Positions 1-64,000 of a DNA stretch of 64,000 nt are shown in pieces. The notes under the pieces are model-generated. The model made no database searches and was not told the DNA's origin. It was given only the letters and a program-made list of their open reading frames with translations. Where the stretch lies: assembly GCF_004138335.1 (NCBI RefSeq), contig NZ_RYFW01000003.1, positions 558,001 through 622,000 of the forward strand. The letters are read 5' to 3'. The position numbers and the translations under genes are program-made. How positions within the stretch are numbered: position 1 is the stretch's first letter; every line of letters begins with the position of its first letter. Source of the DNA: Peristeroidobacter agariperforans. GTDB lineage: Bacteria; Pseudomonadota; Gammaproteobacteria; Steroidobacterales; Steroidobacteraceae.

Positions 1-2
1 AG

Positions 3-1163
3 AGCTATGAGAAGTGGGGCGAGCTCGTCCATCAGTGGACGCTGCACAACGTCGAGCGCTACGGACGCGCCGAGGTCGAGCAGTGGTACTTCGAGCTGTG
101 GAACGAGGCGAACTTTCCGACCTACTGGCGCGGCTCACCCGAAGACTTCTATCGATTGCACGACGTCTCCGTCGCGGCGATTCGTCGCGCGTTGCCCACC
201 GCTCGCGTGGGCGGCCCGGACGTCGCAGGGCCGGGCGGTGCATTCATGGACGGGTTCCTGGCGCACGTGGCGCGCGGACGAAATTACAGCACCGGTGAGA
301 TCGGTACGCCGACGGACTTTCTTTCATTTCACGCCAAAGGCAGGCCGACGGTCGTCGACGGGCACGTTCGCATGGGCATCGCCGCGCACTTGAAAGATGT
401 CGCGGGCGGCTTTGCGAAGATTGCCGCCGTGCCGGAGCTTGCCCGCAAGCCCATCGTGATCGGTGAAAGCGACCCCGAAGGCTGCGCGGCGTGTCCGGGC
501 CCGCAGAACGCATATCGCAACGGAACCATGTACTCGAGCTACACCGCCGCCAGCTTCGCGCGCATCTGGCAGCTGGCGAAGGAACACAAGGTCAATCTCG
601 ACGGCGTGCTCTCATGGTCTTTTACGTTCGAGAATCAGCCCTGGTTCGCGGGCTATCGTCAGCTCGCCACCAATGGCATCGATCTGCCGGTGCTCAATGT
701 GTTCCGATTGTTCAGCAAGCTCGGGGCCACGCAGCTCGAGGCGCACAGCAGTGCCCAAGTGTCCCTGCAAGAGATCATGAATCAGGGAGTGAGCGGAGCT
801 AGTGACGTTGGCGTACTCGCCACCCGTGCCGAGCGCAAGGTGCAGGTGCTGTTGTGGAACTATCATGATGACGAACTTGCCGGCGCTGACGCGACGGTCT
901 CTCTGAATCTCACCGGTCTCGGCCGCGGTGATCGCTCCGTGACTTTGTGGTACGTGGACCCGCAGCGTGCAAATGCCTTTACTGCCTGGAAGGCGATGGG
1001 GGCGCCGCAATCGCCGAACGAAGTGCAATATCAACAACTCGAGCAGGCATCGCAGCTGCTGCCAACTCCATCCAAACCCTTATCCGTGAGATCAGGACGC
1101 GCGACGCTCGATGTGGATGTGCCGCGCCAGGCTGTAGTGTTGGTGGAGCTGACGCAATCATGA
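3..1163 (+). CDS. GH39 beta-xylosidase-like glycoside hydrolase (5' truncated by window edge)
   Basis: The gene runs in from the left edge; the reading frame is open from base 3. The visible 386 residues match the C-terminal part of glycoside hydrolase family 39. The acid/base motif WNEANFP lies at bases 99-119, with the Glu codon at 105-107. The likely nucleophile motif VIGES has its Glu codon at 465-467. The family removes xylose from xylan oligosaccharides, usually in the periplasm or outside the cell. The last residues end in a beta-rich domain (VVLVEL). The stop overlaps the ATG of the following GH51 remnant (ATGA), so the two were once an operon for arabinoxylan breakdown. The substrate is inferred from the family and neighbours. 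Confidence 0.85.
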   Translation, partial: SYEKWGELVHQWTLHNVERYGRAEVEQWYFELWNEANFPTYWRGSPEDFYRLHDVSVAAIRRALPTARVGGPDVAGPGGAFMDGFLAHVARGRNYSTGEIGTPTDFLSFHAKGRPTVVDGHVRMGIAAHLKDVAGGFAKIAAVPELARKPIVIGESDPEGCAACPGPQNAYRNGTMYSSYTAASFARIWQLAKEHKVNLDGVLSWSFTFENQPWFAGYRQLATNGIDLPVLNVFRLFSKLGATQLEAHSSAQVSLQEIMNQGVSGASDVGVLATRAERKVQVLLWNYHDDELAGADATVSLNLTGLGRGDRSVTLWYVDPQRANAFTAWKAMGAPQSPNEVQYQQLEQASQLLPTPSKPLSVRSGRATLDVDVPRQAVVLVELTQS

Positions 1164-1471
1164 TCGCTGGAAGATGGCTCATTGCGCTCGTGTCGTGCCT
1201 GTGTTGGACGGCTCACGCCGCGCCCGCTCGAGTGCAAGTCGATCTGGCTCAGGAGAAGGCCATCAGCCGCGACTTGATGGGCGTGTTCTTCGAAGACCTC
1301 AATCATGCCGGCGACGGCGGGCTGTATGCCCTATACCGCTCCGCCGAACTCGCTGACGATCATTCGGCTCGCGCGCTGAGCAACTCCGCGTCGTGCGCGT
1401 ATAGCCAGGCAATCGCCTGCAGCGACCAATCGGTCGTTCCACTGGCCATCACGGCGTCGCGCTCCGATTGA
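1160..1471 (+). pseudogene. 5' remnant of a GH51 alpha-L-arabinofuranosidase
   Basis: The start overlaps the GH39 stop codon. A signal peptide (MIAGRWLIALVSCLCWTAHA) is followed by the typical mature start of family 51 arabinofuranosidases, including GVFFEDLNHAGDGGLYA. Similarity ends abruptly near base 1340. The remaining frame to the stop at 1471 is only the antisense of the convergent FAD monooxygenase. Family members have about 500-660 residues; about 58 are left here, with no catalytic residues. I read this as a gene truncated by a deletion or rearrangement whose breakpoint lies between about 1335 and 1360. It should not encode an active enzyme. Confidence 0.7.
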
Positions 1472-2559
1472 GCGGGGCCATCGGGTAGATGGAAGCGGCG
1501 CTTGTTGTCCTCGGACAAGTTTTGGAGATGCGATGCTCGCGGCAGTCGTAAGCGTTCGTATCGGCGCAGTGCTTCAGGAATCTGCTCGGACCTGATGCCG
1601 GCCAGGCACGCGGCCAAGGATGCGCCATCTTCGATGGATTGGGCGGCGCCCTGGCCCATGAAGGGCAGCATCGCGTGACAGGCATCGCCGAGCAACGTCA
1701 CGCGCCCGACGGACCACCACGCCATCGGCTTGCGATCGAAGAGCGCCCAAATGAAGGTCTCGTCGCTGGCGCGCAAAATTTCACTCAGCTGCGGGTGCCA
1801 ATCCTCGAAAGCAGCGAGCGCGTCGGACACGTCGCCGCGGTCGGTCCAAGATTCCCGGGTCCACGTGTCTTGCTCGACGACGGCGACAAAGTTCACCAGC
1901 CGTCGACCGCGCACGAAGTAGTGAACGAAGTGCTTGCCCGGCCCCATCCAGATCTGTGCGGTTGTTTCCAAATTCAGATGCGCCAGACGCTCCGCCGGCA
2001 CCAGGCCGCGGTAGGCCGCGCAGCCGGTAAAATTCGGGTGCTCAGGACCGAATGCCAGGCGACGCACAGCAGAGTGAATGCCGTCGGCGCCGACCAGTGC
2101 ATCGGTCACGACCCGAGCGCCGTTGTCGAAGGTTGCTTCTGTCGAATCCCCGTGATCGACCAACGTCGTGAGACGATGACCGAGGTGCAGATTTTGCGAC
2201 GGCAGGGCGCTCGCGAGCGCATCGAGCAGATCCGCTCGATGCAGATGATAATAAGGAGCGCCGAAGGTCTTCTCGACGAGCTCACCCAGAGGTGCTCGAA
2301 GCAGCGTACGGCCATCGTCCCAGCGTCGCTGATGCAGGGCAATTGGCTTCACGCCGGTCGCCGCCAAGTTCTCGGCGAGCCCTAGTCGATGCAGGACGCG
2401 CGACGCATTGGGACTGATCTGGATGCCGGCGCCCACTTCGCCCAGGCTTCGCGCTTGCTCATAAACGTGAGCATCGATGCCGACTCTCAACAGGGACAAC
2501 GCGGCAGTAAGACCACCGATGCCGCCACCGACTATTGCAACCGAGACTGGTTTCGTCAT
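1360..2559 (-). CDS. FAD-dependent aromatic-ring monooxygenase (salicylate/3-hydroxybenzoate hydroxylase type)
   Basis: A 399-residue class A flavoprotein hydroxylase. It has the N-terminal Rossmann motif GGGIGG (residues 11-16) for FAD, the DG motif VGADGIHSA (about 157-164) that touches FAD and NADPH, and the GD motif LLGDACHAMLPFMGQGA (about 289-305). Length and motif spacing fit salicylate 1-hydroxylase and 3-hydroxybenzoate 6-hydroxylase relatives, but the substrate cannot be read from sequence. I chose the ATG at 2559 rather than one 30 bases upstream because it lies one base after the stop of the DoxX-like gene, as expected for a coupled operon. The 3' end lies at the junction with the broken GH51 gene. 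Confidence 0.85.
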   Translation of the reverse strand: MTKPVSVAIVGGGIGGLTAALSLLRVGIDAHVYEQARSLGEVGAGIQISPNASRVLHRLGLAENLAATGVKPIALHQRRWDDGRTLLRAPLGELVEKTFGAPYYHLHRADLLDALASALPSQNLHLGHRLTTLVDHGDSTEATFDNGARVVTDALVGADGIHSAVRRLAFGPEHPNFTGCAAYRGLVPAERLAHLNLETTAQIWMGPGKHFVHYFVRGRRLVNFVAVVEQDTWTRESWTDRGDVSDALAAFEDWHPQLSEILRASDETFIWALFDRKPMAWWSVGRVTLLGDACHAMLPFMGQGAAQSIEDGASLAACLAGIRSEQIPEALRRYERLRLPRASHLQNLSEDNKRRFHLPDGPAQSERDAVMASGTTDWSLQAIAWLYAHDAELLSARAE

Positions 2560-2560
2560 C

Positions 2561-3364
2561 TCACAACCGGGCGGGCGATAGTAGACCACTCGATGTTTCT
2601 TGCCCGCGAGGCTCGCGCAAATAATCGCCCACCAGCCACACGGCTGAGAGCATCACCAACGTGATTGCCGTACCGGCCCAGCGCAGCCACTGATCCGGAT
2701 GAGTCACGGCGCCCGGCAGCCAGGCGAAGGCGGCGAAACAGAGATACATGACGCTCGCCCAGCGCGTGGCAAGCACGGCGAGCCGATTGACGATCAGGCC
2801 AATGCCCACCGCGAAGTGGCCTGCGCCAGTGAAGAGCGCCCAGAACATCGCACCTCCTGGCAACCACGCTGGGACCATGCTCATGGTTCCGTCGAGAGCG
2901 ACTACGTGCGCGAGTCCGAATACGATTGAGCAGCAGCCGTAAGCAATCCGCGCAACGGCAGGACTGAAATGCCAGCCGCGAGCTGCTTGGGGCGACAGCC
3001 GCGCCCAGACCGTGGCGGCGCCGGTAACGGTTGCGAGATGTTCGGCAATTCCGAGCCAGGGCTGCACGGACCGAAAGACCGACAGCCAGGAGGCAGCGTA
3101 GGCGAGGAACAAACAAACCTGCGTGATCGCAGCGATCCGTCGCGTGCGGGCGAAGAACAACCCTGCACCGGACAGTACCAGCAGAGCCGCAGAGAGGAAG
3201 GCGAGCGGTTGACGAAATGGCAGACTTTCCGGAAAAGGTTGCCAGAAGATCGTGAAGTCCCCCTGTAGAAAGCACGCGATCCCGAAGCAAATGGTCGAGA
3301 AGCCCAACATCTTCGCGCCCAACCAGGAGGCGTCGACGATCTGGTGAGTAGGTTCGGCGCGCAC
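2561..3364 (-). CDS. DoxX-like multi-pass membrane protein
   Basis: A 267-residue protein with about seven or eight hydrophobic segments and a GAGHFAVGIGL-type segment typical of DoxX-related proteins. These are found next to oxidoreductases and are thought to act in membrane redox or quinone chemistry. The start is a GTG at 3364 with GGAG seven bases upstream; there is no suitable ATG. The stop lies one base before the start of the FAD monooxygenase, so the two form an operon. It is transcribed away from an AraC regulator across about 130 bases that probably hold both promoters. Family assignment is moderate and the biochemical role is unknown. Confidence 0.7.
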   Translation of the reverse strand: MRAEPTHQIVDASWLGAKMLGFSTICFGIACFLQGDFTIFWQPFPESLPFRQPLAFLSAALLVLSGAGLFFARTRRIAAITQVCLFLAYAASWLSVFRSVQPWLGIAEHLATVTGAATVWARLSPQAARGWHFSPAVARIAYGCCSIVFGLAHVVALDGTMSMVPAWLPGGAMFWALFTGAGHFAVGIGLIVNRLAVLATRWASVMYLCFAAFAWLPGAVTHPDQWLRWAGTAITLVMLSAVWLVGDYLREPRGQETSSGLLSPARL

Positions 3365-3495
3365 GATTGCTCCGTTCAGGCAAGGGGACGTTGAGCATTG
3401 CAGTTGCTGCTGCCGCAGACTTGGGGAATATTGCTGTAAGTCTCGTCTTGGCTCATCGCTCTCACAACCTCTGCGCGTCGCGAGAATTGCTTCCT

Positions 3496-4329
3496 ATGTT
3501 CTGCGTCGAAGTCGACAGCCCTGCGCTTTCGCTGCGTTCTCCAGTCTACGGGGCGGGGGAGGCATTCTTCCGCGCGCGCGCCGATCGGGCTGTCGACAGG
3601 CGTTATGCCTTCCCGAGTATTGGCGCCGTCGTCGACGGTGAGTTTGATTACGCCGCGCGCAGCGGTCGAGTCACAGCCGGACGAGGTGCGGTCATTTTCG
3701 GAACGGGAACCGAGGACTTCAGGGTCTGGGTGCACGGCTCCAGGAGAGTTCACCGTTCCGTCATCGCCGTCGATCCCACGCTCGTTGCCGAAGTGGCCGC
3801 TGACTGCGGTCTGGACAACGAACGCTTTCCCGCCGAGGTGCTGCCTCCGAGCCGTACAACGCTTTCTATCTACGGGTTGATTCGTCGAATCGCCGCGAGC
3901 CCGGCGGACCAAACGGAAGCGGTGATACGGCTTCTGACCGCGGCATATACAACGCCTGCTGTTCGCTACCAGTCGAAAATCGACCACAGTGCGCGACGAC
4001 GCGTAAGCGCGGTCGTGCGGGAGTTGCAGCACCGTTATGCCGAAGCCGTTACTCTGGAGCAAATGGCGGAGGCGGCAAACCTCAGCCGCTATCATTTCAT
4101 TCGAGTGTTCCAGTCCCTCACCGGCGAGACTCCGCGCCAGCACCTGATAGGCATACGACTGCGCGCCGCTGCGGATCGGCTGATCGAAACGCGAGAGCCG
4201 ATCACTCAGCTCGCCTTGCAGGTGGGCTTCAACGATATTTCTCACTTCAACATGGCCTTCCGGCAAGCCTTCGGTATGAGTCCCAGTGCGTGGCGTCGAA
4301 CGGCGGCTGTTCGCAGGCGCGATCTATAG
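3496..4329 (+). CDS. AraC-family transcriptional regulator
   Basis: A 277-residue regulator from the ATG at 3496; the frame stays open further upstream to 3367, but that part looks non-coding. The C-terminal 100 residues carry the two helix-turn-helix units of the AraC family: LEQMAEAANLSRYHFIRVFQ, then ITQLALQVGFNDISHFNMAF, ending in GMSPSAWRR. The N-terminal part is a cupin-like sensing domain. It faces the DoxX/monooxygenase operon, so control of that operon by an aromatic effector is a reasonable inference. The creatininase-family gene follows 34 bases downstream on the same strand and may be co-transcribed. Confidence 0.88.
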   Translation: MFCVEVDSPALSLRSPVYGAGEAFFRARADRAVDRRYAFPSIGAVVDGEFDYAARSGRVTAGRGAVIFGTGTEDFRVWVHGSRRVHRSVIAVDPTLVAEVAADCGLDNERFPAEVLPPSRTTLSIYGLIRRIAASPADQTEAVIRLLTAAYTTPAVRYQSKIDHSARRRVSAVVRELQHRYAEAVTLEQMAEAANLSRYHFIRVFQSLTGETPRQHLIGIRLRAAADRLIETREPITQLALQVGFNDISHFNMAFRQAFGMSPSAWRRTAAVRRRDL

Positions 4330-4363
4330 TATGTTCGCGATATCACCTGTCGAGGCACGCACG

Positions 4364-5272
4364 ATGGTCCGAACAATGGCGAAAAGTATCGTTGGCATGA
4401 CGTGCACCGTCGCCGCGATTCAACTTGCGGTGGCGAATGTTGCTTTTGCTGGCTCGACGCCTTCAGTGTTTGCCGGAACGATGGCGGACATGACTTACGT
4501 TGAGCTCGACAAAGCCATCGAGGGCGGAGCGGTCGCGCTGTGGGCCATCGGCGCGATCGAAGAGCACGGTCCTCATTTGCCGCTGGCCACGGATGTGTAC
4601 ATCCCGTCGGTGCAGCTGCTGCAGATCCAGAAGAGTCTCGCAGACAGAAACATCGCCAGCGTGATCGTGCCGCCGTACTACTGGGGTGTGAATCGCGTGA
4701 CCGGCGCGTTTCCAGGATCGATCGACATTCGCCCGGAAGTGATGACGGAGCTGATGAAAGATGTGTTTCGCAGCCTCACGACCGCGGGCTTCAAGCAGGT
4801 CTACTGCATCACCGGTCACTACGACGCCGCACACAGCCGCGCCATCATCGAGGCAGTGCGCGCATCGAACAATGGCACGGACATCAGAGTTCACTACGTC
4901 GTACCGAAGCCGCTGGCTGCTCGGGTCGGGCTCGAGTCGAGCGATGCCGGCTTTCTCATCGCCGATGTTTCTGCAGACAAGCCGCCAGCGCATCCCGATT
5001 TGCACGCCGGCGAAGCCGAAACCTCGATGCTCCTGAGTGCCGCTCCCGATGTCGTGCGCAAGGAGCTCATCGCATCGCTCGAGGCGACGGATCTGACTTC
5101 AAAAGACGTCGAGACGTGGCGCAAAGGTTATGAAGACGCAAAGCGCGTGACTCCGCTCGGTTATCTTGGCGACCCTGCGAGTGCCGACGCCACGAGCGGC
5201 GCGCTCCGTTTGAAACAGCAAGCGACAGCGTTCGCCGAGGCGATTGCCGCTTCTGTCAGCGCGCGCCGATAA
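4364..5272 (+). CDS. secreted creatininase-family metal-dependent amidohydrolase
   Basis: A 302-residue protein with a signal peptide ending near VANVAFA. The mature part has creatininase-family metal ligands: GAIEEHGPHLPLATD near the start, TGHYDAAHSR in the middle and GEAETSML late in the protein. The family hydrolyses cyclic or linear amides such as creatinine, or formamides in cofactor synthesis. Most members are cytoplasmic, so the signal peptide is notable, though exported members occur in carbohydrate- and aromatic-degrading bacteria. The start at 4364 gives a compact signal peptide; 4331 and 4376 are alternatives. The substrate is unknown. Confidence 0.8.
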   Translation: MVRTMAKSIVGMTCTVAAIQLAVANVAFAGSTPSVFAGTMADMTYVELDKAIEGGAVALWAIGAIEEHGPHLPLATDVYIPSVQLLQIQKSLADRNIASVIVPPYYWGVNRVTGAFPGSIDIRPEVMTELMKDVFRSLTTAGFKQVYCITGHYDAAHSRAIIEAVRASNNGTDIRVHYVVPKPLAARVGLESSDAGFLIADVSADKPPAHPDLHAGEAETSMLLSAAPDVVRKELIASLEATDLTSKDVETWRKGYEDAKRVTPLGYLGDPASADATSGALRLKQQATAFAEAIAASVSARR

Positions 5273-5423
5273 GGGGACACTGCGGATACGATTTGCCGCG
5301 CTTGCTTCGACCTACGCCGCGACGTTGCCGCAGCAACACGGATGAGTCCGCTCGCAGGTGCCCGCTCTACAGATTCGCGGGCATACGCAGCATCTCTAGC
5401 CTGTTGGAGGGCACCGTACAGAG

Positions 5424-6266
5424 ATGGACATGCGAGCTCAGAATCTCACCAGAGCTGTGGCGATGGTGATGGCAGTCAGCCTCCTATCGCTCGCGCGCTC
5501 CGCCGCTGCGGAAGAAGGCAGCGAAAGTATCCCCGATCATCCCATGCTGTCCGATGCCTGGTACCTGGGCGCTGGTGCGCTTTGGGCCGAGTCGAACGTC
5601 ACGGCGAACCTCAACAGCGGTGCGATAGGCGCCGGTGCGCTCATCGATTTCGAGGACGATATGGGCCTGGACGAGAGCAGCATCATCGGCCTGTTCGACG
5701 CACGTTGGCACTTCACCAGGCGCTGGCAGCTCGAAGTGGAATATTTCAAGCTGGACCGCGACAATGAGAAACAGGTTCAGCGCGTCATCGACTGGGGCGA
5801 TCTGAACGTTCCGATAGACGGCGTCGCCAAGGGCACGTTCAACATCGAGGACTTCAGGGTCAGCATCGGCTACTCGTTCTTCCGCACCAAGGATAAAGAA
5901 GTCGGCGTGGGCCTCGGCGCGCACGTCGCCAAGCTGGAAGCGGGCCTGTCGACGCAAAATTTCGGATCTGACTTTGCCAGCCAGACGGCGCCGCTGCCGT
6001 TCCTGACACTTTATGCGCGCATGGCGCTGACCGATCGCTGGCTGTTGAGCATGCGCGTGGATCGGCTCTCGCTCGACACCGGCGACATCGACGGCAAGGT
6101 GTTCAGCAGCGGCGTGGACGTGATCTACCAGCCCTGGCGGCATTTCAGCGTCGGTCTGGGCTTCCGCGACATCAATTTCCAGGTTTCGTCCACGAGCGAC
6201 GATTGGCGTGGCAAAGCGCAGATACAACAGAGCGGCCCGGCACTGTTTTTTGCAACCTCGTTCTAG
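5424..6266 (+). CDS. outer-membrane beta-barrel protein, function unknown
   Basis: A 280-residue protein with a signal peptide ending at SAAAEE. It then shows alternating hydrophobic strands typical of an 8-12 strand barrel, such as WQLEVEYFKLDRD and FRVSIGYSFFR, and ends in a terminal Phe (LFFATSF) as expected for BAM-dependent insertion. It resembles small OmpW/OmpA-barrel type porins rather than TonB receptors. GGAGGG lies 13 bases before the ATG; a second in-frame ATG is at 5430. No neighbour points to a specific cargo. Confidence 0.7.
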   Translation: MDMRAQNLTRAVAMVMAVSLLSLARSAAAEEGSESIPDHPMLSDAWYLGAGALWAESNVTANLNSGAIGAGALIDFEDDMGLDESSIIGLFDARWHFTRRWQLEVEYFKLDRDNEKQVQRVIDWGDLNVPIDGVAKGTFNIEDFRVSIGYSFFRTKDKEVGVGLGAHVAKLEAGLSTQNFGSDFASQTAPLPFLTLYARMALTDRWLLSMRVDRLSLDTGDIDGKVFSSGVDVIYQPWRHFSVGLGFRDINFQVSSTSDDWRGKAQIQQSGPALFFATSF

Positions 6267-6475
6267 CTATTGCCCGTCCACCGCCAGTTGAGCAGCTGTT
6301 TGCTGCGGCAACGCCCGCAAGGATTGAGCGGCGGCATTTCGAAGGCAGGTAGCTGATCCGTACCGCCGATCGTGAACGTGAGTAAATGACGAGGCAGTCG
6401 ATAGTCAGTGTGGAACGCGGCAGTGACCGGACAGCGCGCGTGAGTTCGAAGATCACAAGACGCGCGATGCCCAGG

Positions 6476-6509
6476 GGCGCGTTTCGCCGCGACCGCGACG
6501 AAACGCGCC
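6476..6509 (-). terminator. strong hairpin just downstream of the GH2 gene
   Basis: Perfect 11-bp inverted repeat: GGCGCGTTTCG at 6476-6486 and CGAAACGCGCC at 6499-6509, with a 12-nt loop. It begins 8 bases after the GH2 stop codon, so it probably ends or protects the sulfatase-GH2 transcript. There is no U tract, so it is not a classical intrinsic terminator. The rest of the 250-bp gap (6267-6517) shows no gene. Confidence 0.5.
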
Positions 6510-6517
6510 TATCCCGC

Positions 6518-8461
6518 TTAGGGTGTATCGAATAGCGGCCGGGCGATCTCAGCAAAGGTCGCCGCCGGAAACTTTTCGACTTCGCGGTCGTAGGTCAGCA
6601 GTCCGTTGAGCTCGCTCTCGACGTCGGTGGTCTGGGTGTAAACAGCCGCGCTGACACCGGCCTCTTTCGCCTGACGAATGATTTCCTCGAACTTGCGCTT
6701 GTAGCGGGCGAGGTAGTCCTCCGGGGTTTGCGCCACCTGATAGATCTTCAAGTCGCGATCCGGGAACCAGAGATGGCCGCGCACGGCCAGTCCGACACCG
6801 CCATATTCGCCGACCACCAGCGCGCGAGGGCCGTGTGCGACGGGAGTGGTTGGCACTTCCTCGTAGGTATGGATATCGAAGATCTCGGAGCTGGCGTCGC
6901 CAACATCCATCCAGCCGCTCGCCGCGTTGACCAGGCGGCTCGGATCCATGTTCTTGGCCAGCGTCGCCATCGTGCGCGCGCCGTACTGACCCCAGCCTTC
7001 ATTGTTGGTCACCCACATCACGATGGACGGAAACGCACGCAACGCGCCGATCATTCGCGCCAGCTCGCTTTGATGCTCGGCCATCGCAGTGGAGGAGAAC
7101 GTCGCCTCCCGATCGCTCTGCCGTCGCACGGACTGATCGGCCATCGAGCCCGAGGGCATGTCCTGCCAGATCAGCATGCCGAGCCGATCGGCATCGTAGT
7201 AATAACGGGCGGGTTCGACCTTGATGTGCTTGCGTAGCATGTTGAAGCCGGCCTTCTGCAGGAAGACCATGTCGCTGCGCGCCGCTTCCTCCGAGGGAGG
7301 AGTCAGCAGACCGTCCGGCCACCAGCCCTGATCGAGCGTGCCGTTCTGGAACAGCGGCTTGTTATTGAGCAACAGCACAGGTCGGCCCTGCGCATTGGGT
7401 CCGACTGAAATCTTGCGCATTCCAAAGTAGGTTGTGACTTTGTCGCCGCCATCGGACTGCACCTTCGCGGCCGCGTAGGCGTTCTGCTCTACTGTCGTGA
7501 GAGGCGGAATGCGAGCGTCGCGTCCGCTGGATACACCGATATCCGCGATCTTCACCAGCTCTGCGGTGAGATCGTAGAGAAATGGATCGCTCGGCGACCA
7601 CAGACGCGCCTCCGGAATGGCGAGCGTCGTGCTGCGATTGCCGCGCATGAGAGTAGAGGCGACAACCTTGCCGTTTGCCGAAGCGGTGAGCCGAACTGCG
7701 TCGGTGTTGCTGGTCGCCGCGTTGAGCGCCACTTCCACCGAGACCACACCGCGATCGATATCAGGCGTGGCTCGCACGTCTTTGATATAGAGATCGGGGA
7801 CGGCCTCGAGCCACACCGTCTGCCAGATGCCGGTAACAGCGGTGTACCAGATGCCTTGGGGATCGAGCGTCTGCTTGCCACGCGGCTGATCGCCGGTCGA
7901 CGTCGGGTCCGACACGTGCACGACGAGTTCGTTGGCGCCTGACTTCAGATACTCCGTGATGTCATAGCTGAACGGATCGGATCCGCCACGATGCGCGCCG
8001 ACGGGAGCGCCGTTGATAAAGACCTGCGACTCGTAGTCGACTGCGCCGAAGTGCAGGATCGTGCGCTTGCCTTTCCATTTCGGCGGCACGGTGAAGCTGC
8101 GTCGATACCAAAGACGCTCGTTCGGCAGCACCTTGCGCGCCACACCGGAGAGTTTCGATTCCACTGCGAACGGGACGAGAATCTTGCCGTCCATTTGCTT
8201 CGGCTGAGCCGCGGCAGCCTTGGTAATCGCGTAGTCCCACGAGCCATTGAGATTGAGCCAGTCCGGACGTTCGAGCTGCGGACGCGGATAGCTTTGCCAG
8301 GCATTCTCGGGAGTAACAGCCTTGCCCCATTTCGTAACGATCGGGCCAACGTAGCTGGCGCCGGGCGCGCTCGTAGGAGCTGCAGTCTGTGCGGTCATGG
8401 GACCGGACAAACCGGCAATGCCGATCAGGATCCCCGCCGCAAGCTTCGTCATCATTCTCAT
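6518..8461 (-). CDS. secreted glycoside hydrolase family 2 enzyme (beta-galactosidase/glucuronidase superfamily)
   Basis: A 647-residue protein with a signal peptide of about 25 residues. It then has the sugar-binding jelly-roll (about 65-220, including LNLNGSWDYAI and RLWYRRSFTVP), an immunoglobulin-like domain (about 225-300) and the TIM barrel (from about 365). The acid/base Glu488 lies in VTNNEGWGQYG and the probable nucleophile Glu552 in VVGEYGG. GAGGAAA precedes the ATG. The sulfatase gene lies 24 bases upstream on the same strand, so the two form an operon. The pairing suggests a sulfated or otherwise decorated glycan as substrate, but specificity within GH2 cannot be read here. Confidence 0.85.
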   Translation of the reverse strand: MRMMTKLAAGILIGIAGLSGPMTAQTAAPTSAPGASYVGPIVTKWGKAVTPENAWQSYPRPQLERPDWLNLNGSWDYAITKAAAAQPKQMDGKILVPFAVESKLSGVARKVLPNERLWYRRSFTVPPKWKGKRTILHFGAVDYESQVFINGAPVGAHRGGSDPFSYDITEYLKSGANELVVHVSDPTSTGDQPRGKQTLDPQGIWYTAVTGIWQTVWLEAVPDLYIKDVRATPDIDRGVVSVEVALNAATSNTDAVRLTASANGKVVASTLMRGNRSTTLAIPEARLWSPSDPFLYDLTAELVKIADIGVSSGRDARIPPLTTVEQNAYAAAKVQSDGGDKVTTYFGMRKISVGPNAQGRPVLLLNNKPLFQNGTLDQGWWPDGLLTPPSEEAARSDMVFLQKAGFNMLRKHIKVEPARYYYDADRLGMLIWQDMPSGSMADQSVRRQSDREATFSSTAMAEHQSELARMIGALRAFPSIVMWVTNNEGWGQYGARTMATLAKNMDPSRLVNAASGWMDVGDASSEIFDIHTYEEVPTTPVAHGPRALVVGEYGGVGLAVRGHLWFPDRDLKIYQVAQTPEDYLARYKRKFEEIIRQAKEAGVSAAVYTQTTDVESELNGLLTYDREVEKFPAATFAEIARPLFDTP

Positions 8462-8485
8462 CGTCTGTGTTTCCTCGACGCGCGA

Positions 8486-10198
8486 TTAGCGCTTTATTGC
8501 CAAGGGGCGTTCCGGCGTTTCGCCTCCGCCCCAGTTCTGCCGCGGTTTGCCTTTCAAATAGGGGTCGTAAGCGTGAACCCATCGATCCACGTAGCTCCGC
8601 TCGGCCCACGCGTCCCATTGCGCGGCCATCTGCCGAACGCGCTCGGGTTGGGTGGCTGCAAGATTGTGAAGCTCGACCCGATCGACGGACATATCGAACA
8701 ATTCCCACGGCTGCTCGAAGCGGGCGACGAGCTTCCACCTGCCATCGCGCACTGCGCGATTGCCTTCGTGCTCCCAGAAGATCGGCTCGGCGCGGGTGAG
8801 CGATTCGCCGCGAAATGCTGGCGTCAGGCTGCGGCCCTGCATCGGAACGATTGCGTGACCGTTGAACGTTTTCGGATAGGTGGCGCCGCTCAACTCGACG
8901 AGCGTGGGCATCACGTCGATCAGATGGCTCGGGTCCGTTACCAAGCTGCCGCGCAGCTCGGCAGCGATGCCCTTGGGCCAATGCGCGATGAAGGGAGTGG
9001 CGATGCCGCCTTCCTCGGTGTAGTGCTTGAAATACTGGAACGGCGTGTTCTGCAGCGTTGCCCAGTTCATACCGGCCCAGACGATCGAGCGAGGGCCGCC
9101 GGGATCGTCGCCGCGCAGGCGACCGTCGGGTCCGCTCTCGCCATTGCCGCCGTTGTCGGCAAGAAAAAGGATGAGTGTGTTGTCGAGCTCGTTGGATTGT
9201 TTCAGTCGCGCGACGAGCGTGCCGACCGCGCGATCCATCCGGCTGATCGTTGCGGCGTAGACCGCCATGATGGTGTCGAAGCGATCCTTGTCCTCGGCCG
9301 AAAGCTTGTCCCAGTCATACGTGTTATTCAGCCGCTCCGGCAGTTCGGCGTCGGGCGGGAGGATGCCCAAACGTTGCTGTCGTTCCAAGCGCTCGCGCCG
9401 CAGAGCATCCCAGCCGCGCATGTATTTGCCCTTGAATTTCGCCACTTCATCGGGCGGCGCCATCAACGGGAAATGCGAAGCGACGAAGGGCAGATAGAGA
9501 AAGAAAGGTTTGCGCTCGCGCTTGGCGTCGTCGATGAACCGAGCGTGCCAATCGACGAACATGTCGGAGGAGTACCAATAGCCGCTGCCGACTTCAGGTG
9601 AATTCGCGCGAACCTCGCGGCCGTCGATATACACGTGCTGAGCGCCGGGCTGAGGCTGATCGGGGTAGTAAAGCTCGCCGATGGCCGAAGCGAGCGAATG
9701 ATCGAAGCCGCGCTGCCACGGGGCGACGCCGCGGGTCATGCCGATATGCCACTTGCCTGCCATGGCTGTGTAGTAACCGGCCGATTTCAGGACTTCTGCG
9801 AGCGTGACGACGCGATCGGAGAGCTTGCCGTGCAGCCCCTTCGAGCCCTCGATGGCAATCGACTCGAGATGCCCCACACCCGCCTGATGAGGATAGGCGC
9901 CGGTCAGCAGCGACGCGCGCGACGGGCTGCAGCGCGCGCTGTTGTAAAACTGCGTAAAGCGCAGCCCATCTTTCGCGAGCGCATCCAGATTCGGCGTGGC
10001 GACTTCGCTGCCGAAGCTGCCGATATCCGAAAAACCCACGTCATCGAGCAGAATGACCACTACATTGGGACGCGCGGGCTGCGCCTTTGCGGCGGACGCT
10101 TCAGCGCCAGCGTTCGGCGGCGCAAGCATGGCCAACAGCACAGCGGCGGTGGCCACGGGGCGCAATAGGATGCGGACAATACGGCGCGTCGCGTTCAA
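8486..10198 (-). CDS. secreted type I (formylglycine) arylsulfatase
   Basis: A 570-residue sulfatase. A signal peptide (to about residue 32) is followed by the N-terminal metal-binding pair in VVVILLDDVGFSDIG (Asp52, Asp53) and the active-site signature C90-S-P-S-R94, where Cys becomes formylglycine. GAYPHQAGVGH and MAGKWHIG are further family motifs. The start is a TTG at 10198 with GAGGGG eight bases upstream; no ATG fits. It removes sulfate esters, probably in the periplasm, ahead of the GH2 enzyme in the same operon. A formylglycine-generating enzyme must be encoded elsewhere. Confidence 0.9.
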   Translation of the reverse strand: MNATRRIVRILLRPVATAAVLLAMLAPPNAGAEASAAKAQPARPNVVVILLDDVGFSDIGSFGSEVATPNLDALAKDGLRFTQFYNSARCSPSRASLLTGAYPHQAGVGHLESIAIEGSKGLHGKLSDRVVTLAEVLKSAGYYTAMAGKWHIGMTRGVAPWQRGFDHSLASAIGELYYPDQPQPGAQHVYIDGREVRANSPEVGSGYWYSSDMFVDWHARFIDDAKRERKPFFLYLPFVASHFPLMAPPDEVAKFKGKYMRGWDALRRERLERQQRLGILPPDAELPERLNNTYDWDKLSAEDKDRFDTIMAVYAATISRMDRAVGTLVARLKQSNELDNTLILFLADNGGNGESGPDGRLRGDDPGGPRSIVWAGMNWATLQNTPFQYFKHYTEEGGIATPFIAHWPKGIAAELRGSLVTDPSHLIDVMPTLVELSGATYPKTFNGHAIVPMQGRSLTPAFRGESLTRAEPIFWEHEGNRAVRDGRWKLVARFEQPWELFDMSVDRVELHNLAATQPERVRQMAAQWDAWAERSYVDRWVHAYDPYLKGKPRQNWGGGETPERPLAIKR

Positions 10199-10434
10199 AA
10201 CGATCCCCTCGAAATGGCCCGACAGCCGCTCGGGTAGCCTGGTCCTATTTATCGTATTTAATCACAGGCGTGAAGTAAACCGCGCTTCGCGCCAGGGTCG
10301 TTGCGAGCCAGGCAACAAGAGGCGGAGTCGGGCACATCCGCTGCGGAAAAATCATGAAAATAATGATGCGTGCCCGGCGCCGGGCCGCTGAAGTCCGCAG
10401 GAGATGACGGCGAAGTCAGGCAAGTGGAGGCCGT

Positions 10435-10983
10435 ATGATTCAGGTGCAACTCGGAACCGCCGCGAATTTACGATCCGCAATCAGGGCGATGCTGTGCGCT
10501 GGCCTGCTCGTGACGTTTGAGGCCGCTGCCGCGACGGCGCCGATCAAGCTGGCCGTATTCGATTTCGAGCTCGAGGATTTCAGCGCTGGCGGGTCGTCCG
10601 CCGAAACAACGTCGTCCGACGCCGCGCATTTGACGAATGTCACGGAGAGCGTTCGTCAGCTCGTCGCGCAGTCTGGACGCTACAGGGTGATCGATGTCGA
10701 GAGCGTAGCAGCGCCTGCTGTTAGATCTCACGCACTGCGCGACTGCAACGGTTGCGACGCCGAGATCGCTTCGAAGCTCGGGGCCGAGCAGTCCTTGGTG
10801 GGGGTTGTGAGTCGAATCAGCCGCACGGAATACGTAGTGAAGTTCCAGGTCCGTGATACCCGGACGGGCGCTATCGTCGCCGCTGCGGACAGCGGGCTTC
10901 GGATGGGCGCCGACTACTCCTGGAGCCGAGGTGCGACCCGGTTGATCGAGGATCAGTTGCTGCACAGCCGGCTCGAACGATAG
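10435..10983 (+). CDS. DUF2380/DUF3280-like secreted protein
   Basis: A 182-residue protein with a hydrophobic leader (residues 15-35) and a conserved-looking core starting PIKLAVFDFELEDFSAG. It ends with a domain containing EQSLVGVVSRISRTEYVVKF and ATRLIEDQLL. This layout fits the DUF2380/DUF3280 family, relatives of periplasmic proteins with a TolB-N-like or CsgG-like fold; function is unknown. A CNGC motif in the middle (near residue 104) could be a disulfide. TGGAGG sits just before the ATG. The 236-bp gap before it (10199-10434) has no gene but holds a 14-bp perfect palindrome at 10372-10385. Confidence 0.6.
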   Translation: MIQVQLGTAANLRSAIRAMLCAGLLVTFEAAAATAPIKLAVFDFELEDFSAGGSSAETTSSDAAHLTNVTESVRQLVAQSGRYRVIDVESVAAPAVRSHALRDCNGCDAEIASKLGAEQSLVGVVSRISRTEYVVKFQVRDTRTGAIVAAADSGLRMGADYSWSRGATRLIEDQLLHSRLER

Positions 10984-11060
10984 TCGGACTTTGTCGCCAG
11001 CCCGGCGAGGCGTAACATTTCGTCGATCAGAGCTCATCCGAAAGCAAGCGGGAGAGAGCG

Positions 11061-11693
11061 ATGGCGGACCCAGTCTCATGGCACCTTTCCGGTGACTATT
11101 TCGAGAATTGCAGTTGCAGCGTCGTGTGTCCGTGCCTGGTGTCGGCCGCCGCGCCGTTGACCTCGCGACCGACCGAGGGCTTTTGCAATGTGCCGCTGGT
11201 GTTTCACATCGAAAGCGGCCGCTATGGCAGCGTCGTGCTCGATGGGCTCAATGTTTTCGTGATTCTCCAGGCGCCTGGAGTCATGGCAGAGGGCGATTGG
11301 TCGGCGGCCACCTACATTGATGAGCGCGCCGATGATGAGCAGACCGAGGCGCTGACTGCGATCTTCACCGGCGCCGCCGGCGGTCCCATGGCGGCGTTCA
11401 CACCGCTGATCAGCAAGAACCTGGGCGTGAGCAAAGTCCCCATCGCTTTCCGCATCGATGGCAAGACACGCTCGGCCGAAATTCCGGGCATCCTGCACAT
11501 GTCCGTCGATCCCTTGCCGACCATGCATCCGAGCGGGGAAATGTGGGCGAACCTCGGCCATCCGGTCAGCGCCGACAAGATGGCGATGGCTGTGGGAGCT
11601 GCGGGCAACATATTCAGCGATCGTGGCATGCGCTGGGATAATTCCGGGAAGAACGGTCTGTACGCGTCGATCCGCTGGTCGAACGCTTCCTGA
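11061..11693 (+). CDS. DUF1326 protein
   Basis: A 210-residue soluble protein. It opens with the hallmark of DUF1326: WHLSGDYFENCSCSVVCPCL (residues 7-26), with four cysteines in the CSCSVVCPC cluster. The remainder is beta-rich, with EIPGILHMSVDPLPTMHPSG and a late AMAVGAAGNIFSDRGMRWD. No signal peptide is visible. Its stop codon overlaps the ATG of the DUF2182 membrane protein by one base, a pairing that points to a joint role. The cysteine cluster suggests metal binding; the function is not established. Confidence 0.8.
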   Translation: MADPVSWHLSGDYFENCSCSVVCPCLVSAAAPLTSRPTEGFCNVPLVFHIESGRYGSVVLDGLNVFVILQAPGVMAEGDWSAATYIDERADDEQTEALTAIFTGAAGGPMAAFTPLISKNLGVSKVPIAFRIDGKTRSAEIPGILHMSVDPLPTMHPSGEMWANLGHPVSADKMAMAVGAAGNIFSDRGMRWDNSGKNGLYASIRWSNAS

Positions 11694-12514
11694 TGCCGGT
11701 CGCACTGGACGCAGTGCTGCGGCGGGATCGCCTCATCATTGCGAGCGCCCTCGGCTTGATCGCTGCGCTCGCATGGGCTTATCTACTCTGGCTTGCCGCC
11801 GACATGGACATGGATGGCATGGACATGAGCGAGCTGCGCATGGTGCCCGCCGGCATGGGATTGATGGCGCCAGCTGCCGCGCCATGGAGCGCTGTCGAGT
11901 TCGCCTTTGTGTTCGTGATGTGGGCGGCGATGATGATCGGCATGATGGCGCCGTCTGCCGCTCCGATGATACTCATGTACGCGCGCGTGGTTCGGCAAAG
12001 AAAAGATACAAGCCAGCCATTCGCCGCGACCGGTTGGTTCGCCGCGGGTTATTTGCTGGCCTGGGCGGGATTTTCTCTCGCGGCAACTCTTGTTCAATGG
12101 TTGTTGGAGCGGCAAGCGCTGCTTGATGCCCAGATGGCAAGCGCCAACATGTTGCTGGGCGCGGCTGTCCTGATTGCGGCTGGCGTTTACCAATGGACGC
12201 CGCTCAAGAACGCCTGTCTTGCTCAGTGCCAGACGCCCCTGGGATTCTTGATGAGCCACGGAGGATTTCGCAGCGACGTGCGTGGCTGCCTGCACCTGGG
12301 CTTTCTTCACGGAATGTATTGTGTCGGCTGCTGCTGGGTGCTCATGGCGCTGTTGTTCGTAGTTGGCGTAATGAACGTGCTCTGGATCGCGATCCTGGCG
12401 CTGCTCGTCTTGCTGGAGAAGGTTGTACCGTGGGGCAAGTGGGTCGCGCGCATCGCCGGCGTTGTATGTATTGCCTCGGGAGCCTGGATGGTGCTGGCCC
12501 AACTACCGGCTTGA
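11693..12514 (+). CDS. DUF2182 metal-binding-like integral membrane protein
   Basis: A 273-residue protein with about seven transmembrane segments. After the first segment comes a Met/Asp-rich stretch (DMDMDGMDMSELRM, about residues 37-50), which looks like a soft-metal ligand. Later it has the conserved DUF2182 signature: CLAQCQTPLGF, then GCLHLGFLHGMYCVGCCW. Annotators often call the family a predicted metal-binding membrane protein; no transport assay is known to me. It is translationally coupled to the DUF1326 gene. I infer handling of copper or a similar metal. Confidence 0.8.
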   Translation: MPVALDAVLRRDRLIIASALGLIAALAWAYLLWLAADMDMDGMDMSELRMVPAGMGLMAPAAAPWSAVEFAFVFVMWAAMMIGMMAPSAAPMILMYARVVRQRKDTSQPFAATGWFAAGYLLAWAGFSLAATLVQWLLERQALLDAQMASANMLLGAAVLIAAGVYQWTPLKNACLAQCQTPLGFLMSHGGFRSDVRGCLHLGFLHGMYCVGCCWVLMALLFVVGVMNVLWIAILALLVLLEKVVPWGKWVARIAGVVCIASGAWMVLAQLPA

Positions 12515-12518
12515 AGCT

Positions 12519-12641
12519 TCAGCGCTGGCGATTCACCTGTGCCGGCGTGACCGCGCCGGCCTGGTTCCCGAAGTTCGCGCGAACGTAACTTGCCAGATTC
12601 GCGATGTCTTCATTCGACAGGCGCTTGCCGCAGGGTTTCAT
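12519..12641 (-). pseudogene. C-terminal remnant of a class I cytochrome c
   Basis: Translation of the minus strand gives 40 residues starting MKPCGKRLSNED, with NLASYVRANFGNQA and VTPAQV before the stop. This matches the last helix of cytochrome c subunits of membrane alcohol or sugar dehydrogenases, where the Met is the axial heme ligand and the ending LSDEDIAALxxYVRxxWGNxA is typical. The heme motif CXXCH is missing and the upstream frame is not protein-like. It is therefore a leftover of a deleted gene. The region up to 12869 holds nothing else I can recognise. Confidence 0.55.
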
Positions 12642-12869
12642 GCGGGTCCGTTCGGAAGGCCTGGAGACAAACCGCACGGTCCCGGAGCTGCTGGCTTGAG
12701 AGCTGCCAGCCCGGTGTCGTTGCCCTGCCGTCAGAGCGGGCTGGCAGGCGTCGAGAGAAGAATTACGGCTACCTGCACCGGTGATGCTTAATACCTATCT
12801 AATGGCGATCGAAGCGCGCACACTGTCGGCACGTTACGGTGCCTTAGGGGTGCTCATGCAGGCGGGGAT

Positions 12870-13250
12870 ATGAAACATCCACATCGACCGGCGGTCTTGC
12901 ACGCCGCGCTTCGATTCGTGATCACGAGCGAGATGCCGTCGGAGCACAAAGCTACTTTGATCGAAGTACTGACTCAGGCCATTCGCGATGAAGAAGCAGC
13001 TGAACTGCGTCGCGAGGCGGCCGCCCGGTCACAGGGGGAATGGCAGGAGCCCGAGATCGTGCAGCTGAAATCCTTCCTGCAGGGTCGGACGGCAACGAGT
13101 TGGCAGCACGCGGATGAGTGTGTGATGCAGCTGGCGACGCAATTGCGCCGGGATCCTGTGTCTGTTCGTCACAAGGCAACGGAACTCGGCCTGGGCATTG
13201 CAGTGGATTACCAGTTCGCCAGGCAGCGCAAGCAGGTGCGCGGAGAATGA
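12870..13250 (+). CDS. hypothetical protein, 126 residues
   Basis: I do not recognise a family. The ATG follows AGGCGGGG at good distance. The protein is soluble, charged and mostly helical by eye, with a helix EHKATLIEVLTQAIRDEEAA, then a segment WQEPEIVQLKSFLQGRTAT and a C-terminal half RRDPVSVRHKATELGLG that could be a helix-turn-helix. A small DNA-binding role is possible but unproven. It sits alone between the cytochrome remnant and the convergent TonB receptor. Confidence 0.5.
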   Translation: MKHPHRPAVLHAALRFVITSEMPSEHKATLIEVLTQAIRDEEAAELRREAAARSQGEWQEPEIVQLKSFLQGRTATSWQHADECVMQLATQLRRDPVSVRHKATELGLGIAVDYQFARQRKQVRGE

Positions 13251-13350
13251 CGGCCAATACCGCGCTAAGGGTTTAGGCGGCAGAAGATCAGGAGCCCGGC
13301 GCGCGCCCGAGCCGGAGGCATCAAAGGTGGATGATGCGCTCCGCCCGAAG

Positions 13351-13379
13351 CGAGCGCCGGCGATGGCCGCCGGCGCTCG
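13351..13379 (-). terminator. GC-rich hairpin after the TonB receptor
   Basis: Perfect 12-bp stem CGAGCGCCGGCG (13351-13362) and CGCCGGCGCTCG (13368-13379) with a 5-nt loop, 9 bases beyond the receptor stop codon. It lacks a U tract, but its position and stability suggest a transcript end for the receptor gene. Confidence 0.55.
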
Positions 13380-13388
13380 AACTCACGC

Positions 13389-16160
13389 TCAGAAGCTCAC
13401 GCGGGCGCCGAGGAAGAACTCGCGGCCCGTCTTGTTGTACTCGCGTACCAGGTTGAGGTCGCCGTCGCCGGTGGTGAACAGGCGTTCGGCCTCGTCCGTC
13501 AAGTTGATCACCTCGAGCGTCAGCACGATGGTGTCGGTGAGATTGTAGAAGGACGAGAAGTCATAGTGCGGCAGGCCCGACGTTGCTTCGGTCAGATTGC
13601 CGTTGCCGCCCGGCACGGCGGTGGTGTAGTCGCTGCGGTCGTTGACCGAGAGACGAGCGCCCCAACGATCGGTTTCGTAATACAGCGTGGCGTTGTATGA
13701 GTCCTCCGACAGGCCGTTCAATGGCGCGGTGAGCGCCTGGTCTTCGAACTCGAAGATCGTTTCCGAGCTGACATAGGTGTAGTTGGCCAGGAACCCCAGA
13801 TTGCTCAAGAAGCCCGGCAGGAACGTGAAGGGCTGCTGATAGGCGATTTCGAAGCCCTCCACATCGGTTCCATCCAGATTGAGCGGTTGATTGAATGTCC
13901 ATATGACGCCCGGGGCGAGCAGCGCCGGCTGCGTCGGATAGACGCGCGCGACGGCCTCTCTATCGGCAGCCGACAAGACGCCTTCCTCCTGCGAGGTTTC
14001 GATCAGGGAATCGATGTCCTTGCGGAAGAACGCCAGCGACACGGCCGATTCGGCGGCGAAATACCACTCGAATCCCAGGTCGATATTGTTCGACCGTTGC
14101 GGCATCAGCAGCGGATTGCCGCCGCTCACCGAAAGGTTCACGTCCGAATAGCCGCGTGACGGCGCGAGGTCGGCCTGGCTGGGGCGGGTGAGGGTGCGGC
14201 TTGCGCCGAAACGAACCACGAAATCGTTCGTCAGTTCCCAAGCCACGTTTGCGGACGGCAGATAGTCCGTGTACGAGTTGTCGACACCGATCGGAATTTC
14301 CCCAGTACCGAAGCCATTCGACTCGGTTTCGGTGCGCACCACCCGCACGCCGGCGTTCAAGTGCAGCGGTCGTCCGAGCAGCTCGGCTTCGGCATTGGCC
14401 TCGACATAGCCGCCGAAGGTCTGTTCCGTCACCGTCCAGGTTGCGATACCCGGTCCCCGCCGCAAGGTGCCGCCGGTCGGGTTGTAGACGTCGAGCGCAG
14501 CGTCGAAATCGAGCGCCACGAAGTTGAGATCCGTGTTGGCGCCGTGGTTGCCGAGATCGATGTAATTGAAGACGGTAGCGAAGCCGTCGAAGGTCGCGGG
14601 CTCCGTATAGTCGAGCTGGTAATTCGCGGTATCCAGCTCGCGCTCGTTCGTCACCAGGCCGAATTTTACGCTGGTGCTGTCATCGTGCCATTCCAGGTCG
14701 AGCCGCGCGGTGGTGTTTTCGCGATTGACGATGTTCCTTTGGATGAGCTCGTTGTTGGTCTGCAAGGCGAAGTTCGCCGGATCCGATACGTCGAAGCCAT
14801 AGCGGATCGTGGCGACGTCAGGGTCGTCCCTGAAGTCGTACGTGAACGTCGAACCCGCTCGCGCCTCGACGTTCAGGCGGAAGAACTGATTGGTCAGCTC
14901 GTTCTCCGCCACGCCGACCATGCCGCTCAAGCGCAGCGAATCGCTCAGATCCCAGCGGAAGTCGCCGACGTACTGGTTGAACTCGCTCACGTCCTCCGTC
15001 AGGCGGCTTTCAGTGCGCAGGCGCACGTTGTTGAACGTGCCGGCGACCGCGTAGCGTCCTGATCCATCCAGCCAGACTTCGACCGGCGTGATCGCGGGGT
15101 AGCCGTGCCCGGCATTCGTGCGAAATTGGGCGAACGAGTTCTGCGCGGCCACGTCCTGATCGAGCTCCGAGCGCAGCCAGGTGAGCCCGGCATTGAATGT
15201 TTCAGTCGGCTGGAACTCGAGGCTGACCGCCGTGCCCAGCCGCTCCCATGCGTGCCGGAACGAATCCTGCCGCGGCAAACGCGGGAACCAAACATCATTC
15301 AGATTGATGCCGGGGGCGCCGACATCGACGACATTGCCGTCGCGGTCCACCGAAGTCGGCGTGCCGTGGACGATCGCTCCGCCGACATTGGCGAAGCCGC
15401 TGCCCGTGGGACGTTCCCAACGCACGGTGCCGAAGCCGTCCTGAAACGGGTTGCGCTCGGTGTAAGTTGCATTGACCAGCACACCGAATTTGTTATCTGC
15501 GAACGTGTTGGAGATCGTCACGCCGGCGCGCGGATTGATGTCCTCGTTGACGTCGTTGTAGTAGGCCTGTCCGCTCAGGGTTGCGTTGAAGCCGGGCTGC
15601 TCGAGCGGGCGCGCGGTATAGAGTTGCACCGTGCCGGCCAGGCCGCCTTCCTCGATCGATGCCGTCGACGACTTGTTGACGTCGATGCGATTGAACAACT
15701 CCGAAGAAAACACGTTGAAATCGAAGCTGCGACCGCGGTTCACGCCGCCGGAGGAGTCGAGACCGGCGGTGGCCGACGGAACTTCCATGCCGTTGAGGGT
15801 CACGAGTGTGAACTCCGGGCCCAGGCCGCGTAGCGTGATATTCCGGCCTTCGCCGCCGTCTCGAGAGATGGCAACGCCCGGGATGCGCTGGATGGATTCG
15901 GCCAGATTCAGGTCAGGCATCTTGCCGATGTCTTCGGCGACGATGCTGTCGCGTACGTTTGGAGCGTCACGCTTCAAGCTCAGCGCTTGCTCCAGACTTT
16001 GACGGAAGCCGGTGACGACGACTTCCTCGAGCTCGGTCTGCGAAACGTTCCCACTCTCTTGCGCGTAGCCGGCACCGGACTGCAGCGCCGAAGCGCACAA
16101 GCCCGTCATCAGAATGCGCGAAAACGCACGGCGAGGCCCTTTGTTGTTACCTTGTGCCAT
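13389..16160 (-). CDS. TonB-dependent outer-membrane receptor (Caulobacter type)
   Basis: A 923-residue receptor. The signal peptide ends near AGYAQES. The TonB-box-like motif EEVVVTG is followed by the plug domain, with LAESIQRIPGVAISRDGGEG and ITLRGLGPEFTLVTLNG, the signature of the large Caulobacter/Xanthomonas receptor subfamily used mainly for carbohydrates. The barrel ends in GARVSF with a terminal Phe. It takes up substrate with TonB-ExbBD energy. Among xylan and arabinan enzymes an oligosaccharide is the likely cargo; this is inference. CAGGGGGAAG precedes the ATG. Two palindromes lie about 85-115 bases upstream. Confidence 0.93.
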   Translation of the reverse strand: MAQGNNKGPRRAFSRILMTGLCASALQSGAGYAQESGNVSQTELEEVVVTGFRQSLEQALSLKRDAPNVRDSIVAEDIGKMPDLNLAESIQRIPGVAISRDGGEGRNITLRGLGPEFTLVTLNGMEVPSATAGLDSSGGVNRGRSFDFNVFSSELFNRIDVNKSSTASIEEGGLAGTVQLYTARPLEQPGFNATLSGQAYYNDVNEDINPRAGVTISNTFADNKFGVLVNATYTERNPFQDGFGTVRWERPTGSGFANVGGAIVHGTPTSVDRDGNVVDVGAPGINLNDVWFPRLPRQDSFRHAWERLGTAVSLEFQPTETFNAGLTWLRSELDQDVAAQNSFAQFRTNAGHGYPAITPVEVWLDGSGRYAVAGTFNNVRLRTESRLTEDVSEFNQYVGDFRWDLSDSLRLSGMVGVAENELTNQFFRLNVEARAGSTFTYDFRDDPDVATIRYGFDVSDPANFALQTNNELIQRNIVNRENTTARLDLEWHDDSTSVKFGLVTNERELDTANYQLDYTEPATFDGFATVFNYIDLGNHGANTDLNFVALDFDAALDVYNPTGGTLRRGPGIATWTVTEQTFGGYVEANAEAELLGRPLHLNAGVRVVRTETESNGFGTGEIPIGVDNSYTDYLPSANVAWELTNDFVVRFGASRTLTRPSQADLAPSRGYSDVNLSVSGGNPLLMPQRSNNIDLGFEWYFAAESAVSLAFFRKDIDSLIETSQEEGVLSAADREAVARVYPTQPALLAPGVIWTFNQPLNLDGTDVEGFEIAYQQPFTFLPGFLSNLGFLANYTYVSSETIFEFEDQALTAPLNGLSEDSYNATLYYETDRWGARLSVNDRSDYTTAVPGGNGNLTEATSGLPHYDFSSFYNLTDTIVLTLEVINLTDEAERLFTTGDGDLNLVREYNKTGREFFLGARVSF

Positions 16161-16242
16161 CTTGCTTCCCCCTGTCGAACAGAATCGTTGTCAAGGCGCG
16201 ATATATGTTTCGCGCGCGATCGAAGCCTGTAATCGTAGAAGC

Positions 16243-16276
16243 TCACGCATTGTGCGTGATTCTGACACCGGTGTCA
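16243..16276. promoter_or_regulatory. twin palindromes upstream of the TonB receptor (operator candidates)
   Basis: Two dyads lie side by side: TCACGCA-TTG-TGCGTGA (16243-16259) and a perfect 14-bp palindrome TGACACCGGTGTCA (16263-16276). They sit 83-116 bases upstream of the receptor ATG (minus strand). A half-site CCGGTGTC recurs at 16307-16314. The 14-bp form with a central CG step is the usual shape of LacI-family operators, which control sugar receptors in related bacteria. No LacI gene lies in the window. Confidence 0.5.
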
Positions 16277-17088
16277 CCCCTTGGGATCGAGCCTCCATCG
16301 ATTGAGCCGGTGTCGATAGGATGTTCTGGATAGTTCGGGTCGAGCTGGAGTGTAGAGAGGCCGTTTTCCGGCAGGCCAATTCCAAATGTGGATCAATCGA
16401 TTCAGGTCTTGAACCAATCTGTTTCGCAGACGTGTAATTTCCGGCCTGCTATTGCAGGTGATCTCGACCCGTTGTCGGCTGCGATCAGGACAAATAGAGC
16501 TGCGAGATCTTATTGTCTCGTACGTGTTACCAAGAACATCGGCGTGCAGGCAGCACTTGATGGAATCGGGAGCATCACGTCGCTGAGCGGTTCAACAGCG
16601 AGGTGGGCTCGTTGTCTTCACCTCCGCCTCGGGAGCTGTGCACTATGTGTTCGGGCCTGCCTCGGCTGCGTCAAGTCATCGCGTCGGACCCAGTGAAGTT
16701 CGCTCACTCGAACGCGGCGCCGAGACCCCTGAGTTCACTGGGCACGTGATCTGGTCGCTCTATAACGATCCGAAGCTCATGGAGCTGGGGCCAAGACCTG
16801 AGCATGGCACAACCTATCTCGAGAAAAGATCGCGCTGCGCCGATCCACCGTGGATGTGGTGATCGCCGGCGATGCTTCGATACTGAAGGCGCCGATGTTC
16901 CAGAAGCAGGGCTACACCAAGGCGGCCATTGAGTCTCGGCGTAACGCTGGAACGCTGCCAGTCGGCTACAATCGGGCGTGGTGAGATGCGTTTCATATCT
17001 GTGACCGCCCGGTGTGCGCCAGAACACCTCATCCGGTGTGGCTTGCCGGAATTCCAAGGGCGCTTGGGCAATCGAGTAGGTAGTCGTA
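16277..17088. other. gene-poor interval with possible coding debris
   Basis: No intact gene. From about 16600 to 16980 two plus-strand frames look protein-like in turn. The first contains GHVIWSLYNDPKLMELG (frame ending at 16862). After a shift near 16823 the second contains STVDVVIAGDASILKAPMFQ and runs to a stop at 16984. The second resembles the tail of M16-type peptidases, but too weakly to name. I read it as a frameshifted remnant. The first 300 bases hold upstream sequence of the TonB receptor and nothing else I can identify. Confidence 0.3.
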
Positions 17089-17301
17089 ATGCGAGTTGCG
17101 TTGATCTCGGGAGCCGTGCTTGCGGCGGTGGGGGCGTTTCTGCTCCTCGTCGGCGTGAGCTACACGCGCGAAGAAAGCTTTTTCAAGGTGGGTGGGTTCG
17201 AGGCCAAGGTGCAACAGGAGCATCGAGTTCCGGACTGGATAGGAGGCGTCGCGTTGGGCGCCGGACTGGTGCTTTTCGTGGTGGGTCTCAAGAAGCGCTG
17301 A
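17089..17301 (+). CDS. small two-pass membrane protein
   Basis: A 70-residue protein with a transmembrane helix at each end (residues 3-24 and 50-67) and a short polar middle, SYTREESFFKVGGFEAKVQ. The pattern of an N-terminal helix, a YTREE motif, a short beta-like segment, a Pro-rich turn and a GG-rich second helix ending in basic residues is common in small conserved membrane proteins of Proteobacteria. Function is unknown. GTAGG precedes the ATG. Confidence 0.6.
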   Translation: MRVALISGAVLAAVGAFLLLVGVSYTREESFFKVGGFEAKVQQEHRVPDWIGGVALGAGLVLFVVGLKKR

Positions 17302-17479
17302 GTCTTCGCGCTGTTGAAGACCGGCAGCTCACCGAGTTAGGATGGCCCTAGTGCGCTTGGGGCGCCACCGGTCCGCGGCAAGGGAGCCTGCTCCCACCCA
17401 TTCGATGCAATCGTAATCGGTATCGACCTTCTTCCGGCCTGGGAAGCGGACATCAGGCGTTTTTCGGAAGGAAGGTGCC

Positions 17480-19192
17480 ATGACCCGTTCTCTTTCGTCC
17501 CTTTCCAATCTGGACGCCCTGCGTGGCGAGGCCAAGCGCTGGCTCAAGTCCATCGCGGCTGGAGATACCGAGGCGCTCAGTCGCTTCCGCCAGAGCTTTC
17601 CCGCTCACACCGGCACTCCGAAACTTCGGCAAGTACAGCACGCGCTGGCTCGTGAATACGGCGCTTCGTCCTGGGCGGCGCTGAAGCAGGAGCTCGAAGA
17701 TCGGGCGCGCAGCTTTGCCGATCGCGTCCGGCTTTTTCTCGAGAAGTCCGTCAACCGGTACAGCACCGATCCGGCGACCCAGAAATGGGGCACCTACGAG
17801 CCCGATGGACCTCAGCGCGGCGTCGTCGCCGCCCGAGTCCTGGAACGTCATCCCGAAATTGCCCGTGACAGTATTCACACTGCCGTGGCGGCCCACGACG
17901 TGAATGCCGTGCGCACGATCCTGCGCAAGAATCCCAACGCCGTTCGTGATCGCAGTAGTTTCGATGGTTGGACGCCGCTAGTGCGGCTTGCGTATGCGCG
18001 CCTGCCGATTGAAGCGGTGTCCCACAACGCACTCGAGATCGCGACTGTTCTGCTGGATGCTGGCGCCGATCCCAACGCGGGCTGGTCCGACGGCGCCAAT
18101 GATTTCAACGTGCTGGTCGGCGTCATTGGCGGAGGCGAGGGCGGTCAGGTCGCGCATCCAGTGGCGGAAGCGTTCGCGAGCCTGCTGATCGCGCGCGGCG
18201 CCGATCCGTTCGTTCCACAGGCTCTTTACAACACCTCGCTCGGGGCGGACTCTACGTTCTGGCTCGACCTGCTCTGGTCAGAATCCGCAAGACGCGGTGA
18301 AACTCACAAATGGACCGGCCCGTCCCCCAATGAACTGGGCGGTGAGAGGTGCGCCAGCGCGCTCGCTTATCTTCTTGGAAACGCCGTGCCTCATCACATT
18401 CAACGACTGCGTTGGCTGCTGGAGCACGGCGCGGATGCGCGCGGTATCAATTTCTATTCGCGCGAACCTGTGATCAAGCACGCCGTGCTGGCCGGTCGGG
18501 AAGACATGGTTGAGCTCCTCGTTCGTCACGGTGCGGTCCGGCCCGAGCTCACCGAAAAGGAGCGCTTCTTCGCCGCGACCGTTGCAGGCGGCTTCGCCAG
18601 GATGCGCGAGCTCGCTTTGAAACATCCCGAGTTCCTCCACAATCACGAACCCATGTTCGCAGTCATTCGCCTGCAACGCGCTGACATCGCAGAGGCTCTG
18701 CTCGACCTCGGCATGTCAGTCGACGTTGGAGACGAGAAGAATCTTCGTGCCTTGCACTACACCACCCATTGCGGAGCGGAGGCGATCGCACGATTGCTCA
18801 TTGAGCGCGGCGCGCAGATCGATCCGTTCGAACTGCGCTATGGCGGAACGCCGCTCACCCATGCTGTTTTCAACAGGCAAACAGAGATGGTGAACCTGCT
18901 GGCCTCCGTCAGCCGCAACTTTCGCGGCCTCTGCTATGCGGGTGCGGTCGACCGGGTCAGAGAGTTGCTCACCGAAGCACCCGAGCGTGCGAATCGCCAT
19001 GATCGCGAAGGCGAGCCGGCGCTTTTCTGCTTGCCCGACGATGAGGAAAAATCGGTCGAGATTGCCGAATTGCTACTGGCGTTCGGCGCTGACCCAACCT
19101 TTCGCAATCCCCAGGGGCACACGCCTGGGGAAGTGGCGCGGCGTCGAGGGCTGGACGACGCCGCCGCACTGCTGGAGGACGCACAGCAGTGA
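17480..19192 (+). CDS. ankyrin-repeat protein
   Basis: A 570-residue soluble protein without signal peptide. Repeats are visible at about 130-200 (AVRTILRKNPNAVRDRSSFD, then ALEIATVLLDAGADPNAG), 210-240 (FASLLIARGADPFVP), 310-350 (RLRWLLEHGADARGI and MVELLVRHGAV), 390-470 (IAEALLDLGMSVDVGDEKN and AIARLLIERGAQIDPFE) and 520-560 (IAELLLAFGADPTFRNPQGH). The first 80 residues form a separate helical domain. Ankyrin repeats bind partner proteins; no catalytic domain is seen and the partner is unknown. It converges on the tannase gene with 12 bases between the stops. Confidence 0.8.
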   Translation: MTRSLSSLSNLDALRGEAKRWLKSIAAGDTEALSRFRQSFPAHTGTPKLRQVQHALAREYGASSWAALKQELEDRARSFADRVRLFLEKSVNRYSTDPATQKWGTYEPDGPQRGVVAARVLERHPEIARDSIHTAVAAHDVNAVRTILRKNPNAVRDRSSFDGWTPLVRLAYARLPIEAVSHNALEIATVLLDAGADPNAGWSDGANDFNVLVGVIGGGEGGQVAHPVAEAFASLLIARGADPFVPQALYNTSLGADSTFWLDLLWSESARRGETHKWTGPSPNELGGERCASALAYLLGNAVPHHIQRLRWLLEHGADARGINFYSREPVIKHAVLAGREDMVELLVRHGAVRPELTEKERFFAATVAGGFARMRELALKHPEFLHNHEPMFAVIRLQRADIAEALLDLGMSVDVGDEKNLRALHYTTHCGAEAIARLLIERGAQIDPFELRYGGTPLTHAVFNRQTEMVNLLASVSRNFRGLCYAGAVDRVRELLTEAPERANRHDREGEPALFCLPDDEEKSVEIAELLLAFGADPTFRNPQGHTPGEVARRRGLDDAAALLEDAQQ

Positions 19193-19204
19193 TCTGCCCG
19201 AGAG

Positions 19205-20713
19205 CTATCTCTCGCATCGAAAGCTTTTCTCATTGTCCGTGCTGCCCGAGCCGGACTGCGTGGCCACATTTGGAAAGGCACATACGAGTCGGGTGCGCTC
19301 GGGAGTATCCGGCGGGTTGCTGACGACTATGTGTTCGGGCGCGTGACCGGTCTCCACCCAATTGTCGATCGTCGCAATGGGGTCGAATACGAAAGGTCCG
19401 TCGCCGCCGCCACAGTGTCCCATGCCCGGAATCATGAAGAGCCGGGCGCTCCTTGCTTTGTTCCCGCCCAGCTCCTTGTAGAAGTTGACGCTCGCCATTG
19501 GCGGCACCAGCGGGTCAGCCCAGCCGTGCGAGAGCAGGAGCTTGCGCCCACTGGCCAGATATCTGTCGAGACCTTTCGCGGGTACGTCGAGCGCGTCGCC
19601 GTGCGCCCTTAGCGCACGAGTGACGTCCTTGTCGTAGTCGAAGGTCCGGAAGTCCCAATTCGGATCGTTGAAAAGAAGGTCGCGAAAGTAGCTGGACACG
19701 GCGGGGAAGAGCCCGGTTCCGGAGGCCTGAATCGGCAGCAACGCTTCGCTGCCCCGCTCGAAGCCAGGAAAAATAGACTCGCCGGTGCGCGGGTTGCGCG
19801 GGCCTTTGTAGATCGCGTGCAGCGCCGCGATCTGCGGGGCTGTCAAACAATCCGGTGCGTCAGCGTTCTTGCACGCAAGGACCGCGGGATCGAAACGACA
19901 GCGGCTCGGTTGCGAAATGAGACCATCTTCGAGGCCATCGTCTGCATCGCATGCCTTGACCGCGGCCTTGTGCACCAAGTCGAATTTCGCGGGCGAGATC
20001 CGACTTGCGACATCCTTCGAGGTAGCGGATCCGATCCACAGCGAGCTCACCATCAGAGCGACGACAGGGTTGGCGGGCGCCATCGACGAGATCGCGTCGT
20101 AGTCTTCAGGGTAGCGATAAGCCACCATCAGTCCCTGGCGGCCGCCAGTGGAACAGCTCGCAAACAACGAACGGTTCGCCACTTTGCCGTAGAACGCAGC
20201 GATGGTCGCCTTCGCGGCCATGGTCATTTCGTGTGTCGCGCGATAGCCGAAGTCGATCAGCTTCTCCGCATGGCCGGCTGCAAAGCTGGCATCGAGTGAA
20301 TCGCCTTGATGTCCGCCATCCGTCGCAGCCGTGGCGTAACCTTTCGAAAGCGGATCGATCATCGCGGCATGGAGAATCGAGCCTGCCCATGCACCGTTGC
20401 CGACGCCGACGAACTTGCCATTCCAGCCCGCGATGGGCAGCCACACTTCGAAGCGAATGTCCGAATCGGCGGTCGGCCGCAAGGTGCCGGTCACCCGACA
20501 GAAGGAGGGCAGACGCACGTAGTTGGCCGTGCCGTTCGCGGCACCAGGCGGGCTGAATGCGCCGGCTTGCACGACTCCGGCGAATGTAATCTGCGTTCGC
20601 GGCAGCTCGATGCGCTTGAGCTCAGCGCACTCAGCCGCGTCTGCGCTGGAGAGTCGCAAAGCGGCCAGCGTGAACCCGCACAGGACAGTGACCGATTGGA
20701 TGCGGCTGATCAT
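19205..20713 (-). CDS. tannase/feruloyl esterase family protein
   Basis: A 502-residue secreted esterase. Start MISRIQS at 20713 overlaps the acyltransferase stop by ATGA. The signal peptide ends near SSADAAE. The nucleophile motif is FASCSTGGRQG; the later acid lies in LLSHGWADPLVPP and the histidine in GMGHCGGGDGPF, the order of the tannase family. Such enzymes split ferulic or gallic esters; in this hemicellulose setting feruloyl release from arabinoxylan is likely. The same frame stays open far upstream (to 21673), but that part is antiphase to the real acyltransferase and is not protein. Confidence 0.87.
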   Translation of the reverse strand: MISRIQSVTVLCGFTLAALRLSSADAAECAELKRIELPRTQITFAGVVQAGAFSPPGAANGTANYVRLPSFCRVTGTLRPTADSDIRFEVWLPIAGWNGKFVGVGNGAWAGSILHAAMIDPLSKGYATAATDGGHQGDSLDASFAAGHAEKLIDFGYRATHEMTMAAKATIAAFYGKVANRSLFASCSTGGRQGLMVAYRYPEDYDAISSMAPANPVVALMVSSLWIGSATSKDVASRISPAKFDLVHKAAVKACDADDGLEDGLISQPSRCRFDPAVLACKNADAPDCLTAPQIAALHAIYKGPRNPRTGESIFPGFERGSEALLPIQASGTGLFPAVSSYFRDLLFNDPNWDFRTFDYDKDVTRALRAHGDALDVPAKGLDRYLASGRKLLLSHGWADPLVPPMASVNFYKELGGNKARSARLFMIPGMGHCGGGDGPFVFDPIATIDNWVETGHAPEHIVVSNPPDTPERTRLVCAFPNVATQSGSGSTDNEKSFRCER

Positions 20714-21765
20714 GTCTCGGCGCCCCTCGGCGAGAAACCGGTTTTGAGTCCTTCTCTTCGTTCGCGCCATTGCTTGAGGGGCGTATCGACCAGGTGCAGG
20801 CAAAGCGCTGCCATGGCGAACGAGAATAGCAATGTCGCGCTCAGCGTGAGCCACCAAGGCTGGGCATGCACATCCCGTAGCAGTAGCACGAGCGGGAAGT
20901 GCCACAGATAGATCCCGTAAGACAGCTTGCCGATATACGCCACAGGGCCGGAGGCGAGCAGACTGCTGTTTGGATGGTCTTTCACGTAACAGATGAGTAC
21001 GAAAGCGGACAGTTCTGCCAACGTGACGCCAATCGTCACTCCCTCGACGGGCACGGAGCGAGTCGTTGTCGCAATGATCGGAACCATGATGGCAATAGCC
21101 AGCGCCGTGCACGCGATCATGATGGTGGGCCGCGACACCCTGACGGGCACGAGCGCAGCGATCGCTCCGAGCAGGATGCCGCTCATCCGCGTATCGAAGC
21201 GGAAGTAAGCCTGTCTCCACCCCCACTCGAACGTGACGAAGTATCGCCACAGGGTCGCTGCGACAAAGGCGGCCAGCAGCCACGAGATCGGTCGTCGCGT
21301 TCGAAGCAGAATCGGCAACACGAGCGGCCACAGCAGGTAGAACTTTTCTTCGACGCCCAGCGACCAGGTATGACCGATGGTTCCCGGTACGGTCGAGAAG
21401 GCGAGCGCGTAGTCCATGAGGTATAGACCGTTGAGCGCGGCCACCAACCAACGCTCGTCGGTGGGCCAGAGAATGGGCGCCAGAGCGAGGTACGCGCACA
21501 GCACTAACAGCAAGCTCGGATAGAGTCTCAGCGCACGTCGCGCATAGAATGCCCCGATGTCGATGCTGCCTTTGCGGTGTTCGGCTGCAAGCAGGGTAGT
21601 GATCAGGTAGCCGGACAGAACGAAGAACACGTCGACGCCCAGGAAGCCGCCGCTGCCCCAGGGCGCCACGCAATGGAAGGAGACAACGGCAAGGATCGCC
21701 AAAGCGCGGACGCCGTCAAGCGCGCGGTTGTAGTGCATGGGGTCGTCAGTAATCAGCCAATCCAT
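20710..21765 (-). CDS. acyltransferase 3 family membrane protein
   Basis: A 351-residue integral membrane acyltransferase with about ten transmembrane helices. It has the N-terminal pattern RALDGVRALAILAVVSFH, which carries the catalytic-type His, and GVDVFFVLSGYLITTLL. This family O-acylates sugars of lipopolysaccharide, exopolysaccharide or peptidoglycan. Starts at 21765 and 21738 are both possible; neither has a clear Shine-Dalgarno. The stop overlaps the tannase start, so the two are coupled. Why an acyltransferase and an esterase share an operon is unclear. Confidence 0.82.
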   Translation of the reverse strand: MDWLITDDPMHYNRALDGVRALAILAVVSFHCVAPWGSGGFLGVDVFFVLSGYLITTLLAAEHRKGSIDIGAFYARRALRLYPSLLLVLCAYLALAPILWPTDERWLVAALNGLYLMDYALAFSTVPGTIGHTWSLGVEEKFYLLWPLVLPILLRTRRPISWLLAAFVAATLWRYFVTFEWGWRQAYFRFDTRMSGILLGAIAALVPVRVSRPTIMIACTALAIAIMVPIIATTTRSVPVEGVTIGVTLAELSAFVLICYVKDHPNSSLLASGPVAYIGKLSYGIYLWHFPLVLLLRDVHAQPWWLTLSATLLFSFAMAALCLHLVDTPLKQWRERREGLKTGFSPRGAET

Positions 21766-21926
21766 CGAACAAGATAGCTTACGATTCCGGCGAAGTCTTG
21801 GATCGGATTGACGCATCCACCCGGATTGGGATGACAAAGGGATGATCGCTGCGACTGGCCTTGGCAAGGGGCGACTCAATCGTGGCGTGCGGCGGGCGCC
21901 AACGCTGGCTTGCGCAAGCCTTTGAT

Positions 21927-22364
21927 TCAAACCCCTGTGCCCGCACGCGCGGCGATGACTATGAGCGCCACAAAGCAGATCAACTGAATGGTGAAGAACG
22001 AGAATCGCACGGTGACGAGCGCATCAGTCTGCGCATGGGACACGTGGACGACGGATTGGCAGACGCGAGCAATCAAGACCGCCGTGCAAAGATAGTTCAC
22101 GGCGGCGCCGTCAACTCCAATGGCGGATATCACGAACACGATGGCTCCGAACACTGGCAGGTTCTCGACACAGTTGGCGTGGGCTCGGGTTCCGCGTCTA
22201 TACCAATCCTCGCCCTCGAGCCGATCGCTCCGGAACGAAGCGATCGGCGCTTTCCGAAACAGGATGTTGAACCACCGATACACACCGACGGTCGCCATCA
22301 GCAGGATCAATGTCCACGCGGCGAATCCGAGCAGCATCCACATCGGTATGGTCATTGCCGTCAT
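21927..22364 (-). CDS. MAPEG-family membrane protein
   Basis: A 145-residue protein with four transmembrane helices. It carries the MAPEG-type motif RAHANCVENLPVFGAIVFV between helices 1 and 2 and ARVCQSVVHVS in the third. The family includes microsomal glutathione transferases and related bacterial proteins of largely unknown substrate. It starts 2 bases after the diiron gene stop; the in-frame ATG at 22355 has better spacing to GAGG. Coupling with the diiron protein suggests they serve one pathway. Confidence 0.78.
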   Translation of the reverse strand: MTAMTIPMWMLLGFAAWTLILLMATVGVYRWFNILFRKAPIASFRSDRLEGEDWYRRGTRAHANCVENLPVFGAIVFVISAIGVDGAAVNYLCTAVLIARVCQSVVHVSHAQTDALVTVRFSFFTIQLICFVALIVIAARAGTGV

Positions 22365-22366
22365 CC

Positions 22367-23320
22367 TCAGCCAGCGATGATGGGCGCTAACGCGGCCTGT
22401 ATCCGGGACATTTGAGCGGCAGTGGTCATGCTGGTCAGCAGCCGGCGAAAGTGCGGGTGCTGCACGCCTGAAATGATGTACTGCCAGCGATAGGCGCCGA
22501 GCACGGACGCTCCAATTCTAGTTATCTCTTCTGCGCTGAAGGGCCGAGAGACATTGCGAATGAAGTAGTCCGCATCGGCTCGCGCCTGCGCCTGCAGAAT
22601 TCCGTCGACGGCCGCGACCAGTGCAATCAGATCGTTCACTGCCTGATCGCGCTCGGCCGGCGACAATCTGGCGTGCTCGTCCCGCCATTCGAGCTCATCG
22701 AGCACGACGTGTCGGCTCTCATCGCTCCAGTGGTACTTGAAGACATCCTTGAACAGCGGGCACAGTTCCTCGCGGGGACCGATGCTCTGCGCGTAGTGCG
22801 CCTGCACGAACAGTTCGATGTGACAGGTCAATGCCAACACCGACCAGGTGCTTGCTGCGAGCACGGCGCGCGCCACGTCGTTGGGATCGGCCGTTTGACG
22901 ATAACCTGCGGGGAGCTGCAAACCGATCATCGTCTCCATGCGTCGGAACATCTCCTGATGCTTGATCTCCTCGGCGGAAAAGCGCACCAACGCTTCGAGC
23001 GCAAGTTGGTCATCGAATGCGTGGGCGCGTCCCTGGTCGAGCATCTTGGCGCTGATGAATCGCTCGACCAGCCCGAAGACATAGGCATAGGTGCGACCCT
23101 GGATCTGACTGAGCAGGCGCGCCTCGTCCTCTGCGAGAAAAGTCAAACGATCGACCTGCGACAGTGCGTCGGGCAGGAACTTGCGCGAGAAGTCGAAAGA
23201 TCGATCGCGAATCAGATCGCGATCGATCTGCCAGTCCGATTTTTTCGATTGACTGACGAGTCTGGCGTAGCGGGCGCTGTGGTTCGATCCCGGGTCGAGA
23301 GCGGCGACACTGGCGTTCAT
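22367..23320 (-). CDS. ferritin-like diiron protein (AurF/oxygenase-like)
   Basis: A 317-residue, all-helical protein. Carboxylate/His ligands expected of a diiron four-helix bundle occur at FSAEEIKHQEMF, CHIELFVQAHY and WSDESRHVVLDELEW. Spacing is like AurF-type N-oxygenases and related diiron oxygenases, so an O2-dependent oxidation is likely; the substrate is unknown. AGAGGA precedes the ATG by 8 bases. It heads the operon diiron-MAPEG and possibly acyltransferase-tannase. A divergent AraC gene lies about 130 bases away and is the obvious regulator candidate. Confidence 0.75.
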   Translation of the reverse strand: MNASVAALDPGSNHSARYARLVSQSKKSDWQIDRDLIRDRSFDFSRKFLPDALSQVDRLTFLAEDEARLLSQIQGRTYAYVFGLVERFISAKMLDQGRAHAFDDQLALEALVRFSAEEIKHQEMFRRMETMIGLQLPAGYRQTADPNDVARAVLAASTWSVLALTCHIELFVQAHYAQSIGPREELCPLFKDVFKYHWSDESRHVVLDELEWRDEHARLSPAERDQAVNDLIALVAAVDGILQAQARADADYFIRNVSRPFSAEEITRIGASVLGAYRWQYIISGVQHPHFRRLLTSMTTAAQMSRIQAALAPIIAG

Positions 23321-23453
23321 GATGCAATCCTCTTTGCTCGTTCGAAAGCGACAATCGCTTTTCGGTGGGTGCTAATCTAGGGACTCGCGGGCGGGGGATG
23401 AATGACCTGAGCGCCGGATTTCATGCTCCGGACTCCTGACAGGACGGCTGCCG

Positions 23454-24407
23454 TTGGACGCGTTTTCAGATGTCTTACGTGTGATTCGCCTGGCCGGCGG
23501 CGTTTTTCTCGACGCCGAGTTCACCGCGCCGTGGTGCATCAAAGGCAAGATCTCCGCGGATCTTTGCAAGCCCTTTCTGGTCACTCCGCGTCACATCATT
23601 GCATCTCATTTCGTCGCTCAGGGGCGCATGCGGCTTCGAGTGGAAGGGGGCGAGGTGCTCGACGTACGAGCCGGCGAGCTCGTTCTGCTTGCACAGAACG
23701 ACGAACACTTGATCGGCAGCGACCTGGACGCGGCGCCGATTCCAGCCGGCAATATTCTTCAGTCGCCGCAGCTCGGCAACATCTCGCGAATCGAGTACGG
23801 CGGCGGCGGGGAAGCGACGCAAATACTGTGCGGCTTTCTGGGCTCAGAGACTTCTTTCAGCCCGCTGCTTGCGTCATTGCCATCGGTATTGAAACTGGAT
23901 GTGCGCGCATCTGCTTCGGGCGCCTGGATCGAGAGTTCGTTCCGCTTCGCTGTAAGCGAGATAGCGGCGGGGAGGATGGGCTCGGCAACAGTGATCGCGA
24001 AATTGTCCGAGCTCTTGTTCGTTGAAGCGGTGAGTCAATACGTCGCGAGCCTTCCCGCGGAACGACGCGGATGGCTTGCGGGTTTGCGCGACCCACAGAT
24101 TGGACGTGCGTTGGCGTTGCTCCACGGGCGTCCGGCCGAAGACTGGACCGCAGAAGTCCTGGCGCTCGAGGTGGGTATGTCACGTTCTGCATTCGCCGAG
24201 CGTTTCACCTCCTTGGTGGGCCAACCACCGATGCACTACCTGACTCTCTGGCGGATGCACCTGGCGGCGCAGCTCCTGCGCGAGGGGCACGACAGTGTCG
24301 CGCAAGTTGCCGTTGCAGTGGGTTACGAGTCCGAGGCGGCATTCAGCCGTGCGTTCAAACGCCAGTTCGGCGCCTCGCCCGGCGGGTGGCGCGTGCATTC
24401 GCGATGA
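23454..24407 (+). CDS. AraC-family regulator with N-terminal cupin
   Basis: A 317-residue protein. The N-terminal cupin_6-type sensor includes SHFVAQGRMRLRVEGGEVLDV; the C-terminal DNA-binding domain includes LALEVGMSRSAFAERFTSLV, the second HTH AQVAVAVGYESEAAFSRAF and the ending GASPGGWR. The start is TTG at 23454 with AGGACGG 7 bases upstream; no ATG fits the domain. This group often controls a neighbouring oxidoreductase gene, here probably the divergent diiron operon. Confidence 0.88.
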   Translation: MDAFSDVLRVIRLAGGVFLDAEFTAPWCIKGKISADLCKPFLVTPRHIIASHFVAQGRMRLRVEGGEVLDVRAGELVLLAQNDEHLIGSDLDAAPIPAGNILQSPQLGNISRIEYGGGGEATQILCGFLGSETSFSPLLASLPSVLKLDVRASASGAWIESSFRFAVSEIAAGRMGSATVIAKLSELLFVEAVSQYVASLPAERRGWLAGLRDPQIGRALALLHGRPAEDWTAEVLALEVGMSRSAFAERFTSLVGQPPMHYLTLWRMHLAAQLLREGHDSVAQVAVAVGYESEAAFSRAFKRQFGASPGGWRVHSR

Positions 24408-24427
24408 ACGATGCTCGCGCGTTACGC

Positions 24428-24934
24428 CTACCACTTCGATGTGATTGCGGACCGATGCGGTTTGCGAGGAAGCGGCTGTAACAGGAGCACGAGCTGCACG
24501 CCGTACTGCGGGTCGTAATCGCTTTGCTCCAGCGCAATCACCGAATTCAGCCCCTGGAAATGCGCGAACCGCCACTTGTAAGGCTTCTCGTAGGTTCCCT
24601 CGGTCAATGCCAAAGGAAAGCAGGAGCGGAGTGCCGCCAGCGCTTGCTCGAAGCGCTCGTCGAATCTGCGACGTAGCTCATCGTCCTCGAGCATCTCATC
24701 GGGATCATACTCGTCATCCTGCTCCAATCGACCGATGAGTGTGGTGGGCTTTGTCGAGGTGTCGAGGACGAGGTAGGTCCGCTCGGTTGGATGCTCGACC
24801 TCCCACAGCCCGACTCCGTCGTCGACCGGTTCAGGCCAGCCCGACGCGATACAAGCCTCGGAGAAGGTGCGTGCCGAGAGCGTCGCGCCATCGAGGTCTC
24901 GGAAGATGGGCAGGACGAGCTGAATGGAAGGCAT
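24428..24934 (-). CDS. hypothetical protein, 168 residues
   Basis: Not recognised. A soluble protein without signal peptide, with an acidic middle (EQDDEYDPDEMLEDDELR) followed by a helix RRRFDERFEQALAALRSCF and a beta-like end GVQLVLLLQPLP. The N-terminus SIQLVLPIFRDLDGATLSA suggests an alpha/beta start. It converges on the AraC gene with 20 bases between stops and is transcribed away from the arabinofuranosidase gene. Confidence 0.6.
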   Translation of the reverse strand: MPSIQLVLPIFRDLDGATLSARTFSEACIASGWPEPVDDGVGLWEVEHPTERTYLVLDTSTKPTTLIGRLEQDDEYDPDEMLEDDELRRRFDERFEQALAALRSCFPLALTEGTYEKPYKWRFAHFQGLNSVIALEQSDYDPQYGVQLVLLLQPLPRKPHRSAITSKW

Positions 24935-25035
24935 GAGTTACCTGAGATCGGCCAATGCAGCTGTACAGGATACATTCGGCCGAGGAAACACTGAACACCC
25001 AGCCGCCGGCGACATCCATATTGGATGGAGCTCAT

Positions 25036-25072
25036 GTCTGTGTTATTTAGTCTGAAAACGGATTTCACAGAC
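25036..25072. promoter_or_regulatory. spaced inverted repeat before the arabinofuranosidase gene
   Basis: GTCTGTG (25036-25042) and CACAGAC (25066-25072) form a perfect 7-bp inverted repeat with 23 bases between, ending 16 bases before the ATG. It could be a leader hairpin or a split operator; the sequence alone does not decide. Confidence 0.3.
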
Positions 25073-25088
25073 GCCGCAGGGGAAAAGT

Positions 25089-27497
25089 ATGGATGCTTTT
25101 AGCGGGCGTACACGTGCTCGATGGATTCAGAGCTGCGTCGCCGTACTGGTGGCCACCTTTGCCTTCTTCATCAGCGCCGCGCGTGCCGATATCGTCATCT
25201 ACGACGATGTCATTGCACCGGGTTGGCAGAACTGGAGTTGGGCCGTCACTGACACGGCTCACGCGGCTACCGTGCACACAGGGGCCGCTTCACTGGCAGT
25301 TACACCAACAGCGTGGTCGGCTGCCTACCTTCGATCGGCGGCCGCGCCGATCGATACGCAAGGTCTACTCAATCTGACTTTCTGGGTGAACGGTGGCGCT
25401 GCGGGTGGGCAACGCTTGCAAGTCGTTGCAGTGGTGAACGACGTCGCGCAACCCGGCATCCCGATCGAAGTGCTGACACCGAATGTCTGGCAGCGCGTCG
25501 TTGTGCCGTTGAGCGCGCTCGGTGCAGACAGTCGCAACGACGTCAATGGATTCTGGATTCAGGAAGGGGCGGGGCAGGACTCACCCACCTTTTATGTGGA
25601 CGATATCGTTCTGGAGTCCGGCACTCCGCCGCCGCCGCCGCTGCGTATCGACGGCATGGGTATCTATGACGATGCCTTGATCAACGGCTGGCAAAACTGG
25701 AGTTGGGCGTCGGTCAATCCAGCCAGCACCGCCAGCGTCCATACTGGATCCACTTCCATCGCGGTCACGGCGGGCCCGTTCGCGGCGCTCTATCTACAGC
25801 ACAACGCATTTCCCAGTCAGCCGTACGCATCGCTGCGGTTCTGGATCAACGGCGGGCCGCAAGGCGGGCAGACGCTCAACGTCATCGCACTGTTGAACGA
25901 CGTTGCCCAACCCGCAGTGAGCCTCGGACCGCTTGCGCCGAACTCGTGGCAGGAGGTTACGATTCCCTTAGCGGATCTCGGCGTGGCGAATGCGGCGGCA
26001 CTCACCGGCATCTGGTTACAGGAGAGCGCGGGCGTAAACCAGCCGACCTTCTATGTCGACGATGTCGGACTGCAGTTCGCGGCGCCGCCAAGTACCGTCA
26101 ACGTTCGCGTGGATCCGCAGCGTCCGGGGCGCCGCGTGGATCACCGCTTGTTTGGTGTGAACGCCGCAGTATGGGATGCCGCCTTCCACTCGCCGAATAC
26201 CACTGCACTGCTCGAGGAGCTCGACAACAAGGTACTGCGTTTCCCGGGCGGATCGTTGTCGGACGTGTATCACTGGAGCACCAACACCAGCGAAGGTGAG
26301 ACCTTCGAGTGGGCGACGAGCTTCGATGAGTTCGCGCAGGTGGCGGTTGCGACGCAAGCCTCGGTCTTCATCACGGTGAACTATGGAACAGGCACTGCGG
26401 AGGAGGCGGCCGAGTGGGTCCGATATTCGAACAAGCTCAAGAAGTACTCGTTCAAGTATTGGGAAATAGGCAATGAAAACTACGGCGCCTGGGAGGCCGA
26501 CAACAACGATCGGCCGCACGATCCGGTGACCTACGCGAACCGATTCCGCGACTACTACCTGAAGATGAAGGCCGTGGATCCGAGCATCAAAGTCGGCGCC
26601 GTGGTCGCGCGGGGCGAAGACTCGGAGGTCATCTATACCGACCATCCGGTCACGAATCCTCGCACCGGTGAGGTTCATCTGGGCTGGACGCCGGTCATGC
26701 TGACGACGCTGCGCAACCTCGGCATCACGCCGGATTTCGTCATCTATCATCGCTACGAGCAGGGACCAGGCGGCGAGAGCGATTTGTTCCTGCTGAACTC
26801 CGCGGCGAGTTGGTCCAGCGATGCTGGCAACCTCCGGCAGATGGTCGACGATTACCTTGGAGCCAAGGGTCGCCGCGTCGAGTTGATTTGCACCGAGAAC
26901 AATTCGGTCTACAGCAATCCTGGCAAGCAGACCACCAGTCTGGTCAATGGACTGTTCCTGGCCGACAGCATCGGCAGCATTCTGCAGACGGAGTTCAAGG
27001 CGATGGTCTGGTGGGATTTGCGCAATGGCCGCGAAGCCGGCAACAACAATAGCTCGTCGCTGTATGGGTGGCGCCGCTATGGCGACTATGGCATCGTCAA
27101 CGATGCGGACCCGGCGGGCCCCGCCGACCGCTATCCCACCTTCTATGTTTACAAATTACTCAAACACTTCGCGCGCGGCGGAGAGTTAGTCGTAGCAGCC
27201 CAGAGCGACTACAGCAGTCTGGGTGTCTACGCGGTCCGCGACGGCGGCAAGTCGCTACGATTGTTGTTGATCAACAAGCATCCGAGCGCCAGCCTCGCTA
27301 CTTCCATCAACATCCCCGGGATGAAGAAAGGAGGCAAGGCGTGTGTGTACAGCTATGGCATTCCACAGGACGAAGCCGCACGCACCGGTGAAGGCTCAGC
27401 GGATGTGCAGCAGTCCAATCTGGTGATATCGGGCTCGACGCTGAAACATTCGCTGGCGCCATACTCCGCCACGGTGATCGACCTCGTTCTAGACTAA
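25089..27497 (+). CDS. modular secreted alpha-L-arabinofuranosidase-like clan GH-A enzyme
   Basis: An 802-residue protein: signal peptide (to about 33), two copies of a roughly 140-residue beta-sandwich domain (36-176 and 191-327), then a catalytic TIM barrel (from about 338) and a small C-terminal beta domain. The barrel has LRFPGGSLSDVYHW, the acid/base motif YWEIGNENYG (Glu463) and the nucleophile candidate ELICTENNSVYS (Glu603), the layout of GH51-like arabinofuranosidases. The N-terminal copies are probably carbohydrate-binding modules. AGGGGAAAAG precedes the ATG. With the xylanase and feruloyl esterase it would debranch arabinoxylan. Confidence 0.82.
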   Translation: MDAFSGRTRARWIQSCVAVLVATFAFFISAARADIVIYDDVIAPGWQNWSWAVTDTAHAATVHTGAASLAVTPTAWSAAYLRSAAAPIDTQGLLNLTFWVNGGAAGGQRLQVVAVVNDVAQPGIPIEVLTPNVWQRVVVPLSALGADSRNDVNGFWIQEGAGQDSPTFYVDDIVLESGTPPPPPLRIDGMGIYDDALINGWQNWSWASVNPASTASVHTGSTSIAVTAGPFAALYLQHNAFPSQPYASLRFWINGGPQGGQTLNVIALLNDVAQPAVSLGPLAPNSWQEVTIPLADLGVANAAALTGIWLQESAGVNQPTFYVDDVGLQFAAPPSTVNVRVDPQRPGRRVDHRLFGVNAAVWDAAFHSPNTTALLEELDNKVLRFPGGSLSDVYHWSTNTSEGETFEWATSFDEFAQVAVATQASVFITVNYGTGTAEEAAEWVRYSNKLKKYSFKYWEIGNENYGAWEADNNDRPHDPVTYANRFRDYYLKMKAVDPSIKVGAVVARGEDSEVIYTDHPVTNPRTGEVHLGWTPVMLTTLRNLGITPDFVIYHRYEQGPGGESDLFLLNSAASWSSDAGNLRQMVDDYLGAKGRRVELICTENNSVYSNPGKQTTSLVNGLFLADSIGSILQTEFKAMVWWDLRNGREAGNNNSSSLYGWRRYGDYGIVNDADPAGPADRYPTFYVYKLLKHFARGGELVVAAQSDYSSLGVYAVRDGGKSLRLLLINKHPSASLATSINIPGMKKGGKACVYSYGIPQDEAARTGEGSADVQQSNLVISGSTLKHSLAPYSATVIDLVLD
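25194..26069 (+). repeat. intragenic tandem duplication of a ~140-residue domain
   Basis: Copy 1 spans about 25194-25616 and copy 2 about 25659-26069, joined by a Pro-rich linker (PPPPPLRI). Both start IYDD, keep GWQNWSWA, and end FYVDD. Identity is visible over the whole length, including the motifs NVIALLNDVAQPAV and QVVAVVNDVAQPGI. The duplication adds binding modules to one enzyme. Confidence 0.8.
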
Positions 27498-27598
27498 GGA
27501 GTTGGTCGGGCAAGCGGCTCAGAGCCTCAAGGCGTTCGCTGCGAACGACCGAGATCTATGCGCTTGCGGCCATACAGACGAGCGTCCATGGACAATGA

Positions 27599-27790
27599 TC
27601 CCGGGCCGATCGCGAGGCGCCGGGACATTTTGTGTTCTACGAGATCTTCGTGAGCCAGGCGGATTTCGAGGCTCACAACGCCACACCTCATGTGCAGTCA
27701 TGGTTTGCCAGGTTGCCTGAACTGGCCGATGGAGGCGTGAACGTAGTACGTATGGAGATCCTTGGTAATAGAACAGATGCGCGGCGTTGA
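27599..27790 (+). pseudogene. C-terminal remnant of an antibiotic-biosynthesis-monooxygenase (ABM) domain protein
   Basis: The frame, open from 27599, reads APGHFVFYEIFVSQADFEAH followed by NATPHVQSWFARLPELADG and a short VVRMEIL strand before the stop. This matches the second half of ABM-fold monooxygenases (FVFYEVYxxxxAFEAHxxTPH). The N-terminal half is missing: a stop lies just upstream and only a frameshifted short ATG frame from 27588 remains. The whole 27498-27870 gap holds only this relic. Confidence 0.5.
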
Positions 27791-27870
27791 TTGGGACTGT
27801 TGGTTGACAATCAGGTGTGGTAGTACGGCTCCGTGGACGGCGCTACCCACTTTGCAACCGAACCAATCCC

Positions 27871-28902
27871 ATGCCAAGAAAATCGATACTGATTGCCAGT
27901 CTTGCGGCGGCGGGCGTGATCGGTGGATTGGCCTACTGGGCGTTGCCTGGGGAACAAAGCGTGATGCGTGCGCCACCTCGTGCGGAAGCTAAAGACAAGA
28001 ACAGCGACACCATTGCATATAAGTGGCAATGGCAGAATTTCAGCAAGAGCGAGTCAGCACCCGACGCTGGCGAGGACTCCGAAGTGTCTGCCAACGTCGT
28101 GCTGATCTACAGAATTCTGCAGAGCATGAAGCTCGATGAAAATGGCCGTGTGGTGCCGGATCAAACGATGAAGGAAGCACTCGAGCAGGGATTTGACGAG
28201 CTGGGACCCAATCTGAACGCGGCGGCCATGTCAGAGCTGCAGACGTTGATTCGCACCGGGTTGGCGGGGCAGGCAGGAGAAGAAGCGGCGCAGATCCTGG
28301 AAAACTACTATCGATTTCGTCTGGCAGAGAGGGAGTTCGAAGGGCAACCGCTCGACCAAACGCCCGCCGACCGCTACGAAGAACTGGTGCAGCTGCGACG
28401 CAGCTATCTCGGCGCAGAAACCGCTGACAAATTGTTCGAAGTGGAAGATACCAATGGGCGCCACATGCTCGCCGCCATCGCGATTCAGACGAACGCGAAC
28501 TTGACGGATGAAGAGAAACAGACTCAGCAGCAGGCCTTGCAGGAGCAGTTGAACGATCGGCTGCTAGCGCTGGGGCTGTTGGCGCCGGAAGAGGCAGCAG
28601 CGGAAAAGGTGCAACGGCTGCGTGAGGAAGGCGCGTCGAGCGCCGACATTTACGCCACCCGTAAAGAGCTTCTGAGCGCGGAAAGCGCGCGCGATCTGGC
28701 CGCGGCCGACCGTGAAGAGGCAGCCTGGCAAAGCCGCTTCAATGGTTTTTGGCAGGCGCGACGCTACGTCGTGCAGGCGGGTTTGGACGAGGTCGAGCGT
28801 GAGCGCCAGATCGAACAATTATTCGAGCAGTACTTCAGTCCCGAAGAGCGGGAACGGGCTCGCCTGACGAGTTCCGATTGGCAGGCGCGTGATGCGAAGT
28901 AG
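27871..28902 (+). CDS. lipase-specific foldase (Lif/LifO family), divergent
   Basis: A 343-residue protein with a membrane-anchor helix (residues 5-24) and a long helical periplasmic part, as in steric chaperones for secreted lipases. The C-terminal half carries the family pattern EKVQRLREEGASSADIYATR followed by AESARDLAAADREEAAWQSR. The N-terminal activating motif RxxFDY(F/C)LSA is not found: the matching region reads MKEALEQGFDELG. The ATG at 27871 fits the anchor; the frame is open further up. A small secreted hydrolase lies 172 bases downstream and could be its client. Confidence 0.72.
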   Translation: MPRKSILIASLAAAGVIGGLAYWALPGEQSVMRAPPRAEAKDKNSDTIAYKWQWQNFSKSESAPDAGEDSEVSANVVLIYRILQSMKLDENGRVVPDQTMKEALEQGFDELGPNLNAAAMSELQTLIRTGLAGQAGEEAAQILENYYRFRLAEREFEGQPLDQTPADRYEELVQLRRSYLGAETADKLFEVEDTNGRHMLAAIAIQTNANLTDEEKQTQQQALQEQLNDRLLALGLLAPEEAAAEKVQRLREEGASSADIYATRKELLSAESARDLAAADREEAAWQSRFNGFWQARRYVVQAGLDEVERERQIEQLFEQYFSPEERERARLTSSDWQARDAK

Positions 28903-29074
28903 AGGTGTGCGTTATGACGCGGATACCTCAGCTGCCATTTCTGTCCAGATCAGGAAAGTGAGGTCATATTGTTCCTGAATACGGTTACCTAAGATCCCCA
29001 GCGTGGGTTGGTCAACGCCAATTCATGCAGGCTGACCGTGCCGATCATGGAAGCTCAAACTTTGGGGGGTAATC

Positions 29075-29746
29075 GTGAACATCAAAGTACTCATTGGGTC
29101 CGCGCTCTTGCTTGGCTGCTTGATGTCGCCAGGCGCATTTGCCCAGACTTGCAGTGTTAGCATTCAAAGCGGAATCGGTGCTCGATTCTACGTGCCCAGC
29201 GGTGGTGACGGGCGTTACAACATCTTGGGGTGGGGCAACGGTACCGGCGGCGGTGCAACCACGTACTCGGGTTTGCTGACGGCCGCTGCTCAACGTTGCG
29301 TTTTGGTGGCGGCTGCTACCACCGCGAGTTCTGGAAGCGGTACTGACGTTCGCGACGCTGTCAGTCAAGCGAGGAGCCGTTACGCCGGCATCCTCAATCC
29401 AGCTCCAAAAATCTGTACCTCGGGTCACTCGCAAGGCGGCGGTGGTTCTTTCAACGCTGCAAACGTCATTGGCTCAGCGGTGTCATGTGTCATTGCCGTT
29501 CAGCCCGATACGGTTTTCACGGTCAGAATCCAGCGCCCCGTGGCTGCCAACGTGGACGTTACTTGCATCTTCAGTACTGGTGACACGTTGGCCCCTGCAT
29601 TGCCCAGCAACGCGGCGAACTGCAGGCGCAACTCGACCATTTACAGACAGGTAACGACCATCGGCACTCACTTCGCACCTGTTTCCGGCACCGGTGGCGC
29701 GGTCGGCGCAGCAATGCGTAGCCAGATTGACCGTTTGCTGCTTTAG
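29075..29746 (+). CDS. small secreted alpha/beta hydrolase (lipase/polyesterase-like)
   Basis: A 223-residue protein with a signal peptide ending GAFAQ. The mature part has the nucleophile elbow TSGHSQGGGGSFNAA, an acid candidate in FSTGDTLAPALP and a histidine in IGTHFAPVSG, giving a plausible Ser-Asp-His triad. It is short, like cutinases and chlorophyllase/PHB-depolymerase relatives, not like the roughly 300-residue lipases usually served by Lif. Cysteines are numerous (five in the mature chain), so disulfides are likely. A strong terminator follows. Confidence 0.7.
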   Translation: MNIKVLIGSALLLGCLMSPGAFAQTCSVSIQSGIGARFYVPSGGDGRYNILGWGNGTGGGATTYSGLLTAAAQRCVLVAAATTASSGSGTDVRDAVSQARSRYAGILNPAPKICTSGHSQGGGGSFNAANVIGSAVSCVIAVQPDTVFTVRIQRPVAANVDVTCIFSTGDTLAPALPSNAANCRRNSTIYRQVTTIGTHFAPVSGTGGAVGAAMRSQIDRLLL

Positions 29747-29775
29747 TCGCTGTCAGCTTGGTTCTCTAAAAAGGA

Positions 29776-29802
29776 CCCCAACCATTCGCGGTTGGGGTTT
29801 TT
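29776..29802 (+). terminator. intrinsic terminator after the secreted hydrolase
   Basis: Perfect 8-bp stem CCCCAACC (29776-29783) and GGTTGGGG (29790-29797), 6-nt loop, then TTTTT (29798-29802). An A run at 29768-29772 could let it work in reverse. It separates the hydrolase from the FKBP gene, whose ATG follows 24 bases later. Confidence 0.9.
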
Positions 29803-29825
29803 GTGCGTTTCAGCGGGCAAACCCA

Positions 29826-30593
29826 ATGAAAAGAAACAAATGCGCGGTCGCTGTGTTGGCGCTGACTCTGGCGTGCATGGGCGGCTGCAATCGACTGCCT
29901 GCATCTGCCGACGTAGCAGAAGCAGGAGCAGTGGCCCCGGAAGGCCAACCAGAGTTCAAAACTCTGGAAGATCGTTATAGCTATGCCTACGGAGCTCATC
30001 TGGCGGAACAGTTCAGGGCCGAAGGCATCGAGATGAACGTCGCCCTCATGGCGGCTGCGATGCAGGCTGTGCTCGAGGGCGGCGAGAAGAAGATGTCTGC
30101 TGGAGAAATTGCCGCAACGATTCAACTCTATCAAGAAGCTCATGCTAAGCAGAAAGAAGCAGAATGGGCGGCGGCAACCGCAGCAAACAAAAGCGCAGGC
30201 GAGATCTTCCTGAGAGAAAACGCCAGGAAGGAAGGTGTGGTAGTCACCAAGAGCGGCTTGCAGTACAAGGTGGTCGCCAAGGGAAGTGGCGGATATAGAC
30301 CGACCGTAGAGGATGACGTGACAGTTCACTATCGAGGCAGGCTGATCGATGGGACCGAATTCGACAGCACTTACTCACGTGGCGAGCCTTACAGCACCAG
30401 CGCCAAAGCGCTCATCGAAGGCTGGGCCGAGGCACTGCAGTTGATGTCGGAAGGCGCCAGGTGGGAATTGTATGTCCCTGCCAACCTGGCTTATGGAGAA
30501 GCGGGATCGCCGCCCTATGTTGGACCCAACGCTGTGTTGATCTTCGAGGTGGAGCTGCTCGAGATCGAACCGAGGCAGGCGTCGACCGACTAG
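29826..30593 (+). CDS. FKBP-type peptidyl-prolyl isomerase lipoprotein (FkpA/Mip type)
   Basis: A 255-residue protein with a lipoprotein-like signal (LALTLACMGGC). An N-terminal dimerisation helix region (about 45-135, YSYAYGAHLAEQF and the helix EAHAKQKEAEWAAATAANKS) precedes the C-terminal FKBP domain: GLQYKVV, DDVTVHYRGRLIDGTEFDS, WAEALQLMSEGARWELYVP and IFEVELLEI. It accelerates proline isomerisation in the periplasm and often has chaperone activity. Standing beside a lipase foldase and secreted enzymes, it probably helps exported protein folding. Confidence 0.9.
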   Translation: MKRNKCAVAVLALTLACMGGCNRLPASADVAEAGAVAPEGQPEFKTLEDRYSYAYGAHLAEQFRAEGIEMNVALMAAAMQAVLEGGEKKMSAGEIAATIQLYQEAHAKQKEAEWAAATAANKSAGEIFLRENARKEGVVVTKSGLQYKVVAKGSGGYRPTVEDDVTVHYRGRLIDGTEFDSTYSRGEPYSTSAKALIEGWAEALQLMSEGARWELYVPANLAYGEAGSPPYVGPNAVLIFEVELLEIEPRQASTD

Positions 30594-30823
30594 CGAGGGG
30601 CGCCTTCCAACTCCGCCCGCACCCGGGCCCGATCATCGATGCGTCCAAGCTGCCCCGGCTGCGCACCTGTCGGCCGCGACTAAATCGATCGAGCTAAATC
30701 GCAGAACTGCTCATCGATGAGCACTGTTCCGGGCGCCATCGAATAATCCTGCGACGGCACCAACGGCAGTCTCCAGGCATTGTCGTCCCTATCTAGGCGC
30801 ACGAGCATTGCAGGGTGGGGACG

Positions 30824-31966
30824 ATGAGGCTTGCTCAATTCATTGCTGCCGATATGGCGGGGATTCTGCAGGAGTGGGAGGAGTTTGCGCGATCGCTGCC
30901 CTGCGCCCGTTCCATGGATCCGAAGGAGTTGCGAGACCACGCCGGCAAGATTCTGAAGACGATCGCGAGCGATATGGAGTGTCCGCAGAACGCCGACGAA
31001 GAGCTGTCCCAGTCCCAGGGTCATAGCGATGCCGCCGAAGAGGCCGGTGATTCGGCGGCTCAGCAGCACGGCGGCGGCCGCCTCGAGGATGGGTTCTCGA
31101 TGCCGGAGATGGTCGCTGAGTTCCGTGCGCTACGCGCCAGTGTGCTGCGGCGATGGCGAGAGCAGGACGCTCCTGCCGAGGACGCCATCGATCAGGTGAC
31201 CCGGTTCAATGAAGGCATCGACCAGGCACTGAGCGAATCGGTCAAGCGCTTCTGGGACCGGCTCAACCGCACTCGCGAGCTGTTCATGGGCGCGCTGGGC
31301 CATGACTTGCGTAGCCCGTTGCAAGTCATCCTGAGCGCGGCAGCTTATCTGCAGAAGCCTGAAACGCCGGCACGCAAGCACTCCGACATGGTGGATCACG
31401 TGCGTGACAGCGCGCAGCAGATACACACCATGATCGAGGAACTGCTCGACGTTGCGCATACCAAGCTCGGCGGTCAGTTGCCGATCAACCCGCGGCCCGT
31501 CGATGCGGCCGAAGTCTGCAATCGCGTGATCGGGGAGCTGCGAACAATCTACTCCGATCGGGAGTTCAGATTCGACTCGGCAGGGGATGTAAAGGGGGTT
31601 TGGGATGGTGGACGGCTGCAACAGCTGATGTCGAATCTGCTGAAGAACGCCGTTCAACATGGCGCCGCCGACCAGCCAATTTTGGTGTCGTTGCAGGGCG
31701 ATCGCGAGACGCTCGCGATCAACGTACACAATGATGGCGAGGCCATTCCAAAGCGCATCATAGATCGCATCTTCGAGCCATTGGTGCGCGCAGACAGCTC
31801 GGAACCGGGGACGAATGCCAGAGGCAATATGGGCCTCGGACTGTACATTGCATGCTCCGTGGCGCGGGCTCATCACGGCTCCATCGATGTGCAATCGAGC
31901 GATGCCGCCGGTACGACCTTCAAAGTGTTGCTGCCGAAGAATGGATCGGGCCGCTCGAATGGCTAA
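30824..31966 (+). CDS. sensor histidine kinase with RsbRD-like N-terminal domain
   Basis: A 380-residue soluble kinase. Residues 1-120 look like an RsbRD/globin-like input domain (IAADMAGILQEWEEFARSL; RASVLRRWREQ). Then come the phospho-acceptor motif FMGALGHDLRSPLQVI, the N box LMSNLLKNAVQHG and the G box GNMGLGLYIACSVARAH. The ATG at 30824 follows AGGGTGGGG; a GTG at 30815 is an alternative. Its stop overlaps the start of the next kinase by 8 bases. The preceding 230 bases (30594-30823) show no confident gene. Confidence 0.85.
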   Translation: MRLAQFIAADMAGILQEWEEFARSLPCARSMDPKELRDHAGKILKTIASDMECPQNADEELSQSQGHSDAAEEAGDSAAQQHGGGRLEDGFSMPEMVAEFRALRASVLRRWREQDAPAEDAIDQVTRFNEGIDQALSESVKRFWDRLNRTRELFMGALGHDLRSPLQVILSAAAYLQKPETPARKHSDMVDHVRDSAQQIHTMIEELLDVAHTKLGGQLPINPRPVDAAEVCNRVIGELRTIYSDREFRFDSAGDVKGVWDGGRLQQLMSNLLKNAVQHGAADQPILVSLQGDRETLAINVHNDGEAIPKRIIDRIFEPLVRADSSEPGTNARGNMGLGLYIACSVARAHHGSIDVQSSDAAGTTFKVLLPKNGSGRSNG

Positions 31967-34409
31967 TGACCCGCTAGGCTTCTTACAAGGTGGGGGCAGA
32001 GTGGGCGCCATGATGCGCGAGCATGATTGGTCCCACTCACCGCTCGGCCCCCCCGCTTCATGGCCGCAATCGTTGCGCTCCGTCGTGGGGCTGCTGCTGC
32101 AGTCGCAGTTCCCCATGTTCGTCGCCTGGGGCAAGGAGCTCGGGTTTCTTTACAACGACCCCTACGCCGAGGTGCTCGGCAGCAAACACCCGCAATCGCT
32201 GGGCTCGCGCTTCTACGATATCTGGTCGGAGATCTGGCCGGACATCAGTCCGCTCATCGAAGCGGCGATGGCCGGGCGAGCAACCTACCGTGAGAACCTG
32301 CCCTTACTGATGAATCGCCGGGGCTATGACGAACAGACCTGGTTCACCTTTTCGTATTCTCCGGTGCGCGACGAGAGCGGCGCGGTGGCGGGGATGTTCT
32401 GCGTTTGTACCGAAACGACCGAACTGATGCTGGCTGAGCGCGCAAGAGGGGAAGCGCACGCGAGCGTCGTTAGAAGCGAGCAGCGTTTGCGGGCGCTGGT
32501 GACGGCAACCTCGGACATCATCTACCGCATGAATCCCGATTGGACGGAAATGCTCGAGCTGGCGGGACGAGGCTTCCTCGAAGATACCGAGCAGCCCAGG
32601 GCGAGCTGGCTCGCCAACTACATTCATCCGGACGATCAAGCGATGATCGCCGCCGCAATCGACAAGGCCATCGCGACCAAGAGCGTTTTCGAGCTCGAGC
32701 ACCGGGTGCGCAGAGCCGATGGCACGTGGGGCTGGACTGCCTCACGAGCGATTCCGATATTCGATGCCAACGGTGATCTGTTGGAGTGGTTCGGCGCGGC
32801 CACGGATATCACGAGCCGCAAGGAAGACGAGCAAGCGTTGCAACAGCAAGTGGCTACGACGGTGGCGGAGCGCAATTTGCTGGCCGACATGGTCGAAGGC
32901 ACCGACTCGTTCGTGCAGGTGTTCGATCTGGATTTTCGGTTCATGGCAATCAATCGCGCCTCTGCGGACGAATTCGAGCGGGTGTTCGGCGTTCGTCCTC
33001 GAGTGGGGCAGACCATCGACGAAGTTCTCGCACATCGACCCGATGATCTCGTGCAGGTGAAAGGGCTGTGGGGTCGCGCGCTCGCCGGTGAGGCATTCAC
33101 CACCGTGCAGGCATTCGGAGATCCCGACAACGACCGGCGCAGCTATGAGATCCGGTTCAATGTGCTGCGCAATCGGGAGGGACAGCGAATCGGCGCGTAT
33201 CAGTTCGTGCACGACGTGACCGAACGCTTGAGGGATCAGGCGCGCCTGCGCGCCGCGGAGGAGGCGCTCCGCCAGTCCCAGAAGATGGAAGCGGTCGGGC
33301 AGCTGACCGGTGGCCTCGCTCACGACTTCAATAATCTGCTCGCCGCCATCGGCGGCAGCGTGTCGCTGATCGAGAAGCGGCTGAAGGACGGCAAACCTGG
33401 CATCGAGAAATACCTCGACGCAACTCGCGACGCCGTTCGACGTGCTGCAACGTTGACGCAGCGGCTGCTCGCGTTCTCACGGCGTCAAACCCTGGATCCC
33501 AAACCGGTCGATTTGAACAGATTGATTGGGGGGATGGAGGAACTGATCCGGCGCACGATGGGACCGCAGGTCGAAGTCGAAGTGCGCGGCGCCGAAGGCC
33601 TGTGGGCCACCCGGCTGGACATTTCGCAGCTGGAGAATTCGTTGCTGAACCTGTGCATCAATGCGCGGGATGCGATGTTGCCGAATCCCGGCGTGCTCGT
33701 CATCGAGACTTCGAACCAGATTTTCGACGAGGAGGCGGCACGCGCCCGAGACGTCGCACCTGGCCAGTATGTCGCGCTTCGGGTTATTGATGTCGGGACT
33801 GGGATGACGCCCGAAGTGGTCGCGCGTGCCTTCGATCCCTTCTTTACTACCAAGCCTCTGGGTCAAGGCACTGGCTTGGGCCTGTCGATGATCTATGGCT
33901 TCGTTCGGCAATCCGGCGGGAATGTCAGTATCGAATCGCGGGTGGGGCGGGGTACGCAGATCACGCTTCTCTTTCCGCGATACAGCGGCGCCGTGGAGCC
34001 GGGTGCCGAGCCTGCCGAGGCTGACGGCGGGATTGGGTGCGGAAGCCAGACTTTGTTGGTCGTCGATGACGAACCGATCATGCGCATGCTGATCGCCGAT
34101 GTGCTGCGGGAGGCGGGCTACAGGATACTGCTGGCGACGGATGGATCGTCCGCGACGAAGATCATCGAGAGCGATGCGCACATTGATTTACTGGTCACCG
34201 ATGTCGGTTTACCCGGCGGGATGAATGGTCGCCAGATCGCGGATTTCGCGCGGCTCAGTCGGCCAGACCTGCGCGTGCTGTTCATCACCGGATATGTGGA
34301 GAACGCCGCGGTCGGCGACGGACAACTGGAACCGGGGATGGAGTTGCTGACCAAACCGTTCGAAATGCACGTGCTGGCCGAGCGGATTCAAACCATGTTG
34401 CAGAGCTGA
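31959..34409 (+). CDS. hybrid sensor histidine kinase (three PAS, HisKA, HATPase, receiver)
   Basis: An 816-residue soluble protein from the ATG at 31959. A first PAS-like domain (PMFVAWGKELGFLYNDPYAE) is followed by a PAS_3 (about 170-280, WLANYIHPDD) and a PAS_4 region (about 300-410). The H box is QLTGGLAHDFNNLLAAIGG, the N box NLCINARDAML, then a DxGTGM G1 box and a GLGLSMIYGFVRQSGG G2 box. The C-terminal receiver has VVDDEPIM and the phospho-Asp in LLVTDVGLPGG, with Lys in LTKPFE. PAS_3 is a common light/redox or ligand sensor fold. It overlaps the RsbRD kinase and lies 120 bases before kaiC-like. Confidence 0.92.
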   Translation: MANDPLGFLQGGGRVGAMMREHDWSHSPLGPPASWPQSLRSVVGLLLQSQFPMFVAWGKELGFLYNDPYAEVLGSKHPQSLGSRFYDIWSEIWPDISPLIEAAMAGRATYRENLPLLMNRRGYDEQTWFTFSYSPVRDESGAVAGMFCVCTETTELMLAERARGEAHASVVRSEQRLRALVTATSDIIYRMNPDWTEMLELAGRGFLEDTEQPRASWLANYIHPDDQAMIAAAIDKAIATKSVFELEHRVRRADGTWGWTASRAIPIFDANGDLLEWFGAATDITSRKEDEQALQQQVATTVAERNLLADMVEGTDSFVQVFDLDFRFMAINRASADEFERVFGVRPRVGQTIDEVLAHRPDDLVQVKGLWGRALAGEAFTTVQAFGDPDNDRRSYEIRFNVLRNREGQRIGAYQFVHDVTERLRDQARLRAAEEALRQSQKMEAVGQLTGGLAHDFNNLLAAIGGSVSLIEKRLKDGKPGIEKYLDATRDAVRRAATLTQRLLAFSRRQTLDPKPVDLNRLIGGMEELIRRTMGPQVEVEVRGAEGLWATRLDISQLENSLLNLCINARDAMLPNPGVLVIETSNQIFDEEAARARDVAPGQYVALRVIDVGTGMTPEVVARAFDPFFTTKPLGQGTGLGLSMIYGFVRQSGGNVSIESRVGRGTQITLLFPRYSGAVEPGAEPAEADGGIGCGSQTLLVVDDEPIMRMLIADVLREAGYRILLATDGSSATKIIESDAHIDLLVTDVGLPGGMNGRQIADFARLSRPDLRVLFITGYVENAAVGDGQLEPGMELLTKPFEMHVLAERIQTMLQS

Positions 34410-34529
34410 TGCTACTCGCGGCCGCGGACACGACGAGCATCGGAACTTTTCGGCGACTTTGTAAGTTTTCACCGTCGATGACACTACCAATGTGGAGCGC
34501 ACGTATCCCACTTAAAAGAGGAGCTGCGC

Positions 34530-36059
34530 ATGACTGAACGAAATTCACTCGACAATGGCGCCGGCGCGGAGCCTGAGCGGGTATCTACCGGGAGCGCGGG
34601 CCTGGACGACATCCTCGGCGGCGGTTTCGACCGTCACCGGATGTATCTCTACGAAGGGCGCCCGGGCAGTGGCAAGACCACCATCGCCCTGCAGTTCCTC
34701 ATGGAAGGAGCGCGACGGGGCGAGCCGGTCTTGTACATCACGTTGTCCGAGAGCTTGCTCGAACTACAGCTCGTCGCTAAGCGACACGGGTGGTCGCTGG
34801 AGGGAGTCGACGTCTTCGAACTGATACCGCCCGAGAGCGCCCTCGATCAGGAGCGCGAGCTGACCATACTGCACCCCTCGGAGTTGGAGCTGGGCGAGAC
34901 CACGAAGCTGATCTTCGATCGCGTCGATGCGCTCAATCCGACGCGGGTCGTGATCGACAGTCTTTCGGAGCTGCGGTTATTGGCGCAGGATCCGCTGCGC
35001 TATCGCCGGCAGGTCCTGGCGCTGAAGCATTACTTTGCCAGCCGCCAATGCACGGTCGTGCTGCTGGACGATCTGTCCGGAGCGGACGCCGGCGGGCTGC
35101 AGCTGCATTCGATTTCGCACGGCGTGGTGCTGCTGGAGCAGCTTGCGATCGACTACGGCGCGGAACGTCGTCGCATTCGAGTGCTCAAGATGCGCGGGAT
35201 CAATTTTCGCGGCGGTTATCATGACTTCACGATCCGCCGAGGAGGGCTCGAGATTTTCCCTCGACTGATTGCAGCCGAGCATCACTCGCAGTTCGTCGGC
35301 GAGTTCGTTTCCAGCGGCAGCGCGGAGCTCGATCGCCTGCTCGGCGGCGGCCTCGAGCGGGGCACGAATGCCTTGCTCATTGGAGCGGCGGGTGTCGGTA
35401 AGTCCTCGCTCGCGCTGACCTATGCGATCTCAGCCGCGCAACGCGGCGATCACGCTGTGTTCTTTGCATTCGATGAAGGTAGAGGCACGCTCGAGGCGCG
35501 CGCTCGAACCATCGGTTTGCCACTGGCCGAGGCTCTCGAAAAGGGCTCGATTCGTTTCCAGCAGATCGATCCCGCCGAGCTGTCCCCCGGAGAGTTTGCG
35601 GCGAACGTTCGCCGGAGCGTGGAAGTCGATGGCTCGCGCGTGATCATCATCGACAGCCTGAACGGCTATTTGAATGCGATGCCCGACGGTCGCTTCCTGA
35701 TCCTGCAAATGCACGAGCTGCTGACCTATCTGAATCAGCAAGGCGTGTTGACGATATTGGTGCTTGCTCAGCACGGACTCGTCGGTCCGATGGACACGCC
35801 GCTGGACATCAGCTACCTGAGCGATGCGGTGCTGATGCTGCGATACTTCGAGTATGGCGGCCTGGTGAGGCGTGCCCTATCGGTCGTGAAGAAGCGCAGC
35901 GGCCATCATGAGCATACGATCCGCGAGTTCCGCCTTAGCCCCCAAGGCATCGAGGTCGGCCCGCCGCTCGTGAACTTCAGCGGCATCTTCTCGGGCACGC
36001 CGCAATACACCGGCGATCCGACGCCACTGATGAAGAGTGAATCTCGTGGAGGCGCCTGA
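34530..36059 (+). CDS. KaiC-like double-domain RecA ATPase
   Basis: A 509-residue protein with two KaiC domains. Walker A motifs are GRPGSGKTT (43-51) and GAAGVGKSS (285-293); Walker B-like strands are RVVIDSL (about 139) and RVIIIDSLNGY. The C-terminal region matches KaiC (LVRRALSVVKKRSGHHEHTI and FSGIFSGTPQYTGDP). The site of cyanobacterial Ser431-Thr432 reads DISYLSD, so Ser is kept and Thr is Tyr. No kaiA or kaiB is nearby; this belongs to the wider KaiC-like family found beside bacterial kinases. It overlaps the following kinase by 23 bases, so both are co-translated. Confidence 0.88.
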   Translation: MTERNSLDNGAGAEPERVSTGSAGLDDILGGGFDRHRMYLYEGRPGSGKTTIALQFLMEGARRGEPVLYITLSESLLELQLVAKRHGWSLEGVDVFELIPPESALDQERELTILHPSELELGETTKLIFDRVDALNPTRVVIDSLSELRLLAQDPLRYRRQVLALKHYFASRQCTVVLLDDLSGADAGGLQLHSISHGVVLLEQLAIDYGAERRRIRVLKMRGINFRGGYHDFTIRRGGLEIFPRLIAAEHHSQFVGEFVSSGSAELDRLLGGGLERGTNALLIGAAGVGKSSLALTYAISAAQRGDHAVFFAFDEGRGTLEARARTIGLPLAEALEKGSIRFQQIDPAELSPGEFAANVRRSVEVDGSRVIIIDSLNGYLNAMPDGRFLILQMHELLTYLNQQGVLTILVLAQHGLVGPMDTPLDISYLSDAVLMLRYFEYGGLVRRALSVVKKRSGHHEHTIREFRLSPQGIEVGPPLVNFSGIFSGTPQYTGDPTPLMKSESRGGA

Positions 36060-37719
36060 GCCGGACGGACTGCGGGTTCTGGTGCTTGCCCCGATAGGCC
36101 GGGATGCCTCCGCCGCCTCGGAGTTGCTGAGCCGTGCGGGGTTGAGCACCGAGGTCTGTCGCGACCTTGCGTGTTTGATGAAGCATCTGACGACCGAAGT
36201 AGCCGCCGTGCTGCTGGCGGAGGAGGCGGTGTATCGCAAGGACAGCACGGCTCTCGCCGCCTGGGTCCAACAGCAGCCCGCCTGGTCCGATCTGCCCTTC
36301 GTCGTTCTCACCAGTCACGTCGTCCACGCCAATGTCTCTGGCTGGCGGCGCGAGCTGGTCAGCACACTGCGCAATGTTTCCTTGCTGGAGCGTCCGGTTC
36401 AAGCGATTACCTTGACGAGTACCGTGCAGGCGGCCGTGCGAGCTCGTCGACGCCAATTCGAATTGAAGGCGCTGCTCGATGCGCAAGCGGCCGCCGCCGT
36501 GCACCTGGAGGAGTTGGTTTTTGCGCGCACTCGTGAGCTCGAAGTTACCAACGAGGAGTTGCGCACCCAGATGTCGGAGCGTGCCCGCATAGAGGAGTCG
36601 CTCCGCCAGGCGCAGAAAATCGAAGCATTGGGGCAGCTCACCGGTGGTGTTGCTCACGACTTCAACAACTTGCTCATGGTCATTCTGGGCGGCTTGGAGA
36701 TGCTCGACCACACCGCCGATGGCGCGCGACGTAAACTGCTCATGGATGGCATGCGTCAGGCCGCTCACCGGGGCGCCGCGCTGACCCGACAGCTGTTGGC
36801 ATTCTCACGGCGGCAGGCATTGCAGCCGCAGCCAGTCGATCTGGTGGCCCAGATTGGCGGGATGCGCGAGTTGCTCGACCGCAGTCTAGGCGGCAATGTC
36901 CAGGTGCAGTTGGAATTCAGCGAGGCGCTGTGGCCCGTGCACGTGGATCCTGGCGAGCTCGAGTTGGTCGTGCTCAACCTGGCAGTCAACGCGCGCGATG
37001 CCATGCCGAAGGGAGGTGTCATCATCGTTCGCGCACGCAACGCGCCTTCGGTTCATCTGGACGGATTGCGAGGCGATTTCGTTCGACTCTCGATCATCGA
37101 CAGCGGCGTGGGCATGAGCACCGAGGTGCAGCGTCGTGTTTTCGAACCTTTCTTTACCACCAAAGAGGTGGGCAAGGGATCGGGCCTGGGACTCGCCCAG
37201 GTGTACGGGTTCGCGCAGCAGTCCGGCGGCAATGTTCAGATCGAAAGCGAAGTGGGGCGGGGCACGACCGTCTCGCTGCTGCTGCCACGATCTATACTGC
37301 CGCCGGCGACGAACGCCGTGGGGTCTACGGACTCCACACTGAAAACATCTCCGCACAGCTCCGCCGGCGCGGTGCTGCTGGTCGAAGATGATAATGATGT
37401 CGCGGTAATGGTCAGCCGCATGCTCGGCACGCTCGGGTATCGAGTGCAGCGTGTCGCCAGCGCCTCCGCCGCGCTCGCCGCACTCGCCGAGGATCGCAAG
37501 TTCGATCTGATATTCTCGGACATCATGATGCCCGGCGAGCTGGACGGCGTGGAGCTCGGGCGGGAAGTGCGTGAACGCGGAGCAAACATTCCTGTGCTGC
37601 TCACGAGCGGCTACGCCGATGCGGCATCGGCGCGCGCCGAGAGTGAAGGGTTTGGCGTACTACGCAAGCCGTACACTCTGGCTGAGCTTGCTTCAGTGCT
37701 GAAGATCGTCCGCACTTGA
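36037..37719 (+). CDS. hybrid histidine kinase with degenerate N-terminal receiver
   Basis: A 560-residue protein starting at GTG 36037 inside the kaiC-like gene. Residues 12-110 look like a receiver (LRVLVLAPIGRD; LPFVVLTSH), but the phospho-Asp position reads AVLLAEEAV, that is Glu. A coiled coil follows (FELKALLDAQAAAAVHLEEL). The kinase core has GQLTGGVAHDFNNLLMVIL, NLAVNARDAMP and GLGLAQVYGFAQQSGG; the C-terminal receiver is intact (LIFSDIMMPG; LRKPYTL). No transmembrane segment. It probably takes input from the KaiC-like partner; that is inference. Confidence 0.9.
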   Translation: MNLVEAPEPDGLRVLVLAPIGRDASAASELLSRAGLSTEVCRDLACLMKHLTTEVAAVLLAEEAVYRKDSTALAAWVQQQPAWSDLPFVVLTSHVVHANVSGWRRELVSTLRNVSLLERPVQAITLTSTVQAAVRARRRQFELKALLDAQAAAAVHLEELVFARTRELEVTNEELRTQMSERARIEESLRQAQKIEALGQLTGGVAHDFNNLLMVILGGLEMLDHTADGARRKLLMDGMRQAAHRGAALTRQLLAFSRRQALQPQPVDLVAQIGGMRELLDRSLGGNVQVQLEFSEALWPVHVDPGELELVVLNLAVNARDAMPKGGVIIVRARNAPSVHLDGLRGDFVRLSIIDSGVGMSTEVQRRVFEPFFTTKEVGKGSGLGLAQVYGFAQQSGGNVQIESEVGRGTTVSLLLPRSILPPATNAVGSTDSTLKTSPHSSAGAVLLVEDDNDVAVMVSRMLGTLGYRVQRVASASAALAALAEDRKFDLIFSDIMMPGELDGVELGREVRERGANIPVLLTSGYADAASARAESEGFGVLRKPYTLAELASVLKIVRT

Positions 37720-37760
37720 TCTCCGGATCTCCCGGCGCCCTAGGCGCCATCCGAATCGGT

Positions 37761-37788
37761 TTGAAACAGTTGCGGTACCGCTAACAAT
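37761..37788 (+). promoter_or_regulatory. candidate xylanase promoter with palindromic operator in the spacer
   Basis: TTGAAA (37761-37766) and AACAAT (37783-37788) are spaced 16 bases apart, an acceptable sigma70 pair. Between them lies a 10-bp perfect palindrome GCGGTACCGC (37772-37781). A repressor bound there would block RNA polymerase. The start codon is 93 bases downstream. Confidence 0.4.
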
Positions 37789-37880
37789 CGGCGTATGTTC
37801 AGGTCCCGCGTCAGCAACGACGCGGAGCAGAGGACGCAAAGGACCTGACCGAATTCAGTTCTCATGGAGGGGGACTTCCT

Positions 37881-39479
37881 ATGACTATTCGCACGGCCGT
37901 CACTGGCCGAATCCTATCTATTGTCCTGAGTCTGGGCGCCGCAGCTTTGTTTGCACAGCCGGCGCTCGCGCAGATGGCCAATGGCAAGCCGAAATTCGTC
38001 GGCAACGTCACCGGCAACAGCGTGCCGGCCAACTTCAACACGTACTGGAATCAGATCACTCCCGAGAATGCGACCAAGTGGGGTTCCGTCGAAGGCACGC
38101 GCAACCAGATGAACTGGGGCGGGGCGGACGCGGCGTATGACCACGCTCAAGCGAACGGCTATAAGTTCAAGTTCCACACGTTCGTGTGGGGTTCGCAGTT
38201 TCCGGGCTGGCTCACGGGCCTCACGCAACAACAGCAGCGCGCCGAGATCGAGGAGTGGATCCGGCTCGCCTGCGAGCGTTATCCCAACACCTGGGCGATC
38301 GATGTGGTCAACGAGCCCATCAAGACGGCACTGCCATGGAAGGCCGCGCTGGGCGGCGATGGCGCGACGGGCTGGGACTGGGTGATCACCGCGTTCCAGA
38401 TTGCGCGGCAAAATTGTCCGAATGCCAAATTACTCATCAACGAGTACGGCACCGAGAACGATCCTCCGGTGCGCAACACCTATAAGAACATCATCAACCT
38501 GCTGAAAGCCCGCGGCCTGATCGATGGCATCGGCATCCAGGCGCACTACTTCAACATCGACAACATGAACCGTAGTGCGGTCACGACGATGCTGAACGAC
38601 TACGCGACGCTCGCGCTGGACGTGTGGGTGTCGGAGCTCGATATCGTCGCGAACGGCAGCGATGCCGGACAGCTCGCGAAATATCAGGATGTGTTCCCGG
38701 GCTTCTGGGAACACAGCGCCGTCAAGGGCATCACGCTGTGGGGCTACATCGTTGGCCAAACCTGGCGTGATGGCACCGGGCTTGTCACCACGGGCGGACA
38801 GGAGCGCCCGGCGATGGTGTGGCTCAAGCAGTATGTCTCGGGAGCAACTCCCGGCGACGATACGCAACCGCCCAGCGTGCCTGCGGGTCTCACGGCGCCC
38901 TCGACGACCAGTAGTTCGATCTCGCTGACGTGGACCGCGTCGACGGACAACGTGGGAGTCACGGGCTATCAAGTGCTGCGCGCGCCCGGCACGAGCGGCG
39001 GCACGTTCACGCAGATTGCAACCGCCACATCCAATTCGTTCGTGAATACTGGCTTGGCCGCGGATACCACTTTCCGCTACCAGGTGCGCGCCACCGACGC
39101 AGCGGGCAATGTTTCAGCGGTGTCGAATACGGTGACCGCGACGACTCAGACGGGCGGCGGAACGGGCGGCGGTTGCTCGGTGGCGCCGACCGTGCAAACA
39201 CAGTGGCAGACGGGTTATGTGATCGAGCCGGCGCGAGTGACCAATACGGGCACGGCCACGATCAATTCCTGGACGGTCACGTTCACGTTGCCGGCGGGTC
39301 ATACCGTGATCGGATCGTGGAATACGGCGCTCACTGTCAGCGGACAAACAGTCACAGCGCGCAACGCGCCGCATAACGGAACGGTCGCGGCGGGTGGGAA
39401 CACCGCGTTCGGATTCCAGGTGAGCCGACCGAATGGCAACACGCAATTGCCGAGCGATTACACGTGCGCTTCACCGTAA
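37881..39479 (+). CDS. secreted GH10 endo-1,4-beta-xylanase with FN3 and CBM2
   Basis: A 532-residue protein: signal peptide (1-30, ending PALAQ), GH10 barrel (about 31-320), fibronectin type III domain (about 330-425), Gly-rich linker and a C-terminal CBM2-type module (about 434-532) with aromatic residues in WQTGYV and NSWTV. The acid/base Glu145 lies in DVVNEPIKT and the nucleophile Glu252 in VWVSELDI. It cuts the xylan backbone outside the cell; CBM2 holds it on cellulose or xylan. GGAGGGGG precedes the ATG. Its last codons overlap the start of the next gene. Confidence 0.95.
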   Translation: MTIRTAVTGRILSIVLSLGAAALFAQPALAQMANGKPKFVGNVTGNSVPANFNTYWNQITPENATKWGSVEGTRNQMNWGGADAAYDHAQANGYKFKFHTFVWGSQFPGWLTGLTQQQQRAEIEEWIRLACERYPNTWAIDVVNEPIKTALPWKAALGGDGATGWDWVITAFQIARQNCPNAKLLINEYGTENDPPVRNTYKNIINLLKARGLIDGIGIQAHYFNIDNMNRSAVTTMLNDYATLALDVWVSELDIVANGSDAGQLAKYQDVFPGFWEHSAVKGITLWGYIVGQTWRDGTGLVTTGGQERPAMVWLKQYVSGATPGDDTQPPSVPAGLTAPSTTSSSISLTWTASTDNVGVTGYQVLRAPGTSGGTFTQIATATSNSFVNTGLAADTTFRYQVRATDAAGNVSAVSNTVTATTQTGGGTGGGCSVAPTVQTQWQTGYVIEPARVTNTGTATINSWTVTFTLPAGHTVIGSWNTALTVSGQTVTARNAPHNGTVAAGGNTAFGFQVSRPNGNTQLPSDYTCASP

Positions 39480-40132
39480 GCCTCGCAGCGCTCATCGCCG
39501 TGCTGACGGCGGTGAGCGCTGCGCACTTACTAAGCGCGGGTGATGTAGACGAACTGCACCCACAATCGACCGCACCGGTGGCGACACCGGTGCACGCGTC
39601 GACGATGGATCGTGCGTCGGCGGCTAACGAAATCGGTTCGGGAGCGGAAGAGCGCAACCGACAGCTCGCCATTGCGATCGAGCGCGCGCTCGTGTCGCGA
39701 GACGTGCAATACCGAGAAACAGCATTCAATTTTGTCTTGCCCGAACTGCTGCGCGCTGATCCTAATCGTGTGATTGCCATGGTGGCGCGGCAGGAGCCGG
39801 GCGAGACCCGTGATGCGCTTCGCGACGAAGTGGCGCGCCAATGGATCACGAAGCATCGCGACGCTGCTATCGAGTGGATGAATTCACTCGAGGCAGCCGA
39901 TCGCAGGGCAAGCGCGACGATCGCCATGCGAACGCTCGCAGCCATCGAGCCTGCGCAGGCCATTGCCGTGGCCGACCAATTTGACATCGGCCGGGACGAC
40001 GGCTCGCTCGAACACATGGTGCAGATCTGGGCGGCCGAAAAGCCCGACGAAGCCATGCGCTGGATCGAAGGACAACCGACCGGCGAGCCGCACACGGAAC
40101 AGCTACGAGCACGCATCGCGCACTCCCGATAA
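39464..40132 (+). CDS. secreted or anchored helical-repeat protein, function unknown
   Basis: A 222-residue protein starting at GTG 39464 inside the xylanase gene (overlap 16 bases). A hydrophobic N-terminus (FTVSLAALIAVLTAVSAAHL) precedes a region of helical repeats of about 30 residues, such as WITKHRDAAIEWMNSLEAAD and WAAEKPDEAMRWIEGQPTGE. These look like TPR/HEAT-type hairpins for protein binding. No family name can be given with confidence. Translational coupling to the xylanase suggests a linked role. The 211-bp gap after it holds no gene. Confidence 0.6.
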   Translation: MRFTVSLAALIAVLTAVSAAHLLSAGDVDELHPQSTAPVATPVHASTMDRASAANEIGSGAEERNRQLAIAIERALVSRDVQYRETAFNFVLPELLRADPNRVIAMVARQEPGETRDALRDEVARQWITKHRDAAIEWMNSLEAADRRASATIAMRTLAAIEPAQAIAVADQFDIGRDDGSLEHMVQIWAAEKPDEAMRWIEGQPTGEPHTEQLRARIAHSR

Positions 40133-40343
40133 ACGATGCATTCAGCTGCTGCAGGACAGGTCGGCGACACGCCGTCGTCTGCGCCTCACAGGTTCACCTT
40201 GTGCGCATTGACCCATCGGGACTGCCGATCAGAATCGCGTTCACTCGCGAGGCCGGAGCGTGCTTCGCACTGGATCGATCGATTGGATAGCGAGGTTCAC
40301 CACGGGGCAGCGCATAGCGCTCGCCCTTACGGAAGGAGGTAGC

Positions 40344-41438
40344 ATGAGCTTCGATATCCTTGAGTCATTCAATGCTGCGCTCGGCGGTCCTGTCATTCGT
40401 CATCTGAGCTCATCGCTGGGTGAAACGGAGGAAGGCACTCGCAACGCGGTTCGCTCGGTGGGGCCAAGCATGCTCGCTGGGCTGATACAACGGGTCGCCA
40501 CGCCTGCGGGCGCCGCAGAAATGTTTCGTGCGGTCAATGACGATCACATCGATAGCGGCATCGTCGGCAAGCTGGGCAGCATTTTCGGCAATCGCGGCAG
40601 CATGGATTCGATGCGTGGCCTGGGCGAGTCGCTCGCGGGCACCGTGTTCGGCAATCGCACCGGTCCGCTCACCAGCGCCATCTCTCAGGTCGCGGGTGTC
40701 GGTCCGAGATCGGCGATGTCCCTGCTGGCGATGGGCTTGCCGATTGTGTTCGGCATGTTGCGCAAACAGGTCGGCAGTGGCGGACTCGACGCTTCCGGAC
40801 TGAGTTCACTGCTGTTCTCACAACGCGGCTCGCTGGAACGAGTCGGGCTCGATGATCGAATCGCGGGCGCGCTTGGCGTCGGTAGTCTGTCGAATCTGTT
40901 GAGTGGAATTCCCGGCGGTCCAAGTCGATCGTCCGGCACGCGTGAATCCTTTACTGGTCACGAGAGGGTGAGGGCGCGTCCAAGGGAGCAGCACAGACCG
41001 CGCTGGCTGCCGTGGGCAGTCGCCGCCGGTGTTGCGGCGCTGGCGTTATCGTTATTCATGAACCGCACAGATCAGCGCGGCGCTGAGCGCACCGCGCAGA
41101 CAGTGAATGAGCGCACCGGTCCAGCGACGGAGTCGACCAGTGTTTATTTCGATTCCGGCGAGGTCACCGTCGACGGAGAAGGCCGGCTGAGGATTGCCTC
41201 GGTCGCGGCCTCAGCTAAAGGAGCAAACGATCGTGTGGTCGCCATCACAGGCTACACGGACAGCAGTGGTAACCCCGATCAGAACGTGCAGATCGCGAAG
41301 GACCGCGCCGTCGCTGTCAAAGACGCCTTGGTCGCTGAAGGCGTAACGGAATCGCAGATCGTGATGGATCCGCCGGCTGCGGTGACTGGAGCGGGAACGA
41401 ATGCCGAGGCGCGTCGTGTCGAGATCGAGGTTCGCTGA
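40344..41438 (+). CDS. DUF937-OmpA fusion protein
   Basis: A 364-residue protein starting at ATG 40344 behind an ideal GGAAGGAGGT. Residues 5-150 match DUF937 (SFDILESFNAALGGPVIRHL; SMLAGLIQRVATPAGA). A basic linker and one transmembrane helix (WLPWAVAAGVAALALSLFM, about 222-240) lead to a C-terminal OmpA-like domain (VYFDSGEVTVDGEGRL; ITGYTDSSGNPDQNVQIAKD). The OmpA part should bind peptidoglycan in the periplasm, leaving DUF937 in the cytoplasm. The role is unknown. Confidence 0.82.
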   Translation: MSFDILESFNAALGGPVIRHLSSSLGETEEGTRNAVRSVGPSMLAGLIQRVATPAGAAEMFRAVNDDHIDSGIVGKLGSIFGNRGSMDSMRGLGESLAGTVFGNRTGPLTSAISQVAGVGPRSAMSLLAMGLPIVFGMLRKQVGSGGLDASGLSSLLFSQRGSLERVGLDDRIAGALGVGSLSNLLSGIPGGPSRSSGTRESFTGHERVRARPREQHRPRWLPWAVAAGVAALALSLFMNRTDQRGAERTAQTVNERTGPATESTSVYFDSGEVTVDGEGRLRIASVAASAKGANDRVVAITGYTDSSGNPDQNVQIAKDRAVAVKDALVAEGVTESQIVMDPPAAVTGAGTNAEARRVEIEVR

Positions 41439-41440
41439 CC

Positions 41441-41911
41441 TCACCCCGCATCCGCAACGAGCGATTTCTCCATGAATACGCTCAGCGGATCGGGCTCGTA
41501 CGCGCCGAAAGGACCAATTTCGGTGAAGCCAGCCGATCGATACAAAGCGAGCGCTTCCGGCTGGCTCACCCCGGTTTCCAGCCGTATCGAGCTGGCGCCG
41601 CGCTGAGCGGCAATCGCTTCAATCCTCTGGAGCAGTTGCCGCCCGACCTTTTGGCCCCGTGCCGAAGGGCAGACGAACATGCGCTTGATCTCCACCCAAT
41701 CGTCACCCGAGCCGACCACCGCGCCGCAGCCCACCGCAGAACCGCTCTTCGATCGCGCAACGATAAACGTGACCTCAGGCCGCGTCAGTGCACTCAGGTC
41801 CAACAGGTGATTGCTCTGTTCCGGATAAAGACTCGCCATGTAGGCATCGCTGGCGGCGAGTAGCGCGCGGACATCGGGCTGGTCGGGATGTTCGATATCA
41901 ATTTCTATCAT
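41441..41911 (-). CDS. GNAT-family N-acetyltransferase
   Basis: A 156-residue acetyltransferase. The acetyl-CoA loop is visible as VCPSARGQKVGRQLLQRIE (about 82-100), preceded by strand VEIKRMF and followed by SIRLETGVSQPEALALYRSA and GFTEIGPFGAY. The GFxxxGPF ending is typical of small-molecule or amino-acid acetyltransferases of the PanZ/YpeA-like type. The substrate is not deducible. It converges with the DUF937-OmpA gene, 2 bases between stops. Confidence 0.87.
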   Translation of the reverse strand: MIEIDIEHPDQPDVRALLAASDAYMASLYPEQSNHLLDLSALTRPEVTFIVARSKSGSAVGCGAVVGSGDDWVEIKRMFVCPSARGQKVGRQLLQRIEAIAAQRGASSIRLETGVSQPEALALYRSAGFTEIGPFGAYEPDPLSVFMEKSLVADAG

Positions 41912-42022
41912 GGTTGGATTGTACTCAGCGCCCTCGAGATAGGGCTACCACCGTGAAGCCCGTCACGCTGGTGCAGTTCGATGCAGGTAGACTTGCGCAA
42001 GTCAGCGGAGGGCGCCTCATTC

Positions 42023-43732
42023 ATGATTCTCGGCATCGACCTGGGGACGACAAACAGCGCGGCGGGAGTATGGCGTAACGGGCGTGCCGAGCTCATTCCA
42101 AACAGTCTCGGACACCTGCTGACGCCCTCGGCGGTCAGCATCGATGACGACGGCAAGATTCTGGTCGGTCTGGCGGCCCGCGACCGTCAAGTGACACACC
42201 CGGAACGAACCGCCACAGCTTTCAAGCGCTACATGGGCACGAGTCGGTCCCTTTCTCTGGGGCAGACACGCTACTACCCGGAGGAGTTGTCTGCGTTCGT
42301 GCTGCGTTCGTTGAAGGCAGACGCCGAGCACTACCTGGGCGAAACGATCACTGACGCAGTGATCACTGTCCCAGCTTACTTCAATGACAAGCAGCGCAAG
42401 GCGACCAAGCGTGCGGGCGAACTCGCGGGGCTGCGCGTGGAGCGGCTGTTGAATGAGCCGACGGCAGCCGCGCTGGCTTACGGAATTCACGAAACCGGGC
42501 GCGAGACGCGCTTTCTGGTGTTCGATCTCGGCGGCGGCACTTTCGACGTTTCGGTGCTGGACATTTTCGACGGCGTGATCGAAGTGCGCGCGAGCACAGG
42601 TGACAATCGCCTCGGCGGTGAAGACTTCAACGAGGTGCTGATCCGCATGATGCTCGAGAGCTGCCGTCAGCAGTGGCATCTACCCGACACGCCTCGCAGC
42701 GAGCTGCTCTATCAGCGCGTACGCGCCGAGGCTGAGCGTGCACGCCGACTGCTTTCGAGCGAAGAGCAAACCACGATGTCGATCTCGTGGAACGACAAGC
42801 ATGCCGAGCACCTGGTGAGCACGGAACAGTTCGAGCGTGCTGCCGAGACTTTACTGCAACGGTTGCGTGTTCCCGTGGTTCGCGCGCTGAAGGACGGCGG
42901 CATCGATGCCAGTCAGCTCGATTCAATCGTGTTGGTGGGCGGAGCGACGCGCATGCCCATCGTGCGCCGAGCGGTGACCAGGATGTTTGGCCGCTTCCCT
43001 GACTCGCGACTCAATCCCGACGAAGCGGTCGCGTTGGGAGCGGCGGTGCAGGCGGGCCTGAAGCAGCGCGATGCCGCTCTGAATGAAATTGTGCTTACGG
43101 ACGTTTGTCCGTACACGCTCGGCATCGAGATTTCCGAGGTCGTTGCGGGCGTCGGGCTGCGCGGCGGCCTGTTCGCGCCGCTCATCGAACGCAATACCAT
43201 CGTGCCGGCGAGCCGCTCGAAACAATTCTCCACGCTGACCGACGGGCAGACCTTTGTGCACGTCAACGTCTACCAAGGCGAAGCGCGGCAGGTCAGCGAT
43301 AACGTCAAGCTCGGCGAGTTGAAGGTGCCGGTGCCGCCGCGTCGCGCCGGAGAAGTGAACATCGATTGTCGCTTCAGCTATGACGTGAGCGGCTTGTTGG
43401 AGATCGACGTACACGTGCCGCTCACCGACGAGCGCCATCAGCTGGTCATCCTGGACGATGAGGACGGTACGCAACGCGAGGAAGTGCAGCAGCGCCGAGA
43501 ACGGCTGGCTGCGCTGAAGATCCATCCACGCGATCAGGATGCAAACAGGGTGGCTCTGTCGCGGGCCGCCCGCTGCTTCGAGGAATCGCTCGGCGAGCGT
43601 CGCGAGTTGGTCGGACGCTGGATGTCACAATTCGAGGCGGTGCTTGAACGGCAGGATCCGCGCGAAATCGAAATGGCGCGGAATGCGTTCATGAAGGCGC
43701 TCGACGGTGTCGATGGCGAGGTGTTCTTGTGA
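42023..43732 (+). CDS. hscC: HscC-type Hsp70 chaperone
   Basis: A 569-residue short Hsp70. The ATPase domain has [64 protein letters not shown] and [15 protein letters not shown]. The substrate-binding domain is shortened, without the long DnaK lid tail. These features and the J-like partner immediately downstream match HscC (Hsp62), which in E. coli works with DjlB/DjlC. GGAGG lies 12 bases before ATG 42023; an upstream ATG at 41981 is less likely. Clients are unknown. Confidence 0.85.
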
Positions 43733-45432
43733 GCACGCCTGATGCTCCATGGAGCATCCTTGGTATTGCGCCCACTGCAGATGGCGCTGCAATCCGGCGC
43801 GCCTACGCGGCGAAGCTGAAACTCACTCGCCCCGAAGACGATCGAGCGGGATTCGAGCATTTGCGCGCCGCCTATGAGCTCGCGCTGCAATGGGCTCGCC
43901 AGCAAGTTGCTGCGGTCCGCGCTCCGGCACCGGTGTCCGCGACAACTCCGACGCACGGTACGGTGAATGAAACAAAAGCTTCGGCAGCCGACCCAACGAA
44001 CGTCGTCGATGTCGAGCGTGAAAACGTTCGACGGGCGTTCGGCGAGCTGCACGCGCAGCTGAAATCCGAGCGGGGCGACTCGCCCGAGGCAAGTCGCGCG
44101 CTGGCAAAAATCCTGGAATCGCCGGCACTGGAAAACGTGTCGGCCGAACAGTGGGTCGAGCGCCAGCTCGCCGGTTTGCTCGCGTCTTTCATTCCTGCGT
44201 CCGACTCGCTGCTGGAAAGCGCCGCCGCCAGGTTTAGCTGGGCTCGTCCGGAAGCGGAGCTGGATCGGACGCCGCCGATCGAAGTCATCCTGAGTCGCCT
44301 CAACGATCTCCATTTCCTCGACACGTTGCGCTCCGGAGAGAGCCCTTACTCGGCCGCGTTTCGCGGCCTGCAGCGGCGCAAGATCCCGCTCTACAGCTGG
44401 ATGATGGCGCATATCAGCAAAGCCGGCGTGCCGGGCGAATATGAGCTCCTGCAGCTGATCCGCCTGCACCATCGGTCGTTGCTGCCGTTGTTGGAGCCCA
44501 CCGCGGTTGCATGGTGGGACCGGCTTGCCGGCCGGCCGCAGGTTTCGTTTCCGATCATCCTGCTCGGCCTGGCCTTCGCCGCGCTCAGTGTTATCCCGGG
44601 CGTTGCCATCGGCGAGCCGAATGCGGTGCTGGTCAGTGTGGGGAACATCGCGGCCGTGTTCACAGGGCTGGCGCTTTGGAAGCTATATCTGCTTGATTGG
44701 CCCCGCCATCTGCTGCGTACAAAGCTGCCCGTGCCGCCGGTGTTGGTGCTGCTCGGCTGGTTTCCCGCCAGCATCGCCGTCGTACTGCTGGCATTGATTC
44801 CCGCGTGGAGCTTCGTTTCATGGATCCTCGCCGTGCTTGCGGCTTGCGCCACTCAGTGGGCGTGGATCGTCGGATGGAACGGCGCCCCCGGCTCGCTGCA
44901 GAACGTGCTGACCATGCCGGTTTTCCGCGTCCTGATTTATAACTTTGTCGCTGGAATGTGGTGGTTGTCCGCCGCGGGAAAAATGCCGCCAGTGCCGCAA
45001 CTTCATGCGCCGGTGCTGTGCGCATTGGCCGGCAGTGCCTTGGGCTTGCCGATGGCGATCGCGGTCTGGGAGCAGCGTCTGACTTCCCCTCAGCGCTGGA
45101 TCTGGCTGTTTGCCACCAGCATCGTTGCCATCGTCGCCGTCGCCGTGCTGTGGTTTCTGGCCGATCGCGAAGCCTGGAGGCCAGTCGCTGCCGCCCTGGT
45201 CATCGTTGCTCTGCTCATGCACCGTCACATCGCGGCGATGCTCGGCAAGCGCCAGCAGGAACTCAGGTTTGGCTGGATGGTGACTTTCTTCATCGGCCTG
45301 ATCGTCGTAACGGTGCAATCGGAGCAGATGACGCCGCAGTTCGATGTGGTGCTCACCGGCTTCGGCTCGCTGTTGGCGAGTACGGTGCTGCTGTGTGCGC
45401 TCATGGCCATGTGGAACGAGCGGCAGGGATGA
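43729..45432 (+). CDS. membrane J-domain-like partner of HscC (DjlB/DjlC-like)
   Basis: A 567-residue protein beginning with a J-like domain, PWSILGIAPTADGAAIRRAY, then AAKLKLTRPEDD and FEHLRAAYELAL. The canonical HPD loop reads RPE. Residues about 60-265 are soluble and helical; from about 275 on there are about ten transmembrane helices. It starts at GTG overlapping the Hsp70 stop (GTGA), so the two proteins are coupled. It probably recruits the Hsp70 to the inner membrane. Similarity to E. coli DjlB/DjlC is by layout and operon context. Confidence 0.8.
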   Translation: MSTPDAPWSILGIAPTADGAAIRRAYAAKLKLTRPEDDRAGFEHLRAAYELALQWARQQVAAVRAPAPVSATTPTHGTVNETKASAADPTNVVDVERENVRRAFGELHAQLKSERGDSPEASRALAKILESPALENVSAEQWVERQLAGLLASFIPASDSLLESAAARFSWARPEAELDRTPPIEVILSRLNDLHFLDTLRSGESPYSAAFRGLQRRKIPLYSWMMAHISKAGVPGEYELLQLIRLHHRSLLPLLEPTAVAWWDRLAGRPQVSFPIILLGLAFAALSVIPGVAIGEPNAVLVSVGNIAAVFTGLALWKLYLLDWPRHLLRTKLPVPPVLVLLGWFPASIAVVLLALIPAWSFVSWILAVLAACATQWAWIVGWNGAPGSLQNVLTMPVFRVLIYNFVAGMWWLSAAGKMPPVPQLHAPVLCALAGSALGLPMAIAVWEQRLTSPQRWIWLFATSIVAIVAVAVLWFLADREAWRPVAAALVIVALLMHRHIAAMLGKRQQELRFGWMVTFFIGLIVVTVQSEQMTPQFDVVLTGFGSLLASTVLLCALMAMWNERQG

Positions 45433-45455
45433 GCGCCCAGCTTGGTCGCGTCGGC

Positions 45456-46403
45456 TCACAGCTTCAGCTCGTCCATGCGGCGGCGTTCGTAGACTTCATC
45501 TTCCGCCGGATAGCGCAGGTCGGCGAACCGGCCTGACTGCTTGGCCATCGCCCAAAGAACGCTTTCGCCGGCTGGCAGAATATCCGGCTCGGCGGCAAAC
45601 AGCGGGTCCTGAAACGCTGTTTCGGCATCGATGATGCGCCAGCCACGCTGCACATACATTTGCAGCAGATCTGGCAGAAACAATGCCGCAGCCAGGTTGT
45701 GATGGATCAGCAGCGTGTGCTTCACCGGTCGCTGCAGCACTTCCCGGGCGAGGCGGTCGTAGAACTGCGTGCGATCCCACAAGTGCTCCAGATAGAACGC
45801 GCGATAGCCGTCCAACGCCGCATGCGGGTCCTCGGCCAGTCGCTTGCGCAGTCGAGCATCGATCGCCCAGTCCGAGGCATCGACTGTCACGTAGCCCATG
45901 CGATAGCCATTGGCTTTGAGGAATGCGCGCATCCGGTCGCGTTGCTCGGCAGTGGCTCCTTCCTTCAGATACGGAAATCTGAACCACTTGCGGAATGTTG
46001 CATACGACGCGATCACTGCTTCGCCTCGCAGCACGTCGGCGGAAAATTTATCGAAGCCGGTGTCTGGGTAGTGCCAGTGCGAGTACGTGTGATTGGCGAG
46101 TATGTGACCGGCATCGCTCCACGGCGCCAGGCGCCGCCTGCCGTCCGGATTGTCGACCCGCCTGCCGCACACGAATGCGGCTGCCTGCACCCGCATTGCC
46201 CGCAACGCGTCGAGTATCTGTGTGTTCCTGGCATCGGGATCGAATAGCGGTGTCGACGCATTCAGGTCGAAATCGTCAATGGTGATCGCGATCTCCGGTT
46301 GAGATGCCGGAGGTAAGGCGGCCGAGCTGCGGCAGCCCGCCAGCGCGCTCATCAACATCCCAATGCAGGTGCGGCGGCTGAAGCCGCCAGAGGGTGCATC
46401 CAT
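45456..46403 (-). CDS. polysaccharide deacetylase lipoprotein
   Basis: A 315-residue protein with a lipoprotein signal (SALAGC, Cys24). The NodB-homology domain has ITIDDFDLN (metal Asp and base), ANHTYSHWHY (HxxxH metal ligands) and WFRFPYLKEG. A late motif LLIHHNLAAAL fits the final catalytic His. It removes N-acetyl groups from chitin- or peptidoglycan-like glycans in the cell envelope. GAGG lies 9 bases before the ATG. It is divergent from blaI and M56-SLT across 123 bases that hold two BlaI-type dyads, so shared control is likely. Confidence 0.85.
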   Translation of the reverse strand: MDAPSGGFSRRTCIGMLMSALAGCRSSAALPPASQPEIAITIDDFDLNASTPLFDPDARNTQILDALRAMRVQAAAFVCGRRVDNPDGRRRLAPWSDAGHILANHTYSHWHYPDTGFDKFSADVLRGEAVIASYATFRKWFRFPYLKEGATAEQRDRMRAFLKANGYRMGYVTVDASDWAIDARLRKRLAEDPHAALDGYRAFYLEHLWDRTQFYDRLAREVLQRPVKHTLLIHHNLAAALFLPDLLQMYVQRGWRIIDAETAFQDPLFAAEPDILPAGESVLWAMAKQSGRFADLRYPAEDEVYERRRMDELKL

Positions 46404-46458
46404 GTGTTCGCCTCAGGTATCCGTGGACTGCGCCAAATTCGGCACGCGGCGGATCATG

Positions 46459-46500
46459 ACTAAACTCTTAGTTGCCAGCAACTAATTCCTTAGTTACGAT
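46459..46500. promoter_or_regulatory. BlaI-type twin operators and promoter in the deacetylase/blaI intergenic region
   Basis: Dyad 1 is ACTAA-ACTC-TTAGT (46459-46472); dyad 2 is AACTAA-TTCC-TTAGTT (46480-46495). Both have a 4-base spacer and the ACTA...TAGT core known for BlaI/MecI operators. A promoter for the plus strand fits between and across them: TTGCCA (46472-46477), 17 bases, TACGAT (46495-46500). Dyad 2 fills the spacer and dyad 1 abuts the -35 box, so BlaI binding would shut off its own operon. Confidence 0.7.
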
Positions 46501-46526
46501 GTGTCATCACGTCGCAATCGAAGCTC

Positions 46527-46934
46527 ATGGTCAGAAAATCCCGCGTCGCGCGTATCGCACAGCCCATCGAGAAGCCGCTGACGGCGACCGAACTGGAGAT
46601 GATGAACGTCATCTGGCGCATCGGTCCTTGCTCGGTGCTGCAAGTCGTCGAGCAGCTGCGGCCCGAGCGAGAGCTTGCTTACACCAGCGTCTCGACGATC
46701 GTGCGCATTCTGGAGCAGAAGGGCTATGTCATCAGTTCGAAGGAGGGGCGCGGACATCTCTATGACGCTGCTGTGTCCAAGGAGGACTATCAGCGCAGCA
46801 CGCTGAAGCGGATGGTGACGAGCGTATTCGACGATACTCCAGCGCTCCTCGTGCGCCGGCTGCTCGACACCGAGTCGCTCAGCTCGGACGATCTTGCTGA
46901 GATCCGCGCGCTGCTGCGGAAGAAAGGAAAGTGA
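46527..46934 (+). CDS. BlaI/MecI/CopY-family repressor
   Basis: A 135-residue winged-helix repressor: LTATELEMMNVIWRIGPCSV, VVEQLRPERELAYTSVSTIV, RILEQKGYVISSKEGRGHLY, then a dimerisation helix region (QRSTLKRMVTSVFDDTPALL). In this family the repressor is released when a membrane M56 protease is triggered by a cell-wall signal. The downstream M56 gene overlaps its stop (ATGATG at 46931), as in blaI-blaR1 operons. Two matching dyads lie 32-68 bases upstream. Confidence 0.92.
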   Translation: MVRKSRVARIAQPIEKPLTATELEMMNVIWRIGPCSVLQVVEQLRPERELAYTSVSTIVRILEQKGYVISSKEGRGHLYDAAVSKEDYQRSTLKRMVTSVFDDTPALLVRRLLDTESLSSDDLAEIRALLRKKGK

Positions 46935-48529
46935 TGATGACCGTGCACGCGGTGAACATGTACTTGGTTGCGAACCTCCTGTTGCTGCTTGCAGCGGTTG
47001 GAGTGGCATGTCTGCGTGGCGTTGGCGGGCGCTCGATCACTGCAATCGCGTATCGACGCCAGCTGCAGATTGCATACGTGCTGACGATTGCGGCCGTGAT
47101 GCTGCCAAGCCTGTCGCTGCTATCGCAGCGTGAGGATTGGCTGCCCAAAAACGCACAGATCTGGTCCGGCGCATCAATGGGTGATGCTACCCACAGCTCC
47201 CGAGATACGCATCGAATTGGCTTTTCAGTCGCGTCGTCGGAAGTCTCGGCCCCTCTGTACGCAGTTCGCGCCGTCACGACAGGTTTGTTCGTAGCAGGGG
47301 CGGCCGCCTTTCTCATAGTGATCTTCGCCGAAGCGATGCGGATCCGGCGCATCATCGTCGATGCGCAGACAATCGCGACGCGTCGGCGCGTGCGGGTGCT
47401 GTCCTCGCAGGCAGTCCGCGTACCGTTCTCGCTGTGGATCCCCGGAGTGCACTTCATCGTGCTGCCCGCGGACTTGATTGTATCGCCCGCCGACATTCGC
47501 ATGGCGATTCGGCACGAAGCCCAACATCACCGACAGCTCGATACACGGGTGATCTACGCATACCAGCTGCTGCGCCTGTTGTTCTTCTGGAATCCGGCCG
47601 TGCATTGGCTGAATAGGAGCATTGCGGAGCTCCAGGAGTTCTCATGCGACGAGGCCTTGATCGGAACCCGGAAGGTCTCTCCACAGGCTTATTGCCGCTG
47701 CCTGCTGCAAGTCGCCGAGTCGGCGGTCTCCCAGCGCGTTACCTCGATCTGCGTCAGCATGCTGGGTTCCGCGGCGGGCAGCGTTCTGAGGCGAAGAGTC
47801 GAAGCGCTCCTGACGCGAGGAGTGGCCAGCAATCGACGCTGGCCCGCCGCGGCGCTTGGTGCTGTAGTGCTGGCAACGATGGCGGGTACCGCCATGGCAT
47901 TCTCCTCGACGATTCAAGATCGGAGGATTTCGCCCGAGCAGGCGCAGCGCATGTTGGCAGTCGCTCGGCGGGGCAGTGACTTTCCGTTCGTCGCGAACGA
48001 GCCGGTCGTGGCGCAGCTCAATCGTTTGCTCGGCACTCCCGACGGCCGGGCCTTCGTACGCGCGAGCTTGCGGCGCATGCAAGAACACGAGGCGCTGATT
48101 ACTGCAGCGATCGCTCATTACGGATTACCGGAGGAGCTGATGGCGGTGCCTGCGATCGAATCGGGTTATCGCAATCTCCCGCCCAGCGACGATGCGCGAC
48201 GAGGCGCCGGGCTGTGGATGTTCATCGAGCCGACCGCCCGCCGGTTCGGGTTGGTGATCGACGGGAATATCGATGAGCGGCTCAACGTCGCACTGGAGAC
48301 TGACGCGGCCATGCGCATGATCGGCGGCCTCTACGAGCACTTCGACGATTGGGGGCTCGCCTTGCTCGCATACAATACTGGTGAGCGCATGGTAGACGAG
48401 GCCATGCGCGCGACAGGCTCACGCAATCCGTGGCGCGCAGTCGAGCAGGGCTTCGAGAACGATCCTGACTATCTGGCGCGTGTGATGGCCATGGCGCTCA
48501 TCATGAAGAATCCCGCGTTGATCGAATGA
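46931..48529 (+). CDS. M56 (BlaR1-type) membrane metalloprotease fused to a lytic transglycosylase domain
   Basis: A 532-residue fusion. Transmembrane helices at about 10-28, 47-65, 112-134 and 207-222 frame the zinc protease motif IRHEAQHH (HExxH at 195-199) and EFSCDEAL (236-243), the layout of M56/BlaR1. A last helix (304-324) leads to a periplasmic domain (about 335-532) that is an SLT/MltD-like lytic transglycosylase: VPAIESGYRN (catalytic Glu410), GAGLWMFIEPTARRFGL, LALLAYNTGE. BlaR1 has a penicillin-binding sensor here instead. I infer that it senses peptidoglycan or muropeptides and cleaves BlaI. No beta-lactamase gene is nearby. Confidence 0.88.
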   Translation: MMMTVHAVNMYLVANLLLLLAAVGVACLRGVGGRSITAIAYRRQLQIAYVLTIAAVMLPSLSLLSQREDWLPKNAQIWSGASMGDATHSSRDTHRIGFSVASSEVSAPLYAVRAVTTGLFVAGAAAFLIVIFAEAMRIRRIIVDAQTIATRRRVRVLSSQAVRVPFSLWIPGVHFIVLPADLIVSPADIRMAIRHEAQHHRQLDTRVIYAYQLLRLLFFWNPAVHWLNRSIAELQEFSCDEALIGTRKVSPQAYCRCLLQVAESAVSQRVTSICVSMLGSAAGSVLRRRVEALLTRGVASNRRWPAAALGAVVLATMAGTAMAFSSTIQDRRISPEQAQRMLAVARRGSDFPFVANEPVVAQLNRLLGTPDGRAFVRASLRRMQEHEALITAAIAHYGLPEELMAVPAIESGYRNLPPSDDARRGAGLWMFIEPTARRFGLVIDGNIDERLNVALETDAAMRMIGGLYEHFDDWGLALLAYNTGERMVDEAMRATGSRNPWRAVEQGFENDPDYLARVMAMALIMKNPALIE

Positions 48530-48548
48530 GAGCGGCCCGCGTGCCTTG

Positions 48549-49712
48549 ATGCGAAACCCGGGAATCGACGCGCTGCGAGGTCTGGCGATCCTGCTCGTGA
48601 TCCTCGTGCACCTGCGCATCCGCATCCCGCTGAAGGACAGCTTCGTCGCCGACATCCTGCCCCACTGGTTGGTGAACGCCCTGACCGATCGTGGACATGA
48701 AGCGGTATACGTGTTCTTCGTGATCTCGGGCTTTCTGATCACATCGCATGCGATGATCAGATGGAGAGAGCTCCACCAGATGGACGCTCTGGCATTCTGG
48801 GCGCGGCGTGCTGCGCGCATCCTGCCTTGCTTGCTGGTCCTGATCGCCGTGCTGAGCGTTCTGCACTTACTGGATGTGCAGGGCTATACCATCTGGCGGG
48901 AAGGTCAATCTCTTTCGGGCGCGATCGTCGCGGCGCTCGGCTTTCACATCAACTGGTACGAAGGACAACACGGATATCTGCCCGGCAGCTGGGACATCCT
49001 CTGGTCGTTGGCGATCGAGGAGATCTTCTATCTCGGCTTCCCGATTGTTTGCCTCCTGATCCGGAGCCGCGCAGCCATGATGATCCTGCTCGCGCTGTTC
49101 GCGGCATCGCTGCCCATTCTGAAGGCCACCGTGGGTGGCAGCGAGATCTGGCAGCAAAAGGCTTACCTCCCGGGTATGTCGGCCATCTCCGCCGGTGTCG
49201 TGGCGGCGTTGATCGCTGCGAAGATCCAAGCAGTATCGATGGCGCAGCTACGTGTCCTCTATGCCGTCGGCACGGCAGGGCTGCTTGCGGTGATGGGGCT
49301 CACCGATCGCATTGCCGCCCTTCAATACGTTTTGCCGCTGCTGCTGACTGTAGCCACTGTGTGTCTCCTTCTCGGGTTTCACTGGCAGGCGAAGCTGGGA
49401 GCTCTCAGAAGTCGGCCGGGGGCAAAGTGGCTGGGCTCCATGGGGCGCTTGAGCTATGAGATGTACCTTTCCCACATGTTCGTCGTGCTGTCCGTCGCCA
49501 GCGTCGTGAAGGCCGCTCGATGGGATCCCTATTGGGGCTTTGTGTGGTATCTGCCGACGATCCTCATGGCGTGGGGGCTGGGCTCGCTGATCGAGAGGCA
49601 TTTGTCGACACCGTCAATGAAATGGGTGCTTCGGCAGGCGATCACGAATGAAAGGCTTGAACCGCCGCGTCTGCGTGGCCCCCATGATGGCAAGGTGAGC
49701 ATCGATGACTGA
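48549..49712 (+). CDS. acyltransferase 3 family membrane O-acyltransferase
   Basis: A 387-residue protein with about ten transmembrane helices. Family motifs are GIDALRGLAILLVILVH, HEAVYVFFVISGFLITSHAM, ARILPCLLVL and SWDILWSLAIEEIFY. It transfers acyl (often acetyl) groups to sugars at the outer face of the inner membrane. It follows the M56-SLT gene by 19 bases and is probably in the same operon. Because O-acetylation of muramic acid blocks lytic transglycosylases, peptidoglycan is a tempting target, but lipopolysaccharide or exopolysaccharide is equally allowed by sequence. Confidence 0.85.
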   Translation: MRNPGIDALRGLAILLVILVHLRIRIPLKDSFVADILPHWLVNALTDRGHEAVYVFFVISGFLITSHAMIRWRELHQMDALAFWARRAARILPCLLVLIAVLSVLHLLDVQGYTIWREGQSLSGAIVAALGFHINWYEGQHGYLPGSWDILWSLAIEEIFYLGFPIVCLLIRSRAAMMILLALFAASLPILKATVGGSEIWQQKAYLPGMSAISAGVVAALIAAKIQAVSMAQLRVLYAVGTAGLLAVMGLTDRIAALQYVLPLLLTVATVCLLLGFHWQAKLGALRSRPGAKWLGSMGRLSYEMYLSHMFVVLSVASVVKAARWDPYWGFVWYLPTILMAWGLGSLIERHLSTPSMKWVLRQAITNERLEPPRLRGPHDGKVSIDD

Positions 49713-50487
49713 GCGCGGACGGCAAGCAGTTTTCTCGGACCGGGTGCAAGCCTATGTGCGTGCGCGGCCTCGATATCCAAAGGAGCTTGCGACTCTCCTG
49801 ATGGACGAGTTCGCGCTGACTTCGGGCGCCGCTGTTGCAGACATCGGCAGCGGAACGGGACTGTCGTCCGAGCCATTCCTTCGGGCGGGATGTCTGGTCA
49901 GTGGTGTCGAGCCGGACGATGCGATGCGGGCAGCAGCTGAGCGTGAGCTTGCAGCCTACGCCGGCTTTACGAGCGTCAAAGGCCATGCGGAGGGTACCGC
50001 GCTGCGAGCAAGCAGCATGGATCTGATCGTCGCCGGCCAGGCGTTTCATTGGTTCGAGCCAGCGAAATTTCGCATCGAAGCGCTTCGTATAAGTAGGACA
50101 GGCGGCTGTCTCGGTTTGTTCTGGAACACGCGGCAGCACGAGGTTTCGCCCTTCATGAGCGAATACAACGAGACGCTGCTTCGGTGTTGCACAGAGTACC
50201 GGGAGAAGTGGGGCGGAAGGGATGTTCGAGACCGCCGGGCGCCGGCGCTCGATACCGTGTTCGGCAGCGGTCGATGGCGCGAAACGCAGCTGCCTAACGG
50301 TCAGAGCCTGACGCTCGATCTGCTCATCGCTAGAGTGGAATCGGATGCGTATGCGCCGAAGCCTGGACACCCGGAGTATGAGCTGCTGACCGAGGGCTTG
50401 ACGGAATTATTCCACCGTCACGCTGCCAAAGGCCTCGTGGAGCTGCAATATCGTACGCGAATCTTCCTTGGCAGGATCGAGCCGTGA
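49705..50487 (+). CDS. class I SAM-dependent methyltransferase
   Basis: A 260-residue methyltransferase. Motif I is VADIGSGTGLSSEPFL (about 43-58), followed by the acidic loop VSGVEPDDAMRAAAE and the post-I motif MDLIVAGQAFHWFEP. The AFHWF motif is common in the UbiE/BioC-like group of small-molecule methyltransferases. The start overlaps the acyltransferase end by 8 bases. The substrate is unknown, and its link to the cell-wall genes may only be transcriptional. Confidence 0.88.
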   Translation: MTERGRQAVFSDRVQAYVRARPRYPKELATLLMDEFALTSGAAVADIGSGTGLSSEPFLRAGCLVSGVEPDDAMRAAAERELAAYAGFTSVKGHAEGTALRASSMDLIVAGQAFHWFEPAKFRIEALRISRTGGCLGLFWNTRQHEVSPFMSEYNETLLRCCTEYREKWGGRDVRDRRAPALDTVFGSGRWRETQLPNGQSLTLDLLIARVESDAYAPKPGHPEYELLTEGLTELFHRHAAKGLVELQYRTRIFLGRIEP

Positions 50488-50557
50488 GGCGCTATTGCTG
50501 TCGCAAGCCTCGTGGATCAGGCACGGGCGCCGGATCTGCAATGAGCGGTCGCTAACT

Positions 50558-50782
50558 TTACTTGCACGAGCGGCGGCCGGTTCGCCGCTGCAATTCTTCG
50601 ATTCGCAGGGCCGCCTCCACGTGGGTCATGTCTTCGAGATCTGTGCTCTGCTCGCCAGCGTCCAACATCAGGGTCTTGAGGTATGAGAGTTGGGCGGCCG
50701 TGATGCGCTCGTCACTCGTGCCCCAATGTCTCGGCTCGCGATAGACGGCTTCGCGTGTCATTGGCGAGTGTTGGGTTTCCAT
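50558..50782 (-). CDS. DUF3072 small protein
   Basis: A 74-residue soluble protein. The core ITAAQLSYLKTLMLDAGE and the end HVEAALRIEELQRRTGR match DUF3072, a short helical domain of unknown function found in soil bacteria. ATG 50782 has AGGA six bases upstream; a TTG at 50788 is possible. It stands alone between a methyltransferase gene and a two-component pair. Confidence 0.72.
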   Translation of the reverse strand: METQHSPMTREAVYREPRHWGTSDERITAAQLSYLKTLMLDAGEQSTDLEDMTHVEAALRIEELQRRTGRRSCK

Positions 50783-50875
50783 CTTCAATCCTGTATCGAT
50801 ATTCAGCGCTAGCCACTGAATGCTTCAGAAAGCGGAGTGTTCCCAGCCTGCCCGGGATACGTGCGCGCCGTTCAA

Positions 50876-51184
50876 TTACAAGTGCCGGTTCGCGTATGAC
50901 TTCAGTAGCAGGTCGCCAACCGCCTTCGGCGACAACTGACCGAGTGCCTGGCTCAGCAGGTCCGCTGCGAGGGCTCTCGCCACGTGCGACTCTGCTATGC
51001 GCGCTTGGGTAGCGTGCTCATCAGAGCGTCGAGACAGGTAACGTGATGCTTCAATGAGTTCGAGCCGTTCCGTCTCGGTGCGCTCAGCGGGTGGACCTGC
51101 GGAAGGACGAAGTCGAGTGTGGCGTGGAACGGCCCTGAGAGGTTTCCTGAGCCAATTCGGGCGGATCGGGATGCGAGATCGCAT
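50876..51184 (-). CDS. possible small protein or gene tail, unknown
   Basis: The last 65 residues of this frame look like real protein: LELIEASRYLSRRSDEHATQ, then ARALAADLLSQALGQLSPKA and the end LLLKSYANRHL. The first 37 residues are Arg/Pro-rich and less convincing. No Shine-Dalgarno is seen before the ATG at 51184. It may be a small gene or the tail of a decayed one lying after the response regulator. Confidence 0.3.
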   Translation of the reverse strand: MRSRIPIRPNWLRKPLRAVPRHTRLRPSAGPPAERTETERLELIEASRYLSRRSDEHATQARIAESHVARALAADLLSQALGQLSPKAVGDLLLKSYANRHL

Positions 51185-51273
51185 GGAGCGGCTAAGCCCG
51201 TTCGGGAGTCCTGTCTCGCAACGCTTGCTCGCTGCGCAAGTTCCGTTTCGGGGCGAAACCTTCCGGAACGCGT

Positions 51274-51660
51274 TTAGCCACTGGCCAGCGACATGCGGTG
51301 GTTCGCAAGCGCAGTTGCTATCTTTTCCTGCAACTCCGCGATGACGAACGGTTTGGCGAGCATGGGATAGGATTCGAAAACCTGCTCGATGCCGTGCCTG
51401 CCGTAGCCGGTACTGAACACCAGGGGGATGTGGCGTTCCCGAAGAATGTGTGCGACGGGAAGCGCCGAGGCGCCATCGAGATTCAAGTCGAGTAGAGCGA
51501 AATCTATCGCGATCGTACGCGCCACCTCGCATGCCCGATCGAGTTGCGCCACGGACGCCACGACTTCGCAACCAAGATCGAGCAGCATGTCCTCGATCAA
51601 CAGCGCGACGGCTCCCTCATCTTCGACGACCAGAGCCTTGAGACCGGTGAAGTCAGCCAT
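51274..51660 (-). CDS. single-domain response regulator
   Basis: A 128-residue receiver without output domain. It has ALVVEDEGAVALLIEDML, the phospho-Asp in FALLDLNLDG, Thr/Tyr switch region VFSTGYGR and the Lys loop MLAKPFVIAEL. It overlaps the end of the upstream HWE kinase gene by 8 bases and is certainly its partner or phosphate sink. It resembles CheY-like regulators of HWE/HisKA_2 systems in general-stress or motility control. Confidence 0.9.
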   Translation of the reverse strand: MADFTGLKALVVEDEGAVALLIEDMLLDLGCEVVASVAQLDRACEVARTIAIDFALLDLNLDGASALPVAHILRERHIPLVFSTGYGRHGIEQVFESYPMLAKPFVIAELQEKIATALANHRMSLASG

Positions 51661-53839
51661 GCGCTGCGCAACGCGAGAGCGGGACGACCATCAGGCAGCG
51701 TACGCCTTCGGGCTCATAGGAGAGATCAAAGACGCCACCGAGATCGCCCTCGATACAGCGCTCCATCAATCGTCCGCCGAAGCCGCGACGAGTTGGCGGT
51801 TTGACCGGCGGGCCATCCTGTTCCAACCACTCGATGGTGAGCGTCCTCACGCCTTCGGAATCTTCCCGAAGCTGCCAAACGACAGAAAGCCTGCCGTGCT
51901 CGGATGAGAGGGCCCCGTACTTTGCGGCATTCGTGGCGAGCTCGCTGAGCGCCATCGTCAGGCTCAGCGCGGCGCGGGGTGTGAGGTCGATTGCAGGTCC
52001 CGCCATGCTCATGCGGTCCTGCGCCGAACTTGCCATCGGCGCCAGCACCTCGTGGGCCAGCGAAGCGAGCGAAGCGGCTTCCCAGTGACGCTTGGTCAAA
52101 AGGTCGTGCGCGCGTGCCACGGCCAACAAACGATTCTGGAATTTGCCGACGAAGTCAGGGAGGCTCTCGGCGTGCCGCGCCGTTTGGGCGGCCAACGACT
52201 GCACCGTCGCAAGCGTGTTCTTTACGCGATGATTCAGCTCATCGATCAGAATTTTCTGCCGACTCTCGGCCTGCTTGCGATCGCTGATGTCCAGCAGCAT
52301 GTTGATGGCGCCGATGAGGTTTCCTTGCGCATCGTACAGCGGCGTGGGGTAGGGGATGAAGGGTATGCGAGTGCCATCGGGGCGCTCCGCAACCGCCTCC
52401 GCACCGCGCACCGCACGGTTCTCTTTCAGCGCAATTGCCATAGGACACTCAGCGTGCGGCAAAGGTGCGCCATCGGGTGTGTATAGGCGCCAAGTCACGC
52501 ACCATTCGTCGCCCGGTGCGGGAGTGCGACCCGACAGTTCGACCGCCGCTTTGTTGTAGAACGTGATCCGACCCGCACGATCGGTCGTGTACACCGCGAT
52601 GGGCAGCGCTTCGAGCAGGTTCCGCATGTGCCGCTCGCTCTCGCGGATCTGGTCCTCCAGCCGTTTCGCCTCGGTCACATCCTGAAGCACGCGAACACCG
52701 TATTGGAAGCGGCCACTCGCATCACGCACAGAGGAACTGTAGACATCCAGATAAAGAACGGTACCGTCGGGTCGGGTTGCGCGCTTTCTGATTGCGTAGT
52801 TCTCGAGTTCGCCCCGTACCTGACGCGCGTAGCGGGCGGCGTCCTCGGCTCGATGCTCTGCGTGCGTATATTCGAGAAAGGTAGTGCCCAGAAGCTGCGC
52901 ACGGGGACGACCGAGCATCTTGCACAAAGCATCGTTCACGCGCAGCAGGGTGCCCTGTTCGTCAGTCTCCGCAATTCCAATGGTGGCAGCCTCGTAGGTC
53001 GCGGCCAAACGTCGCTCGCTATCCAGTCGTGCATCTTCGGAGTCGTGGAGCTCCGTCACGTCCGTGGTGAAGCACCGCGTGTTCACCATTTGTCCCTGCT
53101 CGAAGCGGCAGTTGGACGTGATGAGCACATGTTTGATCGAGCCGTCTTTGGCACGAATACGCGCGGGATGGCGGTCCAGTTGCTCACCGCAGGACAAGCG
53201 CTGGAGGATGTCGCCGATGACGGGCGCGTCCAAATGAAACTCCGCGATGTGCCGGCCGATGTACTCTTCGTTCGTGTAGCCGAGCAGATTCAGCTCCGCC
53301 TTGTTGGCCCGCTGGATGATGCCTTCGCCGCTCACGATGTGTAAGCCGATGGCGGCGTTCTCGAAGAAGTCTTCGAGTTCCTGATTCGTGCGGCGCAAGT
53401 CGTCTGCAACTTGCCGTGTGGCCGTGGCCCGCTGAAAGCAATTGATTGCGCCCTGGATCTTGCCACGGCGGTCCCGGAGCGCTCGGATGTTCATCAACAC
53501 CGCGTCCTGGGAGCCGTCCGGTCGCCCCATGATCACTTCGGTGTTTTGACCAGACTTGCCCGCTCTGACCGCTTCAGCCATCGGCGAGGCATCGTGCGAC
53601 AGCGGCGTGCCGTTCGGGAGGAACAGCTGCTGCGAGCCGCAGAACCTGGTTTCGAGCAGCGTTGGCGCCCGACCCCATAGGGTCGCAGCTTCCCGGTTGT
53701 AGGCAACCAGTCGCCCCTCGTGATCGCACAGATACACGGCGCCTGGAAATGCGTCGAGCGCAGTCGGGCCCGCCGATAACAGCGCTTCGTACTCCGTCGA
53801 ACGCTGTGCGGCGCGCGGGAACTCTTCGACACTTGACAT
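51653..53839 (-). CDS. multi-PAS HWE/HisKA_2-type sensor histidine kinase
   Basis: A 728-residue soluble kinase with four PAS domains (about 25-135, 145-260, 270-385 and 395-515). The second includes GEGIIQRANKAELNLLGYTN and the third MLGRPRAQLLGTTFLEYTH. The kinase core has the H box ILIDELNHRVKNTLATVQSL, the HWE motif KRHWEAASL and the N box ALSELATNAAKYGAL. No transmembrane helix, so it senses cytoplasmic signals such as redox, ligand or light. The adjacent receiver is co-translated. Confidence 0.92.
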   Translation of the reverse strand: MSSVEEFPRAAQRSTEYEALLSAGPTALDAFPGAVYLCDHEGRLVAYNREAATLWGRAPTLLETRFCGSQQLFLPNGTPLSHDASPMAEAVRAGKSGQNTEVIMGRPDGSQDAVLMNIRALRDRRGKIQGAINCFQRATATRQVADDLRRTNQELEDFFENAAIGLHIVSGEGIIQRANKAELNLLGYTNEEYIGRHIAEFHLDAPVIGDILQRLSCGEQLDRHPARIRAKDGSIKHVLITSNCRFEQGQMVNTRCFTTDVTELHDSEDARLDSERRLAATYEAATIGIAETDEQGTLLRVNDALCKMLGRPRAQLLGTTFLEYTHAEHRAEDAARYARQVRGELENYAIRKRATRPDGTVLYLDVYSSSVRDASGRFQYGVRVLQDVTEAKRLEDQIRESERHMRNLLEALPIAVYTTDRAGRITFYNKAAVELSGRTPAPGDEWCVTWRLYTPDGAPLPHAECPMAIALKENRAVRGAEAVAERPDGTRIPFIPYPTPLYDAQGNLIGAINMLLDISDRKQAESRQKILIDELNHRVKNTLATVQSLAAQTARHAESLPDFVGKFQNRLLAVARAHDLLTKRHWEAASLASLAHEVLAPMASSAQDRMSMAGPAIDLTPRAALSLTMALSELATNAAKYGALSSEHGRLSVVWQLREDSEGVRTLTIEWLEQDGPPVKPPTRRGFGGRLMERCIEGDLGGVFDLSYEPEGVRCLMVVPLSRCAAHG

Positions 53840-54181
53840 TGCAAGACTCGGATGAGGCTCAGTGCCGGGCGCCTATATATACGAATCGGCGGGCGCCGGG
53901 TCCGGGCATAACGGATAGTAGGATTTACAATAACTCGGTGGAGCGCGGGAAGTTCCTTCGTGCGACGAAATAGCGCGACGGGCGCACTGGCAGGCCAGGA
54001 GTGTGGACGAGGGCGGAAGCCCTGAGCGCAGGTATGCGGGGTGCCTTCGAAGAACGTCGTTCGCTCGACGGCGCGCTACGCGACCGTCGTCGGCCCGTCT
54101 GCTATGCGGGCTCACGTTTATTTCATTGACGAACCAGGGACCGGCCTATATTCCAGCGCATCTCTTCAGCGTGGTGCTCAC
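53840..54181. other. intergenic region between divergent kinase and hydrolase genes
   Basis: No gene seen in these 342 bases. For the hydrolase a possible promoter is TTGACG (54126-54131) with TATATT (54147-54152), spacing 15. On the other side, an AT-rich TATATATA-like stretch at 53874-53880 may belong to the kinase promoter. Confidence 0.35.
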
Positions 54182-55240
54182 ATGAACGTCAGTGGCTTGT
54201 TCGCGCGCTCGCTACTAACACTGATTGCATTAGCTTGCACAGAGGCCAGGGGAGGCGAAGGTATGACAGTCAGCGAAATAGAAGAGCCGAGCCTGCGCCA
54301 CGTGCAGGTCAACGGCGTGCGTCTGCGTATCGCGGAGATGGGCAAGGGCCCACTGGTGATGCTCGTGCACGGTTGGCCCGAGTCGTGGTATTCGTGGCGA
54401 CATCAGATGCCAGCACTAGCCGGCGCTGGATTCCGTGCGGTTGCGCCGGACATGCGTGGCTATGGGCAGTCGGATAAGCCCGCGGCCGTCGAGAGGTACG
54501 ATATCCACCACGTGACGGGCGACTTGGTTGCACTGGTCGATGCGCTGGGCGAGAAAACCGCCATTCTGATGGGGCACGACTGGGGAGCGATCGTCACGTG
54601 GCACGCGATGCTGCTCCATCCACAGCGCTTCCGTGCTTTGGTCGCGATGAGCGTTCCATATGCCGGCCGCGGTTCACATTCCCTTGTAGACACTTTGCGC
54701 GCGGCGCACGGCGATAATTTCAATTACATCCTGTATTTCCAAGAGCCGGGCGTGGCCGAGAAGGAGTTCGACGCGGACCCGCGCGCGATTCTCAGTCGGT
54801 TATATCTGTCGCCGGGCTCACCGCGTGAGCAGCCGTTGGTTCGAGATTCGAAACGAGTTGCCGGTGGCTGGATTCCCAGATTGGGAGCGCCAAAGGGACT
54901 GCCGACCTGGCTGACGCAGAAGGATCTGGATTATTACGTCGCGGAGTTCCAGCACGCAGGCTTTCGCGGTGGCATCAATTACTACCGTAACTTGCAACGC
55001 AATTGGGACACCACCCCGCAGCTAGCTGACGCGAAGATCACGGCGCCGGTCCTGTTCCTGGCGGGCGATAAGGATGTCGTCATTCGCGGCGCTAGCGCCC
55101 AGTCACTCGAGACTGCGATGCGTCCAGCGGTGCCTGGCTTGAAATCGGTCAAGCTGATTCCGGACACCGGTCATTGGGTGCAGCAGGAGCGACCCGTCGA
55201 AACCAACGCGCTCATGCTGGAGTTCTTGCGGGCATTGTGA
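54182..55240 (+). CDS. alpha/beta hydrolase, epoxide hydrolase-like, exported
   Basis: A 352-residue protein with an N-terminal hydrophobic signal (residues 5-22). The oxyanion motif is LVHGWPESWYSW; the nucleophile elbow GHDWGAIVTW puts an Asp (133) where lipases have Ser, as in soluble epoxide hydrolases and haloalkane dehalogenases. A later acid lies in LAGDKDVVIRG and the His in DTGHWVQQE. Together with HGWPES this favours epoxide hydrolase. The natural substrate is unknown. The ATG at 54182 fits the signal peptide. Confidence 0.85.
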   Translation: MNVSGLFARSLLTLIALACTEARGGEGMTVSEIEEPSLRHVQVNGVRLRIAEMGKGPLVMLVHGWPESWYSWRHQMPALAGAGFRAVAPDMRGYGQSDKPAAVERYDIHHVTGDLVALVDALGEKTAILMGHDWGAIVTWHAMLLHPQRFRALVAMSVPYAGRGSHSLVDTLRAAHGDNFNYILYFQEPGVAEKEFDADPRAILSRLYLSPGSPREQPLVRDSKRVAGGWIPRLGAPKGLPTWLTQKDLDYYVAEFQHAGFRGGINYYRNLQRNWDTTPQLADAKITAPVLFLAGDKDVVIRGASAQSLETAMRPAVPGLKSVKLIPDTGHWVQQERPVETNALMLEFLRAL

Positions 55241-55269
55241 AGTAAGTTACGACGATCAACAGCGACCGG

Positions 55270-56145
55270 CTACAGCTTGCGGAACTGCCGATCCGTCCAC
55301 CACGGAAAGAACTTGGGCAAATCGCAGCTCACGCGATCTGTAAACTGCGCGGGACGTTTCTCCAGAAAGGCCGAGATGCCTTCCTTGGCATCCGCGGAGG
55401 TGCCAAGCGCGGCCAAAGCAGCAGTGTCGATCTCGTGTGCGTCGATCGGGTGAGGTGCGCTCAGCATTCGCCACATCATCTGACGAATCAGCGCGATCGA
55501 AACGCAGGAGGAGTTGTCGATGAACTCTTTAGCGAGCAAGCGCGCGTGCGGCAGCAGATCGTCCGGAGCATGAGTGCTGCGAAGGAGTCCGGCCTCTAGC
55601 GCCTCTTCGGAGCGGAAAATACGTGCCGAGAAACACCACTCGAGCGCCTTGCTGATGCCGACGATGCGCGGCAGAAACCAGCTCGAGCAAGCCTCCGGCA
55701 CGATGCCCCGACCCGCAAACACAAAACCCAGTTTCGCGCCGGTGACCGCCAGGCGAATATCCATCGCCAAAGTCATCGTCAAGCCGACGCCGACCGCCGG
55801 ACCATTGATCGCGGCAATGACGGGTTTGTAGCAATCATAAATGCGACGAGTGACGCGGCCACCACCGTCACCGACGTAGCGTTCCGATGCAGCTTGCTTG
55901 GCGATGTAGTCAGCATGCTTGCTCCACGTGTCGCCGCCGCGTTCCAGATCGGAGCCAGCGCAGAAGGCGCGACCTGCGCCGGTGACGATGACGACCTTGA
56001 TCTCATCGTCGGCGTCGGCTGCATCGAAAGCATCGATCAATTCGTCCGCCATGCGCGCCGTGAACGCATTCATGCGCTCCGGTCGATTCAGCGTGAGCGT
56101 CAGAATGCGGTCGGCTACCTCATAACGAAGGGTTTCGTAACTCAT
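55270..56145 (-). CDS. enoyl-CoA hydratase/isomerase family protein
   Basis: A 291-residue crotonase-fold protein. The oxyanion-hole segments are RAFCAGSDLERGGD and AAINGPAVGVGLTM; a catalytic Glu candidate lies in GRGIVPEACSSWFLPRIVG. The C-terminal tail (FPWWTDRQFRKL) is longer than in short hydratases. It acts on CoA thioesters in beta-oxidation-like pathways. The neighbours (epoxide hydrolase, carboxylesterase, TetR) suggest catabolism of a hydrophobic ester or terpenoid/steroid-like compound, but this is inference. Confidence 0.88.
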   Translation of the reverse strand: MSYETLRYEVADRILTLTLNRPERMNAFTARMADELIDAFDAADADDEIKVVIVTGAGRAFCAGSDLERGGDTWSKHADYIAKQAASERYVGDGGGRVTRRIYDCYKPVIAAINGPAVGVGLTMTLAMDIRLAVTGAKLGFVFAGRGIVPEACSSWFLPRIVGISKALEWCFSARIFRSEEALEAGLLRSTHAPDDLLPHARLLAKEFIDNSSCVSIALIRQMMWRMLSAPHPIDAHEIDTAALAALGTSADAKEGISAFLEKRPAQFTDRVSCDLPKFFPWWTDRQFRKL

Positions 56146-56283
56146 GAGTTGGTCCGTTGTGCGGAAGAAGTCAGCTCGGAACGTATATAACTATACGCCA
56201 TTGAGCGCAGTCTATTGACGATCACACCATTGTCGAAGCACTCTCTGGGTCCACGGAATGCGAACGCTCTTGGGGGAACGACG

Positions 56284-57696
56284 ATGAGGCATCCAGGACC
56301 TCTGTTGGCTGCGCTTTTGATGCTCGCGAGCGCCGCGCAGGCGCAGTCATCGGCAGAGAAGCCGGCGCCCGTGAAGGTGACAATCGATTCGGGCGTGCTC
56401 GTCGGGGAGGTGCAGAAGGGGGTTAACGTTTTCCGCGGCGTGCCGTACGCGAAACCGCCAGTTGGGGACTTGCGCTGGCGCGCACCTCAGCAACCGGACA
56501 AGTGGGTAGGCGAGCGGGCAGCGAGTGCGAACGAGCCGCCGTGTCCGCAGCCAGTCAACAGCGACGGTACTGTGAACGGGGGTGGCGTCGCTGGCGTGCA
56601 ATCAGAAGATTGTCTGTATCTCAACGTCTACGCGCCGCCCAACGCGACCAAGGCCCCGGTCGTGCTGTGGTTCTACGGCGGCGGAGCGTTTCTCGGCGCC
56701 GGGCACCTTGGTTCTTACAACGGCACTTCGAATGCACAGCAAGGCGTGATTACGATTGCGATCAACTATCGACTGGGCTCGCTGGCAAACTTCACGCACC
56801 CGGCGCTCAGTAAGGCGGCGGGTCCCAAGGATCCGCTCGGCAACTTTGCGTTGACCGATGCGGTCGCGGCGCTTGAATGGATCAAGCGCAACGTCGCTGC
56901 GTTCGGGGGCGATCCGAGCAACGTGACGATCGCTGGGCAGTCCGCCGGTGGCGTCATGGTGATGCACCTGTTGTCGATTCCATCGGCGAAGGGCCTGTAT
57001 CACAAAGCGATCGTGCAATCAGGTGCGTTGCTGATGCCCGCTCAAACCCTGGCGGAAGCGGAACAGCGCGGTGCCGACGCCGTCGCATCCCTCGGCTTAC
57101 CTGCAGATATCACGGCAGCGCAACTGCGTGCAGTGTCCGCGCAAACATTCGTTGCAGGCGAGAAGACGCGACGAGGGGTGACCTCGCCGATAGACAACCG
57201 GTTTCGTACGACCGCCACCGTCGATGCGCTGAACGCCGGCACGGAAATCGACGTGCCGGTCATGGTGGGCTCGAACGGCGGTGAGCCAGGCTTCAACAAT
57301 GCACGCACCGTCGCCAGGCTCGCGGGCGACAGTGGCGCGGGCGCGTGGCTGTATCACTTCGAGCACGTCCCTGGATTCCGCAAAGGAGAGTGGAAGAATG
57401 GCGCCATTCATTCGGCCGAGCTCATGTTCACGTTCGATTCGATCCAAACGTCCGGCTGGGCAATGAGCAGTTCGGGCAAAGCGGATGCTGCGGACTCCGC
57501 CGTAGCCAAGCTGGTGAACTCGTGCTGGATTGCGTTCTACAAGATGAGTCCGCAGGCGAAGTCGTTCACCTGCGCCAATGGCGTGCAGTGGCCTGCCTTC
57601 ACCGAGGCGGGCGATGAGGTGATGCTATTCAATGACACGCCACAGCTTGGGAAGTCGAAGACGATTCCGGATGGGCCACCGCGTCCTGCGAGTTGA
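56284..57696 (+). CDS. secreted type B carboxylesterase
   Basis: A 470-residue esterase with a signal peptide (to AAQAQ). Type B features: GVLVGEVQKGVNVFRGVPYA, the oxyanion loop VVLWFYGGGAFLGAG, and the nucleophile motif VTIAGQSAGGVMVM (Ser220), with SEDCLYLNVYAP. It hydrolyses carboxylic esters in the periplasm or outside. The Shine-Dalgarno context GGGGGAACGACG before the ATG resembles that of the DUF1592 gene. A TetR gene follows 71 bases downstream on the same strand. Confidence 0.9.
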   Translation: MRHPGPLLAALLMLASAAQAQSSAEKPAPVKVTIDSGVLVGEVQKGVNVFRGVPYAKPPVGDLRWRAPQQPDKWVGERAASANEPPCPQPVNSDGTVNGGGVAGVQSEDCLYLNVYAPPNATKAPVVLWFYGGGAFLGAGHLGSYNGTSNAQQGVITIAINYRLGSLANFTHPALSKAAGPKDPLGNFALTDAVAALEWIKRNVAAFGGDPSNVTIAGQSAGGVMVMHLLSIPSAKGLYHKAIVQSGALLMPAQTLAEAEQRGADAVASLGLPADITAAQLRAVSAQTFVAGEKTRRGVTSPIDNRFRTTATVDALNAGTEIDVPVMVGSNGGEPGFNNARTVARLAGDSGAGAWLYHFEHVPGFRKGEWKNGAIHSAELMFTFDSIQTSGWAMSSSGKADAADSAVAKLVNSCWIAFYKMSPQAKSFTCANGVQWPAFTEAGDEVMLFNDTPQLGKSKTIPDGPPRPAS

Positions 57697-57767
57697 CCGA
57701 GGCAAGGAAGGTGCATTCCCGCTGGCGATGTTGAATGGCGCAACGGCGCGGGCTATAAGGGCTGCGC

Positions 57768-58415
57768 ATGAAAACGCGACCGCCCGTGTCCGAGAAGAAG
57801 GCCGAAACTGGCAAGTCGAAGCGGCTTTCTCCTGACGTCCGGCGCGCGCAGATGCTCGACACGGCGGCGAGGATGATCGTCGAGCAGGGCTATCTGCCGT
57901 TGCCGGTCGAAGAGCTCGCACGACAGGCGGGCGCGAGCAAGGCCCTCATCTACGCTTACTTCCCGACACAGCACAACCTGTTCAACAGTTTGCTGGGCCG
58001 GGAAATTCGCAGCCTGTTGCTCGGCGGCCTCGATACCGCCTCGCAGGTCCAGGATCTGGAGCAGGCCGCCGTGCTGTGCGCGATGCTGTATTTCGAGCAC
58101 GTCGCGCGCAACGGTCCGCTGTTGAACATCTTGATGACCGACCTGTACATGGCCGGCCACTTGGATCCTGAGGTGCGGCAGACGTGCGACTTGGTCGCGG
58201 AGCGCTTGACGAATCTTGCGGCCGATCAACTGCCGTGTACTCGGGAGGAGATTCACGCGGCGATCGAGATGATGACTGCCATCCCCGACGAGGCCGGCCG
58301 TCTCGTATTTCATCGTGAGCTCGATCAAACCACCGCGCGACAGATCTGCCACAGCCTCATCGGCAGTTGCTTGAAGGCGCTCAGAGCGCCCGAGAAGGTG
58401 GCCGTTCCCGACTGA
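57768..58415 (+). CDS. TetR-family transcriptional regulator
   Basis: A 215-residue repressor-type regulator. The N-terminal HTH is clear: MLDTAARMIVEQGYLPLPVE then ELARQAGASKALIYAYFPTQ and HNLFNSLLGREI. The C-terminal ligand domain is all-helical and not diagnostic. It is probably co-transcribed with the carboxylesterase. Its last 35 bases overlap those of a second TetR gene on the other strand. Confidence 0.88.
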   Translation: MKTRPPVSEKKAETGKSKRLSPDVRRAQMLDTAARMIVEQGYLPLPVEELARQAGASKALIYAYFPTQHNLFNSLLGREIRSLLLGGLDTASQVQDLEQAAVLCAMLYFEHVARNGPLLNILMTDLYMAGHLDPEVRQTCDLVAERLTNLAADQLPCTREEIHAAIEMMTAIPDEAGRLVFHRELDQTTARQICHSLIGSCLKALRAPEKVAVPD

Positions 58416-59256
58416 CCAGGTCGCGCGAGCCTTGCAGCATCATGCTCAGGCACAGCCGTTCCGCCGATTCGACCGGAATGCGTCCGTCCGCGACGATCTT
58501 GCCGGCACGCAGGCACATTGTCGTCAGCACGACGGTCGTGCCGAGCGCGAGAGGTTTGGGAATGCCGTAAAGCGAGACCAGTTCGTCTGCGTGCTCGTGC
58601 AGACTGTTGTCCTGCTCCTTGCGTCGCTCGGCGCGCAGCAGGGCGCGCACTTCGGGATTACTCAGCAGCGTTTGTAACAATGCCCCGCGGCGGCCGATGT
58701 GACGCAAATACGTCCGGGTCATGCGAGTGATGCGTTGATAGTGATCATGTGATCGCTGCTCATCCACTTGCCGTGCATCGCGGATTCGCTTGAACTCGCG
58801 CCGCGCCAGCTCCACGAACAACTGTTCGCGACTGCCGAAGTAGTTGTACGCCAGTGTTTCGCTGATCCCGGCCACGGCAGCGATACGCTTCATCGTCGCG
58901 GCGTGCACCCCGGCTTCCATGACGAGCTGCTCAGCGATGCCGATCAGCTGCTCGCGCCGAGCTTCAGGATTGAGGCGGGTGCGTACCCGACGAGATGCGG
59001 CCCGTTCGCCGGGAATGATGATGTGCGTGGCCTTGATATCAGGCGCATTGGGCAGCGGCGGCTTCGGCACGGCCTTGCGTGCCGCTGCCTTGGTCCAGTA
59101 GCCGCGAGGCGGATAGGGCACCAGCAGCCGATTGCAAATCTTTGTCAACGCATTGCCGCTCAACCCGAACTCGTCCGCGACCGCGCTGATCGGCTTCGAC
59201 CAGACGCGTCGATACAACTCCTTGCGAGTCAGGGTAATCGGCGCTTTGCGGCTCAT
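58381..59256 (-). CDS. TetR-family regulator with an extra N-terminal HTH-like domain
   Basis: A 291-residue protein. Residues 8-60 form a separate domain, LTRKELYRRVWSKPISAVAD then EFGLSGNALTKICNRLLVP and YPPRGYWTKAAA, that looks like a helix-turn-helix and also occurs in other bacterial proteins. After a Pro-rich linker comes a normal TetR part: LIGIAEQLVMEAGVHAATM, RIAAVAGISETLAYNYFGSR, EQLFVELARREF. Two DNA-binding units in one TetR protein are unusual. It converges with the first TetR gene and overlaps it by 35 bases. Confidence 0.85.
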   Translation of the reverse strand: MSRKAPITLTRKELYRRVWSKPISAVADEFGLSGNALTKICNRLLVPYPPRGYWTKAAARKAVPKPPLPNAPDIKATHIIIPGERAASRRVRTRLNPEARREQLIGIAEQLVMEAGVHAATMKRIAAVAGISETLAYNYFGSREQLFVELARREFKRIRDARQVDEQRSHDHYQRITRMTRTYLRHIGRRGALLQTLLSNPEVRALLRAERRKEQDNSLHEHADELVSLYGIPKPLALGTTVVLTTMCLRAGKIVADGRIPVESAERLCLSMMLQGSRDLVSRERPPSRAL

Positions 59257-59447
59257 CGGTGGGCGACTCGAGAACTGGAACGGGCGATGTGCGGACGCTA
59301 GCCAGCGGCATCCATTGTGTCAATGCGAATGCCCAGTTCCCGGCTTGCCTGACCTGTCGGCGCATAGGGTTCTTTTGGGGTAGTTGACTGTCACACCATT
59401 AAACATTCAAATGCAGCGCATCGTTCACTGGAACCGGCGGAGGGGGC

Positions 59448-59744
59448 ATGGCTGGCCATGATCGTCGCAGATTTATCGCCTACGGGTTGCAGGCGTCGGC
59501 ATTGATCTGTGTGAGCGCAGCCGCGGGCCCGGCCTGTGTCGATCCGGACGACTTGAGCGACAGCGTACAAGGCATGCGCGACTCTCTGGAATACACCGAC
59601 GCAGCCGCCGATCCAAAGCAGGCGTGCAGGGCGTGTTCGTACTTCAAACCTGCCAAAGCAAGTGATGACTGCGCCCATTGTGAGGTTCTCAACAGCCCCG
59701 TGCGCGCGAGTGGTCACTGCGTGTCCTGGACCAAGCGTGCGTGA
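59448..59744 (+). CDS. high-potential iron-sulfur protein (HiPIP)
   Basis: A 98-residue periplasmic electron carrier. A Tat-like signal (HDRRRFIAYG plus hydrophobic stretch) precedes the mature part with the [4Fe-4S] cysteines in ACRACSYFKP, DDCAHCEVL and SGHCVSW. HiPIPs carry electrons between the cytochrome bc1 complex and terminal acceptors. GGAGG precedes the ATG closely. The stop overlaps a GTG of the cytochrome c' frame, so the two redox proteins are coupled. Confidence 0.85.
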   Translation: MAGHDRRRFIAYGLQASALICVSAAAGPACVDPDDLSDSVQGMRDSLEYTDAAADPKQACRACSYFKPAKASDDCAHCEVLNSPVRASGHCVSWTKRA

Positions 59745-59758
59745 GCTCGTCATCCATC

Positions 59759-60232
59759 ATGAATTCGAAGCGCGTCCTCCAATTGTTTGCCGGTATCGGC
59801 TTTGCCGCTGCGGCCATGACCGTCGTTGCCGACCAGGATTTTGATCCGCAGCCGGTCATCGAGGGGCGCCAATCCGCCTTGCGCGATATCGGCGCGGCCT
59901 TCAAGGGCATCAACGATGAGTTCAAGAAATCCCCACCATCGCTGCCATTGATTCGCCAGTACGCGCGACAGATCGATGATCTGAGCAAACAGCAGCACCG
60001 CTGGTTTCCGGCCGGCACCGGCCCGGAATCGGACGTCCAAACCGCGGCGAAGTCGGAGATCTGGCAACAGCCGGCTCAGTTCGAGGCGGGGCAGGTGGCC
60101 TTCGGCGAGGAGGTCGCAAAACTTGTGCAGGCCGCCTCGGGCAATGACCCCGCGGCGATCAAGTCGCAAGCGCAGGCGCTTGGGAAAACCTGCAAAGCTT
60201 GTCATGACAAGTTTCGCGAGAAAGACGATTGA
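59759..60232 (+). CDS. cytochrome c' (c-prime)
   Basis: A 157-residue protein with a signal peptide (about 1-24, ending VVADQ). The mature part is a four-helix bundle with a C-terminal heme site: GKTCKACHDKFREKD, the position typical of cytochromes c'. These bind NO or CO and may protect against nitrosative stress or carry electrons. ATG 59759 gives a compact signal peptide; GTG 59741 overlaps the HiPIP stop and is an alternative. The 228 bases after it hold no gene. Confidence 0.85.
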   Translation: MNSKRVLQLFAGIGFAAAAMTVVADQDFDPQPVIEGRQSALRDIGAAFKGINDEFKKSPPSLPLIRQYARQIDDLSKQQHRWFPAGTGPESDVQTAAKSEIWQQPAQFEAGQVAFGEEVAKLVQAASGNDPAAIKSQAQALGKTCKACHDKFREKDD

Positions 60233-60460
60233 GCGCAGCGGAGGCGTGGGCGCCCATTGTTTCATGTAAGGAGCCGAGCGTGTTCTTGCAACGCCTGAAA
60301 CAACGGCCGCCCTGCGGAACGGGCCGTAGCTTTCTCCGATCAGGTGAAGAATGTTGAGCGCCGCCCGCGACTAATTGACGGTCGCTCCAATAATGTAATA
60401 CGGTCGGCTCCATGCGCTGCAGCGCCTGCTCGGCGGCATCGCGACTTGGGGGAACGAACG

Positions 60461-62134
60461 TTGATCACGAAGACGGCTTCAGCCTGGGCGCTGCTCGGCG
60501 CAACCCTGCTCGGTGTCGTGGCCGTCGAGGCGGCGGCCCCAGGTCCGACGCAGTTGCCGGCGATAAAAGTGGGTTTGCGCAGGATCACCGAAACCCAGTA
60601 TCGCCACACCATCGCAGACGTGTTCGGGCCCGCCATCAAGGTCGAAGCCCGCTTCGAGCCGGAGCGTCGCGAAGAAGGACTGCTCGCATTGGGTAGCGCG
60701 ATGCTGTCGCTCACGTCCTCCGGCTTCGAGCAGTATTTCGCGCTCGCGCGGTCGATCTCCGGGCAAGTGCTGGATGAGAAAGGTCGTGAGACCGCTGTCC
60801 CCTGCACACCGGTCGATGCGGCGAAAGCCGACGACGCGTGTGCTCGCGAGTTCCTGGCTCGATACGGTGAGCTGCTGTTCCGCAGACCGCTTGCGTCGGC
60901 CGAGATCCAGAGTCGTGTGAAGACCGCCGGGCTCGGGGCAAATCAAGCGGGCGATTTCTATGCCGGCCTCGAGCTGGCGCTGACGAGTTTGCTCGTCGCG
61001 CCCGATTTTCTGTTCCGGATCGAATCGGCCGAGCCCGAACCCGCCGATCCAAAAAAATTCCGCCTCGACGCCTATTCCAAGGCAGCGCGGCTGTCGTTTC
61101 TCCTGTGGGATTCAACGCCCGATGCGGCGCTCCTGGCAGCCGCTCGCAGTGGCGCGATTCATTCGCAAGACGAACTGGAACAGCAGGTCGAGCGCATGAT
61201 CGCCTCGCCGAAGTTCCGTGACGGCGCGAGCGCATTCTTCGCCGATATGTTCCAGATGGATGGCTTCGGCAACCTGGTGAAGGATCCGGCGATCTATCCG
61301 AAGTTCAATCAGTCGGTGGCGGAGTCGGCGCGCGAGCAGATGCTCCGGCGCACGCTCGATCTGCTGGTGGCCCAGCAGGCCGACTATCGCGATCTGTTCA
61401 CCTCGCACGATACGTTTCTCAATCGCTCGCTCGCGTCCGTGTATCGCGTGCCGTACGCGTCCAAGGAGTCGTGGATGCGGTACGAGTTACCTCGGGAATC
61501 GGAGCGCTCAGGCATTCTCACCGACATCGGATTCCTGTCGCTGCACGCGCATCCCGGCACCTCTTCGCCAACCCGTCGCGGCATCAAGGTGCTGGAGATC
61601 TTCATGTGCCAGGCGACCCCGCAGCCGCCGGCGAATGTCGATTTCTCCGCGGTCCAGGACAGCACCAAGGGCACGGTCCGCGGCCGTCTGCTCGATCACA
61701 TGGAGAACGAGGGGTGCTCGGGCTGTCATCGCCGCACCGACCCGCTCGGTCTTGCGCTCGAGCATTTCGATGGTCTTGGACAGCTGCGCACGATGGAGAA
61801 TGGTGCGCCCATCGATGTGAGCGCGGAGATCAAAGACGTGAGAATCGAGGGCGCGCGCGGCGTTGGCGAATACCTGCGCACCGAGCCGCGTGTTCCCGCC
61901 TGCCTCGTGCGCAACGTGTATTCGTATGGAGTGGGTGAGAAGACCTACGGTCGCGACAAGGCGTACCTCGCTGTGCAGACCCAGGCATTCATCGCAAGCG
62001 GCTACCGATACCCGGCGCTGGTCCGGCAGATCGCGACGAGTCCGGAGTTCTTCCAGGTGGTCGCACCGAGAGCAAAGCCTTCGAAACCGATTGCGGAAGC
62101 AACGGTGACACAGCTGCAATCCACGGCGGAGTAA
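60461..62134 (+). CDS. DUF1592/DUF1588-type secreted cytochrome-like protein
   Basis: A 557-residue exported protein of the planctomycete-type family (DUF1587/1592/1588/1585 order). It has an N-terminal RRITETQYRHTIADVFG block (DUF1587-like), FLARYGELLFRRPLASAE (DUF1595-like), LLVAPDFLFRIES and LSFLLWDSTPDAAL (DUF1592), and the GCSGCHRRTDPLGLALEHFD block (DUF1588), whose CXXCH at residues 419-423 should bind heme. The C-terminal region includes IATSPEFFQVV. Start TTG 60461 after GGGGGAACGAACG; no ATG fits. It is always seen with a DUF1552 partner, as here 4 bases downstream. Function unknown. Confidence 0.85.
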   Translation: MITKTASAWALLGATLLGVVAVEAAAPGPTQLPAIKVGLRRITETQYRHTIADVFGPAIKVEARFEPERREEGLLALGSAMLSLTSSGFEQYFALARSISGQVLDEKGRETAVPCTPVDAAKADDACAREFLARYGELLFRRPLASAEIQSRVKTAGLGANQAGDFYAGLELALTSLLVAPDFLFRIESAEPEPADPKKFRLDAYSKAARLSFLLWDSTPDAALLAAARSGAIHSQDELEQQVERMIASPKFRDGASAFFADMFQMDGFGNLVKDPAIYPKFNQSVAESAREQMLRRTLDLLVAQQADYRDLFTSHDTFLNRSLASVYRVPYASKESWMRYELPRESERSGILTDIGFLSLHAHPGTSSPTRRGIKVLEIFMCQATPQPPANVDFSAVQDSTKGTVRGRLLDHMENEGCSGCHRRTDPLGLALEHFDGLGQLRTMENGAPIDVSAEIKDVRIEGARGVGEYLRTEPRVPACLVRNVYSYGVGEKTYGRDKAYLAVQTQAFIASGYRYPALVRQIATSPEFFQVVAPRAKPSKPIAEATVTQLQSTAE

Positions 62135-62138
62135 TCCG

Positions 62139-63494
62139 ATGAAACTGCGTTTCGATCGTCGCTCGGTTCTGAAGGGCATGCTTGGCGGGTCGGCGGTCTA
62201 TGTCGGTCTGCCGGTGCTCGATGCATTTCTCGACACCAACGGCACGGCGTTCGCAAGCGGAGCGCCGCTACCCGTGAGATTCGGTACTTATTTCTGGGGG
62301 CTGGGTCTCACCGATACGCCGACGGGCGGCTCGCGTTGGGTGCCGACAAAAGCAGGGCCGGGGTACGAGCTCATGCCCGAGCTCGAAGCACTCGCTCCGC
62401 TCAAGGACAAAGTGTCGGTTTTCTCCGGATTCCGAGCGATCGGCGATGGGCGCGCGAACCTCGTTCACTGGACCGGGCACGCGTCGATCCTGTCAGGTAT
62501 TGCGCCCGCGTCGGCCAGCAAGTTCGATGCGCCGTCGTTCGACACCAAAGTCGCCGATGCGATCGGCACATCGACTCGCTTCAAGTCGATCGACATCGAT
62601 GCGTCCGTGTCGCGCCAGCCGGTGAGCTATTCCACGCGGTCGGGCTCTACATTCGCTTCGCCCGATGCCACGCCGCTTGCTCTGTACCATCGTCTCTTCG
62701 GCCCTGACTTTCAGGATCCGAACAGCGACAACTGGAAGCCCAACCCGTCCATCATGCTACGCCAGAGCGTGCTGTCCGCCGTCACGGAACAGCGCCATGC
62801 TTTGATGAAAGGGCTCGGCAAGGACGACCAGCTGAAGATGGACCAATATTTCAGCTCGGTGCGTGACATGGAGAACCAACTCGCCGTGCAGTTGCAGCGA
62901 CCGGAGAAGGCCCAGGCCTGCGTGGTGCCGCAAGCGCCAAAGGATCCGACGCGGATCTCGTCGGTCGATGTGGTCAATGCCAATACCAAGGTGATGGCGA
63001 AGCTGCTCGCGATGGGGCTCGCTTGTAATCAGTCGCGGGTGTTTACGTTCGTGCACACCTCAGGCGCCTCGGAAACCTACCTGGCCGGCCAGAGCAAGAT
63101 CTATCACCAGATCACGCACGACGAGCCGACCGACGCGAAGCTCGGCTATCAACCCGAATCGAGCAAGCTTGCGGGCGAGGTGATGAAGGGTCTAGGTGTG
63201 TTTCTCGCCGAGCTGGACGCCATCAAGGAAGGCGAGGGCACGTTGCTCGACAACTCGATCGTGCTCGCGTTCAGCGATACCGGCTACGCGAAGATTCATG
63301 CGATCGAGAACATTCCAATGTTCCTCGCCGGGCGGGCCGGCGGACGGCACAAGGCCGGGCAGCACGTCGCAGGCAAGGGTGACTCGGTAACGCGCGTTTC
63401 GCTGACGGCAATGCAGCTCGCCGGCGCGCCGATCGGTGAGTTCGGTGTCGGCTCGATGAAGACGACCCATCCCATCGGCGAAGTCATGGCCTGA
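62139..63494 (+). CDS. DUF1552 exported protein
   Basis: A 451-residue protein with a Tat-like signal (FDRRSVLKGMLGG). The core carries family features: PVRFGTYFWGLGLTDTP, VSVFSGFRAIGD, HWTGHASILSG, and late VLAFSDTGYAKIHAIENIPM. The fold resembles the sulfatase/alkaline phosphatase-like DUF1501 relatives, but no catalytic role is known. It is coupled to the DUF1592 gene (4-base gap) and to the following secreted protein (12 bases). The trio probably forms a periplasmic oxidoreductase-like complex. Confidence 0.83.
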   Translation: MKLRFDRRSVLKGMLGGSAVYVGLPVLDAFLDTNGTAFASGAPLPVRFGTYFWGLGLTDTPTGGSRWVPTKAGPGYELMPELEALAPLKDKVSVFSGFRAIGDGRANLVHWTGHASILSGIAPASASKFDAPSFDTKVADAIGTSTRFKSIDIDASVSRQPVSYSTRSGSTFASPDATPLALYHRLFGPDFQDPNSDNWKPNPSIMLRQSVLSAVTEQRHALMKGLGKDDQLKMDQYFSSVRDMENQLAVQLQRPEKAQACVVPQAPKDPTRISSVDVVNANTKVMAKLLAMGLACNQSRVFTFVHTSGASETYLAGQSKIYHQITHDEPTDAKLGYQPESSKLAGEVMKGLGVFLAELDAIKEGEGTLLDNSIVLAFSDTGYAKIHAIENIPMFLAGRAGGRHKAGQHVAGKGDSVTRVSLTAMQLAGAPIGEFGVGSMKTTHPIGEVMA

Positions 63495-63506
63495 GGATGC
63501 GCAGCA

Positions 63507-64000
63507 TGAAACGTAGCAGCCGGGCAGCGTTGGCGTTGGCGGCATTTGCGGCGCCATGTGTCGCAATGGCGGCCTGGACGAAATCGTACGTCGTCGAGTG
63601 GAACGAGCCTGCGATGTACTACGGAGCGAAGACCGGCGTCATCGATCCCGGCACCGATTGTCCGCAAGGCACCAATCCCGAGATCGACTGGGTGAAGGTC
63701 CTGGTGGACGCCGGTTATACGCGCGAAGAAGCGGAATGGCTGCGCAATCCCGCCAACCCGACACGCAGCGCCGTTCATGGTCAGAACCAAATGGCGTTTC
63801 GTGGCAAAGACCGCGCAAACGTGTATGTCAATCCGACCTCGACGCCCGATGCCGGACTGGTCGGCGTGACCGGCACGATCGCCGAAGGCATCGACCTGGA
63901 CGGAAAGCCGAAGACCGGCTTCACGAGCCCGAATGGCGAACGCGGCATCGACAACAACTTCTACAAGACCGTCGGATGCTGGAAGACGTATCGCGGTCCG
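63507..64000 (+). CDS. secreted protein of unknown function (3' end outside the window)
   Basis: At least 164 residues, cut by the window edge. The signal peptide ends PCVAMAA. The mature part starts WTKSYVVEWNEPAMYYGA and has paired cysteines (TDCPQGT; VGCWKTY) and a GTIAEGIDLDG segment. I do not recognise the family, but such proteins follow DUF1592-DUF1552 pairs. GAGG lies 9 bases before the ATG; ATG 63498 is an alternative. Co-transcription with the DUF1552 gene is clear. Confidence 0.65.

Follow-up and report, generated by a model that had tools for sequence, protein, structure and literature searches.

Within the window (the whole stretch of 64,000 nucleotides that was analysed), the ORF list and Pfam place four genes between 45456 and 49712, all of those that an earlier note on this DNA had claimed and each where it had put them. 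A polysaccharide deacetylase of the CE4 type (45456..46403; PF01522, E-value 1.6e-14, 54.3 bits against a cut-off of 23.1) is read from the reverse strand, and diverges from three genes on the forward strand: a blaI-type repressor (46527..46934; PF03965, Penicillinase_R, 3.6e-29, 101.9 bits against a cut-off of 22.6), a fusion of an M56 protease with an SLT-type lytic transglycosylase (46931..48529), which we treat as a putative receptor-enzyme, and an acyltransferase family 3 membrane protein (48546..49712; PF01757, 7.4e-25). The frames of blaI and the fusion overlap, and the acyltransferase, which begins after a gap of 16 nt, is probably the last gene of the blaI operon. An ATG at 46934 is possible as the start of the fusion instead of the GTG at 46931. 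The absence of a beta-lactamase gene, also claimed earlier, was borne out by a Pfam scan, which found none among the seven local proteins. A role in anti-phage defence was considered and rejected, PADLOC finding nothing for the fusion, the deacetylase or the acyltransferase and only weak CARF3 and RmrA matches for BlaI.

Two BlaI-type dyads had been described between the divergent genes, and both are present and perfect (ACTAA-N4-TTAGT): ACTAAACTCTTAGT at 46459..46472 and ACTAATTCCTTAGT at 46481..46494, predicted as operator sites from the dyad search and from comparison of genomes and loci. A promoter scan places a sigma-70-like promoter for blaI on the forward strand at 46472..46500 (TTGCCA, 17, TACGAT), and the conserved dyads, the predicted BlaI sites, cover its -35 and -10 elements. 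The scan reported no divergent deacetylase promoter; by eye, a possible but weak -10 (CATGAT, 46453..46458, reverse strand) can be read together with a weak -35 (TTGCTG, 46481-46476), and this candidate is conserved in S. agaridevorans when the intergenic region of the window is compared with that of locus L040. Allowing at most one mismatch, the window contains three dyad matches against 0.07 expected, a number reached in none of 100 shuffles, and the 7.65 Mb genome holds no perfect dyad besides this pair. Eight one-mismatch copies occur elsewhere in the genome, one of which precedes another blaI, while the nine ORFs beside the other seven carry no wall or beta-lactamase domain.

For comparison across genomes, we defined a strict tandem operator as two CTAA-N4-TTAG dyads, 22-23 bp apart and overlapping the promoter. 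It is found at 49 of the 63 fusion loci with upstream sequence, the other 14 including some with too little upstream sequence and others with degenerate dyads; blaI lies directly upstream of the fusion at all 63. The tandem operator occurs exactly once per genome in 30 of 32 genomes, a figure that is not a prevalence, because the genomes were hand-picked, nearly all from operator-bearing loci; the reversed-pattern control gave no match in any of the 32. Wherever a tandem site had a locus, blaI was there (51/51). Among the picked genomes only Sulfidibacter, which belongs to another phylum, has a second tandem operator. Of its single perfect dyads, two (L176) precede another blaI, while a third (L177) lacks an evident partner, as does the single perfect dyad in G480 (L175). 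Most BlaI proteins linked to a fusion (56 of 61) have Ser at residue 56, which lies in the presumed recognition helix, whereas 11 of 13 others have Ala there, a difference that goes with AACTAA- versus TACTAA-type dyads.

The fusion holds PF05569 (2.5e-18, residues 138-293) and the SLT domain PF01464 (7.1e-15, residues 395-501) in a single protein (Pfam), and is divided into a BlaR1-like transmembrane and zinc-protease module (residues 7-285) and an MltD-type lytic transglycosylase ectodomain (residues 346-532). A profile of 34 homologues matches both BlaR1 8exp (5.4e-18, profile positions 16-318) and MltD 8rhe (4.7e-34, 372-528). The AlphaFold model (pLDDT 85.5) was compared with solved structures by VIA-align: its transmembrane and protease part aligns with BlaR1 8exs over 243 residues (Z 18.8, rmsd 3.9), and its transglycosylase domain with P. 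aeruginosa MltD (8RHE/8RHF/8RHI; values for 8rhi) over 179 residues (Z 21.7, rmsd 2.1, 29% identity), with the Glu-Ser pair kept. MltD is a lipoprotein. Unlike MltD, the fusion has a transmembrane anchor and a fused protease, and it is without LysM repeats (none by Pfam, at E up to 1).

As in BlaR1 and MecR1, the protease half shows the M56 gluzincin pattern of HEXXH...E, followed four residues later by an Asp, together with an Arg pair: H195, E196 and H199 form the HEXXH, E236 is the third-ligand Glu and D240 the Asp. By alignment and spacing, its conserved residues correspond to the zinc ligands H201/H205/E242 and the D246-R294' pair of BlaR1, as given in PMC9834060. H195, E196, H199, E236, D240 and R289 are invariant in all 61 full-length homologues, as are E410, the presumed catalytic residue of the SLT domain, and S411 (the SLT Glu-Ser pair), across four phyla; since most of these homologues were fetched through protease-motif patterns, only the counts for E410, S411 and R289 are independent of that choice. 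The modelled ectodomain follows the last transmembrane helix, in keeping with the layout of BlaR1. Unlike BlaR1 and MecR1, the fusion has no C-terminal SXXK penicillin-binding sensor by Pfam or structure alignment, the SLT domain standing in its place, and NCBIfam blaR1_generic gives 41.9 bits against a cut-off of 400. Judged from sequence and model, the fusion is thus a BlaR1-type protease module that carries, in place of the beta-lactam sensor, a lytic transglycosylase of the MltD type with a predicted intact active site.

The locus resembles the staphylococcal BlaR1-BlaI and MecR1-MecI systems in its BlaI-family repressor and its divergent layout with dyads between the genes. It differs from the bla and mec divergons in that neither a beta-lactamase nor PBP2a was found at the fusion locus, and the probable targets are instead the receptor itself and glycan-modifying enzymes. 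Another M56/BlaI pair that falls outside the classical set of penicillin sensors is the BlaR1 homologue and BlaI of M. tuberculosis; according to PMC9834060 this homologue has no equivalent sensor domain, whereas the fusion has a domain in the sensor position, with its enzyme site intact. We found no description of an M56-transglycosylase fusion in the open-licence full texts of PubMed Central.

The deacetylase is a putative lipoprotein, with a lipobox LAGC after an RR motif read by eye. Its motifs TIDD, NHTYSH, RFPY, DASDW and LIHHN, also read by eye, are presumably CE4-like, and together with the PF01522 domain ally it with the CE4 deacetylases (PgdA/PdaA type; solved chitin and peptidoglycan deacetylases). 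To the solved enzymes it is nevertheless only distantly related (phmmer matches 2y8u and 5o6y, E about 2e-6), and it falls below the cut-offs of all eight listed NCBIfam models. A deacetylase stands at the tandem operator in four genomes, in three layouts and two phyla: divergent from blaI in the window and at L040; as the first gene of the operon behind the operator in another Steroidobacter (L061); and in trans in Sulfidibacter (L164), where the second tandem operator precedes a deacetylase 47% identical to that of the window. At E 1e-20, 25 of the 32 picked genomes have no deacetylase relative, and three of the seven that do have no operator before it. Likewise, 15 of 100 family genomes have a relative, and only two of these have blaI within about 1.5 kb on either side. 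In the deacetylase tree the operator-linked rows lie in three places, requiring three changes, all forced by starred branches; shuffled labels perform equally well in 92 of 500 trials, and the changes could instead be one gain and two losses. A universal deacetylase partner is ruled out by its absence from most picked genomes. The Sulfidibacter and L061 layouts and the three places in the tree support the link to the operator, yet it appears optional, being seen in only 4 of 32 genomes.

A full-length fusion is present in 3 of 100 family genomes, and in a class survey of 369 genomes a full-length match at E 1e-30 was found only in G000. Single vertical inheritance within the Steroidobacteraceae is unlikely because of this scarcity and because the fusions of the window and L040 fall in different well-supported clades from those of L011 and L012. 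We also looked for a neighbour conserved across lineages and rejected it: 295 neighbour ORFs from 61 loci fell into 240 clusters, and nearly all of the larger clusters were confined to Myxococcota, in a clustering that used ORFs without family annotation and crude ORF picking in GC-rich genomes, by which, for example, the L040 deacetylase was missed. With a one-sequence model, the acyltransferase was found beside blaI and the fusion only in the window and in two gammaproteobacterial MAGs. Comparison of the loci indicates that the recurring core is operator, blaI and fusion, with the deacetylase and the acyltransferase as recruited accessories. The system proposed in the earlier note is thus partly supported: a sensor-protease resembling BlaR1 that carries a transglycosylase domain has held up, as has the placing of the deacetylase at the operator. 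The generality of the partners has not; on the refuting condition set in the note itself, fusions do occur without deacetylase or acyltransferase, although blaI adjoins the fusion at all 63 loci with upstream sequence.

On balance, we favour, with some reserve, a BlaI/BlaR1-type switch that would read the glycan through its transglycosylase ectodomain, free BlaI, and induce its own operon along with wall-modifying accessories. At rest, by analogy with the BlaI family, BlaI would sit on the two dyads and repress the blaI-fusion-acyltransferase operon and, in the window, the divergent deacetylase, a probable member of the regulon. When the transglycosylase domain meets a particular glycan state, such as free ends, denuded or modified strands, or an occupying inhibitor, a signal would cross the membrane and the cytoplasmic zinc protease would cleave BlaI, as BlaR1 does. 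Induction would yield more receptor-enzyme, in Steroidobacter and Sulfidibacter also the deacetylase, and in the window the acyltransferase as well. The induced enzymes may alter the substrate of the transglycosylase, which would give feedback on the signal; both the monitoring of peptidoglycan by the ectodomain and the closing of such a loop are what we infer from these parts.

One could also suppose that the fusion is mainly an effector, with BlaI and the M56 domain controlling, by autoregulation or turnover, how much of a membrane transglycosylase that could be lethal is present, and the SLT domain sensing nothing. The operator is mostly found once, at the blaI-fusion locus, in the picked genomes (30/32, with blaI at 51/51 sites that had loci), which in most cases leaves the enzyme as the one target that can be seen, and E410 is invariant (61/61). 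We nonetheless consider this unlikely, as the fusion keeps the receptor layout of BlaR1, and three separate lineages have an accessory target at the operator, as a switch that responds to a signal would be expected to have. The same single operator fits a further possibility, which we hold tentatively and with more credence than the pure effector, that the receptor is its own main output: the transglycosylase would gauge its own substrate, occupancy or inhibition and set its own abundance through the protease and BlaI, wall-modifying genes having come under the same operator in separate lineages.

That the ectodomain reads transglycosylase inhibitors of the bulgecin kind, much as BlaR1 reads PBP-hitting drugs through its penicillin-binding domain, is suggested by this analogy and by the crystallisation of MltD, the closest solved relative, with bulgecin A; we judge it improbable, since the operator genes found modify glycan and no inhibitor-resistance gene was seen there among neighbours annotated for few loci. 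Slightly less credible still is induction from inside, in which BlaI itself would answer recycled muropeptides and the fusion would be dispensable: PMC3305447 reports that the bla system of B. licheniformis is triggered by a fragment of peptidoglycan, but the protease active site is kept in 61/61 fusions, partly through the choice of search patterns. We give an equally slim chance to the deacetylase being an unrelated neighbour outside BlaI control. It is missing from most picked fusion genomes, and most family members with a relative have no blaI beside it; against this, the same operator precedes the same type of gene in three layouts and two phyla, and in the one genome of the 32 that has a second tandem site, that site precedes a deacetylase.

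The fusion bears on the question of how Gram-negative cells perceive the condition of the glycan as such, as opposed to the drugs acting on it. It offers a receptor with a predicted intact glycan-cleaving ectodomain, and because its proteolytic switch is well understood and its operator compact and highly conserved, reporter, cleavage and ligand tests should be simple; tractable hosts such as Myxococcus carry the system. The findings suggest that BlaR1-type receptors are modular platforms, with penicillin detection as just one of their uses. That deacetylases of one kind recur at this operator in three lineages is an evolutionary hint at physiology: with a wall-cutting ectodomain, and an operator before a wall-modifying gene in several bacteria, the BlaI-fusion switch may let the cell read and adjust its own wall. 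If the receptor is indeed its own main output, a single protein, at once enzyme and receptor, would govern wall turnover in at least four phyla, including Myxococcota and Bdellovibrionota, among which are predators.

The four genes described in the earlier note, a deacetylase (45456-46403, minus strand) and, on the plus strand, blaI (46527-46934), the M56-transglycosylase fusion (46931-48529) and a family 3 acyltransferase that probably closes the operon (48546-49712), lie in the window where that note had placed them, as do the two ACTAA-N4-TTAGT dyads (46459-46472 and 46481-46494) between deacetylase and blaI. An Hsp70 gene and, after it, the gene of a membrane protein whose N-terminus weakly resembles DnaJ (E 0.056) occupy 41981-45432, just past the deacetylase.

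The fusion carries PF05569 and a lytic transglycosylase (SLT) domain within a single ORF of 532 residues, and a profile built from 34 of its homologues matches S. aureus BlaR1 at positions 16-318 and P. aeruginosa MltD at 372-528. Its AlphaFold model (pLDDT 85.5) superimposes on BlaR1 (8exs) over residues 7-285 (Z 18.8, rmsd 3.9, 243 residues, 12% identity) and on MltD (8rhi) over 346-532 (Z 21.7, rmsd 2.1, 179 residues, 29% identity). The protein has long hydrophobic helices at four places (residues 2-34, 41-65, 109-144 and 304-324, approximately), with a short fifth hydrophobic stretch, residues 166-184, that is largely strand in the model, and the SLT domain is placed behind the last transmembrane helix, the position held in BlaR1 by the extracellular sensor. 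H195, E196, H199, E236, D240 and R289, together with E410 and S411 of the SLT domain, are invariant in 61 of 61 full-length homologues (eight others, ended by contig ends, were left out), although for the protease residues these counts arise partly by construction, since the named loci were retrieved through two protease-motif patterns; E410, S411 and R289 are free of this effect. By HMM alignment and spacing, these residues coincide with the zinc site of BlaR1, with its Asp246 and Arg294, and with the Glu-Ser pair of MltD; the BlaR1 residues have the roles described in PMC9834060. Because the conserved residues fall on both active sites, both halves of the fusion look like active enzymes.

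Among the best 80 of 97 relatives in named genomes, 68 have the M56-SLT architecture and 12 have an M56 lacking SLT, although L106, among these 12, ends before the SLT domain would start. Once the window and two loci from the family were added and duplicates removed, there were 69 distinct M56-SLT loci, of which six begin at the fusion or at most 57 nt from it, leaving no space for blaI. The earlier note had proposed a search for co-occurrence of blaI, M56-SLT and deacetylase: its first element held throughout, with blaI directly upstream of the fusion in all 63 remaining loci, and the deacetylase did not generally follow, being at the operator in 4 of 32 picked genomes. Record titles place the hosts in Bdellovibrionota, Myxococcota, Acidobacteriota and Pseudomonadota. 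The closest named relative among the best 80, from Steroidobacter agaridevorans (64% over the best segment), has deacetylase, dyads, blaI and fusion arranged as in the window, with a PF00756 esterase in place of the acyltransferase. The fusion from a record titled Comamonas sp. KCTC 72670 (L073) nests within Myxococcus, so that either the record is mislabelled or the gene was transferred. Two loci have tRNA genes immediately ahead of the operator region of blaI (L056:5452-5528 and L066:5239-5427), which could be insertion sites.

A strict tandem operator (CTAA-N4-TTAG, 10-11 nt, CTAA-N4-TTAG) is present in 49 of the 63 loci; the other 14 have either too little sequence or degenerate dyads. In 30 of the 49, the best sigma-70-like -35 element starts at one shared position inside dyad 1, in its right arm, and the -10 follows just past dyad 2 (TTGCCA-17-TACGAT in the window; 12/12 matches at locus L077), while seven gave no promoter candidate under the rule applied. 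Promoter scores average 6.3 over the 49 loci versus 5.1 in mononucleotide shuffles, and reach at least 9 in 14 of 49 loci versus 3% of shuffles. The natural reading of this arrangement is that BlaI would block the promoter by steric occlusion. Fusion-linked dyads are mostly AACTAA...TTAGTT, the second one in Myxococcus often ending TTAGTA. Of 13 M56 loci with blaI and no SLT (L106 ends early), a core dyad lies close to the promoter in eight, reading TACTAA...TTAGTA in seven and mixed in one, and is absent from five. At BlaI residue 56, presumably part of the recognition helix, 56 of 61 fusion-linked repressors carry Ser and 11 of the 13 others carry Ala.

Throughout the 7.65 Mb genome to which the window belongs, the perfect dyad occurs only twice, both times within 46459-46494. 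Eight one-mismatch copies lie elsewhere, giving ten matches in total versus 53 per strand for the reversed-pattern control, so that the observed number is below the control. One of the eight precedes another blaI, and the nine ORFs flanking the other seven contain no beta-lactamase or wall domain. The genome also holds four other BlaI genes (C11:173512, C9:2149934, C12:153081 and C14:154779) and three other M56 genes; the three resulting pairs have C-termini that differ from that of the fusion, and the C14 gene has no adjoining M56 match. Across 32 fusion-bearing genomes, our own pick and nearly all drawn from operator loci, the tandem operator occurs exactly once in 30, twice in Sulfidibacter corallicola (G478) and not at all in G482, with no reversed-pattern match in any of the 32. 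It occurs once each in 53 of 195 genomes of the phylum of a Myxococcus xanthus record, where the reversed pattern matched in one genome, and blaI was present at all 51 operator sites from the two scans that were given loci. In a search of 13 genomes for single perfect dyads, the tandem pair stood alone in ten, with 1, 3 and 7 in G469, G480 and G478, respectively (reversed-pattern control, 0-12 per genome). In most of these genomes, then, the regulon that can be seen consists of the blaI-fusion locus alone; more degenerate targets would escape such a search. A further BlaI-M56 pair in Sulfidibacter has two dyads of its own (L176:1715-2170).

Beyond the core module, relatives of the window deacetylase (E 1e-20) are found in 7 of the 32 picked genomes, at the operator in four and away from it in three (G479, G473 and, with an interrupted frame, G483). 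In a Steroidobacter MAG (L061), whose fusion is 36% identical, the order is deacetylase-blaI-fusion and the dyads lie 12-48 bp ahead of the deacetylase as first gene, with none between deacetylase and blaI. In Sulfidibacter, a member of a different phylum, the second tandem site (L164, 5642-5678) precedes by about 170 bp a deacetylase that shares 47% identity with that of the window, some 26 kb from its blaI-fusion. Among 100 family genomes, 15 have a deacetylase relative, with blaI and dyads adjoining only in that of the window and in G060. The genome of L070, titled Lysobacteraceae, contains a relative with an interrupted frame (L171), at which no perfect dyad was found. On a tree built from 19 deacetylases, operator linkage, present in four of them, requires three changes, all forced by starred branches, and the fusions of these four fall into three separate clades. 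This is most simply read as repeated recruitment of one kind of deacetylase to the same operator, although the three changes can also be fitted by one gain and two losses, and 92 of 500 label shuffles do as well as the observed three. All that the tree establishes is that the operator-linked genes do not form a single clade.

Other neighbours vary. In two gammaproteobacterial MAGs (L058 and L043), an acyltransferase is divergent from blaI with the dyads in between, 46% identical to that of the window in L058 and a short frame in L043; downstream of the fusion are a second SLT protein in L061 and an M23 peptidase at locus L012. Thus wall-type genes recur close to the fusion in Steroidobacteraceae and these two MAGs, where neighbours are annotated. 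In the genome of L050, titled Oligoflexia, an acyltransferase-3 gene overlaps a related deacetylase (L174:350-2328) at a locus with no blaI and no operator, so these two types also pair without the switch.

Our searches of open-licence full texts gave no description of the M56-transglycosylase architecture. We place the system with the BlaI/BlaR1 kind without calling it BlaR1, since the fusion lacks the penicillin-sensor domain of BlaR1 and no gene for beta-lactam resistance was seen under its dyads. O-acetylation and N-deacetylation alter cleavage by lytic transglycosylase-type enzymes. A Bdellovibrio lysozyme is reported to act on deacetylated peptidoglycan (PMC7511926). The parts, their operator, their linkage and the conserved active-site residues can be read directly from the sequence; by analogy with the BlaI/BlaR1 family, BlaI would act as repressor and the receptor would inactivate it by proteolysis, and we propose that the transglycosylase domain may serve as the sensor, on which deacetylation or acylation would feed back.
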